Made by a program: the position numbers and the translations under genes. This document shows positions 1 to 53,082 of a DNA stretch of 53,082 bases, in pieces (position 1 is the stretch's first letter; the number at the start of each line of letters is the position of its first letter). The DNA lies in the NCBI GenBank assembly GCA_002069125.1, contig MVZN01000017.1, positions 1-53,082 on the forward strand. Direction: 5' to 3'. The notes below the pieces were generated by a model. The model searched no databases and had not been told where the DNA came from. It saw nothing but the letters and a program-made list of their open reading frames with translations. This DNA is from Spirochaetes bacterium ADurb.BinA120. Lineage in GTDB: Bacteria > Spirochaetota > UBA4802 > UBA5368.

Positions 1-11
1 TCATCCTACTC

Positions 12-36
12 AAAAAAACCGCTGTGCGTCAAGCGG
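12..36 (-). terminator. Rho-independent terminator
   Basis: Read on the minus strand, a 5-bp stem CCGCT/AGCGG with an 8-base loop is followed by seven T residues. It lies about 150 bases downstream of tRNA-Arg and is the first strong terminator after the tRNA-Pro/tRNA-Arg pair, so it probably ends that transcript. I see no gene between 37 and 183. Confidence 0.65.
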
Positions 37-183
37 AATAATGGGCCGGCTGTCGTTAAGCGGTTTTCCCGGCCAAGTCCTGTACACACGACCAAGCGCG
101 CGGCCATGCCGAAAAATCACCGACTAAACCCGAAGAAGCCCGAATGACACCGGACGGATGAGGGGGAATGAAAACGAGCCAAG

Positions 184-257
184 CACGCCCGCCCCGACTC
201 GAACGGGGGACCCACAGCTTAGAAGGCTGTTGCTCTGTCCAGCTGAGCTACGGGCGC
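184..257 (-). tRNA. tRNA-Arg (anticodon TCT)
   Basis: A 74-base cloverleaf. The acceptor GCGCCCG pairs with CGGGCGT with a terminal G-T pair. The D arm is GCTC...GAGC. The anticodon loop is CTTCTAA, giving TCT. The T arm contains GTTCGAG. CCA is not encoded. It lies 4 bases downstream of tRNA-Pro on the same strand and is probably co-transcribed with it. Confidence 0.95.
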
Positions 258-261
258 GTAT

Positions 262-335
262 TCGGGGTGATAGGATTTGAACCTACGACACCCTGGTCCC
301 AAACCAGGTGCGCTACCGGACTGCGCTACACCCCG
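262..335 (-). tRNA. tRNA-Pro (anticodon TGG)
   Basis: A 74-base cloverleaf. The acceptor CGGGGTG pairs with CACCCCG, the anticodon loop TTTGGGA gives TGG, and the T loop is GTTCAAA. CCA is not encoded. The gene sits about 70 bases downstream of the prolyl-tRNA synthetase gene in the same orientation, so the enzyme and its substrate tRNA are neighbours. Confidence 0.96.
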
Positions 336-349
336 GGTGTTCCTTTCCT

Positions 350-376
350 GTTATAATCGGCCGCGGTATGTGTCAA
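350..376 (-). promoter_or_regulatory. Candidate sigma70-type promoter of the tRNA-Pro/tRNA-Arg pair
   Basis: On the minus strand a perfect -35 TTGACA (371-376) is followed after 15 bases by TATAAC (350-355). The spacer is shorter than the usual 16-18. The predicted start would be about 8 bases before the tRNA-Pro 5' end, which fits a tRNA promoter. It lies just after the proS stop codon. Confidence 0.5.
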
Positions 377-404
377 CAGTATTTTTCGACCTTGCAGCAT
401 AGAA

Positions 405-2123
405 TCAGGTGTACCTTCCCCACTCCTTCTCTATAAGCCCGCGAATATGGCCTAAAAATTCGTCCTTTGGCACGCGTTTCGCTTCGCTTTCCGAGCGGAG
501 CTTTACCTCGATCTCGCCGTCTTTAAAGTAGCTTTTCCCAACGGTCACCCTGATGGGCATTCCTATTAGGTCGGCATCGGCGAACTTAACGCCGGCGCTC
601 GCCCTGCGGTCGTCGTAGAGCACATCTATCCCGGCGCCAGAAAGCATATCGTAGATCTCGTCGACGGCGGCGGTTTCCTCATCGGTTTTCGCAATAGCCA
701 CAAGGTGCGCCTGAAAGGGCGCCACCGTCATGGGCCACACGATTCCCTTTTCGTCGTTGTGCTGTTCTATGACCGCTGCCATGGTGCGGTTTACCCCTAT
801 GCCGTAACAGCCCATTATTGGATGAACCGCCTTTCCGCTCTCGTCGAGCACCGTTAGATTCATTGACTTCGTATACTTATAGCCCAGCTTGAAGATATGG
901 CCAACCTCGATCCCCTTGCGCTCGTTCATGGCCGCGCCGCAGCGGGGGCAGGCGTCGCCCTTTACGGCGGAGGTGATGTCGGCCTGTTCCGTAATCTGGA
1001 AGTCCCTCTCCGGGTTCACGCCGGCGAAATGGCGGTCCCTCTCGTTGGCCCCCGTGATCGCGTTATGCGCATTGCTTATGGCCGGGTCGAAAATCGCGCG
1101 GATTTTCTTTTTCGTCACCGGCCCGGCGAATCCCACGGGCGCCCCGGTAACATCCTCCACGACCGAATCGGGCGCAAGCTCCACCTCGAGCGCCCCGAGG
1201 GCGTTTTTAAGCTTCACCTCGTTTATCTCCCTGTCTCCGGGGACCACCGCCATCACAGGCTTTCCGTCGGCCAGATATATAAGGCTTTTAAGGAAGCGTT
1301 CGGCCCCGCATTTGAAGAATGCCGCAAGCTCGTCGATGGTCTTTACGTTCGGCGTGTCGACCACGCGAAGCTCCTCCGCAGGCCCCCCGCCCTTGGGCTC
1401 CGTCCGTTTGTACTCCGCGCGCTCCTGGTTGGCCTTGTAAGCGCAATCGGGGCATAGCAGAAGCACCTCCTCGCCCACCTCGGAGGCCACCATGAACTCC
1501 TCGGAGTCGCTTCCTCCCATGGAGCCCGTGTCGGCCTCCACCGGAATGGTATCGATACCGCAGCGGCTGAAGATATTGCGATAGGCCCTTCGCATGGCCT
1601 GGTACGAGCGCTCCAGGCCCTCCTCGTCCATATCGAAGGAATAGGCGTCCTTCATTATGAATTCCTTGCTGCGCATAACGCCGTAGCGGGGCCGGATCTC
1701 GTCGCGGAACTTGGTGTTTATCTGATAGGCGTTAAGCGGCAGGTCGCGGTACGACGACACTATAGACCGAACGGCGGCCGTAAAGGCCTCCTCGTGGGTT
1801 GGGGCGAGCGCGTACTCCTGGCCGTTCCGATCCTTTATGCGGATCATCTCCCTTCCCATGGCCTCCCAGCGCCCGGACTCCCTCCAGAGATCGGCGCTTG
1901 TAAGCTCGGGCATAAGGAATTCGAGCGCCCCCGCGCGCTCCATCTCCTCGCGGACTATATCAATTATTTTTCTGAGCGCCCGAAAGCCAAGCGGAAGGTA
2001 CAGGTACATGCCTGCGGACTCCTTTCGTATTAGGCCCGCCCTTAGCATAAGGCGGTGGCTTGTAACCGCCGCGTCCGAGGGGTCTTCCCGAAGGGTGGGT
2101 ACGAGGTATCGTGTGAATCTCAT
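405..2123 (-). CDS. proS: Prolyl-tRNA synthetase (bacterial type)
   Basis: Charges tRNA-Pro with proline in the cytosol. The 572-residue product has the usual bacterial ProRS length and layout: class II motif 1 region after the opening MRFTRYLVPTLRE, motif 2 around RDEIRPRYGVMRSKEFIMKD, an inserted editing (YbaK/INS-like) domain in the middle, motif 3 around GCYGIGVNRTMAAVIEQ, and a C-terminal anticodon-binding domain. The reading frame stays open upstream into the pit gene, but family alignment places the start at the ATG at 2123. It lies 134 bases downstream of pit and is followed directly by tRNA-Pro and tRNA-Arg on the same strand. No key residue appears to be missing. Confidence 0.95.
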   Translation of the reverse strand: MRFTRYLVPTLREDPSDAAVTSHRLMLRAGLIRKESAGMYLYLPLGFRALRKIIDIVREEMERAGALEFLMPELTSADLWRESGRWEAMGREMIRIKDRNGQEYALAPTHEEAFTAAVRSIVSSYRDLPLNAYQINTKFRDEIRPRYGVMRSKEFIMKDAYSFDMDEEGLERSYQAMRRAYRNIFSRCGIDTIPVEADTGSMGGSDSEEFMVASEVGEEVLLLCPDCAYKANQERAEYKRTEPKGGGPAEELRVVDTPNVKTIDELAAFFKCGAERFLKSLIYLADGKPVMAVVPGDREINEVKLKNALGALEVELAPDSVVEDVTGAPVGFAGPVTKKKIRAIFDPAISNAHNAITGANERDRHFAGVNPERDFQITEQADITSAVKGDACPRCGAAMNERKGIEVGHIFKLGYKYTKSMNLTVLDESGKAVHPIMGCYGIGVNRTMAAVIEQHNDEKGIVWPMTVAPFQAHLVAIAKTDEETAAVDEIYDMLSGAGIDVLYDDRRASAGVKFADADLIGMPIRVTVGKSYFKDGEIEVKLRSESEAKRVPKDEFLGHIRGLIEKEWGRYT

Positions 2124-2257
2124 GGTTCTGGTTCGAGCTCCTGATTGTTTTATATGCGTTCCGGTATTGCCTACCCGCACTGGATATACGGGGCCCTTCC
2201 GCTTGACAAGAATAAATTGATACGGGGGTTTCTCCGGAGAGGAAATCCGCGGGCGCT

Positions 2258-3238
2258 TCAGCGAACCAGTGTGTATGCAAGCGCCGAAATGGCCGCGGCG
2301 CAGGGGATGGTGAGGATCCAGGCCCATACTATCCGCCCGGCCACGCCCCAGCGGACCGCCGAGAGCCTGCGGAGCGAGCCTACCCCCATAATCGAGCCCG
2401 TTATCGTATGAGTAGTGCTTACCGGCACACCGAGCCCCGATGCTATGAATAGGCTGATGGCCGCCCCGGACTCGGCGCAGAAACCGTCCACGGGGCGCAG
2501 CTTCGTCACCTTCTGGCCCATGGTCTTTACTATGCGCCATCCGCCCGAAAGCGTGCCCAGCGCCAGCGCCCCGTGACATGAGACCACTACCCACAGGGGA
2601 ACATGGAAGTTATCTCCAAGTACGCCGTTACTGAACAAAAGCACCGCTATGATTCCCATCGTCTTTTGCGCGTCGTTTCCGCCATGGCCAAGGCTGTACA
2701 TGGCAGCCGAGAGAAGCTGTCCCTTTCTGAACAGATGGTCCACCTGCCTCGGCGCGTAATTTTTAAAACCGCGATACACCAGCACCCCGATGGTCATGCC
2801 GAGCAGCAGGCCTATGGCAGGGGATATGAATATAAACGCCACGGTTTTTCCTATACCCGAAAGCACAAGCGACTTCCATCCGGCCTTGACAAGAGAGGCG
2901 CCGATAAGCCCGCCGATAAGGGCATGTGAAGAGCTTGTCGGCAGCCCCAGATACCATGTCAGGATGTCCCACGCGCATGCCCCGAACAATGTGCCGAATA
3001 TAACTCCGGAGTCGATCACCGAGGCCTCGACAATGCCTTTTCCCACGGTGTTAGCCACATGCAGACCGAAAAACAAAAAGGCTATGAAGGTAAAAAAGGC
3101 CGCCCAGATTACCGCATAGCGCGGGGAGAGGACGCGCGTGGAAACGATTATGGCTATCGAATTCGCGGAATCGTGGAATCCGTTGAGAAAATCGAAGAAG
3201 AGCGCGAGAAGGATAAGCAGGACCAGCGTTACCGTCAT
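2258..3238 (-). CDS. pit: Pit-family inorganic phosphate permease
   Basis: Low-affinity phosphate (metal-phosphate) uptake across the inner membrane, coupled to cation movement. The 326-residue product is almost entirely hydrophobic helices. It carries the two family signature regions: FDFLNGFHDSANSIA near the N terminus, and SLGHGGNDAQKTMG in the middle with VPVSTTHTITGSIMGVG in the second half, an inverted duplication typical of the family. The start is the ATG at 3238; the upstream extension in frame is the tail of the neighbouring gene. It starts 2 bases after the stop of the DUF47 gene, so the two are surely one operon. This pairing is common in bacteria and archaea, with the DUF47 protein thought to modulate Pit. 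Confidence 0.93.
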   Translation of the reverse strand: MTVTLVLLILLALFFDFLNGFHDSANSIAIIVSTRVLSPRYAVIWAAFFTFIAFLFFGLHVANTVGKGIVEASVIDSGVIFGTLFGACAWDILTWYLGLPTSSSHALIGGLIGASLVKAGWKSLVLSGIGKTVAFIFISPAIGLLLGMTIGVLVYRGFKNYAPRQVDHLFRKGQLLSAAMYSLGHGGNDAQKTMGIIAVLLFSNGVLGDNFHVPLWVVVSCHGALALGTLSGGWRIVKTMGQKVTKLRPVDGFCAESGAAISLFIASGLGVPVSTTHTITGSIMGVGSLRRLSAVRWGVAGRIVWAWILTIPCAAAISALAYTLVR

Positions 3239-3240
3239 GA

Positions 3241-3867
3241 TCAGGCCTGTTTTACAAGGATGGTCTCGACGATGTTCGCCACATCCTCGCACTTGTCCAA
3301 CACCATCTCGGCCCCCTGAAACACCTCTTTCCATTTGATAAGGTGGATAGGATCGGTCGCCTCGTCGAAGAGCTTGCTTATAACGAAGTCGCGAAGCTGG
3401 TCGCCCGAGTTTTCCAGCCTGTTGACCTCGATGCAGTCCTCAAGGATGTTGTCCGGCTCCTTGTAGTCGCGCAGCCCCTTGACGGCCCTGACGAGGACCG
3501 TAACCGCATTGTCGATTATATCCGAAAACTGCATCATGTGCTGGTTTACCACGGAGAGGCGGTACAGGCGCATCTGGTTGCATATGGTATGTATGAGGTC
3601 TATCACGCTGTCCAATTCGTGGGCGAGGAGATGTATGTCCTCGCGGTCGAAGGGTGTGATGAAGGTTTTATTGAGCTTGTTGATTATCTCGTGGGTAATG
3701 TCGTCGCCTTCGTGCTCGATCTCCCTCATCCGCTGGACGGTTTCATCGTCGAATCGTCCCAAGTGGACGAGCTCCTTGAAATAGGCCGAGGCCTTTAACG
3801 CGCAATCGGCCTGGCGGTCGAAGAGATCGAAGAAACGGAATTCCCGTGGAATTAAACTGAATTTCAT
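3241..3867 (-). CDS. DUF47 family PhoU-like protein (Pit accessory)
   Basis: A 208-residue, highly charged, all-helical protein that opens MKFSLIPREFRFFDLFDRQA, typical of DUF47/TIGR00153 proteins. These are PhoU relatives encoded beside Pit transporters. Acidic runs such as EIEHEGDDITHEI and DREDIHLLAHELDSVID match PhoU-like metal-binding ExxxD elements. The family role is regulation of, or cooperation with, the adjacent phosphate permease; the exact action here is inferred from the 2-base spacing to pit. The ATG at 3867 is preceded by GGAGGAG at good spacing, which decides the start. Confidence 0.88.
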   Translation of the reverse strand: MKFSLIPREFRFFDLFDRQADCALKASAYFKELVHLGRFDDETVQRMREIEHEGDDITHEIINKLNKTFITPFDREDIHLLAHELDSVIDLIHTICNQMRLYRLSVVNQHMMQFSDIIDNAVTVLVRAVKGLRDYKEPDNILEDCIEVNRLENSGDQLRDFVISKLFDEATDPIHLIKWKEVFQGAEMVLDKCEDVANIVETILVKQA

Positions 3868-3928
3868 GCTGGCTCCTCCAAGGCTTGGCCCGCCGCCCTC
3901 GTCTCCCGGAACTCCCGGCGACGAAAGG

Positions 3929-3958
3929 CACATATCACTTGAAACGGGATTTGTGCAA
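3929..3958 (-). promoter_or_regulatory. Candidate promoter of the DUF47-pit-proS operon
   Basis: On the minus strand TTGCAC (3953-3958) and TATGTG (3929-3934) are separated by 18 bases, about 60 bases before the DUF47 start codon. It is a moderate match to sigma70 consensus. The rest of the divergent intergenic region 3868-4434 shows AT-rich patches at 3975-4030 and 4180-4200, the latter with TATACT at 4191-4196, that could drive glgX. I find no gene there. Confidence 0.35.
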
Positions 3959-4434
3959 TGATAAAACAGCCGCTTTTAAATAATTATTTTACGGTACGCG
4001 CCTGGATATTTGTTGACTTATTTAACTATGTTCGTAGCGCCGTACCGAGTGGCCCCGCGTCAAGATTCCCGCCGGGCCGGAACGGATTGCGATGAATTTT
4101 CGCCATCCTGTAAAAACCCGCGGGCCATTGCCCAATCCTCCGGTATCGTGTTCATTGTTTTCCTTTGCCGGACGTCCGCCGAATTAAAATTATACTTGAT
4201 TTCGGGATCGTTACCGGTAGATTCGCATCGGCCAGATTTGGAGCACTTCCCATTCCGGGACCTCTTCCGGCCGACAGGCCCGGAATATTTGGATATTTCG
4301 CTTTATACCGGTCGCCGCTCCGTCCGGACTATGGAGAACATGGCCGCGCGAGCGAACGATACGGAAGGCCCGGGCATGAAATATACGATCGGGTCGGCGC
4401 TCATCTACCGCCGCGTCCACCCCGGGGAGGAACG

Positions 4435-6558
4435 ATGAATCGAAGAAGGACGACGCTCCCCGGCTTTCCCCTTCCTCCGGGGGTTAAGCTCGATAAAAAC
4501 GGCGCCCAGTTTTCCATCTTCAGCCGCCATGCGCTCGCGGTAAGCCTCGTGCTGTTCGGCCCCGGTAACGGAGACTCGGAGGCTATAGAGCTCGATCCGC
4601 GGATAAACAGGACCGGAGACATCTGGCACATCTGGGTGGAGGGCGTCTCCGAGGGCCAGGAATACGGCTACCGCGTTCACGGCCCATATGAGCCGCGAAA
4701 AGGCCACCGCTACAACCGAAACAAGCTGCTCCTCGATCCTTACGCGCGCGCGGTGACCGGCAATTTCAAATGGGACCTGTCGGACGCCCGCGGCTTCGAC
4801 CCGGAATCGCCCCAGGCCGATCTGTCCTTTTCCGAAAGGGACAGCGCTGCGGGGGCCCCAAAAAGCATCGTCGTGGATTCCCAGTTCGACTGGTACGACC
4901 GGCAGCTCGGTACGCCGCTTCAGAACAGCATTATATATGAACTCCACGTAAAAGGTTTCACCCATCACCCCTCGTCGCGCGCCGCCCATGGAGGCACCTT
5001 CAAAGGGCTTACGGAGAAGATACCTTATCTCAACGAGCTCGGCATAACGGCCGTGGAGCTTATGCCCATTCAGGAATTCGACGAGGACGAGAACGTCCTA
5101 ATCAATCCGCTGACCGGCGAGAGGCTTAAAAACTACTGGGGTTACAGTACGCTGTCGTTTTTCGCTCCGCGAGGCCGCTATTCGTCGGCGGGCTCCTCGG
5201 GCGAGCAGTATTCCGAGTTCAAGGAGATGGTGCGCGATTTTCATAACGCCGGCATCGAGGTCATACTCGACATCGTGTTCAACCATACGGCCGAGGGCGA
5301 CCATCTGGGCCCCACCCTCTGTTTTCGAGGCATAGACAACACGGTGTATTACATGCTAAAGGAGGACCGCCGCTATTACCAGAATTTCTCCGGATGCGGC
5401 AACACCTTCAACTGCAACCATCCGCTGGTGCGCGACTTCATCCTCGACTGCCTTCGATACTGGGTGATCGAGATGCACGTAGACGGCTTCCGCTTCGACC
5501 TGGCCTCTATTCTGGGCCGCGACCAGGATGGGAACATCCTCACCAATCCTCCCCTCCTCGAGCGCATCTCCGAGGACCCCATCCTTCGAAACTCGAAGAT
5601 TATCGCCGAGGCCTGGGACGCGGGCGGCGCATACCAGGTCGGGGATTTTCCCGGCAGATGGGCGGAATGGAACGGCAAGTTCCGCGATGAGGTCCGGCGT
5701 TTCTGGCGGGGTGAGGCTTGCGCAAGGAGCGATTTCGCCACCCGCATTACCGGAAGCTCGGATCTGTACCGAAGCAAGGGCGGCCCACTTCACAGCATTA
5801 ATTTCGTGACATGCCACGACGGCTTTACGCTCAACGACCTGTTCACCTACACGGAAAAGCGCAATATCGAAAACGGCGAGGACAACCGCGACGGAGAGAG
5901 CCATAATCTCGGATGGAACTGCGGGTACGAAGGGCCCGACGCGCCGCCCGAGGTCGAAAAAATCCGACGCCGAATGATAAAGAACATGCTCGCGACCCTG
6001 TTCATCTCGCAGGGCGTGCCGATGCTCCTCGCCGGGGACGAATTCAGGCGCACCCAGGGGGGGAACAACAACGCCTACTGCCAGGACAATGAGATCTCAT
6101 GGATCGACTGGGGCTATCTAGAAAGGCACGAGGAGATATACCGTTTCTGCAGGGGCATGATCCGCTTCAGGAAGGAACACATCATCCTCCGAAAAAGGGG
6201 CTTTTTTACCGGCCTTGGCCTGGACGGTTTCGCCTCCCCGGACATCGAATGGGCCGATCCCGACGGCAAGGTCCCCGACTGGACCGCCGAAAGCCGAACG
6301 ATAGCCTGTGTCATCAGCGGCGAATACGCGATTTTCAAGAACGGCAGGCCGGACAACGACATCTACATGGCGTTCAACGCGGGCGTCGACGATGTCGTTT
6401 TTACGGTGCCGGACGCCCCATCGGGGAGGCCCTGGCTTATCTCGATCGACACGGCCAAAGAGCCTCCGGAGGATATTTTCGACAGGGGAATGGAGCCCGA
6501 TCTGAGGGGCCGGACGATTACGGTGGAGGCCCATTCGATGGTGGTTTTGAAGGCATGA
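4435..6558 (+). CDS. glgX: Glycogen debranching enzyme (isoamylase type, GH13)
   Basis: Hydrolyses alpha-1,6 branch points of glycogen or limit dextrin in the cytosol. The 707-residue product has an N-terminal CBM48-like domain (about residues 10-150), then the GH13 barrel. Catalytic residues are visible: nucleophile Asp355 in GFRFDLAS, acid/base Glu392 in IIAEAWD, and the transition-state Asp462 in CHDGFTLND. The motif VFNHTAEG is conserved region I. The frame stays open back to 4165, but the ATG at 4435 has GGGGAGG at ideal spacing and matches family N termini. It is a single-gene unit after a 567-base gap; no other glycogen gene is in the window. Confidence 0.93.
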   Translation: MNRRRTTLPGFPLPPGVKLDKNGAQFSIFSRHALAVSLVLFGPGNGDSEAIELDPRINRTGDIWHIWVEGVSEGQEYGYRVHGPYEPRKGHRYNRNKLLLDPYARAVTGNFKWDLSDARGFDPESPQADLSFSERDSAAGAPKSIVVDSQFDWYDRQLGTPLQNSIIYELHVKGFTHHPSSRAAHGGTFKGLTEKIPYLNELGITAVELMPIQEFDEDENVLINPLTGERLKNYWGYSTLSFFAPRGRYSSAGSSGEQYSEFKEMVRDFHNAGIEVILDIVFNHTAEGDHLGPTLCFRGIDNTVYYMLKEDRRYYQNFSGCGNTFNCNHPLVRDFILDCLRYWVIEMHVDGFRFDLASILGRDQDGNILTNPPLLERISEDPILRNSKIIAEAWDAGGAYQVGDFPGRWAEWNGKFRDEVRRFWRGEACARSDFATRITGSSDLYRSKGGPLHSINFVTCHDGFTLNDLFTYTEKRNIENGEDNRDGESHNLGWNCGYEGPDAPPEVEKIRRRMIKNMLATLFISQGVPMLLAGDEFRRTQGGNNNAYCQDNEISWIDWGYLERHEEIYRFCRGMIRFRKEHIILRKRGFFTGLGLDGFASPDIEWADPDGKVPDWTAESRTIACVISGEYAIFKNGRPDNDIYMAFNAGVDDVVFTVPDAPSGRPWLISIDTAKEPPEDIFDRGMEPDLRGRTITVEAHSMVVLKA

Positions 6559-6709
6559 GCTTTTACGGGTCATATTTGACCTTCATTATGTCGAAAGACT
6601 ATATCAGGGAAGGGTGATGCGTCGCTGTGCCCCCTTAAGAGCTCCCGACGAGCGCCGCACAAAGCGTATAGTTCTTGCCGACGCGCCGGGAAGACGGTAT
6701 TATTGATCC

Positions 6710-8461
6710 ATGATTACCATCCTTATAATCATACTTCTCGTGATACTCTTCATCCTCGCATGGGCGCTCTTCGGTTCCGAGGAAAAGCCGGGCGCAAAGG
6801 ACGCAAAGGAGGAGAGGCCCGAGGCGCTGCTTCGGCGAAGGGCAACGGACAGGGAAATCGAGGAAAAATTTCCCGACCGCCAGGCTCGGCCGCAGAGGCG
6901 GAAGAGCGACCTCGAATCCCTGGAGCACCTGAAGGACGTCGCCGACGAATTCAGGCTTCCATATATTACGGATGAGATTATATCCGAAGCCTCCCGCTTC
7001 CGGGTTTACCGGCGAACCCTGATGAACGCCGAAATCTACGCCAAAAAGGGCGATTTTCAAACGGCCACATCCCTCTACGAGGGGGTAGTTTCCCGGATCA
7101 ACGATATAGAGACAAACCGAAAAATCGAGGCGAACGTAGAATACCTCCGCCGCTATCGCGAGTACCTCAACGCCCGCAGAAAGAAAGAGGAGCTTGTCGG
7201 ATCGGCCTCTACCGGAAGGCCCAGGGAGCTCAAGCTCAGCCTCGACGGCCCGCTCACCATACCGGACCGCATCCATATCGGCCTGAGCGCCCCCATCAGC
7301 CCCCCTCCGCCCATCGATATCGACCATATCGCCGAGAGAATATCGCAAAAGCTCAATCTCGATCGGTCCGCAGGCCCGGATGACGAAGAAATCAACCGCT
7401 ACCGGGATGAGGTCGAACGCCTCGAGCGCCGCCTGGACGGCCTCTCCGAAGACCTCGCAGTTAGAAAGACAGGCGATGATGCCGGACATCCCCCGGTCGA
7501 TATGGACCAGCTCGCGGAGCGGATATCCGTCAAGCTAAATCTCGATAAACCGTCCCTGTTAAGCGACGAAAAGATCGACCGCTACCGGGACGAGGTCGAG
7601 CGCCTCGAACATCGATTGGACGGGCTCTCCGGGGACCTCGCCGCCCATAAGGCCGTGCAGGATGTCCAACGAAGGCCTGCGATCATAGAGGCGAAATACG
7701 AGTCCCCCTTGCCCGTAGTGCTCGATCCAAAGCCCATTTTAGAGATACTGGAAAAGCTGCCGGCGCGAGGCGGGAGCCCATCCCCTGAAGAACCATCTAA
7801 AACTCCGCCTTCCGGCACCCAGACCAGGCCCGCTTCGGCCCCACCCGGCCCGGTCCAGCCGGAACCCATAAAAGGCGAGGAGGTTGAGGATTTCCGCAGG
7901 GAGACCTTCACGCGCGACGAGAAGGAGACCCCGGACGAGTGGGAGCTTCTAAGCCGCTATGGGAAGGACGAGGAACAGCCTGCCGAGAGCCTTACGGACG
8001 AGGACATTTTCGAGAAGATACTCAGCGAAGATACCGGGAAGAAGGACGATATCCAGATCATCGGCGACTCACGCCCGGGTGAAGCGCTTGAATACGACGC
8101 GCGCGACTCCGAGAAGGAGAGGAAAAGAGAGGACGAGGAGCGCTTTTACCGCAAATTCCTTCAGCACAACAGGCGAAAGGCACGTGAACTGCCCATATTG
8201 AAGGTAAGCTACGATTTTTCCAAACTCCCGGACGAATTCAGCCTGGCGCGCGAGAAGAACATCCTCGAGTACTCCTACTACAAGTATAAGCCTATGCTTG
8301 AACGAGCATCCGAATATTTAAAAAAAAGGAAGGTCAAAGACGCCATCAACTATTACAAGGTGGTAATGTCGCAGAACATCCCGCCCGAATTCAAATCAAT
8401 GATCCGTAAAAACGTAAACGACCTCACCGAATACCTGGAAAAATATCTAACCAGCGACTGA
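6710..8461 (+). CDS. Membrane-anchored protein with TPR-like ends and an internal duplication
   Basis: I do not recognise the family. The 583-residue product begins with one strong transmembrane helix (about residues 3-20, rich in Ile/Leu), followed by a charged cytoplasmic-type region. Residues about 85-155 form helical TPR-like hairpins containing AEIYAKKGDFQTATSLYEGV. Residues 201-261 and 262-320 are two copies of a 61-residue unit (DxDxxAERIxxKLNLD ... RYRDEVERLExRLDGLSxDL), probably coiled coil. A proline-rich linker follows at about 365-390, then an acidic stretch. The C terminus (about 535-580) contains SEYLKKRKVKDAINYYKVVM, resembling the N-terminal TPR-like segment. This suggests a membrane-tethered scaffold. 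It is followed by the cNMP-domain gene after 268 bases. Confidence 0.8.
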   Translation: MITILIIILLVILFILAWALFGSEEKPGAKDAKEERPEALLRRRATDREIEEKFPDRQARPQRRKSDLESLEHLKDVADEFRLPYITDEIISEASRFRVYRRTLMNAEIYAKKGDFQTATSLYEGVVSRINDIETNRKIEANVEYLRRYREYLNARRKKEELVGSASTGRPRELKLSLDGPLTIPDRIHIGLSAPISPPPPIDIDHIAERISQKLNLDRSAGPDDEEINRYRDEVERLERRLDGLSEDLAVRKTGDDAGHPPVDMDQLAERISVKLNLDKPSLLSDEKIDRYRDEVERLEHRLDGLSGDLAAHKAVQDVQRRPAIIEAKYESPLPVVLDPKPILEILEKLPARGGSPSPEEPSKTPPSGTQTRPASAPPGPVQPEPIKGEEVEDFRRETFTRDEKETPDEWELLSRYGKDEEQPAESLTDEDIFEKILSEDTGKKDDIQIIGDSRPGEALEYDARDSEKERKREDEERFYRKFLQHNRRKARELPILKVSYDFSKLPDEFSLAREKNILEYSYYKYKPMLERASEYLKKRKVKDAINYYKVVMSQNIPPEFKSMIRKNVNDLTEYLEKYLTSD

Positions 8462-8554
8462 CCCCGTACTCCGACCCGGCGAACACTCCTCCATCATCCT
8501 CCGCTTTAAATTCGGAACGAACGAAATATTGTTCCGGAAAATCCTTGAAATGAC

Positions 8555-8582
8555 TTGATTTTATGCCGATTTTAACTAAGAT
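8555..8582 (+). promoter_or_regulatory. Weak candidate promoter upstream of the double cNMP-domain gene
   Basis: TTGATT (8555-8560) and TAAGAT (8577-8582) are spaced by 16 bases in the AT-rich part of the 268-base gap before the start at 8730. The match to sigma70 consensus is only fair. Nothing else is recognisable in 8462-8729. Confidence 0.3.
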
Positions 8583-8729
8583 CGCACAATAGAAACGCGG
8601 CGCGGCCCGCGGGACGGGACCGAAGCGGTTGTCTGTAGTCCGATACGGTCCTCTTGCGGGCATACGGAACAGATACCCTGGGACTACTTGGATTTCGAAC
8701 ACCTATGCGGCAAAGGGCAAAGAGGAAGA

Positions 8730-9950
8730 ATGGCATCCACCCAATTTAAAGTCGAAAACTACATGGCGAAGTCCTTTATCACCGTAGAGGGTAAGAAAGA
8801 TTCCAATAATTTTTACATCATAAGGGAAGGCAAAGTCCGGGTGATGCGCGAAAACCCGGTCGCGGGAATCGAACCCTTCTCCATGCTCGGCCCCGGCGAT
8901 TTCTTCGGCGTGGTAAGCTGCATGAGCGGTCACGCGCGCACCGAAACCGCCGTAAGCCTTTCCGGGGTCTCCCTCATCTCGGTTGAACGCGATCAGTTCG
9001 GCATCCTCATCCAGAAAAACCCCGCCATTGCCATGAAGATCATCCGGTTTTTCAGCAAGCAGCTTCGGGAATTCGACCAGGCGATCACCCAGCTCACCTT
9101 CAAGGGAACGGCCGAGGAGGACCCCGAACACCTGTACAATATCGGAGAATACTATCTCAAGAAACGCTCCCTCAACCACGCGGCCTACGCCTTTCAGCGC
9201 TACGTGCAATACTGCCCTGCCGGCCCCAACCGCGACAGAACCCTCGAACGCCTGAAGACGCTCAAAGCCCCGCTCAAAGTGCCCGAAAACCCCCAGGGCG
9301 CCTCTATGACGCGCAATTACGGCGACAATACCATGATTTTCTGCGAGAACGAGCCCGGTAACGAGCTTTATATCATCCAGGCCGGGAAGGTCAAGATCAC
9401 CAAGATAGTCGATGAAGAGGTGCTCCTCGCCGTTCTCAAATCGGGGGACATCTTCGGCGAAATGGCGCTTCTGGAGAACAGGCCCCGTAGCGCCTCAGCC
9501 ATCACCTTCGGTGACGTCACCCTCCTCGCAATCAACAAGTCCAACTTCGAGAACATGGTTCAGGCGCAACCACAGCTTGCCACGCGCCTCATTCAGCTTT
9601 TAAGCGAGCGCATCTGGACCGCGTATCGTCAGCTCGAAAATCTGATGATTCGGGACCACCTCGGAAGGATATATGACACCCTGCTCATCCAGATCGAAAA
9701 ACAGAAGATAAAAATCACCCCCAAGCAGTCGCATAATTTCGAATTCGGCTTCCGCGAGCTTTTCAACATGGTCGGACTGCCCGCCGAGAAGACTGATATG
9801 CTCTCCGTCCAGCTCCTCGAGGACAAACACTTCAAGCTCGAGGGAGGAAAAATCATATGCACCGATCTCGACGAGCTCGAAAAGAGCGTTCAGTTCTATC
9901 GGAAAAAGTCCATCATGGAACGAAAACGTGAAGCGCAAAAAAATTCTTAA
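8730..9950 (+). CDS. Double cyclic-nucleotide-binding-domain (CRP-like fold) regulatory protein
   Basis: The 406-residue product has two cNMP-binding beta-roll domains. The first covers about residues 1-115 (FYIIREGKVRV, LGPGDFFGVVSCM) and the second about 195-305 (LYIIQAGKVKI, KSGDIFGEMALLENRPRSASA). The second retains the phosphate-binding-cassette pattern FGEMALLxNRPRSASA, so it may bind cAMP or c-di-GMP; the first lacks that Arg arrangement. A TPR-like helical pair (HLYNIGEYYLKKRSLNHAAY) lies between them, and the C-terminal 100 residues resemble a CRP-type C-terminal region with no clear helix-turn-helix. The start is the ATG at 8730 with GAGGAAG just upstream. The 3' end overlaps the next gene by 23 bases, so translation is probably coupled. 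Confidence 0.85.
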   Translation: MASTQFKVENYMAKSFITVEGKKDSNNFYIIREGKVRVMRENPVAGIEPFSMLGPGDFFGVVSCMSGHARTETAVSLSGVSLISVERDQFGILIQKNPAIAMKIIRFFSKQLREFDQAITQLTFKGTAEEDPEHLYNIGEYYLKKRSLNHAAYAFQRYVQYCPAGPNRDRTLERLKTLKAPLKVPENPQGASMTRNYGDNTMIFCENEPGNELYIIQAGKVKITKIVDEEVLLAVLKSGDIFGEMALLENRPRSASAITFGDVTLLAINKSNFENMVQAQPQLATRLIQLLSERIWTAYRQLENLMIRDHLGRIYDTLLIQIEKQKIKITPKQSHNFEFGFRELFNMVGLPAEKTDMLSVQLLEDKHFKLEGGKIICTDLDELEKSVQFYRKKSIMERKREAQKNS

Positions 9951-12012
9951 AATCGCCATCGCCTCCGTTTCCGTATTCCTTCTCGCGCTTATTGGAGGCG
10001 CCGTACTTCTGTATAATTTTTATCCCGTAAACAGCGTGCTTTCCATGCTCTCCGCAATGGCGGAGAAGGAGCTAAAACGCGGTGTTTCGATAGACGCCCT
10101 GGAATACAGCCTCAGGGGTATCGTCCTTCATAAACTCAAACTCCACAATGGACCGGGGGACTGCCCGGGGATTCTGGCCTCCGCGGACGACGCGGTGATC
10201 AGGTTCTCGCTGCCCCGGCTTGTCTTCAAAAAGGAGTTCGACATCAACTTCATCCACATAATCGGCCTCGACCTCGCCATCTGCTATAAAGACGGAACCT
10301 CCAATCTCGAGAACCTCATTACGGATTTAACCGCCGGGGAGCAGTCGTCGGTGGCCGCCCGTCTGGACACCATAAAGCTGACCCGGGCCAGGATATCCCT
10401 AAAGAACCCGCCCTCTTCACTCAAACCGCTCGAGGGGGAATACTCCCTCAACGGCCTTCTCGATTTTACGGGCGATCAATCATTCCGGCTCTCCGACGCA
10501 ACAATCGTCCTGCCGGAAAAAAGGGGCGCCGTCCGCCCGGACATAACGATCAAGACACCCGATGGCGGATTTCAGATATCGGGGGAAGTATTGCTGGAGC
10601 ATTGCTCCCTTAAATGGGTCTATCGCTGGGGCACCGATCTGTCCCTGCCGTACCAGGATTTTTCCGGCCGGGTTACCGGCCTCGTAATCACCCGCAACTC
10701 GGTCGAGGGTTCCGTACGAGGAACCTCCAATCTTCCCGGAGACAGGCCTCTTCTGGTAAACGGGTTCTGCCGGGTCAACATCGCGGGAGAGAGCGTCTTT
10801 ATCTCGAATATTCGGGGGTCTGTGCTCTCGACCTCGTTTCTGATAGACGAATTCCTTTTCGACTTCGACGGCAATATCAAAAAATTCAGTATAAGGGACA
10901 TAGACGCCCGTATCGATGATGTGCGGCCCATTTTGTCGTTTCTTCCCGGGGAACTCTCGGGCACGGCGAAGGGGGTTTTATCCTTGGGGGAGGCCGGCTA
11001 TTCCGGCCTGCTGAATATAGACGCGTCGTACGGCTCGGGCGAAGCCCTGCTTAAAAACGCCCGCGCCACGATAAAAATCAACAACAACCGAATAGAGCCC
11101 ACAGGCATAAGGGCATCGCTTTTCAACCAGCCGGTTGACATTACGCTTGCCTCCCTCGACGGCTCCTTCCGTCGTTTTCGGGCCGACGCCTCGTGTGCGG
11201 CATTCTCCCTTCCGGCCGAGCCCCGAAAGGGACAGGGGGCCAAATCCACGGGGCCATCACCCTTCGCCGGGGATATCCCGATCGAGGTGAGCGGCACCGT
11301 TTCCGTCGGCGCGCTCACCCTGGGGGAGCTCTCGTTCGGGAAAACCTCCGCCGGCTATTCGTTCGCGCGAAAGCGTCTTCAGGCGGGCCCCATACAGACG
11401 GAATTCATGGGGGGGGAAATCCGCGCCCGGGCCACGGTGGATTTCGGCTCGCCGGCCGTCCCGCTGGAGTGCTCGGCCTCCTTCGAGCGCCTGCGCGTAC
11501 AGAACATCAGCAGAATGAGCGAGCGCTTTAAGGACCGCATGTTCGGCCTTGCCAGCGGCAACGTCGAAATTGGGTTCTCCCTGTCGGAGAGAATAGACCT
11601 TCGAAAATCGTTCAGGGGGAGAATGGAATTTACCATAGACAGGGGCAAACTGGTGGACACCGGCATTCAGAACGGACTGGGTATTCTTCTGTCAGACCTC
11701 AAGTACAAGCTTAAAGATCTCGAATTCAGCAAGATATACGGCAACTTGACCATTGCCGGGTCCGATTACCAGATAAATTCATTTCTCTTCTCCGCCCCGG
11801 AAATACGCCTCCGGCTCGACGGCCACATCAACAACGAGCTCGAGGGCGACCTTAAAATAGACCTCGAGTTCACCCGGCAATTCATTCAGGACCTGCCCAA
11901 TCCGGTGCTTCTGCAATTGGGAAAGTACAAAAGGGACCGCTGGTACGTCATACCCTTTCAGTCGAAAGGGAAGGACGTAACGGACAGTAAAAATATAGTC
12001 CGCCTTCAGTGA
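9928..12012 (+). CDS. AsmA-like inner-membrane-anchored periplasmic protein
   Basis: The 694-residue product has an N-terminal signal anchor (about residues 7-29) and then a long beta-rich region typical of the AsmA/TamB/DUF748 superfamily, whose members form lipid-transfer bridges or aid outer-membrane biogenesis. Supporting segments are the N-terminal pattern after the anchor ([20 protein letters not shown], then scaffold strands), and the C-terminal stretch [20 protein letters not shown] followed by [20 protein letters not shown]. The latter resembles AsmA C-terminal domains that define a released substructure. It starts with GTG at 9928 inside the preceding gene. The 3' end overlaps convergent leuD by 7 bases. 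The presence of AsmA argues for a diderm cell. The function in this organism is inferred. Confidence 0.7.
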
Positions 12013-12509
12013 TCCTTTCCGGCCAGTTCGCTTTTAACCTTGTTCATCAGCCCGCCCTTGGCGATGAGGTCCTGCATGAAAGGCGGAAACGGTTTTGCCG
12101 CATATTCTGCATTCTTCGTGTGGTTTACAATCCTTCCGGAGTCGAAATCCACCTCCACTTCGTCACCCTCCGAAATACCCCTGGCCGCTTCGGCCGATTC
12201 GACGATCGGAAGCCCTATGTTGATGCTGTTTCTATAGAAAATCCTGGCGTAGGAATCCGCTATCACGCAGGAGATGCGTGCCGCCTTTATCGCTATTGGC
12301 GCATGCTCCCGTGAGGATCCGCACCCGAAGTTTTTTCCGGCGACGATGATGTCGCCCGGTTTGGCCTTTTTCATGAAATCGGGGTCCGCGTCCTCCATGC
12401 AATGCCTTGCCAGTTCGTCCGGATCGAATGTATTGAGGTAGCGGGCCGGGATTATCTCGTCCGTATTGACATCATCGCCGAAGCGCCAGGCCTTTCCCTT
12501 GGCTTTCAT
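12006..12509 (-). CDS. leuD: 3-isopropylmalate dehydratase small subunit (LeuD-type)
   Basis: The 167-residue swivelling domain of the aconitase-superfamily dehydratase. With LeuC it isomerises 2- to 3-isopropylmalate in leucine synthesis. Family motifs are clear: [16 protein letters not shown], then [20 protein letters not shown]. The substrate-specificity loop reads YLNT, near the YLRT associated with isopropylmalate isomerases rather than the YLV of homoaconitases; this is suggestive only. Its short length and partner fit the archaeal/clostridial two-subunit type. It begins 9 bases after leuC ends, with AGGAGG in the gap. Confidence 0.9.
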
Positions 12510-12518
12510 GGAATCCTC

Positions 12519-13778
12519 CTATTTCAATTCATCGGGATGGGCGATTCTGCCCAGCACCGCCGAGGCGGCCGCGACAGCCGGTCCGGCGAGGTAGACTTCG
12601 CTTTTGGGATGCCCCATCCTTCCGACAAAATTCCTGTTGGTGGTGGCAAGGCAGCGCTCGCCCTCCGCAAGGATGCCCATATGCCCCCCCAAGCAGGGGC
12701 CGCATGTCGGCGCCGAAACGGCCGCCTCTGCGGCGACGAATATGTCAAGCAGGCCCTCTTCCATGGCCCGTCGGTAGATCTCCTGCGTGGCAGGAATGAT
12801 TATAAGACGAACGTTCCCGTTCACCTTTCTGTTCTTTAAAATGGCCGCGGCCTCCCTTAAATCCTCTATCCTCCCGTTGGTGCACGAGCCAATTACGACC
12901 TGGTCTATAACGATTCCGGATTCACGGGCCGGTCTCACGTTTTCCGGCAGATGCGGGTAGGCGACCAGGGGTTCGATCCTCGAAACGTCGTACTCGCGGA
13001 GCTCGGCGTAGCGCGCGTCCGGATCGCTCGCGTATACCGTATAAGGCTTGGAGCTTCTGCTTTTTACGTATGCCACCGTCTTGTCGTCGGGGGCGAATAT
13101 GCCGTTCTTGCCGCCTGCCTCTATCGCCATATTGGCCATGGTGAGCCTGCCCTCCAGGCTGAGTTGAGCGACCGCCTCGCCGGTAAACTCCATGGCCTTG
13201 TAAAGCGCTCCGTCCACGCCGATATCGCCGATGGTGTGCAGGATGAGGTCTTTGCCGTTGACATATGGGTTCAGGGCCCCTTCGTAAACGAACTTGATCG
13301 ATTCCGGCACCTTGAACCAGGCCTTCCCTGTGGCCATCGCCGCCGCCATGTCGGTCGAGCCCACGCCGGTCGAAAAGGCCCCCATGGCCCCGTAGGTGCA
13401 TGTGTGCGAATCGGCCCCTATGATGAGCATGCCCGGGCGCGTAAGTCCGAGCTCTGGCAGGAGGGCGTGTTCGACCCCAACCCTCCCTACGTCGTAGAAA
13501 TGAACGATACCGAATTCCCTCGCAAACTCCCTGAGTATTTTGACCTGCTCCGCCGATTTTATGTCCTTGTTGGGCGTAAAGTGGTCCGGTATGAGCGCCA
13601 CGGCCTCCCTGTCGAACACCGCGTCTATGCCCAGTTCCCGGAACTCCTTTATGGCGATGGGCGCGGTTATATCGTTCCCCAGCACCAGGTCCACTCGCGC
13701 CTCGATGAGCTCGCCGGGGGCCACCGAGTCCTTTCCGGCGTGCGCGGCAAGTATTTTTTCGGTAATGGTCATTCCCAT
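12519..13778 (-). CDS. leuC: 3-isopropylmalate dehydratase large subunit (LeuC-type)
   Basis: The 419-residue [4Fe-4S] catalytic subunit of isopropylmalate isomerase. Cluster ligands are visible in VIGSCTNG and in [10 protein letters not shown]. The N-terminal [12 protein letters not shown] and HFTPNKD match the short LeuC/HacA group. AAGGGG lies 8 bases before the ATG at 13778. leuA and leuB are absent from the window, so pathway assignment rests on the family. Homoaconitase or dimethylmalate dehydratase are lower-probability alternatives. It lies 118 bases downstream of the histidine kinase on the same strand, with no functional link apparent. Confidence 0.9.
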
Positions 13779-13896
13779 AAAATAAACCCCTTTTGGCTTA
13801 TTCGCGTTACCGGACGGTTACAGTTCGGTCATACGCGCAAATCAGGAGAGCAAGGCTATTCGGCAGGCACTGGAAACGCAAGCGCCTTTTAATCGG

Positions 13897-15378
13897 TCAC
13901 TTGTCCTCCAGCACTTCCCTGACAGCCTGGAACAGCTCCTGGAGATCGAACGGTTTAATAAGGACCTTCTCGACGAAGCGGGTCTCGGAGGCGTCCATCA
14001 CCAGAAAATTACCCGAGATAATGATTATACCGGGACGGTTCTTTTTCGTCTTGAAATGCTTCACCACGTCCCAGCCATTGAGGTCGGGCATCTGAATATC
14101 GAGAAGCATGAGGTCGACCGGCTCCCTTTCGACGAAATCTATCGCCCTGGCGCCGGAGTATTCCGATCTCGCGTCGGCGTTTTTTGAGGCGAGCGCCCTG
14201 ACCAACAGGTTGTTTAGCTCAACCTCGTCGTCCACAACCAGTATCTTTTTGCCGACGAAATCGTACTCTGTGTAGTTCTGCGATACCTCCCGATCGAGCG
14301 CTTCCGTCGTGTTGATCGGTATCTTGATGATGAAGGTCGATCCGCGCCCGTGTTCGCTTTCCACCTCGATTGTGCCGTTATGCTCCTTGATGACTCCCGT
14401 AGCGACCGAAAGACCCAGGCCCGTGCCCGGAATGGAGCTCGACCCCAGCGATCCCTTCGTGGTGTAGAACGGGTCGAATATCCGATCCTGCGTCTCATGC
14501 GGTATGCCGGCGCCCCTGTCACGGATACGCACGTATCCCTGGCCCTCCTCCCTGCCCGTCTCTATTGTGATCTTCTTTTCGGGGCTTTCGATCATGGCGT
14601 CGCGGGCGTTTATCATTATATTCATCAAGGCAAGGCTGATTTTGTTGGCGTCGAGGAACATTTCCTCCAGGGCGCCCCTGCGGATGACCTCGATGTTTAT
14701 GCCCTGGGCCGAGAATTCGGGCCTCAATATCTTGACGCATCCATCGACGATGTTCTCGAGGTTTTCCAGCACGCGCTTCGAGGGCTTTTTATTGGCGAAA
14801 ATTAGCAACTGGTCTATCAGATGGCTCGCCCGTCGAATAATTTTCAGGATGGTGCTCATATCCTTTGCCGTCTCGCGTGAAAGGTCGGCCTGGGACAGAA
14901 CAAGTTCGACAAGCCCGTGAATTCCCGCGTTCATATTGTTGAACTCATGCGCGATTCCCGCGGTGAGAGTCGTTATGGTGAGGTTTTTCTCGAGCTCTAC
15001 CAGTTTCTCGCGCGCCATGAGGTCCCTGTCGAGGATGATGTGCAGGAATACATGGCCCTTGTCGCCGTTTTCTATCTCCGCATGAATGATGCGACAGCGC
15101 ACGTCCTCCTCGTATTCTCTGATCCGTATTTTCTGTCTGGTCTTTAGCATCCCGGTGGGAATGACGAAATCCATGTTGTCGACCGGGCAGTTCGAGCCGC
15201 GGCGGGCGCAGTGGCTGAATATCTCCGAACAGCTTTTTCCTATAAGGTCCGAATTTCTATATAGGCGGCGGGCAAAATTGTTTATTCCGATTACCGTCTT
15301 GTTCCTGTCGATGACGATAACGGCGCTCGGAATCGCGTTTATAACGCTCTGGTAATCGAATTTTATCTTTGTGGACAT
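13897..15378 (-). CDS. Hybrid sensor histidine kinase with C-terminal receiver
   Basis: The 493-residue product has a PAS domain (about residues 10-110) containing a Cys-rich part (CSEIFSHC, SNCPVD). Next comes a HisKA-like dimerisation domain with phosphoacceptor His144 in AHEFNN, then a HATPase_c domain (GxG in RDRGAGIP and GTGLGLSVA). A receiver domain with KKILVVDDE and phospho-Asp427 in LLLDIQMPD closes the protein. No transmembrane helix is seen, so it senses a cytosolic signal; the Cys cluster suggests redox, metal or heme sensing but this is inference. The ATG at 15378 starts just before the PAS domain; upstream in-frame codons run into poorly conserved sequence. No separate response regulator is adjacent. 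Confidence 0.9.
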   Translation of the reverse strand: MSTKIKFDYQSVINAIPSAVIVIDRNKTVIGINNFARRLYRNSDLIGKSCSEIFSHCARRGSNCPVDNMDFVIPTGMLKTRQKIRIREYEEDVRCRIIHAEIENGDKGHVFLHIILDRDLMAREKLVELEKNLTITTLTAGIAHEFNNMNAGIHGLVELVLSQADLSRETAKDMSTILKIIRRASHLIDQLLIFANKKPSKRVLENLENIVDGCVKILRPEFSAQGINIEVIRRGALEEMFLDANKISLALMNIMINARDAMIESPEKKITIETGREEGQGYVRIRDRGAGIPHETQDRIFDPFYTTKGSLGSSSIPGTGLGLSVATGVIKEHNGTIEVESEHGRGSTFIIKIPINTTEALDREVSQNYTEYDFVGKKILVVDDEVELNNLLVRALASKNADARSEYSGARAIDFVEREPVDLMLLDIQMPDLNGWDVVKHFKTKKNRPGIIIISGNFLVMDASETRFVEKVLIKPFDLQELFQAVREVLEDK

Positions 15379-15460
15379 ATGCGGTCGGCCGGGTCGTTTT
15401 CTCGCCCTTTTAATACATATACTCCGTAATTCACCGCTCATCCAATAATTTATTACAAGG

Positions 15461-15689
15461 GAACCTCAAAAATTCGATTTTCAACATTCCAGTAAATTGT
15501 AAGTACCGGTAAAATCGATATTTGTGTTTCCAGCCCGCCTTCGGCGGGCGAGAAAACCCAATAATTACAGGTTTCCTTATAAATAGAACCTCTAAAATCT
15601 CAATTTGAAGATTCCCAATTAATTGAAACTACCGGTATAATCGATATTTGTGTTTCCAGCCCGCCTTCGGCAGGCGAGAAAACCCAATT
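15461..15689. repeat. Two tandem imperfect copies of a ~104-bp hairpin-bearing repeat, period 126 bp
   Basis: Copy 1 spans about 15461-15563 and copy 2 about 15586-15689. Both start with GAACCTC, share ACCGGTA, and end in a nearly identical block running from ATCGATATTTGTG to GAAAACCCAAT. Each contains a hairpin: copy 1 GCCCGCC-TTC-GGCGGGC (15533-15549, perfect), copy 2 at 15659-15675 with one mismatch. The spacing is 125 bp at the left end and 126 bp from ACCGGT onward, so there is a 1-base indel. It occupies most of the 346-base gap between the exonuclease and kinase genes. No coding capacity is seen. Confidence 0.85.
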
Positions 15690-15724
15690 CTCCGGAATTA
15701 TCGTTATAAAAAGGCGGCCGTCCC

Positions 15725-16531
15725 TTAGGGCCAGGGCTCCCAGTCCCCCCAATTTCTCAGATATTTTGCGAAGGCCGGAGTTCGCGTTACGCTCTCCTCA
15801 AGGAATTTCTTGGTTTCCTTTACTATGTCCTGTTCCCTCTGGAGTGTAATCTCTCCGGTCATCACCCTTGTCCGTAGAAATACGAAATATGTGTCGAGCA
15901 CGTCGTGAATGCAGTAATCGTTTATCTCACCCGTTTTCCCCTCCAGAAACAGGGGATACACCTCGTTACCGCTGGTCCCCATCTTCCCCGGCTTTCCGAG
16001 CACCTTGGCAAGCAGATTGAGCCCACCCTGCATTTTGATCGCGTTGTAATTGGAAAGCCAGTCGTGCAGATCTATGTGCCGGGTCCCAAACCTGTATCGT
16101 GCGCCGAATTTGTCCTTAAGTTGCCTCTTTATCGGGACACCGTACCGGTAGGCCATTAGCTCCAGCAGCGGGATGTCGAACCCCCTTCCATTGAAGCTGA
16201 CGAGGGAGGCCTCGGGATAGCTGTTCTCCACGCCGTCCCAGAAAAGCCGGGTCATCTCGCCCGGCCTAAACCTCGGAAAATCCAGGGAAACCATCTCTGC
16301 GAGGTTGAACCTCTCGCCAACCTTGGCTACACAGATGGAAACAGGGTATTGGAAGGTCACCGGAATAAACGACGATGCGCCCTGGGTGACTGCCAGCACC
16401 TCCTCCTGAAAATTCGCTATCGCCGTCGCGTCGTCGAGCTCCTGTCCGGGGAACTTGACCATTTTAATCAGACGGGCATCGGGAACCGATTCTATGTCGA
16501 ATACGAGATATTTTACGTCCTTTCTGTCCAA
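15725..16531 (-). CDS. PolB-type 3'-5' exonuclease domain protein (DNA_pol_B_exo2 family)
   Basis: The 268-residue protein matches the stand-alone proofreading-like exonucleases related to family B polymerases. Exo I is FDIES (residues about 11-15), Exo II is SFNGRGFDIPLL (about 113-124), and Exo III is YCIHDVLDTY (about 214-223). All metal-binding acidic residues are therefore present. The role in cells is poorly known; family knowledge predicts 3'-5' degradation of single-stranded DNA or RNA. The start is a TTG at 16531; no ATG fits before the Exo I motif. It lies just upstream of the tandem repeat and follows a strong terminator at 16553-16589. Confidence 0.85.
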   Translation of the reverse strand: MDRKDVKYLVFDIESVPDARLIKMVKFPGQELDDATAIANFQEEVLAVTQGASSFIPVTFQYPVSICVAKVGERFNLAEMVSLDFPRFRPGEMTRLFWDGVENSYPEASLVSFNGRGFDIPLLELMAYRYGVPIKRQLKDKFGARYRFGTRHIDLHDWLSNYNAIKMQGGLNLLAKVLGKPGKMGTSGNEVYPLFLEGKTGEINDYCIHDVLDTYFVFLRTRVMTGEITLQREQDIVKETKKFLEESVTRTPAFAKYLRNWGDWEPWP

Positions 16532-16552
16532 GTAGACTAACCCACCCTAATA

Positions 16553-16589
16553 TTAAAAAGGCATGCGGCTTCGCCAATCGCCGCATGCC
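16553..16589 (-). terminator. Rho-independent terminator of the HEAT-repeat gene
   Basis: On the minus strand a perfect 10-bp stem GGCATGCGGC/GCCGCATGCC with a 10-base loop is followed by TTTTTAATATT. It lies about 50 bases after the stop codon at 16638 and before the exonuclease start at 16531. Confidence 0.85.
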
Positions 16590-16637
16590 CTGTAATGCCC
16601 GCCTGTGCGGGACGAACTCCCCCTTTATGGGACTGAG

Positions 16638-17105
16638 CTATTTCTTTTTCATTTTGGCTTCCATTTTGTCAATATAATCTTTAATATAAGGGTCCGATTC
16701 CTTTTCTTTCGCCGACTTAAGGGCATCGATCGATTTTGTCGATCCGACCCTCGAAATCGCCAGAATGGCGGCGTATCTCACATCGGGGCTCGAATCGTTA
16801 AGCAGGGCTCCGTTCAGAAAATCCACCCCGGCCTCATCGCCGATCAAACCGAGGGCAACACAGGCGTGCATCCTCGCCTTTGCGCTGGAATTGTTCTTTA
16901 TAACAAGCCCCAGGGCGGGAATGGCCTGCTTCTCGCCGTCGTCTCCTAGCTTGTCCGCGGCCGTTATTACAGCGGCCTCGTCGCTTCCCGACAGATCGGC
17001 GATATATTCCTGCGTAGTTTTCTGTTTCGCTTTGGCCGAATCCTGCGCGAACGACACCGATGTCGTAAGCAGCACGGCAAGCCCCGCAATCAGATATCTT
17101 TTCAT
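16638..17105 (-). CDS. Small exported HEAT-repeat protein
   Basis: The 155-residue product starts with a clear signal peptide (MKRYLIAGLAVLLTTSVSFA, predicted cleavage after Ala20) and continues with about three HEAT/PBS-lyase-type helical repeats (AVITAADKLGD, ARMHACVALGLIGD, DVRYAAILAISRVGS). It ends in a Lys-rich helix. Such proteins act as protein-binding scaffolds; the partner is unknown. GGGGAG sits 6 bases before the ATG at 17105, which decides the start over an in-frame GTG at 17144. It is a single-gene unit with its own candidate promoter and terminator. Confidence 0.85.
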   Translation of the reverse strand: MKRYLIAGLAVLLTTSVSFAQDSAKAKQKTTQEYIADLSGSDEAAVITAADKLGDDGEKQAIPALGLVIKNNSSAKARMHACVALGLIGDEAGVDFLNGALLNDSSPDVRYAAILAISRVGSTKSIDALKSAKEKESDPYIKDYIDKMEAKMKKK

Positions 17106-17173
17106 TGTTGACTCCCCTTTTTTATAGTGCGACTGTAATACCAAGGCAATGGCCCGGTGGATATTGCCCTATA

Positions 17174-17203
17174 AATATGCTTATTCTTTATCCAGAATGT
17201 CAA
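17174..17203 (-). promoter_or_regulatory. Candidate promoter of the HEAT-repeat gene
   Basis: On the minus strand a perfect -35 TTGACA (17198-17203) is followed after 18 bases by CATATT (17174-17179). The predicted start is about 60 bases before the ATG at 17105. Confidence 0.45.
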
Positions 17204-17253
17204 TGATTTTATATCGGGGCGAAAAAATTAGCTCCTGGCGCAAAAATTATTAT

Positions 17254-17284
17254 TTGACAGGAAGATGGGGATTCAAAGCATACA
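17254..17284 (+). promoter_or_regulatory. Weak candidate promoter of the S1-domain gene
   Basis: TTGACA at 17254-17259 is followed after 19 bases by CATACA (17279-17284), 40 to 50 bases before the start codon. The -35 is perfect but the spacer is long and the -10 is poor. Confidence 0.3.
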
Positions 17285-17326
17285 GACATCAAATCGGCAC
17301 CGGAACAGGCAATGGACGAGGAAAGA

Positions 17327-18745
17327 ATGGACCAGGAAAACTTTTCCGCGCTACTGGAAGAGTCTTTGAAGGGAAATGACGGTTTCTCCGTAGGCGACGA
17401 GATAAACGGCAGGGTCGTTTACATAACGGCCGACAGCGTCTTTATAGATATGGCGGGAAAAAGCGAAGCTGTAATCGATATAAAGGAATTCCAGGACGAT
17501 AAAGGTTTTCCCGATATCTCTGTTGGAGACACCGTCCGCGCCTACGTTGTATCGGTACGCCGCGGAGAGATTTTACTTACAACCCGAATCGGAAAAGGCG
17601 CCGTATCATCGGAGGTCATCGAGACGGCCCATAGAAATGGCATCCCGGTCGAAGGCACCGTAGTTTCCACGACCAACGGCGGGTATCGAGTTTCCTTGTC
17701 CGGGATTGAATGCTTCTGTCCGTTTTCACAGATGGACCTCAAATCCCCATCCAATCCGGAGGACCTTGTCGGCAAATCCTTTGCCTTCAAGGTGTCCAGG
17801 GTGACCGAAAAGGGACGCAATATCGTCCTTTCGCGCCGCGCTCTTCTCGAGGAAACCCGCAGGCGAAGGGAAAACGAGCTCCGCGAATCCCTAAAAGTCG
17901 GCGATGTCGTTACCGGAAGGGTGTCGTCGCGCCAAAAATTCGGCCTCTTTGTGGATCTCGACGGAGTGGAGGCGCTGGTCCCCAGGGCGGAGGTTTCGTG
18001 GAGCAGATCCGAAGGCATGGACTCATACTCCATTGGCGACGAAATCCGCGCCCTCGTGCTGTCCGTGGACTGGGAGAACCGCCGGCACAGCCTCAGCATA
18101 CGCCAGGCGCAACCCCACCCCTGGGAGAATATAGGGCGTTACGCGGCGGACATGGAGATACAGGGCATCGTCGCAAATATTATAAAAAGCGGGGCGTTCG
18201 TCGAAATCGAAGCGGGCATCGAGGGCTTCCTCCCCGTTTCAAGAATGAGTTATACGAGACGCGTCAACAGGCCGGAAGAGGCCGTAAGGATCGGCGCCTC
18301 CGTCAACGTAAAGATCGTCGAAATAGACACCGAAGAGAGGAAGATATCGCTCGAGCTCCTCACCGGCGAAGCGGACCCATGGCAGGCGGATACATCCCAT
18401 CTGCTCGATTCCATTTTCAGCGCCACGGTGGAATCGGTCCGCTCCAACGGCGTTACGGCCAGGCTTTCCAACGGCATGCTCGGCTTCATCCCCCGAGAGG
18501 AATGCGCACAGCCGCGCGGCGCCGATCTCCAGAGCGCGTATCCCGCGGGGAAAGAGGTAAAGGCCATCATCAAATCGCTCGACAGGTCAAATAAAAGGCT
18601 GACCCTAAGCGAAACGGGCGCCGTCCGAAAGGAGGAGCGCCAGGAGTATGAGAAGTTCATGAAAAGCGCCGCCTCCCCGGAGGAGGGTTCCGTCTTCGGG
18701 CGCCTCTTCAAGCAGAAATACGAGGAAATCCAGAAAAAAGGATGA
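17327..18745 (+). CDS. Ribosomal protein S1-like protein with five S1 domains
   Basis: The 472-residue product consists of five consecutive S1 (OB-fold) RNA-binding domains, starting at about residues 20, 102, 188, 273 and 355. Examples are VGDVVTGRVSSRQKFGLFVD and AFVEIEAGIEGFLPVSRMSY. A charged tail follows the last domain. S1 helps load mRNA on the 30S subunit. Five domains is shorter than the six of proteobacterial S1, so it could be the main rpsA or a paralogue such as a spirochaetal S1 homologue. An ATG at 17312 would add 5 residues; I chose 17327 because GAGGA lies just before it, but both are possible. The next gene starts 18 bases downstream. Confidence 0.85.
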   Translation: MDQENFSALLEESLKGNDGFSVGDEINGRVVYITADSVFIDMAGKSEAVIDIKEFQDDKGFPDISVGDTVRAYVVSVRRGEILLTTRIGKGAVSSEVIETAHRNGIPVEGTVVSTTNGGYRVSLSGIECFCPFSQMDLKSPSNPEDLVGKSFAFKVSRVTEKGRNIVLSRRALLEETRRRRENELRESLKVGDVVTGRVSSRQKFGLFVDLDGVEALVPRAEVSWSRSEGMDSYSIGDEIRALVLSVDWENRRHSLSIRQAQPHPWENIGRYAADMEIQGIVANIIKSGAFVEIEAGIEGFLPVSRMSYTRRVNRPEEAVRIGASVNVKIVEIDTEERKISLELLTGEADPWQADTSHLLDSIFSATVESVRSNGVTARLSNGMLGFIPREECAQPRGADLQSAYPAGKEVKAIIKSLDRSNKRLTLSETGAVRKEERQEYEKFMKSAASPEEGSVFGRLFKQKYEEIQKKG

Positions 18746-18763
18746 ACGTCTCACTTATCTGGA

Positions 18764-19117
18764 ATGATAAAGCTGAAAAACGGTTTCGAAGTACCCTACA
18801 ACCGTGATATCGACGCGTTTCTGAACTCCCTTGCCCGCTCAATAATCCGCGAGTCGATCCACTCCCCATCTATTCCCAGGGACACCTCCGAGGAGCTCCA
18901 CAACGAGGCTGTTCTGAAAGAGATAATGGACAACTGCATATTCGTCACCCACCAGGTATTCGAGCTTTTCAAACGCGATGAAAACGCCGGCAGGCTTCTG
19001 GCCACCGGCTTTCTTTTCAATTTCGTTATACTCGTATTGCGGATGATGGATGAACCGCTCTATTCCGGATTTAATGACCCTTACGAGGGGCGCGGCGGGA
19101 CCGAAACGTCTCACTGA
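18764..19117 (+). CDS. Small protein of unknown function
   Basis: A 117-residue helical protein that I do not recognise. It opens MIKLKNGFEVPYNRDIDAFL, has a conserved-looking polar middle, and includes a moderately hydrophobic segment near residues 83-96 (ATGFLFNFVILVLRMMD) that is too short and interrupted for a confident membrane helix. It starts 18 bases after the S1-domain gene and is likely co-transcribed with it. Its last 7 bases overlap the convergent CheX-like gene. No strong ribosome-binding site is visible, so translation may be coupled to the upstream gene. Codon use resembles its neighbours. Confidence 0.65.
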   Translation: MIKLKNGFEVPYNRDIDAFLNSLARSIIRESIHSPSIPRDTSEELHNEAVLKEIMDNCIFVTHQVFELFKRDENAGRLLATGFLFNFVILVLRMMDEPLYSGFNDPYEGRGGTETSH

Positions 19118-19533
19118 ACGGCGCAATCACCGATCGAGATGCAGAACCTGCCCATGCGCGAAGAGAATACCTTCCGATTTACATGCGGGCCGTCCGCCAG
19201 GACGCTGGCCCTCTCCGGAGGATGGATGCTTGCGGCCTCATTGCTTGCCGTAAGCGCGCCGCCTGCGATTATATTGGCCATCTCTCCCACGAAATCATAG
19301 TCCACCTCGCCATTGCCCCCCGTTGCCCCCATGCGCTCCTTCAGCGAGTCGAGCATGCGCCGTTCCATGTGCAGGGACAGGACCCTGTCGCCATGATAGC
19401 TCATTCGCATGTCCACTCCGACCAGATCGCCCTGGAGGCTGCCCGGCTTTTTTCTTAAATAGAGTCTGCTGCCGAAGAAGAGCCGGAAGACTTTTCGCGC
19501 CGATCGCTCGATATCGTGGTCAAGTTTTTCCAT
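19111..19533 (-). CDS. CheX-like (CheC/CheX/FliY superfamily) protein
   Basis: A 140-residue protein resembling CheX, a dimeric phosphatase that dephosphorylates CheY-P in chemotaxis. The key helix reads DFVGEMANIIAGGAL (about residues 80-94), with the catalytic-type Glu and Asn spaced as in the ExxN signature. A preceding strand-rich part (DLVGVDMRMSYHGDRVLSLH) fits the fold. It stands alone, convergent with the small gene at 18764, with no che genes nearby. CheX-like proteins of this kind also act in other systems, so a chemotaxis role is likely but not shown. Confidence 0.65.
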   Translation of the reverse strand: MEKLDHDIERSARKVFRLFFGSRLYLRKKPGSLQGDLVGVDMRMSYHGDRVLSLHMERRMLDSLKERMGATGGNGEVDYDFVGEMANIIAGGALTASNEAASIHPPERASVLADGPHVNRKVFSSRMGRFCISIGDCAVQ

Positions 19534-19736
19534 TGATTATTCTCCGCCTCCCGATATATTTGCCCGTCGCGCCGGCATGGTCGATCCAGGCCAGGGCTTG
19601 TTTTCATTTGAGTTTAAATGGGCTTTTCCCCATCTTATGCTATAATCATCGGAAGCAATGCCGCTTCTCGATAATCTTTTTACCGCCTGCGGGAGCCGGC
19701 CATAATTTCTCCGGAAACTTTAAAAGGCTATTGGAT

Positions 19737-20453
19737 ATGCGAATGGAAAAGGCCGCACTTTTCGATATCGACGGCACCATACTCAAGTGCCATGGAGCGG
19801 GGCGGCTTTCTCTGGAACGGGCCTGCATGGAGGTCTTCGGCACGATCGGGCTCATGCCGGAAGTCAATTTTCAGGGGAAAACAGATCCCCTGATACTATA
19901 CGAATCCCTTACCAGTGTCGGATTCGAGCGCGCGGAAATAGACTCCCGCATCGATGAGCTCGAGGAGCGCTATACCGAATATCTTTCCGGAACGATCCAC
20001 GAGCACGAGGCGCTGCTCTTGCCGGGCATTGTCGACCTGCTCGAAAAACTCTCCGCGATTGACGGTCTTTTCATTGGACTCCTTACCGGCAATTTCGAAA
20101 GAGGAGCCCGGATTAAACTCTCCCGGTTCGGATTGAACAGGTACTTTACATTCGGTGTTTTCGGTGGCGACACGGCCGACCGAAACGAAATGCCGCCCAT
20201 AGCGCGCCGGAAGATTCGCGGTATATTCGGGGTGGACATCGCCTTCGAGGACATGATTGTAATAGGCGATACGGTCCACGACGTGGAGTGCGGCCGGCGG
20301 TCGGGCGCCAGGACCATGGCCGTGGGTACGGGCTGGGCCTCCCGCGAAGAGCTTTTGGAGCGCAATCCGGACCTTTATCTCGACGATCTGGGGGATACGG
20401 CTGTCGTTCTGGCGGCCCTGGCGGAGTTGCTCGGACTCGGGCCCATTATTTGA
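19737..20453 (+). CDS. HAD-superfamily phosphatase (phosphoglycolate phosphatase-like)
   Basis: The 238-residue product has HAD motif I FDIDGTIL (nucleophile Asp about residue 9), motif II near LLTGNFERGA, a Lys-containing motif III region, and motif IV VIGDTVHDVECGRRSGA. The cap is the alpha-helical C1 type. Substrates in this family include phosphoglycolate, beta-phosphoglucomutase substrates and nucleotides; the sequence does not decide. Two in-frame ATGs (19737 and 19743) are possible; I took the first. The frame is open far upstream, but that region is the intergenic space after the CheX-like gene. The 3' end overlaps convergent glmM by 8 bases. Confidence 0.85.
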   Translation: MRMEKAALFDIDGTILKCHGAGRLSLERACMEVFGTIGLMPEVNFQGKTDPLILYESLTSVGFERAEIDSRIDELEERYTEYLSGTIHEHEALLLPGIVDLLEKLSAIDGLFIGLLTGNFERGARIKLSRFGLNRYFTFGVFGGDTADRNEMPPIARRKIRGIFGVDIAFEDMIVIGDTVHDVECGRRSGARTMAVGTGWASREELLERNPDLYLDDLGDTAVVLAALAELLGLGPII

Positions 20454-21804
20454 ACATGCGGGCAAAATACCTGTAGATGTCTTCCGCCTGCGTTCCGTCC
20501 CTGCCTTCGGCGATTACGCGGAAGATGGGTTCGGTATTCGATGACCGCAGGTGGACCCATCCTCCCGCAAACGGGCCCTGGCGTACGAAATCGATTCTCA
20601 GGCCGTCAATATCGCTGATTCGCTCGCCGCGAAACTCCGATGATACCGCCGCCAGTGCCGCGCTGGTGTCGGCCCCGGGGGGCAGCGGCACCTTGCCCTT
20701 TTTCATGACGTAACGGGGCAGAGCCCCTGCCAGTTCCGAAACGGGCCTTCTTCGTTCGGCCATCATTTCCAAAACATAGACAATTCCCGCAAGGCTGTCG
20801 CGCCCGAGATGCACCTCCGGGGCAATCACCCCACCATTCCCCTCTCCGCCGATCCTGGCCCCCAGCTTTCGCATTCGCTCAACCACATTGATCTCGCCTA
20901 CACGGGTGCGCGTAAACGGGGACTCGTGACGTTTGGCGACCTCCTCTATCGCCCGAGTAGTGGAAAGGTTTACGACAACCCTTCCCGGGCGTTTGGAAAG
21001 CAGATGCTCGGCAATCAGGGTCAGTGTGTACTCCTCGCCGATCGGAATGCCCTTTTCATCGACTATCGCGAGCCTGTCCGCGTCGGGGTCCTGCGCAAAA
21101 CCTATATCGGCGCCGGAAGAGCGCACCGCCTCGCAGAGGTCCGTAAGGTTTTCCGCCAAAGGCTCGGCGCCGCGCGGGAAAGAGCCGGTAATCTCGCAAT
21201 GAACCGGTACGATCTCGCAGCCAAGCCTTTCGAGCAGTCGGCGCGTGATTATGGAGCCTGCGCCGTTGACCGAATCGAGCGCCACCCGAAAGCGATTCCG
21301 TGAGATCCCGCCGGCGTCGACTACCGCAAGCACGCGCTCTATGTGAATATCGGCGGCGTCGGCGCGTCGCGAAATTGCGCCGAAGGCGTTCCACCTCTTA
21401 GGAGGATGCTCTTTTTCCATCAGATCGAAAAATTTTTCGATTTCTCTTTGGTCCAGAAAGGTGCCTTTCTTTCCGATGAGCTTGAAGGCGTTCCATTCGA
21501 TCGGGTTGTGGGAGGCGGAGATAACCATTCCTCCTCCGGCGGCGGTCTCTTCCACCATGATCTGCACGGTCGGAGTGGGGACTATTCCCACGTCCAGTAC
21601 ATCGCAGCCGTGCATTGCGAGCGCGGAACAGGCCATTTCGGAGATGGCGGCGCCGGTCGGTCTGCTGTCGCGCCCAACGACCACGGGTTTCCCCCGGCAC
21701 TGGCATGCGAAGGCGGACGCGACTTTAAGAACGAGCTCCGGCGTAAGGCCGTCCCCAACCACTCCTCGTATTCCCGAGACACTCTTCATAAGAGTTCCGG
21801 CCAT
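20446..21804 (-). CDS. glmM: Phosphoglucosamine mutase / phosphohexomutase
   Basis: The 452-residue alpha-D-phosphohexomutase interconverts glucosamine-6-P and glucosamine-1-P for cell-wall precursors. All four signatures are visible: phosphoserine loop ISASHNPIEWNAFK, metal loop DPDADRLAIVD, sugar loop GGEGNGGVI, and phosphate loop RSSNTEP. The GEGNGG loop resembles archaeal-type GlmM/phosphoglucomutases rather than the GEQSGH of proteobacterial GlmM, so phosphomannomutase or phosphoglucomutase activity is also possible. The start is the ATG at 21804, with GGAGGGG 6 bases upstream inside the end of secA; the two genes are separated by 2 bases and form one transcript. The 3' end overlaps the convergent HAD gene. 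Confidence 0.88.
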   Translation of the reverse strand: MAGTLMKSVSGIRGVVGDGLTPELVLKVASAFACQCRGKPVVVGRDSRPTGAAISEMACSALAMHGCDVLDVGIVPTPTVQIMVEETAAGGGMVISASHNPIEWNAFKLIGKKGTFLDQREIEKFFDLMEKEHPPKRWNAFGAISRRADAADIHIERVLAVVDAGGISRNRFRVALDSVNGAGSIITRRLLERLGCEIVPVHCEITGSFPRGAEPLAENLTDLCEAVRSSGADIGFAQDPDADRLAIVDEKGIPIGEEYTLTLIAEHLLSKRPGRVVVNLSTTRAIEEVAKRHESPFTRTRVGEINVVERMRKLGARIGGEGNGGVIAPEVHLGRDSLAGIVYVLEMMAERRRPVSELAGALPRYVMKKGKVPLPPGADTSAALAAVSSEFRGERISDIDGLRIDFVRQGPFAGGWVHLRSSNTEPIFRVIAEGRDGTQAEDIYRYFARMFK

Positions 21805-21806
21805 GA

Positions 21807-24542
21807 TCAACCCCTCCGGCTCCTGCGGGTCTTCTTGCGTTTGACGCCGCCCGAAACAGGAGCCGAGTCGGACTCCCCGCCATGTCGCACCTGGACGGGT
21901 TGCGGTGAATGTAGAATTCCGCCTTCCTCAAACTGGCCTATCTCCGGGCGCATTTCCTGCCCCAGCCTCTTATACTCGACCTCCTCTTCGACACTCTCCC
22001 TTATCTGAACCTTCATGAGGAATTCCACTATATCCTGGCGCATCCTCTCGAGCATCATATTGAATGCGTCGAAGGCGCGAAGCTTGTATTCGACGAGCGG
22101 ATTCCGCTCGCTGTAGCCCACCGCCCAGATACCGTCCCTCAGCTCGTCCATGGACAGCAGATGCTCCCGCCATTTCGTATCTATAACCTGCAGGGAGATC
22201 ATTCTTTCCACCGCGCGCATCGGCTCGGAGCCGACCTCCCTCTCCTTCTTCTCATATTCCAGTAGAGTTCTGTTCCGAACCGCATCGACAAAATCCCTGT
22301 AGGACAGTTTGTGCGGATCGGCGGCATCGTCGTCCAGATCGACAAGAAATGTGCTTCGCAGCCACGACCTCAGGCCGTCGATGTCCCAGTCCTCGGGGTG
22401 TTTTTTCCCTTCGGAGTATATCTCCACTCCGATCTCGCAGGCGCTTCGGATATAATTGCGTATGTTTTCGGAAATGTCCTCGCCCTCCAGAAGGTCGGAG
22501 CGTTCGCGATATATAAACTCCCTCTGGGAGTTCATCACGTCGTCGTATTCCAGAAGATGTTTGCGTATCTCGAAGTTGCGCCCCTCCACACGCTTCTGGG
22601 CGTTCGCTATGGCCCTGGAGACCATATTGCTCTCTATCTCCTGGCCCTCCTCCATGCCAAGCCTCTGCATGACCGAGGAGATCCTCTCCGAACCGAAAAT
22701 GCGCATGAGGTCGTCCTCCAGGGACAGGTAGAACCGGGAAGATCCCGGGTCTCCCTGCCTTCCCGATCGTCCTCGAAGCTGGTTGTCGATCCGCCTGGAC
22801 TCGTGGCGTTCTGTCCCCAGGATGTGCAGACCTCCGGCCTCCACCACCCTGTTATGGTTATCCGTCCATTCCCTCGCCAGGCGGAGAACGTTCTCGGCCC
22901 TGCTTTTATCCTGTCCCATCATGCCCGCGGCGAGCGCCCGGGAGTCTTCCATCCTGCCGGCAAGGATAGCGAGCTTGAATTCGCTCCACGCCTCCGCGCC
23001 ATGCACGGGAACATGGGCCTCCATGTCGTCTATATATCCGCGCCTGCCGCCCAGCACTATGTCGGTACCGCGACCAGCCATGTTGGTGGCTATTGTAACC
23101 GCGGCGGGACGGCCGGCCTCGGCCACGATCTGGGCCTCCCTTTCGTGGTATTTTGCGTTGAGGACGTTATGCGGAATGCCCCGCTGCCTTAGCATATTGG
23201 ACAGCTTTTCCGATTTTTCGATGGAGATGGTCCCCACGAGCACCGGCTGGGAGCGCGACCGTAGCTCTTCTATCTCGGAGACTATCGCGTTAAACTTCTC
23301 CCGCTCCGTGCGGTATACCCGGTCGGGGTAATCCCTTCGTATCATCTCTTCGTTCGTGGGAACGACCACCACGTCGAGCCCGTATATCTTCTTGAATTCC
23401 ACCGCTTCGGTGTCCGCCGTACCGGTCATGCCGGCCAGCTTGTTGTACATCCTGAAAAAGTTCTGAAAGGTGACCGTGGCCAGGGTCTGGCTTTCGCGCG
23501 CGATGGTTACGTTCTCCTTGGCCTCCAGCGCCTGATGCAGGCCGTCGGAATAGCGCCTGCCCGGCATGAGGCGTCCCGTAAATTCGTCCACTATGACGAC
23601 CTGGCCCTCCTTCACTATATAGTCCACGTCGCGCTGAAAAAGGGTGTGGGCCTTGAGGGCCTGGCTTACATGGTGGACCAGCTCGATATTCTGATTATCG
23701 TAGAGGTTGTCGAGCTTGAGCAGGCGCTCGACGTGCTTGACCCCCTGTTCGGTGAGGAGGGCGTTTCGGTCCTTTTCGTTTACCTCGTAGTCTTCGCCCT
23801 CGATAAGACTTGGTATGATCTTATTGACCAGGTAGTACTTTTTGGTCGACTCGTCCGTGGAGCCGGAGATGATGAGCGGCGTCCTCGCCTCATCTATCAG
23901 AATGGAGTCGACCTCGTCCACGATGCAGAAATTGAGCATTCGCTGCACCTTGAGGCTCCTGTGCTCCACCATGTTGTCGCGGAGGTAGTCGAAGCCGAAT
24001 TCATTGTTGGTCCCGTAGGTGATGTCGCAGCCATAGGCCCTCTGGCGCTCTCCGTGGTCCATGTCGTGCTGGATGATTCCGACCGTAAGCCCAAGGAAGC
24101 GATAGATAGGCCCCATCCACTCGGCGTCGCGGCGGGCCAGGTAATCGTTTACCGTCACCACATGAGAGCCGCGCCCGTCCAGGGCGTTGAGGTAAACCGG
24201 CAGCGTCGCCACCAGGGTTTTCCCCTCCCCCGTCTTCATCTCCGATATCTTGCCCTGATGGAGCACAACCCCACCCATCATCTGGACATCGAAGTGACGC
24301 ATGCCAAGCGTGCGGACCGACGCCTCACGCACAAGCGCAAAGGCCTCGGGCAGAATGTCGTCGAGGGATTCGCCTTTCTCCAACCTGCCCCGAAACTCGG
24401 TTGTTTTGGCCCGCATCTGATCATCGGAGAGGGCTTTAATGGCCGGTTCCAGGTCGTTTATCCGGGCGATCAGCGGCCGTAGCCTCTTAATATCCCGCTC
24501 GTGTTTGGTTCCGAAGAATATGCTTAGGATCTTGTCAACCAT
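21807..24542 (-). CDS. secA: Preprotein translocase ATPase SecA
   Basis: The 911-residue motor drives post-translational export through SecYEG at the inner membrane. Walker A MKTGEGKT (about residues 102-109), the Q-motif region [33 protein letters not shown] (about 206-224), the protein-crosslinking domain, [13 protein letters not shown] and [20 protein letters not shown] are all intact, followed by the helical scaffold and wing domains. The C-terminal tail ends in Lys/Arg residues and lacks the CxC...CC/CH zinc motif that binds SecB in many bacteria. It is the first gene of secA-glmM and lies 220 bases after proB. I see nothing definite in the 24543-24762 gap. Confidence 0.97.
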
Positions 24543-24762
24543 TGAAAACTCCTAAAAAAATCTGATGCGCGACGCTCGGCCGCCGTGTCGCTTCATTTAA
24601 AGGCATACCGTCCATCCGTGACAGGTTTCCAATAGCGGAACATGGGGATGACGCCCGAATGCAGAATAAACTCGAAATGGCGGTACTTGCGATTTGAACG
24701 CCGCCTTTGGGGATTGTTACAGGGCGAATAACAGCAGCCCATGATTATTTCAACCATAATCC

Positions 24763-25881
24763 CTACATTTGCTCGTATATTATCATGTCATCGCGGTTGA
24801 TCACTTCCTCGTAGTATGTTCCTCCAAGGATTTCCCGGATTTCGCGCGTTTTTTTCCCGCGTATCAGCTCCATCTCCGCCGCGCTGTAATTTATGATGCC
24901 CTTCGCGATAATCTCTCCGGCCGGGTCGAGTACATCGACCGCGTCGCCCGGATTAAACCTTCCGCCCACCTCCACAACCCCTGTGGCAAGAAGCGATTTC
25001 TTGCTTTCGACCAGGGCCGCTACGGCTCCCCTGTCTATGGAGATCGAACCCATGGATTTGACATTGAAGGCAATCCAGCGCTTCCGGCTTTGCATGTGGT
25101 TTTTCCCGCCGAGAAAGAGCGTGCCCACAACCTCACCGCTTACGAGGGACTGAAGCACGCCCGGTCTGCGCCCGTTAGCGATTAGCATCAGTTCGCCCGA
25201 TTTCATGATTATCTCCGCCGCCCGGAGTTTCGTGGACATTCCGCCGGTGCCGTGCGCGCTCCCCGCGCCGCCAGCGCGCCTGCGCACCTCATCGTCTATA
25301 ACGCGTATCTCATCCAGCGGCTTATCGTCGCCAAGCTCATGGTAAAAGCCCTCCACGTCGGAAAGGATTACCAGCAGTCCGGCCTCTACTATATTGGCCA
25401 CATGGGCGGAGAGGGTATCGTTGTCCCCAAAGCGTATCTCCTTGACCGCGACCGAATCGTTCTCGTTTACGACCGGCACCACCCCCATTTCGATCAACGC
25501 ATTGAAGGTATGCCGGGCGTTTAGAAAACGCCGGCGATGTTTGACGTCATCCTCCGTTAAAAGAATCTGTCCGATCTCTCGGCCATGCTTGCGGAAGCAC
25601 TTCCTGTATTCGTCCATCAGGATGCTCTGTCCCACCGCGGCCATCGCCTGCTTTTCGGGGATGCTTAAGCGTTCCCGCTTTTTCCCAAGCGCTCCCGCGC
25701 CGGCGCTGATCGCGCCGGAGGTCACCACCACCACCTGGTATTTTCTTTCCATGAGCGCCACGAGGTCCACAACGAGGCGTTCGATACAGCGCCGGGAAAT
25801 CTTGCCGTCCTCGGTGATGAGGGATGTGCCTATCTTGACAACGATCCTCTTCAGGCCCTTAAGCAGTCCCTTCCTCGGCAT
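24763..25881 (-). CDS. proB: Glutamate 5-kinase with PUA domain
   Basis: Catalyses the first step of proline synthesis, ATP-dependent phosphorylation of glutamate. The 372-residue protein has the amino-acid kinase domain (KRIVVKIGTSLITEDG, VVTSGAISAGAGALG, PVVNENDSVAV, FGDNDTLSAHVA) over residues 1-260 and a C-terminal PUA domain (about 275-365), the standard two-domain form subject to proline feedback. It starts 3 bases after obg ends, so it closes the rplU-prp-rpmA-obg-proB transcript. proA is not adjacent and is not in the window. Confidence 0.95.
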   Translation of the reverse strand: MPRKGLLKGLKRIVVKIGTSLITEDGKISRRCIERLVVDLVALMERKYQVVVVTSGAISAGAGALGKKRERLSIPEKQAMAAVGQSILMDEYRKCFRKHGREIGQILLTEDDVKHRRRFLNARHTFNALIEMGVVPVVNENDSVAVKEIRFGDNDTLSAHVANIVEAGLLVILSDVEGFYHELGDDKPLDEIRVIDDEVRRRAGGAGSAHGTGGMSTKLRAAEIIMKSGELMLIANGRRPGVLQSLVSGEVVGTLFLGGKNHMQSRKRWIAFNVKSMGSISIDRGAVAALVESKKSLLATGVVEVGGRFNPGDAVDVLDPAGEIIAKGIINYSAAEMELIRGKKTREIREILGGTYYEEVINRDDMIIYEQM

Positions 25882-25884
25882 ACA

Positions 25885-26865
25885 TCACCCCATGAGCTCT
25901 TCTATAAGTTCGACAACCCTGTCCAGATTCAGTCCGGTAAGCGACGATATCGGCATCAGCCTTTCGCCCGGGAGAAGCGATCCGACCCTAACCTCGACCC
26001 CCTCCCCGCCCAGATCCGCTTTGCTGAGAAGCACCGCCGAGGGCCTTAGTGTCAATGCCGGGTTGTAGGTCTCCAGCTCCGAGCGAAGCAATCGGAGCGC
26101 ATACGCGGGATCATCGTCGTTTATATCGACAAGGAAGAGGATGGCCCTCACCCGTTCGATGTGGCGCAGAAATGAAAGCCCAAGTCCCAGTCCCCGGTGC
26201 GCCCCCTCGATAATTCCCGGAATATCGGCTATCCGTATGCTGCTTCCATCGGCGCGCTGAATGACTCCGAGGTTTGGAATGAGCGTCGTAAACGGGTAAT
26301 CGGCGATCTTCGGTTTTGCGTTGGTCAGCCTGGAAAGCAGGGTGGATTTTCCCGCGTTGGGAAGCCCAACAAGGCCCACATCCGCGATGAGCTTCAGATT
26401 TAGGCACAGCGCTCTCTCCTCGCCCGGCATTCCGGGCTGGGCGTACCTGGGCGTCTGGTTCGTGGACGACTTGAAGAACGCGTTTCCCTTCCCGCCCATC
26501 CCGCCCAGGGCGACAGCCACCGGCTCGCCTTCCTCGGTGAGATCGAAGAGGACCTCCGATGTTTCCTCATCGATGATCTCGGTACCCGGCGGAACGCGGA
26601 GAACGAGATCGGCGCCGGTTCTGCCGTTTCGATTTGCTCCCATCCCCTGTCGGCCGTTCTCCGCTTTATACACCCTGTCCCGGAAAAAATGTGAAAGGTT
26701 ATGGTATGAATTGCGGGCCTCAATATATACATCGCCGCCCTTGCCGCCGTCCCCTCCGTCCGGACCGCCCTTGGGCAGGTATTTTTCGCGAAAAAAGGAC
26801 ACCGCTCCGGCGCCGCCTTTGCCCGCCCGAACGATGATGCGTATTGAATCCGTGAATCTGGCCAC
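25885..26865 (-). CDS. obg: Obg GTPase (CgtA)
   Basis: A ribosome-associated GTPase needed for 50S maturation and stress signalling. The 326-residue product has the glycine-rich Obg fold (about residues 1-155: GGPDGGDGGKGG, GGMGGKGNAFF) and the G domain (GLPNAGKST, TTLIPNLG, DIPGIIEGA, SKAD). The optional C-terminal OCT domain is absent. The start is the GTG at 26865, giving MARFTDSIRI as in family members; the longer open frame reaches into the intergenic region. It sits downstream of rpmA with a long hairpin in the 136-base gap and 3 bases upstream of proB. Confidence 0.95.
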   Translation of the reverse strand: MARFTDSIRIIVRAGKGGAGAVSFFREKYLPKGGPDGGDGGKGGDVYIEARNSYHNLSHFFRDRVYKAENGRQGMGANRNGRTGADLVLRVPPGTEIIDEETSEVLFDLTEEGEPVAVALGGMGGKGNAFFKSSTNQTPRYAQPGMPGEERALCLNLKLIADVGLVGLPNAGKSTLLSRLTNAKPKIADYPFTTLIPNLGVIQRADGSSIRIADIPGIIEGAHRGLGLGLSFLRHIERVRAILFLVDINDDDPAYALRLLRSELETYNPALTLRPSAVLLSKADLGGEGVEVRVGSLLPGERLMPISSLTGLNLDRVVELIEELMG

Positions 26866-26891
26866 TTTCCTTAAATGTCTATAAATGATAA

Positions 26892-26939
26892 ATCGCGTGC
26901 CGACGGGACGCCGATTGATGCGCCCCCACGACACGCGAT
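26892..26939 (-). promoter_or_regulatory. Long imperfect hairpin between rpmA and obg
   Basis: Arms ATCGCGTG and CACGCGAT (8 bp, perfect) extend inward, past two mismatches, into a GGGCGC/GCGTCC-rich stem, for roughly 18 pairs around an 8-base loop. It ends 26 bases before the obg GTG. There is no T-run, so it is not an ordinary terminator. It may limit read-through, stabilise the upstream ribosomal-protein mRNA or hold down obg translation. Confidence 0.5.
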
Positions 26940-27001
26940 CTCACACTTTATCGAGCCCTGACGGTCGAATGCCCGGCGCCGCGTCCGCGCCTTGGGATTT
27001 A

Positions 27002-27259
27002 TCAGGACACGGGATAAACGGAAACCCTTTTCCTGGTCTTGTTGACGAATTCAAATTTAATCACACCGTCAACGGTCGCAAAAAGGGTATCGTCCCCGCC
27101 CCTGCCGACATTGAGGCCCGGGTGTATTCTGGTACCGCGCTGACGCACGATTATGGTTCCGCTCTTTACAGCCTGGCCGCCGAACCTCTTGACGCCCAGA
27201 CGTTTTGATTTTGAATCGCGTCCGTTGCGGGTTGAACCGCCGCCTTTTTTATGAGCCAT
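27002..27259 (-). CDS. rpmA: 50S ribosomal protein L27
   Basis: The 85-residue L27 lies near the peptidyl-transferase centre of the 50S subunit. It opens [16 protein letters not shown], the mature-type N terminus seen in bacteria without processing. The family core [20 protein letters not shown] is intact. In-frame sequence before the ATG reaches a TAA after seven codons with no alternative start, so no cleavable N-terminal extension can be encoded. AGAGG lies just before the start. It follows prp by 47 bases, which contain a GC palindrome at 27291-27304. Confidence 0.97.
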
Positions 27260-27306
27260 TACGCACCTCTTTAACCGTTATATCGATCCACCGCCCCGGG
27301 GCGGCT

Positions 27307-27657
27307 TCATGTCCGGCGAATACTTATCGAGAGACTTCCCGGATTTTCCTTCTCTATCTCCTCGAGCCCCGCGAGCATCGTATCGATGATTACATTGAGC
27401 GAATTTCTTCGGGATTCATCGAGCCCGTCAAGCTCTATACGTGACTCAAGAAACCCCTCTCCGTGGTCCAGATCCTGTCGTATCCCCGCGACCTTCGTTA
27501 TTGCGACAAGCGCGGTTTGGGTTATCGCCGAAATCCCCGCGCATACTACATCGTTTCCACTTGCTCCGAATCCGGAATGACCTTCCACCCGAAGCATCAG
27601 CCTTTTATTCTCGCCCCCCGAAACCGCGGCGATGCGTTCGAGAGTGACGCGGACCAC
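27307..27657 (-). CDS. prp: Prp-family cysteine protease (ribosomal-processing, DUF464)
   Basis: The 116-residue product matches Prp/YsxB, which in Firmicutes cleaves the N-terminal extension of L27. The active-site segment reads GHSGFGASGNDVVCAGIS, with both the catalytic His (residue 27) and Cys (residue 39) in the expected 11-residue spacing. It sits in the usual place between rplU and rpmA, 4 bases after the rplU stop. The start is GTG at 27657; there is no strong ribosome-binding site, so coupling to rplU is likely. The neighbouring L27 has no extension to cleave, so its substrate here is unclear. Confidence 0.9.
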   Translation of the reverse strand: MVRVTLERIAAVSGGENKRLMLRVEGHSGFGASGNDVVCAGISAITQTALVAITKVAGIRQDLDHGEGFLESRIELDGLDESRRNSLNVIIDTMLAGLEEIEKENPGSLSISIRRT

Positions 27658-27661
27658 CGTA

Positions 27662-27976
27662 TTACTGCAGCGCGAGGTCCTGAATCTTGACCTGCAGATA
27701 GCGGGGCCTAAAGCCCAGTGTGCGGGTGTAGTTCTTTCTCCTCTTGAACTTCACTCCGCGCACCTTTCTGCCTTTTACCTCTCCGAGTATCGAGGCCGAA
27801 ACCTTCACGTTGCCCAGGTAGGGCTTGCCGACCATGATCTTTTCGCCGTCCACCAGCATGAGCACCTTTTCGATGGCGAGCTTGTCCGTTTTGCCCTTAA
27901 GCGTCCTGTCGACATTTAGCACCATGTCTTTTTCGATCTTATACTGCTTGCCGCCTATTTCAACGATCGCATACAT
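27662..27976 (-). CDS. rplU: 50S ribosomal protein L21
   Basis: The 104-residue L21 is a 23S rRNA-binding protein of the large subunit. The opening MYAIVEIGGKQYKI and the C-terminal KRRKNYTRTLGFRPRYLQVKI are diagnostic. It is the first gene of rplU-prp-rpmA-obg-proB. A hairpin and the CAT-anticodon tRNA lie directly upstream on the same strand, so the operon could partly depend on read-through from the tRNA promoter. AAAGGA precedes the leader about 30 bases upstream, and GGGTAAG is closer to the start. Confidence 0.97.
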   Translation of the reverse strand: MYAIVEIGGKQYKIEKDMVLNVDRTLKGKTDKLAIEKVLMLVDGEKIMVGKPYLGNVKVSASILGEVKGRKVRGVKFKRRKNYTRTLGFRPRYLQVKIQDLALQ

Positions 27977-28023
27977 TGTTTTCTTACCCTGTTATCCTGA
28001 AATGTCCTTTCCGATATAATAGC

Positions 28024-28044
28024 AAGGGGAGCCTGGCTCCCCTT
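28024..28044 (-). terminator. Terminator-like hairpin after the CAT-anticodon tRNA
   Basis: On the minus strand AAGGGGAG pairs with CTCCCCTT around a short loop, 5 bases after the tRNA 3' end. It is followed by TTGCTATTATAT rather than a pure T-run, so termination may be partial and allow read-through into rplU. Confidence 0.55.
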
Positions 28045-28048
28045 TACG

Positions 28049-28122
28049 TGGGCCCACAAGGATTCGAACCTTGGACCCTCTGATTATGAGTCAGATGCTC
28101 TAACCGACTGAGCTATGGGCCC
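28049..28122 (-). tRNA. tRNA with CAT anticodon (probably tRNA-Ile2, or elongator tRNA-Met)
   Basis: A 74-base cloverleaf. The acceptor GGGCCCA pairs with TGGGCCC, the anticodon loop is CTCATAA, the T loop is GTTCGAA and the discriminator is A. CCA is not encoded. It is not an initiator tRNA because the three G-C pairs at the base of the anticodon stem are absent. C4-G69 and C5-G68 are compatible with recognition by TilS (lysidine synthetase), which would make it tRNA-Ile2, but elongator Met cannot be excluded from sequence alone. Confidence 0.93.
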
Positions 28123-28134
28123 CGAAGCGGGGAC

Positions 28135-28164
28135 ACAGTACAACAGTACGCCATTTTACGTCAA
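28135..28164 (-). promoter_or_regulatory. Candidate promoter of the CAT-anticodon tRNA
   Basis: On the minus strand TTGACG (28159-28164), an 18-base spacer, then TACTGT (28135-28140), ending 12 bases before the tRNA 5' end. The position is right for a tRNA promoter. I see nothing else definite in 28165-28284. Confidence 0.5.
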
Positions 28165-28284
28165 CCAAATAATTATGTCCTTTCACTTGTTATAAAAAAC
28201 CCGGTGTGCATTTTACGCATTGCGAAGGGACGCCCGGGACACGCCGACATCGATTATTTAAACCGGCCGAATCCGGCAAGATCG

Positions 28285-28872
28285 TCAATCTCCCCGCTGA
28301 TTTTCCACAACGGCGACATACGGCGAAAGCGAGCGCCCTGATCCGTAATAAAAGCGCTTTTCGTTGATTTCGATCGCGTCATTGTACGCCTCGACCATCC
28401 CCACTACGTGGATAATCGCGGCTATGACGAATAGAAGCCCTGAGACAATCAACTTCGTTTTCTTCTCGGTATCCGATCCATCCCCCAACAGTCCCGCGTA
28501 AAGGTAATAGCCTGATGCGGAATAACCCACAACGGAGAGCAGGCAGAACGAAATCCCCTTGAGGTCCTCTTTCAGATAGATATGCCCCCCGCCGGGGACT
28601 ATAAGCGAGAGCATGCAGGCCAGCCTTGGGTCCTTTTCCTGTGGAACGGCCTTGGAATCCCTGCGCTCCTGGGCTTTCGTTCCGAGCTCGTCATAGTACT
28701 GGGGCGCCGTGCGCTCCCTTCTGCCGGCGGCCTCCTCCACTGTCACCGCGTACAGGGAAGGAAGCAGGTGGAAATGCGCCGTAAAGAATCCAAGCAAAAC
28801 AAGCGCCAGCGTGCGCTTCCATCCGCTTCGTACCCGGCCGTAAGAATCGGCATTGAGATGTCCTGACTTCAT
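28285..28872 (-). CDS. Small membrane protein of unknown function (TM2-like hydrophobic pair)
   Basis: A 195-residue protein. An N-terminal hydrophobic segment (about residues 22-42) is a signal anchor or signal peptide ending near SLYA. A polar stretch follows, then DPRLACMLSLIVPGGGHIYL, which recalls TM2-domain and related small membrane proteins where a Pro-Gly-rich turn precedes paired helices. Two more membrane helices follow (about 103-125 and 136-158). The C-terminal tail is polar. I cannot name a function. GGAG lies 6 bases before the ATG at 28872. It is a single gene between the GGDEF gene and the tRNA; the 102-base gap at 28873-28974 shows nothing definite. Confidence 0.7.
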   Translation of the reverse strand: MKSGHLNADSYGRVRSGWKRTLALVLLGFFTAHFHLLPSLYAVTVEEAAGRRERTAPQYYDELGTKAQERRDSKAVPQEKDPRLACMLSLIVPGGGHIYLKEDLKGISFCLLSVVGYSASGYYLYAGLLGDGSDTEKKTKLIVSGLLFVIAAIIHVVGMVEAYNDAIEINEKRFYYGSGRSLSPYVAVVENQRGD

Positions 28873-28974
28873 TGTCCGCTCCAGTATTCCGTATAAACCG
28901 CGGCCTCGTTCGGTCCCGCGTACTGAAATAAATACGTCCGTTCGAAGCTAATTGCAAGTACTTTTCCGTCTAAT

Positions 28975-30033
28975 CTATAAAAACGAGACCCTGTTTCTGC
29001 CGGTAGCCTTGGATAGATAAAGAGCCTTGTCGGCCCTCTCTATAAGGCTTTTATTGTCCCGGTCCTGGCCCGGCTTGAATTCAGCGATCCCTATAGATAT
29101 GGTGACCCCCAGATTTTCGCCGTCGCACGGCACAAGGGCCTTCTCTACATGCGCGCGGATGCGTTCGGCAACGATGATCGCGGCGTCCCGCGTCGTGCCG
29201 GGAAGCACTACCGCAAACTCCTCGCCGCCGTAGCGCGCGGCAAGGTCTATCTGGCGGACGTTCTGCATCACGATGGCGGCCACGTTTTTAAGCACCTCGT
29301 CTCCGCACGTGTGACCGTACTCGTCGTTGAACTTTTTAAAATGGTCGATATCCATCATTATTAAGGAGAGCGGCGTCTTCTGCCGGACGGAACGCTCCCT
29401 CTCTTCGGCAAGTGCCGCCTGAAAATAATGGTGTATCTTGAGCCTTGTCATCATGTCGGTCGTCGCCATCTCGTAAAGATACGAATTCTGTATGGCAATG
29501 CCGGCGAGCGACGATATATTGATCATAAACTCCTTTTCTGATTCGGAAAAAGGCAGCTCGTTGATTTTCTCCCCCAGGATGATGATCCCGTTGAGCTTCC
29601 CTTTGCCCTGCAGCGGCACGATAAGCGTAGGCATGATGGTATAGAGCGTGTTCATCGCGGGGTCATCGCCGAAAATGGCGACGAAATCCTCCATTGTATA
29701 GCATCGAAGCTTTCGCTCGAGGAAGGCGATCAGGCTTGAATCGACGGCAATTCCGTACTCGATCGTGTGATCGAGTTCGAATCCCTTATAGTTCCTGTGC
29801 AGGACGTAGGCTTCGGAGCCTATGGTTTTTTTGAGGAATATACCCGCCTTGAAAAGCTGCATCTGCCCCATGCAGGTGAGCAGTATCGATTCGATGAGCG
29901 TGTTATAATCGAGGGTGGAGTTCAGCCCCTTGCCTATCTCGATGAGCTGTTTGAGATCGTATATCTTACGCTCGTATTGCTCTATTTCAATAGGCAGTTT
30001 TAACTGAACTTCATATTCTTTATCTTCATTCAT
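28975..30033 (-). CDS. GAF-GGDEF diguanylate cyclase
   Basis: The 352-residue soluble protein has an N-terminal helix-rich linker, a GAF-like sensor domain (about residues 25-175) and a C-terminal GGDEF domain. The active-site loop reads RYGGEEF, a functional variant, and RQID 5 residues upstream is an RxxD inhibitory site, so product feedback is expected. It should make c-di-GMP in response to a small ligand bound by GAF. A GTG at 30051 would add six residues; I prefer the ATG at 30033, with moderate certainty. It lies downstream of hisB-hisA on the same strand, with a GC-rich hairpin at 30061-30080 between, so co-transcription is possible but functionally unexplained. Confidence 0.9.
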   Translation of the reverse strand: MNEDKEYEVQLKLPIEIEQYERKIYDLKQLIEIGKGLNSTLDYNTLIESILLTCMGQMQLFKAGIFLKKTIGSEAYVLHRNYKGFELDHTIEYGIAVDSSLIAFLERKLRCYTMEDFVAIFGDDPAMNTLYTIMPTLIVPLQGKGKLNGIIILGEKINELPFSESEKEFMINISSLAGIAIQNSYLYEMATTDMMTRLKIHHYFQAALAEERERSVRQKTPLSLIMMDIDHFKKFNDEYGHTCGDEVLKNVAAIVMQNVRQIDLAARYGGEEFAVVLPGTTRDAAIIVAERIRAHVEKALVPCDGENLGVTISIGIAEFKPGQDRDNKSLIERADKALYLSKATGRNRVSFL

Positions 30034-30097
30034 CCGGTCGGCACCAGACACATCGAGATAGGCCCGGCCTTTGCCGGCCCACTTGCGCCGTGCGCTT

Positions 30098-30814
30098 TCA
30101 GTATATCGAGAGCGCCTCGGCCGCGTTTACCCGTCCGTCGTAAATGGCCTTTCCGACTATGCAGCCTTTGAGTCCCCGGCCTGCTAGGGCGGCGAGTCTT
30201 TCAATATCCTCCAGGGAGGAAACACCTCCGGATGCAACCAGGGAAACACCCGGCGCCTCGTCAAGGATGTTCTCCATGGCGCGGATATTCGGTCCGCCGA
30301 GCATGCCATCAGTCGATATATCGGTATAGATTATCTCCGTAATGCCTATTTTTTTCAATTCTTTAATTAGGCCAACCGCGTCCACGCCAGTAAGGTTTTT
30401 CCAGCCATGGGTCGCGACCTTCGAGTTCCTGGCGTCCACGCCGGCGACGATGTTGCTTCCATACCGTTCGGCAATGGTCTTGGGATCGCCCTCCAGTACC
30501 GCGGTGCCTAATATGACGCGCTTTATTCCGGCGTCTATATACGCGCGTATCGCGTCCAAATCGCGGATGCCGCCGCCGATCTCAATGGGAATGGAAAGCG
30601 ATTTCTGTATCGTTTTTACAAGATCGAAGCTAACCGGTCTTCCCTCGAATGCGCCGTCCAGGTCGACTACATGTATTAGCCTTGCGCCCAACCGCTGGAA
30701 TTCGAGGGCCTGCTCCACCGGGTCGTCGGAATAAACCGTCTCCTTTTCGGGGTCGCCCTGTATTAGACGTACGCATTTGCCATTCTTTATATCGATCGCC
30801 GGTATTACGAGCAT
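30098..30814 (-). CDS. hisA: Phosphoribosylformimino-AICAR-phosphate isomerase (HisA)
   Basis: Catalyses the ProFAR to PRFAR isomerisation in histidine synthesis. The 238-residue TIM barrel has MLVIPAIDIKNGKCVRL at the start, the catalytic Asp in PAIDI, HVVDLDGAFEG, the second acid in YTDISTDGMLGGPN, and GGVSSLEDI for phosphate binding. The ATG at 30814 follows GAGGAAGG closely and matches family N termini; the longer open frame reads into hisB. It starts 37 bases after hisB ends, without the hisH that often separates them. Confidence 0.94.
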   Translation of the reverse strand: MLVIPAIDIKNGKCVRLIQGDPEKETVYSDDPVEQALEFQRLGARLIHVVDLDGAFEGRPVSFDLVKTIQKSLSIPIEIGGGIRDLDAIRAYIDAGIKRVILGTAVLEGDPKTIAERYGSNIVAGVDARNSKVATHGWKNLTGVDAVGLIKELKKIGITEIIYTDISTDGMLGGPNIRAMENILDEAPGVSLVASGGVSSLEDIERLAALAGRGLKGCIVGKAIYDGRVNAAEALSIY

Positions 30815-30851
30815 GCCTTCCTCGTCGGGCCTATGGGATCTTCGGACCGTT

Positions 30852-31442
30852 TCATGAAATTGTGCCTTTGGTGGAAGGCACAATGCCCCCCAGGCCGGGA
30901 AGGATCGCGCATGCGTTTCCAAGGGCGACCGCAAGGGATTTGAAGATCGCCTCATGAATGTGATGCCGGTTTTTTCCGTAAAAAAGCATTACGTGCAGGT
31001 TCATCTCGGCGTTCGACGCAAACGAGCGCAGAAATTCCAGGGTAAGCTCCTCGCTGTACCTGTTGATATATCCGCTGAGTTCGGGGCCCGTATATAAAAA
31101 ATACGATCGCCCGGAAAGGTCTACCACGCTCATTGCCAGCGCGTCGTCCATCGGAACCGCGGAGTGACCGAATCTGGCGATACCGGCCTTGTCGCCGAGC
31201 GCCTTTTTAAACGCCCTTCCAAGGCATATACCCGTGTCCTCGATGGTATGATGGTCGTCGAGTTCGTAATCTCCGCCGCACGCCATATCGAGAAAGAAAT
31301 GCCCGTGGCGCGCCATAGCGTCGAGCATATGGTCGAAAAACGGCACCCCCGTGCTTATACTCGACTTTTCAATGGAGTCCAACACCAGGCGGATGGAGAT
31401 GTCCGTTTCGGATGTCTTTCGCTTTATCTCGGCTTTTCTCAT
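30852..31442 (-). CDS. hisB: Imidazoleglycerol-phosphate dehydratase (HisB)
   Basis: Catalyses dehydration of imidazoleglycerol phosphate in histidine synthesis. The 196-residue monofunctional enzyme carries both Mn-binding His motifs, DDHHTIEDTGI (about residues 62-72) and NRHHIHEAIFK (about 157-167), and FFDHMLDAMARHG. No fused HisN phosphatase domain is present. TGGAGAA lies 5 to 8 bases before the ATG at 31442. It heads a short hisB-hisA unit; other his genes must be elsewhere. Confidence 0.95.
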   Translation of the reverse strand: MRKAEIKRKTSETDISIRLVLDSIEKSSISTGVPFFDHMLDAMARHGHFFLDMACGGDYELDDHHTIEDTGICLGRAFKKALGDKAGIARFGHSAVPMDDALAMSVVDLSGRSYFLYTGPELSGYINRYSEELTLEFLRSFASNAEMNLHVMLFYGKNRHHIHEAIFKSLAVALGNACAILPGLGGIVPSTKGTIS

Positions 31443-31547
31443 CTATTCTCCAGGGCAAGTCCCTAAAAATGCGCGACGCTCGAAATCCCGGCATATTTAC
31501 CGGTATTCGAAGCCTGCGCCAGGGTATATACGCCATCCATCGAGGTA

Positions 31548-31576
31548 TTCATAATAATATGTCGGCGCACAGTCAA
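31548..31576 (-). promoter_or_regulatory. Candidate promoter of hisB-hisA
   Basis: On the minus strand TTGACT (31571-31576), a 17-base spacer, then TATGAA (31548-31553). The predicted start gives a leader of about 100 bases before hisB. No His-codon-rich leader peptide or T-box is apparent in the leader. Confidence 0.5.
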
Positions 31577-31679
31577 GCTTTAAAATACATACTCAAAGGA
31601 GGCGAAAGCCGGGGCCAAGATCTCAGGACTCCGTATATCGAGATGTTAAAAGGGAAGGATTATGGATTTCAGCGCCGCC

Positions 31680-31717
31680 GGAGGCCCAAAAAATGCCGAG
31701 AGGGGGCCGTTTTTTTC
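31680..31717 (+). terminator. Possible plus-strand terminator upstream of the 6S candidate
   Basis: GGCCC and GGGCC form a 5-bp stem around a long A-rich loop, followed by GTTTTTTTC. No plus-strand gene lies upstream (31443-31680), so either a small RNA ends here or it insulates the downstream RNA gene from read-through. Confidence 0.35.
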
Positions 31718-31744
31718 TTGCTTATTGCGCGGCTCTGTCCCCTT

Positions 31745-31939
31745 AGTAGTAAGCGCCTGCGGTGCCCGTGATAGGAACCTTATATTTTTGAACCAACACT
31801 AAGCGAAAGGGGATCCCCACATCCGCAGGTGGAAATCAGGCCGCCCGAAAGGACGGTAGGTTGAAACAGGCGTGCGGGAACCCACCTGTGATAACAGGTT
31901 CAAGATTTCGCTTCCTACACGGCATTCGCGGGTACTATA
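31745..31939 (+). ncRNA. ssrS: Probable 6S RNA (SsrS)
   Basis: A region of about 190 bases with the 6S layout: a long, bulged terminal stem, an internal bubble and apical hairpins. Pairs seen: TAGTA 31747-31751 with 31933-31937; CCTGCG 31756-31761 with CGCGGG 31927-31932; TGC 31763-31765 with GCA 31922-31924; CGTG 31767-31770 with CACG 31918-31921; TAGGAA 31772-31777 with TTCCTA 31912-31917. On the 3' side, hairpin ACCTGT-GATA-ACAGGT (31884-31899) is followed by TCAAG, like the bubble hairpin and GGUUCAAG of known 6S RNAs, and CGGCA sits in the closing stem. 6S binds sigma70-RNA polymerase and mimics an open promoter. The identification rests on structure and short conserved words, without a covariance search. 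Confidence 0.65.
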
Positions 31940-31954
31940 AAAAGAGAACTGCCC

Positions 31955-32983
31955 ATGGACACCATATTTGGATTCAGGTGGAGAATCGCGGATTATTCGG
32001 AGATCCTTATCGCGCTCCTCGTCGTCGTAGTGGCAATAGCGTTTTTTATACTCTTGCGGTATAACCAGCACCTGAAAAACAAGAAAATCCAGGCCGAGCA
32101 ACTGTTTCTTTTCAAAATCAAACAGCTCGGCCTTACCAACTTCCAGGTCAAGATCCTCGACGGCATCATCCATACCCTCAATCTGGCTGACGCCGGCCTC
32201 ATTCTGGAGGACCCGGGCCTGTTTGAGTCCGCCATCGCCAGGTTTCTAGCCTATCTCAAATCCCGTGGGGAGAAGGTGGACTCTCTCTCTTCGATTTGTC
32301 GCGATCTAATCATAACCTACGAAAAGCTGTACAACCATTCCACCTTTAAGACCCCTCTTCAGTCAATCCAGGAGATGGAGGCCGGGCTGCTCCTTTATAT
32401 TACGACCAGTACAAACTGCACATTCATCGGCAAGATCTCGACCATCGAGGAGGGAAAACTCACCCTCGCAATCTTTAGAAGCGCCCGAGACATCAATATA
32501 CCCGAGGAGGCCGATGCCGATGCCTTTATCTGGAGGACCGGCGACGCCGAGTACAGCTTCAAAACGAGGATCCTGAGCGTTACGGGCAACACCGTCACCA
32601 TATTGCTTCCTGAGGAGTTCAGCAGGGGAAAAGAGGTCCGCCATCCCTACATCGACACCATTATCCCCTGCACCATATCACCGGCGCCTTCGGCGCAGGC
32701 CGAGGCGTCGAAAACCGGGAAAAGCGATGGCGAGCCGCTAAGCGCTGTCATCCACAAGATCCACCAGGACGAGCTTATAGTTCGCACATCCAGAAAGCTC
32801 GACTACCGCCAGTCTTACATCATCAGCTTCGTAATGTCGGATTTCAAAATGAGGATAACCGCGGTGGTCATAGCGGACAGGACAATCCAGGAGGAAAACG
32901 TCCTTTACCTCACCTTCAGATACACCGAGATATCGGAAGCGGCCCGTAGCATCCTGCGAACCTATATCCAGGACCACCTTTAA
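31955..32983 (+). CDS. Membrane-anchored PilZ-like protein with degenerate c-di-GMP motif
   Basis: The 342-residue product has one N-terminal membrane helix (about residues 17-36), a helical region to about 140, a YcgR-N/PilZN-like beta domain (about 145-235, including GKISTIEEGKLTLAI), and a C-terminal PilZ-like beta domain (about 258-325) ending in a helix (AARSILRTYIQDHL). The expected c-di-GMP motifs are poor: the Arg stretch is reduced to GKEVRH, and the D/NxSxxG segment reads KIHQDELIV. It may therefore be a non-binding PilZ, as in some flagellar or pilus proteins. It starts 15 bases after the 6S candidate and faces nifJ across a bidirectional terminator. The assignment is from fold pattern only. 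Confidence 0.6.
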   Translation: MDTIFGFRWRIADYSEILIALLVVVVAIAFFILLRYNQHLKNKKIQAEQLFLFKIKQLGLTNFQVKILDGIIHTLNLADAGLILEDPGLFESAIARFLAYLKSRGEKVDSLSSICRDLIITYEKLYNHSTFKTPLQSIQEMEAGLLLYITTSTNCTFIGKISTIEEGKLTLAIFRSARDINIPEEADADAFIWRTGDAEYSFKTRILSVTGNTVTILLPEEFSRGKEVRHPYIDTIIPCTISPAPSAQAEASKTGKSDGEPLSAVIHKIHQDELIVRTSRKLDYRQSYIISFVMSDFKMRITAVVIADRTIQEENVLYLTFRYTEISEAARSILRTYIQDHL

Positions 32984-32992
32984 TAACCCCGG

Positions 32993-33024
32993 GGGAGCAT
33001 AAAGGATGGGCCCTTTATGCTCCC
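32993..33024. terminator. Bidirectional terminator between the PilZ-like gene and nifJ
   Basis: A perfect 13-bp inverted repeat, GGGAGCATAAAGG and CCTTTATGCTCCC, with a 6-base loop, lies between the convergent stop codons at 32983 and 33037. Short T-rich or A-rich flanks on both sides fit termination in both directions. Confidence 0.8.
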
Positions 33025-33036
33025 TTAAGCCCACTT

Positions 33037-36000
33037 TCAGGAAGAGTAATCGAGCGCCGCAAGCCTGCGGTACATATTATATCGCCGTCGCGCGTCCTCC
33101 TCCGCCGTCTTGAAAAGCTCATCGGCAATATCCGGAAACTCCCGCTTCAGGGAGTAATAACGCACCTCGCCCATCAGAAAATCGCGGAATTTGTCCCATT
33201 GTGGCTCCTTCGAGTCGAGCACAAAGGGGTTTTTGCCCTCCCTCTCCAGCAGCGGATTGTATCGGTAGAGCTGCCAGTAGCCGGATTCTACCGCCCGTTT
33301 CGATTCCTCCTGTGATTTGCCCATGCCGGCCCGAAGCCCGTGGTTGATGCATGGCGAATAGGCAATGATAACGGAGGGACCCGGATAGGACTCGGCCTCC
33401 CTAAGCGCCCTAAGGTAGTGTATCTGGCTGGCCCCCATGGCCACCTGGGCCACATAAACATAACCATAGCTCATGGCCATAAGGCCCAGGTCCTTCTTGC
33501 GTGTCCTCTTTCCCGCGGCGGCGAACTGCGCCACGGCCGCCGCCGGGGTCGCCTTGGAGGACTGCCCGCCCGTGTTCGAATAGACCTCCGTGTCGAGCAC
33601 CAGCAGGTTTACATCCTCCCCGGAGGCAATGACATGGTCGAGCCCGCCAAAACCGATATCATAGGCCCACCCGTCTCCGCCGAACACCCAGACGGACCTC
33701 TTGACGAGATAATCCTTTAAGGGAAGAATCTCTGAAGCGATTTGGCCTCCATCCCTCTCGAGAAGCGGGATTAATGCGGCCGAGGCCGCCTTTGATTTTT
33801 CGGGGTCGTCCCTGCCCTCGAGCCATGCCCCAAGCGCGGCTTTGATCTCCTCCGAGCTTCCGCCCGCGATATAATTCTCGGCTGCGAGCACGATCCTATT
33901 ACGCAGCTTGCTTACACCGAGGAACATGCCGTAGCCGTATTCGGCGGCGTCCTCGAACAGTGAACTGGCCCAGGCGGGGCCGCAGCCCTCGGCGTTGACG
34001 CAATATGGCGTGGCCGGGGCCGAACCGCCGTAGATTGACGAGCAGCCGGTGGCGTTCGCTATCATCATTCTGTCCCCGTAGAGCTGGGTGATGAGCTTGA
34101 TGTAGGGCGTCTCGCCGCAGCCAGCACAGGCCCCGGAGAACTCGAACAGGGGCTTTGCGAACTGGCTCCCCTTTATCGTGGTCTTTTTCATAAGATCGTC
34201 CTTTATGGAAACCTTATGGGCGAAATACTCCCATCGGGGCGCCTCCGCCAATTGCGATTCGAGAGGCTTCATGATGAGGGCTTTCGGTTTGGCCGGACAG
34301 ACATCGGCGCAGTTGCCGCATCCCGTGCAATCGAGCGGGCTTATCTGTATTTTGAAATGCAATCCATCGAGACCTTTCCCCTTCGCCTGGAGGGTAACGG
34401 TACCCTCCGGAACATTGCTAAGCTCTTCCGCGTCGAGAAGAAAGGGGCGGATGACTGCATGGGGGCAGACATAGGCGCATTCGTTGCATTGGATGCAATT
34501 CTCGGGCTGCCATTCCGGAACATTTACGGCGATCCCCCTTTTTTCATAGGCCGTGGTTCCCGGCGGGAAGGTTCCGTCGGCCCGGTCTATGAAGGCGCTG
34601 ACAGGAAGCAGATCGCCTTCCAGATTGTTCATCGGATATACGATCTTCTCGATGAATTCGGGCGCCTTTTCGCCGGCCTGGGCCTTCTGGGGAACGATGT
34701 CCCTCCATTCAGCCGGGATCTTTACCTCCACCACCATGTCTCCGCCCTTTTCAACGGCCGCATTGTTGAGGCTTACCACATCGTCGCCCTTCTTTCCGTA
34801 GGTCTTTTTGATTGCGTCTTTCATGTCCGCAACGGCCTTTTCGTAAGCGATGACTTGCGCCACCCTGAAAAAGGCCGCCTGCATAATCGTGTTTGTTCGC
34901 CCGGACATTCCGATGTCCTCGGCGATCTGCGTTGCGTTTATTATATAGAACCGTATGTTCTTCTCGGCGAGTACCTTCTTAACCGTGTCCGGAAGCCGCC
35001 TTTTGGTCTCTTCGGAGTCCCACAGGCTGTTGAGTAAAAAGGTCCCGCCCTCCTTTATGCCCCTGAGCATATCGTATTTATCCAGATATGCGGGGACATG
35101 GCAGGCTACAAAATCGGGCCTGGTGACTAGGTAGGTCGACCTGATCGGCTTTTCCCCGAAACGCAGGTGTGATACCGTGACCCCCCCGGATTTCTTGGAA
35201 TCGTAGGCGAAATAGGCCTGCGCGAATAGGTTCGTGTTGTCGCCGATGATCTTGATCGAGTTCTTGTTAGCGCCTACGGTGCCGTCCGATCCTACTCCGT
35301 AGAACCGGGCGCTGAATGTGCCCTTCGGCACCACGTCGACGTCGTCCTTTACTGGAAGCGACTTGAATGTGATATCGTCCACTATGCCGATCGTAAAACC
35401 GTCCTTTGGATCGGCGAGCTTCAGGTTTTCGAACACAGCAAGTATCTGGCCCGGAGTCGTGTCCTTGGAGCTAAGCCCGTACCTTCCGCCCACTATTACC
35501 GGCGCGTCCTTTTTGCCGTAAAACAGGCTTTTCACGTCAAGGTAGAGAGGCTCCCCAGTTGCGCCGGGCTCCTTCGTGCGGTCCAGCACCGCGATTCGCT
35601 TTACCGACCCGGGAAACGCTCTGAAGAAATGCTTTTCCGAGAACGGCCTGTATAGGTGTACCTTTATAAGCCCGACTTTCTCGCCGTTCGACACCAGATG
35701 GTCCACTACATCCTGAATGGTCTCCGTGACGGACCCCATGGCTATTATAATATGCTCCGGGTTTTCTGCCCCGTAGTAAACGAAGGGATGATACTGCCGC
35801 CCCGTTAAACGGCTCATCTGCTGCATGTATTCGTCGGCGATGTCGGGAATGGCTTCGTACCAGCGGTTGGATGCCTCTCGGACCTGAAAATAGATATCCG
35901 GGTTCATGGCCGTCCCCCTGGTGACCGGCCGCATGGGATTAAGGGCGTTTTTCCGGAAACGTTCGAGCGCATCCCTGTCAAGAAGCACCGCGAGCTCGTC

Positions 36001-36579
36001 GTATTCGATGACCTCTATCTTCTGTATCTCGTGGGACGAGCGGAATCCGTCGAAAAAATGGACAAACGGCACCTGCCCCTTGATGGCCGCCAGATGCGCC
36101 ACCGCGCCCAGATCCATGATCTCCTGTATGCTGCCGGTGGCGATCATGGCGAAACCCGTCTGCCTTGCGGCATATACGTCAGCGTGATCGCCGAAGATCG
36201 AAAGGGCGTGGGCGGAGAGAGACCTGGCGCTCACATGGAACACCCCCGGAAGCAACTCGCCCGAAATTTTGTACATGTTGGGAATCATGAGCAGGAGGCC
36301 CTGGGAGGCCGTGTAGGTGGTCGAGAGAGCGCCCGCCTGTAGCGATCCATGCAATGCCGCCGCGGCGCCGGCCTCCGACTGCATCTCTACGACCCGAACC
36401 TTGTCACCGAAAATGTTCTTCAAGCCGTGCGCCGCCCACTCATCCGTATATTCGGCCATGGGGGAGGACGGGGTGATGGGATAGATAGCCGCAACCTCCG
36501 TAAAGGCATAGGCGACATGGGCCGCCGCCATGTTGCCGTCCATCGATTTCATGACGCGTTTTTTCGTTGTCGAAGCCAT
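33037..36579 (-). CDS. nifJ: Pyruvate:ferredoxin (flavodoxin) oxidoreductase, single-chain
   Basis: Oxidatively decarboxylates pyruvate to acetyl-CoA with reduction of ferredoxin or flavodoxin, central to anaerobic energy metabolism. The 1180-residue protein has the fused layout: N-terminal domain (AAIYPITPSSPMAEYTDEWA), gamma domain around 440-600, a 2[4Fe-4S] ferredoxin domain (CIQCNECAYVCP near residue 693 and CTGCGNCADVCP near 748), and the C-terminal TPP domain. The last has a proximal-cluster Cys in FSGACAGCGET near 815 and GGDGWAYDIGFGG near 963. All cluster ligands are present. AAAGGAGA precedes the ATG. It stands alone with a candidate promoter upstream and a terminator downstream. 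Confidence 0.97.
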   Translation of the reverse strand: MASTTKKRVMKSMDGNMAAAHVAYAFTEVAAIYPITPSSPMAEYTDEWAAHGLKNIFGDKVRVVEMQSEAGAAAALHGSLQAGALSTTYTASQGLLLMIPNMYKISGELLPGVFHVSARSLSAHALSIFGDHADVYAARQTGFAMIATGSIQEIMDLGAVAHLAAIKGQVPFVHFFDGFRSSHEIQKIEVIEYDELAVLLDRDALERFRKNALNPMRPVTRGTAMNPDIYFQVREASNRWYEAIPDIADEYMQQMSRLTGRQYHPFVYYGAENPEHIIIAMGSVTETIQDVVDHLVSNGEKVGLIKVHLYRPFSEKHFFRAFPGSVKRIAVLDRTKEPGATGEPLYLDVKSLFYGKKDAPVIVGGRYGLSSKDTTPGQILAVFENLKLADPKDGFTIGIVDDITFKSLPVKDDVDVVPKGTFSARFYGVGSDGTVGANKNSIKIIGDNTNLFAQAYFAYDSKKSGGVTVSHLRFGEKPIRSTYLVTRPDFVACHVPAYLDKYDMLRGIKEGGTFLLNSLWDSEETKRRLPDTVKKVLAEKNIRFYIINATQIAEDIGMSGRTNTIMQAAFFRVAQVIAYEKAVADMKDAIKKTYGKKGDDVVSLNNAAVEKGGDMVVEVKIPAEWRDIVPQKAQAGEKAPEFIEKIVYPMNNLEGDLLPVSAFIDRADGTFPPGTTAYEKRGIAVNVPEWQPENCIQCNECAYVCPHAVIRPFLLDAEELSNVPEGTVTLQAKGKGLDGLHFKIQISPLDCTGCGNCADVCPAKPKALIMKPLESQLAEAPRWEYFAHKVSIKDDLMKKTTIKGSQFAKPLFEFSGACAGCGETPYIKLITQLYGDRMMIANATGCSSIYGGSAPATPYCVNAEGCGPAWASSLFEDAAEYGYGMFLGVSKLRNRIVLAAENYIAGGSSEEIKAALGAWLEGRDDPEKSKAASAALIPLLERDGGQIASEILPLKDYLVKRSVWVFGGDGWAYDIGFGGLDHVIASGEDVNLLVLDTEVYSNTGGQSSKATPAAAVAQFAAAGKRTRKKDLGLMAMSYGYVYVAQVAMGASQIHYLRALREAESYPGPSVIIAYSPCINHGLRAGMGKSQEESKRAVESGYWQLYRYNPLLEREGKNPFVLDSKEPQWDKFRDFLMGEVRYYSLKREFPDIADELFKTAEEDARRRYNMYRRLAALDYSS

Positions 36580-36604
36580 TAATCGTCTCCTTTAGTTCAA
36601 GATT

Positions 36605-36634
36605 CTGATATCTCAAAAAAGGCATTCACTTCAA
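36605..36634 (-). promoter_or_regulatory. Candidate promoter of nifJ
   Basis: On the minus strand TTGAAG (36629-36634), an 18-base spacer, then TATCAG (36605-36610), about 25 bases before the nifJ start codon with AAAGGAG between. It is a fair match. The remaining 36710-37050 region shows no gene. Confidence 0.35.
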
Positions 36635-36679
36635 AGTTTGATACGGGTAATGCCATACCTACCGTCGCCGGCCCTGTTC

Positions 36680-36704
36680 CGCCAGACCGTTTCCTGGCGT
36701 TTTT
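36680..36704 (+). terminator. Orphan plus-strand Rho-independent terminator upstream of nifJ
   Basis: CGCCAG and CTGGCG form a perfect 6-bp stem with an 8-base loop, followed by five T residues. In plus orientation no annotated gene ends here; the nearest gene, nifJ, runs the other way and begins at 36579. A short plus-strand RNA from 36580-36680 could end at this site. Confidence 0.6.
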
Positions 36705-37059
36705 CGCGCCCATAAGTTCCGAAAAAGCGGCGGAGCGTCCCTTGCGAGCCCCGGCCCGCCGAAATTATTGGACCGCCGTCGGCGTCAATCCGAATGGCCA
36801 TGGGAAACTTGTTCAATCCTACACGATCCATATTTAAAATACAAATCTTAATTTCCCGGCCTTCCCGTAAGAAACGTCCGGGCGTAAGGCGCGATCGGTC
36901 TCCCGGCATCCGGCGACAGCTCGATTACGTGCGACATTGGTAGTTATGGACACTGTTTTTTCAATACTTATTTACACGATACGGGCCATCAGGTTCCTCC
37001 CGGCGAAACAGGCGTCGAGGATTATTAAAATCCCTTATGCCCCTTTGGAGACAATTCGG

Positions 37060-37088
37060 TTGACTTTTCATACATCCCGGCGCATTAT
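37060..37088 (+). promoter_or_regulatory. Candidate promoter of the CheW-like gene (possibly leaderless)
   Basis: TTGACT (37060-37065), a 17-base spacer and CATTAT (37083-37088). A start 7 bases downstream coincides with the ATG at 37095, so the mRNA may lack a leader. No Shine-Dalgarno sequence precedes that ATG. Confidence 0.45.
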
Positions 37089-37094
37089 TCCAAT

Positions 37095-37934
37095 ATGGCA
37101 TCCATGGATGATTATATTGCCGGCGCGCGAAAAGACGCCCTTTCGGACCACCTCGAATTCTGGCGCAACGGACTCCAGGTGATAGAGGAGATCTCCTCCA
37201 CGCTCGAAACCTCCCTGGCCAGGCTCGAAAAAAAATATTCGGATTTCGAGACCCTGTACGATCAGGTTATGGACCGCATAGACGCCCTTGCCGGCATCTA
37301 CGCCGGAGTAAACACCATCCAGGGACGCGAGTATGTGCTCAGGCTCAAGGCGCTCATGAGAGACTACCACCGAAGATATACCCTGGAGGGCATCGACTTC
37401 AACGCAATCCACTTTCTCCAATCCCGGATTCGTGAGCAGAGGGACCGGAGCTTCAGTGACTTTCCGAATTTAGCGCACGCGCCGGAAAAGGCAATCGGGC
37501 AGGCGGACCCCGGGCCGCGCTCCATCGTCGTCCGATACCGATGGATCACTCTGGAGCGAAACGGATCGTGGTTTATACTACCCTATGATACCTTGAGGAT
37601 TTTGGAATACCACAAAGCGGACATGGTCGCGGGTGGCCGGGAGAAGCGGTTCATCCTGCGCCTCGACGGCGCCGAACTCCCGATTTTGGACCTTTTCTCC
37701 TCGTCCACAATAGAAAAAAAGAGGCCGGCCTATCTCGCGGTGTTGGGCCTTGGAACGGATCTTTTCTGCTACGCCGCCTCAGCTCTCGGGAAACGCATAT
37801 TCTCCCGGCGTGAATTCATTATAGGCGGTCTGAGGGGCGTTCGAGCTACCGGGCTGTCCCGCGGACATATCCGCCTCTTCGGACGGAAACACCTATATAT
37901 CGACCCGCGCGACTCCGCTCCAGGGCATATCTAA
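37095..37934 (+). CDS. Putative CheW-like domain protein
   Basis: The 279-residue product has an N-terminal helical/coiled-coil half (about residues 10-110, ISSTLETSLARLEKKYSDFE) and a C-terminal half with the outline of a CheW domain. That outline comprises strand WITLERNGSWFILPYDTLRI, then FILRLDGAELPILDLFSS (compare the IPVIDL core of CheW), then AYLAVLGLGTDLFCYAASAL and a closing GHIRLFGRKHLYIDP. The match is degenerate and the assignment is tentative. A role in chemotaxis arrays or another CheW-like scaffold is inferred. The ATG at 37104 is an alternative start. The 3' end overlaps convergent YrdC by 4 bases. Confidence 0.5.
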   Translation: MASMDDYIAGARKDALSDHLEFWRNGLQVIEEISSTLETSLARLEKKYSDFETLYDQVMDRIDALAGIYAGVNTIQGREYVLRLKALMRDYHRRYTLEGIDFNAIHFLQSRIREQRDRSFSDFPNLAHAPEKAIGQADPGPRSIVVRYRWITLERNGSWFILPYDTLRILEYHKADMVAGGREKRFILRLDGAELPILDLFSSSTIEKKRPAYLAVLGLGTDLFCYAASALGKRIFSRREFIIGGLRGVRATGLSRGHIRLFGRKHLYIDPRDSAPGHI

Positions 37935-38596
37935 CTTTCCTCGTCTTCGGTCTTTCTTAAAAAAAACAACGACTTTATTTCCTCGACCGAAACGCGCCCG
38001 GCGCGCATTATGGAGATGGTGCTCCCGCTTATGTCTATGATCGTCGCCGGTGGATGTTTTTTACACAACTCCTCGACTATGACGGCCTTCGCCACCAGGC
38101 CCCGGCACGCCTTTTCCAGGTCCCCCTTTTTATAAAGGGCGCTCTTCGAGAGGCCGCGATAAAGATGGGAAAAGACCAGCGGGCGGTCCACCCGGGCAAT
38201 AACGGACTGCAGGAATCTGCTCCTTGGAAAACGCACGCCGACCGTCTCACTCTCGCGGGTGGCGTCCTTTTTTTTCATGATGACCGTAATCTCATCGGGC
38301 CAGATCCTGTTTAGAAAATCGTAATCGTTCTTGGTCAATACGGCTATATCGTCGAGCATCCTGAATGAGGATATAAGACGCACATAGCGCTTACGGGGAT
38401 TGCGTACGACCCGCGATATCCTTTTCTCGTTTTCACCGGACGCGACCGCTGCAATGGCGTATATATTGTCCACCGGGAGCAATACGAGCGCGTTGGCTCT
38501 CAGGGCCTGCGATATCGCGGCTATGGCCTCCTCGGGGAGCGAGCCGTCCTTCCTCAGCTTCTTCAGGTAAAGTATTTCAGTTTCTTTTAACTGCAT
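37931..38596 (-). CDS. YrdC/Sua5-like protein (divergent)
   Basis: The 221-residue product resembles the Sua5/YciO/YrdC family, whose best known members make threonylcarbamoyl-AMP for the t6A tRNA modification. Similar parts are EEAIAAISQALRANALVLLPVDNIYAIAAV (near the usual PTDTVYGL segment, residues about 22-50), RNPRKRYVRLISSF (the Lys/Arg-rich ligand loop) and IWPDEITVIMKK (compare the WPGPLTLIL core). The key PTDT and KGRP/KxxPL motifs are altered, so it may be a paralogue such as YciO rather than the t6A enzyme. The ATG at 38596 overlaps the end of the DUF501 gene by 20 bases; a TTG at 38635 is the alternative start. Confidence 0.6.
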   Translation of the reverse strand: MQLKETEILYLKKLRKDGSLPEEAIAAISQALRANALVLLPVDNIYAIAAVASGENEKRISRVVRNPRKRYVRLISSFRMLDDIAVLTKNDYDFLNRIWPDEITVIMKKKDATRESETVGVRFPRSRFLQSVIARVDRPLVFSHLYRGLSKSALYKKGDLEKACRGLVAKAVIVEELCKKHPPATIIDISGSTISIMRAGRVSVEEIKSLFFLRKTEDEES

Positions 38597-39136
38597 TCCT
38601 GCAGCGAACCTCTTCGCAATCGATCCTGTTGTCAAGCAGCCTGGTCGCGATCATCCCGGCGACATTGTCCGCACAAACGCGATAATGGCAGAAGTGCGCG
38701 TGCAGGCATTTCAGGGAGCCGGTATCGCGCGCCCCCCCCACGCCGGCGTCCATTACCCTGCGAATCTCCGCCGGAATAGTTGCGTCGCCCGCGGCGTTGC
38801 ATATCCGTTTTCTGAAAAAATACATGTGCGCATGGGCGCTTTCCATCTTCGCGGCGATCGAGATATCCCGGTTGATGAACTCGCCTATTCTATCTATATA
38901 CCCCGCCTGCTCCAATTGGTGTATCCGCTCGTTGAGGTACGGGCAGGTCAGCCAGAACACGTTCGATACCGCTTCATAGTTCCATTTGCCGCCGCCCGCG
39001 TCGATATCGAGAAGAATTATTCTCGGATAACCATAGGCGCACCGCTCCAGTACCCCCGACGCGAATATACTTTCGCGATCTATCTGCCACCGGACCACAT
39101 CTAAATCGGCTTCGTTATAGGAATAATCGTTCCGGG

Positions 39137-39140
<4 letters not shown>
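38577..39140 (-). CDS. DUF501 family protein
   Basis: The 187-residue protein matches DUF501, an uncharacterised family with conserved Cys and His positions. Here ERCAYGYPRIILLDI, VFWLTCPYLNERIHQLE, AHAHMYFF and GSLKCLHAHFCHYRVCADNVAG fit that pattern, with enough Cys/His to bind a metal. In Actinobacteria this gene classically follows eno and a DivIC/FtsB gene, and the same order is seen here. The function is unknown. Its ATG overlaps the ftsB stop (ATGA), and its end overlaps YrdC, so the four genes are translationally coupled. Confidence 0.8.
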
Positions 39141-40961
<1,821 letters not shown>

Positions 40962-41073
40962 TCATCCTCCGGCCCCTGCAGCCTGACACAAACTTTTATA
41001 TTAGGCAAGTAAATTTTAAAAGGCGCCCCTGTTGTTTCTTGACAGGTTAAAATCGTTTGTGCCTAATCCTCCC

Positions 41074-41670
41074 ATGGAAAGCCGAAGCGAAAAGATACGC
41101 GAACGCATAGAGCGCCACCGGCTGGGGCTGCCCTCGGAGGAGACCGTTAAAAAACGCAGGTTTTCGCGCTCGCTCGTCATCATCAATCTCCTTCTTCTCA
41201 TCGTGATGATATTCGTGTTCAGGCGCCCGGTCGACCGCTCCTATCACACGGTGGGGGTCGAATTCGACCGTACGCTCTATCGCCTGTCCCTGCTGCGCGA
41301 CGGCAGGTCGGACGGCTACAGGGCGTCGCTCAGCGTCGAGTCCGTAGGCGGCGAGGCAAAAACCATATTCTTCTCACCTCCCCTGGCGGTGCTTTCGATA
41401 ATGTACGACTCCGAGGAGATCGAGCGAGTCGAATTCGGCCGGTCCACCTCGCGCCTCGCACTTCATCCGGGTGAAACGCGTAATTTCTCGAACCGAATCC
41501 CTGCTGAAGGCATGGAGAAGTTCGGCAGGGAGCACCCTGACCTGCTCGTCCCACCAAGGAGGACCATATTTTCGAGGGACCAGTATATCCCACTTAAGGC
41601 CAGGCTTACAGTCAATACCGCTGGAAGAATTACGACCACACTCGATTTCAAGTACGAGGTTGACAGGTGA
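41074..41670 (+). CDS. Single-pass membrane protein of unknown function
   Basis: I do not recognise the family. From the ATG at 41074 the product has 198 residues: a basic N terminus ([20 protein letters not shown]), one membrane helix at about residues 34-50 ([17 protein letters not shown]), and an extracytoplasmic beta-rich domain with [13 protein letters not shown], which reads like an intracellular-proteinase-inhibitor or BsuPI-type beta sandwich. A TTG at 41032 would add 14 residues. Its stop overlaps the dCMP deaminase GTG start (GTGA), so the two genes are coupled. Confidence 0.7.
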
Positions 41671-42116
41671 CCGATAGACCGTCGTGGGACCAGTATTTCA
41701 TGAAAATAGCGGACGATGTCGCCACACGCGCCACCTGCGTCCGCCGCCGTGTCGGCGCCGTCATCGTCAAGGACCGCCGCATCCTAACGACCGGCTACAA
41801 CGGCGTTCCTGCCGGAATCACCCATTGCACGCCCGAAACATGCCTGCGCACCATCTACAACGTGCCCTCCGGCGAGCGTCACGAGCTGTGCAGGGGACTG
41901 CACGCCGAACAGAACGCCATCATTCAGGCGGCCTATCACGGTGTATCCATCAAGGGGGCGGTGATATACATCACCAACCAGCCATGCTCAATCTGCACCA
42001 AGATGCTCATCAACAGCGGCATCCTTACCTTCATCTTCCGCGACCCGTATAACGATCCGCTTGCCCAGGATATGATGCGGGAGGCAGGAGTGGAGCTAAT
42101 CGTTTACCGCGGCTGA
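41667..42116 (+). CDS. Deoxycytidylate (dCMP) deaminase / ComEB-like
   Basis: The 149-residue zinc deaminase produces dUMP from dCMP for dTTP synthesis. Zinc and catalytic residues are in LHAEQNAI (His and proton-shuttle Glu) and QPCSICTKM (two Cys). The Cys-containing insert [18 protein letters not shown] is typical of the dCMP deaminase/ComEB group. The start is a GTG at 41667 overlapping the previous stop, with GAGGT about 8 bases upstream. The last 13 bases overlap the convergent lipoprotein gene. Confidence 0.92.
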
Positions 42117-43204
42117 GGAAGGCGGACCCTTACAAGCCGCGGCTGGTATTCGAGGGGGTGCATGTAGATGGCGAAAAGATCGCGCCCCTCCGCGTATATC
42201 TCCTTGCCTGAATAATACCACGCGCCTGGACCTTTCCCGTCCGCCGGCAGGGGCGGAGGCGTATACACCACCCGGGCCCTGGCCGAGGCCAGCTCGTTGA
42301 AATCCGAAAAATCCACCAGCACTATTTCCCCCGTCCCAACCCGGCAGTATAAAATCAGGTATTTTCCGGAGCTATCGTTATACGAGATAGAACATTCGCC
42401 GGCGACGCCCTCGAGAAAGCCGCGCGCCCTCTTCATGTCGCCCGTCCAGGCTCCGTCTCCGGCAAGGAATTCGTATGCGCGCCGGTCCTCTATCCCCTCG
42501 AGCGGCGCCCGGGCCAGCTTTATCCGCGAGGTGCCGTTCGCATCCACGAACTGCCCGACCGTATATATCATGCCATCGCGTTCGAATACGCATGCCCCAA
42601 ATGCCGGCGAAGGCCCGGGGAAGAGATCCGGCAAGCGGTTGAACCGTACCGCTTCTCCCGGAGACCAGGCGGCGGGTACGCTCCAGCGCGCGAGCCCGAC
42701 ACCCTCCATCCTGAAGCCGAAGGGCTTGCCGGGATCGGTTATCCTTATACGCAGATAATACACATACACCCGGTTTCCAGTTCTAAGGCCATCCACGGCC
42801 CAGAGGCGGTCGCGCTCCTGTCTCTCGCCGGGTTTTAATTTAATGAACTGGGCCACCTGGCCGCCTTCCCTGTAGAAGCTGAAGGGAAGCGTCCGGATGT
42901 TCCGCGAGGAAAGGGCAGGCGTAAACGCCAGTGAATTTGAGATCATGGCGCTCGCGTCGGCACGCTCCGAAAAGGTAGCGGAAGCTGAAACCTCGCCTTT
43001 CCATTTTCCGAGAATTGTGTCGCCGAAGGTCCACAGGGTCAGGGAATCGTCGAAAGGAATTGGGCTAACGCCGTCCTGCCCCAGGACCGCCTTAAGCCTT
43101 GTCTCCCCGAAAGTTCCAAGGCCCTCCGGGGTCCCGGCGCAGGAGAGAACGAGCGGAGCGAAGAGGGCCAGCGCCGCTATAAGCGCTTTCAGACGGGCCC
43201 GCAT
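42104..43204 (-). CDS. DUF4185-like putative lipoprotein
   Basis: The 366-residue exported protein has a signal peptide with a lipobox-like end (APLVLSC, lipidated Cys near residue 22). The body looks like a five-bladed beta-propeller of the DUF4185 type: repeated segments with [44 protein letters not shown] and [10 protein letters not shown] resemble glycoside-hydrolase-like propeller proteins (family 43/68/117-like). Catalytic residues cannot be assigned. The ATG at 43204 is immediately adjacent to the pcm stop, so it is co-transcribed with pcm. A carbohydrate-binding or surface role is inferred. Confidence 0.7.
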
Positions 43205-43921
43205 TTACGGCTCCCTCGCTCCCCGCACCATGGGGACGAAACGCACGTAGGTGACGGTGCGCCTGCTTATCGTATTTCCCCGCTTCTCGATCACCACAAG
43301 CTCCTGGTTGAATTCGCCCTCCGGCGCAACGAGTATGCCCCCGTCGGCAAGCTGGTCTATAAGCGTCTGGGGAATGCGCGGCGGGCTTGCCGTCAGCATT
43401 ATGGCGTCGAATGGCGCCTTTTCGGGCCATCCGCGGTATCCGTCGCCCACGCGGACGGCGACATTGGTGTAGCCAAGATTTTTCAGCCTCATTGTGGAGA
43501 GTTTGCCAAGCTGCTCGACGATCTCGATTGTGTACACCTCTTTTGCAAGGAGGGACAGCACCGCCGCCTGATACCCGGAACCGGTGCCTATTTCGAGCAC
43601 TTTTTCATCGCCATCGAGCCTTAAAAGCTCGCTCATCAGGGCGACTATATACGGCTGGGAAATCGTCTGGCCATAGCCTATGGGAAGGGGGTGGTCCTCG
43701 TAAGCGGTGGTGATGTGCTGGTCGGGCACGAAGCGATGCCGCTCCACCGAACGCATGGCCGCAAGCACGCGCCTGTCGCTGACGCCGCGGGCCTCTATCT
43801 GTTTCTTGACCATGTTTTCCCTGAGATTCTCCAACGATACCTCCTTCCCGGCACCGCAGACAACGCACAGGCACGCTATGAGACACATAAGCGAACCGCT
43901 TCGCCGTTTAACAAGTTCCAT
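43205..43921 (-). CDS. pcm: Protein-L-isoaspartate O-methyltransferase, probably exported
   Basis: Repairs isoaspartyl residues using S-adenosylmethionine. The 238-residue product has the PCMT core: RHRFVPDQ, the active-site Ser region GYGQTISQPYIVALM, SAM motif EIGTGSGYQAAVLS and MLTASPPRIPQTL. It is preceded by a putative signal or anchor sequence (SLMCLIACLCVVCGAG) not found in the cytosolic enzyme, with a lipobox-like Cys. An ATG at 43945 is an alternative start adding eight residues. It is encoded immediately upstream of the DUF4185 lipoprotein. Exported PCMTs are known in several diderms. Confidence 0.85.
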   Translation of the reverse strand: MELVKRRSGSLMCLIACLCVVCGAGKEVSLENLRENMVKKQIEARGVSDRRVLAAMRSVERHRFVPDQHITTAYEDHPLPIGYGQTISQPYIVALMSELLRLDGDEKVLEIGTGSGYQAAVLSLLAKEVYTIEIVEQLGKLSTMRLKNLGYTNVAVRVGDGYRGWPEKAPFDAIMLTASPPRIPQTLIDQLADGGILVAPEGEFNQELVVIEKRGNTISRRTVTYVRFVPMVRGAREP

Positions 43922-44180
43922 ATATTCGATTCCCGCCTGATTCATCGAAGGCGCCTTTAAAAAATCATGTTTCGCCGGTGATTCGGGCGGGCATTGACGG
44001 GCCCTCTTTTCGCAATCGATCGACGCAATCTCAATCCGCCCGAAAAACCCATCCCGACAGAACTTAGTCCTCGGAAAATACTGGCCGGCGCTTTCAGCCC
44101 GCACTATAAACACAAACGCACCAGTCTTCAACCATAAATTATCAGCACGTCCCGGAGACGGCGCTATCGGAATTTTACTC

Positions 44181-44210
44181 TTGACAATAGGCACACTTTA
44201 GCGCTAATAG
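44181..44210 (+). promoter_or_regulatory. Strong candidate sigma70 promoter of ptsI
   Basis: Perfect -35 TTGACA (44181-44186), an 18-base spacer and -10 TAATAG (44205-44210). The predicted start near 44217 gives a 5' leader of about 125 bases before the ptsI start codon. The rest of the 420-base gap (43922-44180) shows no gene. Confidence 0.6.
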
Positions 44211-44341
44211 CTGAAAAACGGACCTAACCGACAATTGGGCCGGCCAAAGCCGTTCCAGGGATGCCGGGACCGTCCCGAAACGGTCCGGTGATGGATGTCC
44301 ACCTTTCGCCGCCGCCATTCTCACGAAAACAGAGTCGGGAA

Positions 44342-46084
44342 ATGCAACAGCTCATCACCGGTATAATCGCTTCGCCAGGAATCAGGATCGGCAGAGCCTA
44401 TGTCTACCACGGCTCCAATCTTATAATCCCAAAATATACCGTGGAACCGGGTGGTGTCGAGGAAGAGCTCGGCAGGTACAATCGCGCCCTGGAAAAGACG
44501 AAAAACGACATCCAGTCCATAAGGGAGCAGATATCGAAAAGCCTTTCACGCGACATGGCCGATATTTTTTCAAGCCACCTCCTGGTGCTCGAAGATCCCA
44601 TGATCACCGAAAAGGTCATTCGCACCATCCGCGAGGAGCGGCGCAACGTGGAATGGGTCGTCAACGACATCTCGATGGATCTGATACAGGGCCTTTCTTC
44701 CATAGACGACGTGTATCTCCGGGAGCGCATTATCGACATCTCGGACATCCACAAGAGGCTTATAGGCAATCTCCAGAAGACCGGCGCGCCCGCGCTTCCC
44801 GATCTCGATGAGGAGGTCATCCTGTTTGCGACCGACCTGACACCGTCGGACACGGCCATGATGAACAGGAAGTACGTTCTCGCCTTCGTAACGGATACGG
44901 GCGGCCGCACCTCGCACACGGCCATCATGGCCCGAGCCCTCGACATCCCCGCCATCGTAGGCACCATCAACGGCACATCGATGGTGCAGGACGGCCAGAC
45001 GGTAATAGTGGACGCCCTGCGCGGCAAGATCATAATCGATCCGACAGCGGAGGAAATCGAAGAATACAACCGCTACCGGGAGGACCTGGTCCTGCTCGAC
45101 GCGGAGCTGGCCAAACTCACCCATCTTCCGGCCACCACCCTGGACAACGAGGTGTGCCACATCTACGGCAATATCGAGATACCGGAAGAGATGAAGATGA
45201 TAAAGGAACATGGCGCGCAGGGTATAGGCCTTTACCGCTCCGAGTTCCTGTTTCTCGACCGCGCCCTTCCGGACGAGGAAAAGCAGTACCTTGCCTACAA
45301 AAAGGTCCTTGAATTCTTCAAGCCCATGCCGGTCACCATCCGCACCCTCGACGTTGGCGGCGACAAGATCTATGCCTACAATAAAACGGTAAAGGAGCGC
45401 AACCCATTCCTTGGATGCCGCGCAATCCGCTTCAGCCTGGAAAACGAACCGCTTTTCCGAACCCAGCTTCGCGCAATTCTGCGCGCAAGCATCCACGGCA
45501 ACACCAGGCTGATGTTTCCCATGATCTCCACCGTGGAGGAGATCATCAAGTCGCGTAACATTTTATACCAAACCATGGACGAGCTTCGCAGCGAAAAGAA
45601 GGAATTCGACCCCGACATACCCATAGGAATAATGATAGAGGTTCCGTCCGCCGCGATCAACGCGGACCGCCTGGCGGAGCATTCGGATTTCTTCTCGGTG
45701 GGCACGAACGACCTGGTGCAGTACACCATCGCGGTCGACAGAATCTCCGAAAAGATCGCGTATCTGTACAATCCGCTCAACCTGTCCGTGCTGCGGCTTC
45801 TCAGGCATATAGTCGACGCGTCACGAAAACACGAGGTCCCGCTATCAATATGCGGCGAGATGGCAGGCGAGCCCCTCTATACCATACCGCTTTTGGGTCT
45901 CGGGTTTAGGAACTTCTCCATGGGAACGGCCTTCATGCATCAGATCAAGCGCATAATCCGCTCGGTGAAAATACACGAATGCGAGGAGCTGGTGGACGAG
46001 ATGATGAAGCGAGACGTAACCGGGGAGATCGAAAAGGTCCTCCTCGACTACCTCGGACAGAAATTCCCCGCCATGCTCTTCTGA
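44342..46084 (+). CDS. ptsI: Phosphoenolpyruvate-protein phosphotransferase (PTS enzyme I)
   Basis: Transfers phosphate from phosphoenolpyruvate to HPr at the start of the phosphotransferase sugar-uptake cascade. The 580-residue protein has the N-terminal HPr-binding helical domain, the phosphohistidine domain with His192 in GGRTSHTAIMAR, and the C-terminal PEP barrel with YRSEFLFLDR, PVTIRTLDVGGDK, FSVGTNDLVQYT and SICGEMAG. The start MQQLITG fits family N termini; the frame is open to 44261 but that extension is not conserved. No HPr or EII genes are adjacent, so it may be shared by dispersed PTSs or act in a regulatory PTS. Confidence 0.95.
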   Translation: MQQLITGIIASPGIRIGRAYVYHGSNLIIPKYTVEPGGVEEELGRYNRALEKTKNDIQSIREQISKSLSRDMADIFSSHLLVLEDPMITEKVIRTIREERRNVEWVVNDISMDLIQGLSSIDDVYLRERIIDISDIHKRLIGNLQKTGAPALPDLDEEVILFATDLTPSDTAMMNRKYVLAFVTDTGGRTSHTAIMARALDIPAIVGTINGTSMVQDGQTVIVDALRGKIIIDPTAEEIEEYNRYREDLVLLDAELAKLTHLPATTLDNEVCHIYGNIEIPEEMKMIKEHGAQGIGLYRSEFLFLDRALPDEEKQYLAYKKVLEFFKPMPVTIRTLDVGGDKIYAYNKTVKERNPFLGCRAIRFSLENEPLFRTQLRAILRASIHGNTRLMFPMISTVEEIIKSRNILYQTMDELRSEKKEFDPDIPIGIMIEVPSAAINADRLAEHSDFFSVGTNDLVQYTIAVDRISEKIAYLYNPLNLSVLRLLRHIVDASRKHEVPLSICGEMAGEPLYTIPLLGLGFRNFSMGTAFMHQIKRIIRSVKIHECEELVDEMMKRDVTGEIEKVLLDYLGQKFPAMLF

Positions 46085-46094
46085 ACGATTCCGA

Positions 46095-46847
46095 ATGAAG
46101 CTCTACCGACAGCTTGCGGAATACTATTTCGCCATAGAAAGCAACCACAGGAATATAGAAGACGACGTCGGGCTTATACTCTCGCTTCTTTCCGGAAGGC
46201 GCGGTCCGAAGCTCATAGATCTCGGCTGCGGCACCGGCGAGCATCTCGCCCTGCTGTCGGAGCACGGAGTCCGATGCACCGGTATAGACTCCAGCGCCGA
46301 TATGCTGCGCATCGCGCGCCTGCGCTTTCCGTCGGGCATCGAGTTCGACAGAAAGGACATGCGCAAATTCGACTATTTTGAATCGTTCGACATGGCGGTT
46401 TCGCTTTTCGGCTCATTCAACTACATGATCGATGACGGCGACGTCGACCGGGTTTTTTGGAACACCTGGAGGGCGCTGGTCCCGGGGGGCGCCGGGTTGT
46501 TCGAGATATGGAACGCCGTACCGGTTCGCAGGATAGAGAAAAAGGACCTGGACCTCGTTTCCCGCACCTCTATCGGAGGGGCGATCATCGAGCGCCATCG
46601 CGGCTTCGCCATACACGGCTCCCGGGAGAGAACGGTCGTCGACGTCAATTACAGCTACAACATCTCGCGCGGCGCCTCAGTCGAAACGCTGAGGGACCGG
46701 CACGCAATGCGCGCCTTTTCCATCGACGAGATATCGGCTTTCATTACCGGCAACGGCTTCGAGATTCGCGGCCTGTATTCCAATTCGCGCGGTGAGCCGT
46801 ACAGGGAGACGTCGAACAAGATACTCATACACTTTTCAAAGTCCTGA
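46095..46847 (+). CDS. Class I SAM-dependent methyltransferase
   Basis: The 250-residue product has the Rossmann methyltransferase fold: motif I KLIDLGCGTGEHLALL (about residues 35-50), CTGIDSSADMLRIARLRFPS (motif II acid), DRKDMRKFDYFESFDMAVSLF, and a C-terminal beta strand region. The substrate is not evident. It starts 10 bases after ptsI and is likely co-transcribed. A bidirectional terminator separates it from the convergent lon gene. Confidence 0.85.
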   Translation: MKLYRQLAEYYFAIESNHRNIEDDVGLILSLLSGRRGPKLIDLGCGTGEHLALLSEHGVRCTGIDSSADMLRIARLRFPSGIEFDRKDMRKFDYFESFDMAVSLFGSFNYMIDDGDVDRVFWNTWRALVPGGAGLFEIWNAVPVRRIEKKDLDLVSRTSIGGAIIERHRGFAIHGSRERTVVDVNYSYNISRGASVETLRDRHAMRAFSIDEISAFITGNGFEIRGLYSNSRGEPYRETSNKILIHFSKS

Positions 46848-46854
46848 ACGCGCG

Positions 46855-46882
46855 AAGGGCGCCCGTTAAAACCGGCGCCCTT
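46855..46882. terminator. Bidirectional terminator between the methyltransferase gene and lon
   Basis: A perfect 9-bp inverted repeat, AAGGGCGCC and GGCGCCCTT, around a 10-base loop lies between the convergent stop codons at 46847 and 46913. T-rich sequence (TTCCTT) follows on the plus strand. Confidence 0.75.
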
Positions 46883-46912
46883 CCTTGAAAAACCTGGCCC
46901 GCCTACCGCGTT

Positions 46913-49366
46913 TCATGCTTGAATGGTGTCCTCCCGTTTCCAGTCACCATTCTCGGTGGATTCGGCCTTCTCGGAATTCATGGAGCCTCTCCACTTGTCA
47001 TAGAGCATCCTCGTCGTTTCCGGGTCCTTAAAAAAGGCCTCGGGGCTCTCCAGCGCCAGGAACAGAACCTCCTCCATGCTGCTTACGGAATGGAACACCA
47101 TCAGCTTGCGCACGTAATCCGGTATCTTTTCAAGGTCCTTTTCATTCTCCTTCGGGATGATGACGTGCTTGATGTCCGCCCTGTGCGCGGCCAGAATCTT
47201 CTCCTTGAGTCCTCCTATCTGGAGCACCTTTCCGCGAAGCGTGATTTCCCCTGTCATGGCCACGTCGCAGCGCACCGGAATGTTCGACAGGAGCGAGGCC
47301 ATCACCACCGCCATCGTAATGCCGGCCGACGGCCCGTCCTTCGGGATGGCTCCCTCCGGAACATGCAGGTGAATATCGTTGCGTTTGACTGTTTCGTCCT
47401 TGATTGCGAAAAACTGCTGGTTCGCCTTTACGTATGTGAAAGCCGCCCGTGCGGATTCCTGCATGACGTCACCGAGCTGTCCGGTAAGCATGAGGGTCCC
47501 TTTCCCCTTGATGAGCGAGGCTTCCACCTGGAGGATGTCCCCTCCGACCTCGGTCCAGGCCAGGCCGTTCGCAAGGCCCACCTCGTTTTTAAGCTCCTTT
47601 TTCCCGTACTTGAACTTTTTGGCGCCCAAGTATTCCACGATCGCGGCCTCGTCCAGCACCTTGCGGTATTCCTTGCCGAAACGAACGACGTCACGCGCCA
47701 CCTTTCTGCACACCTTTGCAAGCACTCTCTCCAGGCTCCGGACCCCCGATTCGCGGGTGTAATGCCTGATCGTAAAGAGCATTACGTCTTCCGAATATTC
47801 AATGTTCTCCGGCTTCAGGCCGTTCTCGGCTATCTGCTTGGGCAGCAGGAACTTCAGCGCGATATTGAGCTTTTCGGGTTCGGTATAGCTCGTTATCTCT
47901 ATAAGCTCCATTCGGTCCAGGAGTGGAAGCGGTATGCGGTGCTGCACGTTCGCCGTGGTGATGAAAAGGACGTCCGAAAGATCGTAGGCGACCTCCATGT
48001 AGTGGTCGACAAACGAGTTGTTCTGCTCCGGGTCCAGTACCTCGAGCAGGGCCGACGAGGGGTCGCCCCTGAAATCCATGGACATCTTGTCGATTTCGTC
48101 GAGCAGGAACACCGGGTTGACGGTGCCGGCCTTTTTCATCATCTGGATGATGCGCCCCGGAAGCGCGCCGACATAGGTGCGCCGATGACCGCGGATCTCC
48201 GCCTCGTCGCGCACCCCTCCGAGCGACATGCGCACGAACTTTCGGCCCAGAGCCCTCGCTACGGAACGACCCAGCGATGTCTTCCCTACGCCGGGAGGTC
48301 CCACGAAGCAGAGGATTGGCCCTTTGAGTTTTCGTGAAAGATGGCGCACCGCGATAAACTCGATGATCCGCTCCTTCACCTCGTCCAGACCGTAGTGGTC
48401 CTCGTTTAGCACGACCATGGCGTGGTCTATGTCGCGGTTGTCTATGGTCTTCTTGTGCCAGGGTACGTCGCGCAGCCACTCGATGTAGGTTCTCACCACG
48501 GCCGATTCGGCCGAAAGCGGCGGCATTTTCTCAAGCCGCTTTACCTCTTTGAGCGCCTTGGCCTTGGCCTCCTTGCTCATCCTCGCCTCTTCGATCGATC
48601 GGGTGAACTCCTCGATCTCGTCGGCGGTTTCATCGCCCTGACCCAGCTCCTTTTTTATCACCTTCATCTGTTCGTTCAGGTAATATTCCTTCTGGGTCTT
48701 CTCCATCTGCTTGCGGACCTTGCCCTGGATCTTCTTTTCGATATACATGATGTCGATCTCACCGTTGATGAGCTCGATCAGCTTCTCGATACGCTCCTCG
48801 GGCTTGCCGATTTCCAGAAGCGACTGCTTTAATTCGAGCCGCAAGCTGACGTACGACGCCACCACGTCGGACAGGTGCGAAAGGTCCTCGATGCCGTTGA
48901 CCGTGGTAAGGGCCTCCTGCGGCACCTTTTTGTTCAGTTTTATGTATTTTTCGAATGTTTCCAGAAGCGCCCTTTTAAGAGCCCCCGTCTCCTTGTCAGA
49001 ATCTACCGGACGCTCCATGTCCTTTACGCCCACCTCGTAATAATCCCCCCTGTCGTCGAAATCCGAAAGATAGCCGCGGGATAGCCCTTCGACCAGGACC
49101 TTGATGGTGCCGTCGGGGAGTTTTAGGAGCTGAAGGATCTCCGAAATGGTGCCCACCTCGAACAGGTCGCCCTTTCCAGGGACAGTAACCTGCGCATCGG
49201 TCTGAGTGGCGAGTATGATGAGACGGTCCCCCTTCATCGCCGCGTCGAGCGCGCTTATGGATTTTTCGCGGCCGACGAAAAGCGGGATTACCATATGCGG
49301 ATACACCACCACATCCCTGAGGGGAAGCAAGGGGTACTTTTTATTATAATCTATGACACGCTTCAT
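46913..49366 (-). CDS. lon: ATP-dependent protease Lon (La)
   Basis: A cytosolic AAA+ protease that degrades misfolded and regulatory proteins. The 817-residue protein has the N-terminal LON substrate-binding domain (opens near [20 protein letters not shown]), a helical linker, the AAA+ module (Walker [19 protein letters not shown] near residue 355; Walker B region [11 protein letters not shown]), and the protease domain with catalytic Ser near 680 in [11 protein letters not shown] and Lys about 43 residues later in [11 protein letters not shown]. Length and layout are those of bacterial Lon. It is expressed separately from tig-clpP-clpX because a terminator lies between. Confidence 0.97.
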
Positions 49367-49403
49367 GTAAACCTCGTAGACTGTGTGATGGAGCCGTAAA
49401 CGG

Positions 49404-49433
49404 AAAAACCGCCCCCCCCTGATCGGCGGGCGG
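49404..49433 (-). terminator. Rho-independent terminator after clpX
   Basis: On the minus strand CCGCCC and GGGCGG form a GC stem around a G-rich 12-base loop, followed by TTTTTCC. It lies just after the clpX stop at 49440 and about 40 bases before the lon start, so the tig-clpP-clpX transcript probably ends here. Confidence 0.75.
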
Positions 49434-49439
49434 CCGGCC

Positions 49440-50702
49440 TCAGGCCGTCTTCTCCTCTCCTACCTTGTACACGACCTTCGCGTCGGCCGCTCCGCGCACC
49501 ATATCGTCGGTGATAATGATCTGGGAGACGCCGCTCTTGCTGGGTATCTCGTACATATGGTTGAGCATGATCTTCTCGAGAACGGCGCGGAGCCCGCGGG
49601 CGCCCGATTCCTTCTGCATGGCTATGTTTGCGATCTCGCCGATTGCGGCCTCGGTGAATATTAGGTCGACGTCCTCGAACGAGAAAATCTTTTTGAACTG
49701 CTTGATGAGGGCGTTCTTGGGCTCGGTAAGGATGCGCTTGAGCGCCTCGATGTCGAGTTCTTCCAGGACCGCGATTATCGGAATGCGACCCACAAATTCG
49801 GGTATCAGGCCGTATTTGATGAGGTCCTCGGTGTGGAGCTCGGAAAGGATGTTCGCTATCTTGATTTCCTTGACCGACTGAATGTTCGCGCCGAAACCCA
49901 TGCTCTTGTTGCCCACGCGGGTCTGTACCAGCTTTTCGAGACCGACGAAGGCGCCCCCGCAGATGAACAGGATGTTCTTGGTATTAATGGGAATGAACTC
50001 CTGGTGCGGGTGTTTACGCCCGCCCTGCGGCGGAACGTTCGCAATAGTCCCTTCTATAATCTTGAGAAGCGCCTGCTGCACGCCCTCCCCCGACACGTCC
50101 CGCGTTATGGACGGGTTCTCCGATTTGCGTGAGATTTTATCTATCTCGTCGAGATATATTATTCCGATCTCGGCCTTTTTAACATCACCGTCGGCGTTCT
50201 GGATGAGGCGGAGAAGTATGTTCTCCACGTCTTCGCCGACATAACCCGCTTCGGTTAGCGAGGTGGCGTCCGCTATGGCGAACGGCACCCTGAGTATGCG
50301 CGCCAGGGTCTGCGCCAGAAGGGTCTTGCCCGATCCGGTGGGACCGATGAGAAGAACGTTGCTCTTTTCAAGCTCCACATCGTCCTTCTGCAGTCCGGTG
50401 TTGCTCGCGATCCGCTTGTAATGGTTGTATACGGCCACGGCCAGCGTCTTTTTGGCCGGTTCCTGGCCTATAACATACTGGTCGAGGATTTCCTTGATCT
50501 GATGAGGCTTGGGAAGGTTGCCGAAATTTTTTTCTATGCCGCCGGATTCCCAGTCCTCCGCAACGATCTCGTTGCAAAGCTCTATGCATTCGTCGCAGAT
50601 ATAAACGCCCGGACCCGCGACCAGTTTCTTTACTATTTCCTGGCTTTTGCCGCAAAACGAACAGCTAAGCTTTTGATTCCCTTCTTTCTTTTTGGTGGCC
50701 AT
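49440..50702 (-). CDS. clpX: ATP-dependent Clp protease ATP-binding subunit ClpX
   Basis: An AAA+ unfoldase that feeds substrates to ClpP. The 420-residue product has an N-terminal zinc finger (Cys14, Cys17, Cys36, Cys39 in CSFCGKSQ and CDECIELC), Walker A GPTGSGKT at residues 120-127, Walker [11 protein letters not shown] at about 184-193, and the IGF-like ClpP-binding loop region. It lies 45 bases after clpP and completes the classical tig-clpP-clpX operon. AGAGGTAACA lies just before the ATG at 50702. Confidence 0.97.
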
Positions 50703-50747
50703 TGTTACCTCTCTTTGAATCGATGCGCAGCCCTCCCCTAACCCTCC

Positions 50748-51335
50748 TTACCTGACTTTTTTTTCGATGATCTTGTCTATAAGCCCGTAGTCCAGCGCCT
50801 CCTGCGGCGACATGAAGTTGTCCCTGTCGAGGTCTTTGTCGATCTTGTCCACCTTCTGGCCCGTATGGGAGGAGTAGATTTCATTGAGACGCTGTTTGGT
50901 TTTGAGTATCTCCTTGGCGTGAATCATGATGTCGGTCGCCTGTCCCTGGAAGCCCGCGGACGGCTGGTGGATCATGATACGTGAATTCGGAAGCGCCGAA
51001 CGCTTTCCGCCGGCCCCGGCCGCCAGAAGAAGCGAGCCCATGGACGCCGCCTGGCCTATGCAGATCGTCGCAACATCGGGCTTGATGTATTGCATGGTGT
51101 CGTAAATGGCCAGGCCCGAGGTGACAATGCCGCCGGGGGAATTGATATAGAGAAATATGTCCTTATCGGGGTCCTCGGCCTCCAGAAACAGCAACTGGGC
51201 TATCACGAGGCTCGAAATATGATCGTCTATGGCCTCGCCGAGAAAGATAATGCGGTCTTTAAGAAGCCGCGAGTAGATATCATACGATCTTTCCCCCCGC
51301 GATGTCTGTTCGACTACTATGGGAACAAGGCTCAT
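50748..51335 (-). CDS. clpP: ATP-dependent Clp protease proteolytic subunit ClpP
   Basis: The 195-residue serine peptidase forms the two-ring barrel that partners with ClpX. The catalytic triad is intact: Ser98 in QAASMGS, His123 in IMIHQP, Asp172 in LDRDNF. The N terminus [20 protein letters not shown] is the processed-type sequence. AGGAG lies 9 bases before the ATG at 51335, which rules out the in-frame upstream start at 51365. It lies 134 bases downstream of tig. Confidence 0.97.
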
Positions 51336-51469
51336 GGCGCATATCTCCTGGGTGGCGTACCGCACGTGGTGATTGTAATATTAGTGTCGGCATGCCGTTC
51401 GCTGTTACACCAATCCTTTTTGGACCGGCACAGGGAACATATAGCTCATCAGCCGACAAAAATCAAATA

Positions 51470-52810
51470 TTATTCAGATTTGATGAATTCGTCAAGGCTT
51501 TCAGGCTTCGCCCTGTCGATTTTGGCGTTCTCGTAGATCAGCTCGAGCGCGCTCTCCATCACCAGATCGGACTCGATGCTCTCACGCGAGTTGTTCTGGC
51601 TTATGATCCTCTCGAGCTCCTCGACGCTGCTGTTGTTCCTTTTCGCGATGCCTTCCACAACCTCCCGGTATTTGTCCTCCGGGACTTTAAGCTCCTCTTT
51701 TTCCGCTATCTTTGAGAGCAGGAGCGTCGATTTTATATTCGACTCGGCCTCTGTTCTCAGGCTGCCTGAGAACTCCTCCACGTTGAGCCCCAATGTCGCC
51801 GCGAATTCGTTGATATCTTCACTGAAATAGCCGGTACGCTCCTGCACTCGCTGGAAAAGCGCCCCCATCTCCTTCCTTACCATAGATGCCGGCAGATCGA
51901 AGCCGCTTTTAGCGACGGCCTCCCTTAGGAGCTTCCCTTTGGCCTCGGATTTCGCCTTCTCGGTTACGAATTTTTCCAGTTTCGCGCGAATGCCGTTTTT
52001 CATCTCATCGAGCGATGAATACTCACCGAGATCCTTTGCGAATTCGTCATCGAGTGCCGGCAGGTCCATTCTGTTTATCTCATCCACCCTGATGATGTAG
52101 CGGGCGGTCTGTCCGGCCAGGTCCCTGACCTCGTAATCCTTGGGGTACTTGATCTTCGTCTCCTTTCGCTCCCCGGATTTCATGCCCAGAACATCGCCGT
52201 CGAAGCCGTATTCGGACCTGCTCTTCCCGACGATCATGTTGTATTCCTTGAACTCGAGCCCCTCCACACGCTCCGGCTCGACATTGTCGATGCGCTTGAT
52301 CCCTATCCTGATCATATCGCCCTTTTCGACCCGCGCATCATCACCCTCTTTTTTGGAAATGTTGGCGTGGCGTTCCCGCAGCGTTTCGATCTCGCGCTTA
52401 ACGTCGTCTTCGGTTATCTTGCACGTGCGCTCGTTCACCTTGAGGCCCCTGTAATCGCCAAGCTCGATCACCGGCATGGTCTCGAACACTACGGTGAAGC
52501 TAAACCCCTCCCCCCGTTTGATCCGGTCGAAATTGAAGCTGGGCGGTGAGATTGGGGTATAGTTCTTTTCTATGACCGCCTCCTGATATTCCGAGCGGAG
52601 TATGTTTTCCGCCACTTCCTGGTCGGCCATATCGACGAATTTGCGCTCAATGAGCTCGAGCGGCGCCTTGCCCTTGCGATAACCGTCTATCCGGGCATTG
52701 TTACGTATTCGCTCGAATACCGACTTGTACTCTATCTCAACCCGGTTCTCCGGAACATCGATGTGCAGCTCCATCTGCGCGTTCTCAAGCTTCTTTTCCG
52801 AGATAATCAA
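51470..52810 (-). CDS. tig: Trigger factor
   Basis: A ribosome-bound chaperone with FKBP-type prolyl isomerase. The 446-residue protein has the ribosome-binding N domain, whose signature loop reads IDGYRKGKAP (the usual form is GFRKGKVP), the PPIase domain over about residues 150-240 (including VEKGDMIRIGIKRID and EYNMIVGKS), and the C-terminal helical arms. The start is a TTG at 52810 with GAGGG about 6 bases upstream; no ATG precedes conserved sequence. It is first in tig-clpP-clpX. The 52811-53017 gap may contain its promoter, but I find no strong match. Confidence 0.94.
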   Translation of the reverse strand: MIISEKKLENAQMELHIDVPENRVEIEYKSVFERIRNNARIDGYRKGKAPLELIERKFVDMADQEVAENILRSEYQEAVIEKNYTPISPPSFNFDRIKRGEGFSFTVVFETMPVIELGDYRGLKVNERTCKITEDDVKREIETLRERHANISKKEGDDARVEKGDMIRIGIKRIDNVEPERVEGLEFKEYNMIVGKSRSEYGFDGDVLGMKSGERKETKIKYPKDYEVRDLAGQTARYIIRVDEINRMDLPALDDEFAKDLGEYSSLDEMKNGIRAKLEKFVTEKAKSEAKGKLLREAVAKSGFDLPASMVRKEMGALFQRVQERTGYFSEDINEFAATLGLNVEEFSGSLRTEAESNIKSTLLLSKIAEKEELKVPEDKYREVVEGIAKRNNSSVEELERIISQNNSRESIESDLVMESALELIYENAKIDRAKPESLDEFIKSE

Positions 52811-53017
52811 AGTTTTCCCTCTTGCTGTAAATATGCCGGGGCGGCCGGGGCCGCTTCCCTGTTCCCGGTCAATGCGGTATAATCCGAAATTGATGGCGTA
52901 AACGCCGGGATGGCTTTCCTCAAACTCAATCTACCGCAATACGGCCAAAATCCACTATTTAAACATAATCATAATATTTCAATAATAAAAACCGACGGGA
53001 CTTGCCGCTAAGATAAG

Positions 53018-53045
53018 AAAATCCCCAGGAGATCCAGGGGATTTT
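53018..53045. terminator. Bidirectional terminator between tRNA-Gly and tig
   Basis: AAAATCCCC and GGGGATTTT form a perfect 9-bp inverted repeat around a 10-base loop. Its own arms supply T-rich tails in both directions. It lies 6 bases after the tRNA-Gly 3' end, so it should terminate that tRNA transcript. Confidence 0.75.
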
Positions 53046-53051
53046 GTAGTG

Positions 53052-53082
53052 AGCGGGAAACGGGATTTGAACCCGCGACGTC
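53052..53082 (-). tRNA. tRNA-Gly, 3' part (cut by window end)
   Basis: Only the T arm (GCGGG, loop TTCAAAT, CCCGT), the 3' acceptor strand TTCCCGC and the discriminator T are inside the window; CCA is not encoded. The acceptor sequence and U discriminator match tRNA-Gly (compare GCGGGAA...TTCCCGCT in E. coli glyV). The anticodon lies outside the window. Confidence 0.75.

Follow-up and report, generated by a model that had tools for sequence, protein, structure and literature searches.

ERIC is one imperfect palindrome. ERIC/RU-1 of enterobacteria (127 bp) is similar in length to the spirochaete element reported here and, like it, is intergenic and MITE-like (excerpt of PMC2759123); the spirochaete element is set apart by description, each of its ends pairing with an internal partner of its own and a partner-type transposase having been identified. 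The IS5-derived MITEs BrickBuilt, MITE293 and MITE700 of Porphyromonas gingivalis are likewise short, geneless and multicopy; as in the spirochaete element, their ends recur in full-length IS5-family elements of their organism group, and there are some target duplications (excerpt of PMC4596501). Unlike the P. gingivalis MITEs as that excerpt describes them, the spirochaete element is ~109-120 bp long, has two separate hairpins, is near-constant in length across the order and carries no internal tandem repeats. QMITE1 and QMITE2 of Coxiella and Correia of Neisseria are also MITEs with direct repeats, decaying copies and stable folds, and differ in size (~190-400 and 204 bp) and in the 7-9 bp duplication of QMITE2 (excerpt of PMC10969869). 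REP/BIME repeats with their RAYT are likewise intergenic high-copy hairpins; they differ in unit length, inverted-repeat ends and target duplication (excerpt of PMC2817692).

The spirochaete element is short, has inverted-repeat ends and a target duplication and occurs in many dispersed copies, the features by which a MITE is defined, and its ends are common to an autonomous IS5-family element, one mark of an IS5 origin. It is a new MITE family with IS5-type ends, of a known kind. The family does not appear in the titles and abstract openings listed by searches of the open-access PubMed Central literature, which is weak evidence of absence.

The repeat pair in the window

The window is the whole analysed stretch of 53,082 nucleotides of contig MVZN01000017.1 from Spirochaetes bacterium ADurb.BinA120. 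An earlier note had described a tandem intergenic repeat with 126-bp spacing and a unit of ~104 bp. A repeat search of the region returned one direct family of 95 nt, with copies at 15468-15562 and 15594-15688 (84% identity over 95 nt, start-to-start distance 126 bp). The two copies are real, and the true unit is longer than had been proposed. Copy 1 extends on the plus strand from tip to tip (GGGAACC ... GGTTTCC, taken from the sequence) over 15459-15576, with a covariance model match at 15455-15582 (112.2 bits). Copy 2, on the same strand, covers ~15584 to ~15703, both ends being inferred from alignment; its left tip is degraded (TAGAACC), its right tip strongly so, and its model match lies at 15580-15708 (95.1 bits). 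Both copies were picked up in the whole-genome model search, and a later scan of the window by itself returned copy 1 on the plus strand without copy 2.

The left arm of copy 1 (15459-15490, plus strand) consists of the end GGGAACC and a degenerate internal partner, CATTCC, and is the remnant of a left palindrome when compared with the family consensus GGGAACCTCTAAAAATTAAATTTTTGAGGTTCCC. Its right terminal repeat (15565-15576, plus strand) reads TTACAGGTTTCC. The GC hairpin of copy 1, GCCCGCC-TTC-GGCGGGC (15533-15549, plus strand), is perfect, with the loop TTC. That of copy 2 (15659-15675, plus strand) has the same loop and one mismatch at 15672, where an A replaces the G found at 15546 of copy 1; the single change described earlier was thus recovered, as were the words ACCGGTA and ATCGATATTTGTG in both copies. 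The sequence CCGCCNNNGGCGG occurs once in the whole window against 0.18 expected. Folding of 15456-15586 gave z = -4.1 (plus strand) and -4.3 (minus strand). The same 7 nt, TTATAAA, follow copy 1 (15577-15583) and copy 2 (15704-15710), as seen by comparison of the flanks. Copy 1 is flanked by the unlike 4-mers ACAA and TTAT and thus retains no target duplication.

The pair occupies the gap between two genes of the same direction, both on the minus strand, in agreement with the intergenic position given in the earlier note. Upstream is a predicted PolB-type 3'-5' exonuclease (15725-16531; PF10108, E 1e-49), and downstream a sensor kinase/response regulator (13897-15378; HATPase PF02518 and PF00072 by domain matches), the start of which was set at the methionine of MSTKIKFD, also kept in two genomes of the genus (G001 and G003). 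The kinase leader at 15396-15407 (GTTTTCTCGCCC) and the 3' hairpin arm of copy 1 at 15546-15557 are perfect inverted repeats of each other over 12 nt. The leader partner aligns with ordinary, non-identical sequence in G001, and the match may be chance.

The pair might have been exapted, for example as a processed UTR element (3' or 5') in the mRNA of the exonuclease or the kinase, its 3' block being preserved by that role. Identity between the copies was 52/57 in 15510-15566 vs 29/42 in 15468-15509 (Fisher p 0.007), a contrast that favours such a role but whose block limits were picked after seeing the data. Core and hairpin are also the best-kept part of the other own-genome copies, gene conversion between tandem copies would give the same pattern, and the region yielded no terminator-like site and a sole promoter-like match at shuffle level; exaptation is considered unlikely. 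A bidirectional terminator was rejected separately, the stem order TTTT-CCC...GGG-AAAA being wrong.

Dispersed copies, ends and the IS5-type partner

In the DNA search proposed in the earlier note, the repeat had 60 matches at E up to 10 in the genome of the window (G000; 3.51 Mb in 216 contigs, 96% complete). A covariance model of the GC-hairpin form, R1, was built from an alignment of 25 own-genome copies, and with 150 of 1448 first-look candidates scored it returned at least 93 matches at E up to 1. Collapsing of 76 of these 93 (the 17 omitted were all below 40 bits) to non-overlapping places left at least 51 copies, of which 42 score at least 50 bits and 38 at least 75 bits. Many places match R1 on both strands because the element is quasi-palindromic. 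Eight pairs of adjacent places are no more than 500 bp apart, and two of these pairs are nested cases. Further head-to-tail clusters were seen at C112:749-1052 and C39:6185-6478, so the tandem arrangement is not unique to the window. A variant subfamily was also observed in this genome (L018, L022, L023 and L027), with ends roughly AGGGNAGTCC...GACTACCCT and two of its copies nested in ordinary ones.

G010, a genome of the same order and another family, gave at least 88 R1 matches, all 88 scored candidates being positive. With one mismatch allowed, the end motif AGGSAACCTCTAA was counted 172 + 166 times in G010 (reversed control, 2 + 3) and 20 + 18 times in the own genome (reversed control, 4 + 5). 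The consensus sequences of the two genomes differ at 6/130 columns. Two of the G010 loci (L132:442-546 and L131:406-511) are short forms of ~105 bp with both ends kept and the GC hairpin absent, perhaps hairpin deletions. Across 39 genomes, the own included, R1 matched 15 at E up to 0.01, weakly outside the own genome and G010 (next best 9e-9). The same-genus genomes G001-G004 had 0, 6, 2 and 0 weak matches, and an R1 search of G023, from the genus of G010, had none. With stricter filters, 3/296 genomes of the phylum were matched at E 1e-8 (the own, G010 and G031). The patchy occurrence suggests horizontal spread or differential loss. Plasmid and phage collections searched by blastn with copy 1 gave no match, nor did viral contigs searched with one exact core pattern. 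The element is found well beyond this locus, with relatives elsewhere, where the earlier note had held that an element confined to it would argue for local duplication rather than a repeat family.

The element ends in GGGAACCTCTAA...TTAGAGGTTGCC, terminal inverted repeats that are imperfect at tip position 3 or 4. Its consensus length is 120 bp in the own genome and G010, and 40 copies from four other genomes measured 108-115 bp; at 108-120 bp it is therefore too short for a transposase gene. For target duplications, 50 G010 copies were read with their flanks, of which one was dropped. Identical flanking 4-mers were found in 25 of the 49 usable copies against a shuffled mean of 2.00 (maximum 7), other offsets giving 0-2; the matching 4-mers were varied (ACAA, TATT, TATG, AGAT, TGGG, TACT). 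In the own genome, where 10 of 29 copies were dropped because the tip was not found or lay at an end, 8/19 had identical 4-mers against a shuffled mean of 1.32 (maximum 6). No perfect duplication was present in the other 24/49 and 11/19 copies. At two loci (L018 and L022) a 121-bp variant element with TTAA on each side is inserted within the left arm of an ordinary copy, in the same orientation as its host at one locus and in the opposite orientation at the other. TA or TTAA had first been read as the target of these nested insertions, a reading given up in favour of 4 bp on the G010 flanks.

An intact insertion sequence (IS) was located in G023 with a 51-aa piece of a transposase remnant from G010. 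It is 1265 bp long (L144:541-1805), has TTAA on both sides and the left end GGGAACCTCTAAAAATTAA, and its transposase matches NF033581 (IS5 family) with 256 bits (cut-off 140; E 3.2e-76). At the left end, the IS and the MITE consensus agree at 19/19 positions (L144/L157). At the right ends the repeat is common to MITE and IS and the tips are unlike (GGCAACC vs CGGAACC). The G010 remnant, C-terminal, is the sole DDE_Tnp_1 match in that genome, and the exact end TTAGAGGTTCCC lies 140 bp past its stop. Taken alone this end could be a stray MITE end, the genome being rich in them; in the intact IS the end is 138 bp from the stop, nearly the same distance. Broken or partial relatives whose ends are identical or close (at most 3 differences) were found in G003 at both ends, in G015 at the left and right on two contigs, and in G002, G007 and G010 at the single end found. 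The broken G003 copy has six in-frame stops and unequal side 4-mers, ATAA and TAAA. An IS in G035 has TTAA at each side and ends that depart somewhat from those above, about GGGGRCTTCTAAAAA. The 4-mers beside the IS copies are accordingly TTAA/TTAA in G023 and G035 and ATAA/TAAA in G003, a sample of three in which TTAA is a word common in AT-rich DNA. Past the terminal repeat, resemblance to the MITE was seen at only one of the five IS left ends, L160 (1 of 1000 shuffles as good, vs 251-830 for the other four), so the MITE may be of the kind that shares just its ends with the IS.

A protein search with the IS transposase at E 1e-10 matched 8/46 genomes of the order and gave 0 matches in the own genome, so the copies there look non-autonomous. 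An intact transposase with matching ends was found neither in the own genome nor in G010, the latter having the C-terminal remnant.

The repeat is very probably a non-autonomous DNA transposon, a MITE, for which an IS5-family DDE transposase would probably act in trans on the ~12-19-bp ends, insertion duplicating 4 bp of an AT-rich target. Once the lineage had separated from its closest sampled relatives, one copy would have inserted into the gap between the exonuclease and kinase genes and would then have undergone tandem duplication. The GC hairpin is an internal part of the element. The grounds for this reading lie in the sequences: dispersal, the ends, target duplications, nesting, intergenic placement and, in relatives, an IS whose ends match. 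We infer that an IS5-type transposase moves the MITE and that the MITE may have entered these genomes horizontally. The first suggestion of a MITE-like family spread in this genome is borne out by dispersed copies, inverted-repeat ends, 4-bp duplications, nesting and the IS5-type element of a relative with matching ends.

A REP/BIME-like family had been offered beside it, a repeat that would be mobilised by RAYT, a Y1 tyrosine transposase. Like such repeats, the element is an intergenic short palindrome in many copies, and PF01797 genes are present, three in the own genome and one in G010. A REP/BIME repeat would be a 20-40-nt palindrome with a linked RAYT and no target duplication; the element, by contrast, is a unit of ~120 bp with inverted-repeat ends and varied 4-bp target duplications. 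The search for RAYT that had been proposed gave four Y1 loci in the two genomes, none flanked by the element within the ~1.5 kb read on each side, the exceptions near Y1 being confined to L142 (one two-mismatch end motif and two degenerate hairpin-like hits). Mobilisation by RAYT is regarded as extremely improbable.

Hairpins, loops and layout across the order

Scored over 44 of the 50 G010 copies, the GC hairpin plus the left palindrome had 55 double-change cells vs 14.6 by shuffling, and pairing end to end had 1 vs 1.1. The 3-nt loop was TTC or GAA in 26/29 own copies and in 41/48 readable G010 copies (2 of 50 were skipped); TAA and TTA, mutual reverse complements, made up 4 of the other 7 loops in G010. 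On a loop-masked tree of 67 copies, which is weak, the loop states changed at least 16 times (shuffled mean 21.6, minimum 16), which points to some inheritance and many changes. A template-switch signature reported for yeast genes consists of arm homogenisation and spacer inversion, including ttc/gaa swaps (excerpt of PMC8604942). On this analysis, template switching during replication appears the likeliest cause of the arm covariation, ahead of selection for an RNA: the covarying arms and the TTC and GAA loops would come from arm homogenisation with spacer inversion, the alternative being selection on the fold. A UUCG-type tetraloop on either strand is an alternative reason for the two common loops.

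A conserved structured RNA in many copies (a riboswitch, sRNA or mRNA-processing element) would agree with the stable fold, z about -4, and with local hairpins whose arms covary. It would also agree with the better conservation of core and hairpin than of ends among own-genome copies, a set gathered through its resemblance to the window pair; in G010 the left arm is about as well conserved as the core and hairpin stem. Against this reading, all four relative orientations are found among the intergenic copies, both TTC and GAA loops occur, and target duplications are present. No Rfam family was matched, the one hit being at chance level (E 1, 13.7 bits vs a gathering score of 50) and outside the element, and the duplicated regulatory RNA raised in the earlier note found no credible match there. 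A structured RNA is judged very unlikely.

Several of the weak R1 matches in relatives are 109-111-bp elements with the same ends and an AT-rich inner hairpin; others look like unrelated hairpins. When aligned, the AT-hairpin and GC-hairpin forms have a core in common, roughly AACTACTGGnAAAATCAGGACTTA. A model of the AT-hairpin branch, R2, was built from nine elements of seven genomes. At E 1e-5, with E-values that are rough, it matched 23/39 genomes of the order, seven by construction and 16 others, including G000 and G010. Forty AT-hairpin copies were read from G035, G031, G012 and G020. Their left end can pair with an internal partner just downstream (GGGAAC/GTTCCC; GGTTAC/GTAACC in G020) and their right end with a separate internal partner (GGGCAC/GTGCCC; GGGAAC/GTTCCC in G020), the right partner being lost in some G031 copies. 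Covariation was assessed on 32 sequences, 27 of the 40 copies read and 5 of the 9 R2 elements. Standard pairs filled 96.1% and 86.5% of the cells of the two end helices, which held 23 double-change cells vs 4.7 by shuffling; counted by pairs, 4 have a double change, a figure of the usual order that 145/500 shuffles reach. A few lineages, chiefly G020, account for the double changes, which hence reflect few events. Pairing end to end gave 1 double-change cell vs 5.2, with tip position 4 unpaired between the ends in 31/32 sequences. One long end-to-end hairpin was rejected, as neither G010 nor the 32-sequence set has covariation for it. A right-end partner inside the G010 core (GGCATACTC) was paired in 94.8% of cells with no double change and is not claimed for that subfamily.

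The per-end hairpin layout across the order is an unusual feature of the MITE family. As a tentative proposal, which we regard as possible and rather less likely than its opposite, two-hairpin MITEs of Spirochaetota may form a lineage spanning the order, with each end required to fold with its own internal partner (left GGGAAC/GTTCCC, right GGGCAC/GTGCCC) and the ends kept different against mutual pairing. The layout would be kept across families and the inner hairpin replaced (AT-rich in the other genomes sampled, GC here), with the hairpins taking part in recognition or copying and arms and loops evolving by template switching.

Equal flanking 4-mers were found in 10/10 G035, 6/10 G031, 6/10 G012 and 7/9 G020 copies (one G020 copy was dropped). 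They are always ATAA or, in G020, TTAT, so that they are not separable from element sequence without empty sites. Among these 40 loci (L200-L239), ATAA mostly stands beside the GGGAAC tip and, in G020, TTAT on the other side, an oriented preference absent in G010. A single-strand element of IS200/IS605 type would have two end hairpins, mostly ATAA at the tip and ends that are not exact inverted copies, and the two-hairpin layout with distinct ends and the ATAA on both sides of 10/10 G035 copies resemble this. Such PATE-like elements, however, have neither target duplication nor inverted-repeat ends. The varied matching 4-bp flanks of G010 and the TTAA/TTAA nesting are the mark of staggered-cut DDE insertion, and the terminal sequence is common to IS5-type elements; a single-strand mechanism is rated very improbable.

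A second element was noticed in three genomes (L071, L079 and L081, in G017, G025 and G033), with ends about GACTTGTTGCAAAAC...GTTGCAACAAGTC and a central CCCCGCCGCC-TTC/GTA-GGCGGCGGGG hairpin. It is perhaps a different MITE family of similar layout.

History of the insertion and its meaning

Of 26 own-genome loci, 25 were clear of picked ORFs of at least 100 aa, where ~6/26 would be expected at random (19.7/26 overlapping), a rough test since the ORFs were picked mechanically. Mean pairwise identity is 0.81 among G010 copies vs 0.69 among own-genome copies, so the latter look older. The exonuclease gene was found in 4/5 genomes of the genus, the own included. In G001 and G003, where the kinase lies beside the exonuclease, homology to the window breaks off at 15453 and 15457 and picks up again at 15725-15727; there is no element. 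The leftover gap sequence of these two genomes gave no alignment, so the site is unoccupied and is not a perfect empty site. The contig of G002 has another gene at that place, and G004 gave no hit. The window insertion is lineage-specific within the sample, the site being unoccupied in both informative relatives.

A tree of 79 copies places the two window copies as sisters (FastTree support 0.905). Copy 1 has a raw identity of up to 0.773 with some other family members vs 0.742 with copy 2, and the sister grouping rests on shared differences. Because the copies are sisters and have the 7-nt right flank TTATAAA in common, the pair likely arose by local tandem duplication of the element together with its flank. 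Family membership and a local duplication, set against each other at the outset, probably both apply to this pair. The window copies are probably immobile relics.

A repeat that recurs in poorly annotated, uncultured spirochaetes is hereby explained, and the likeliest type of transposase to mobilise it is named. Its many copies, with their TTC/GAA loop states and co-changing arms, form a data set for template-switch mutation in bacterial hairpins. They also carry a warning that arm covariation by itself is no proof of a functional RNA. If the two-hairpin reading is true, the hairpins would belong to element recognition or copying.
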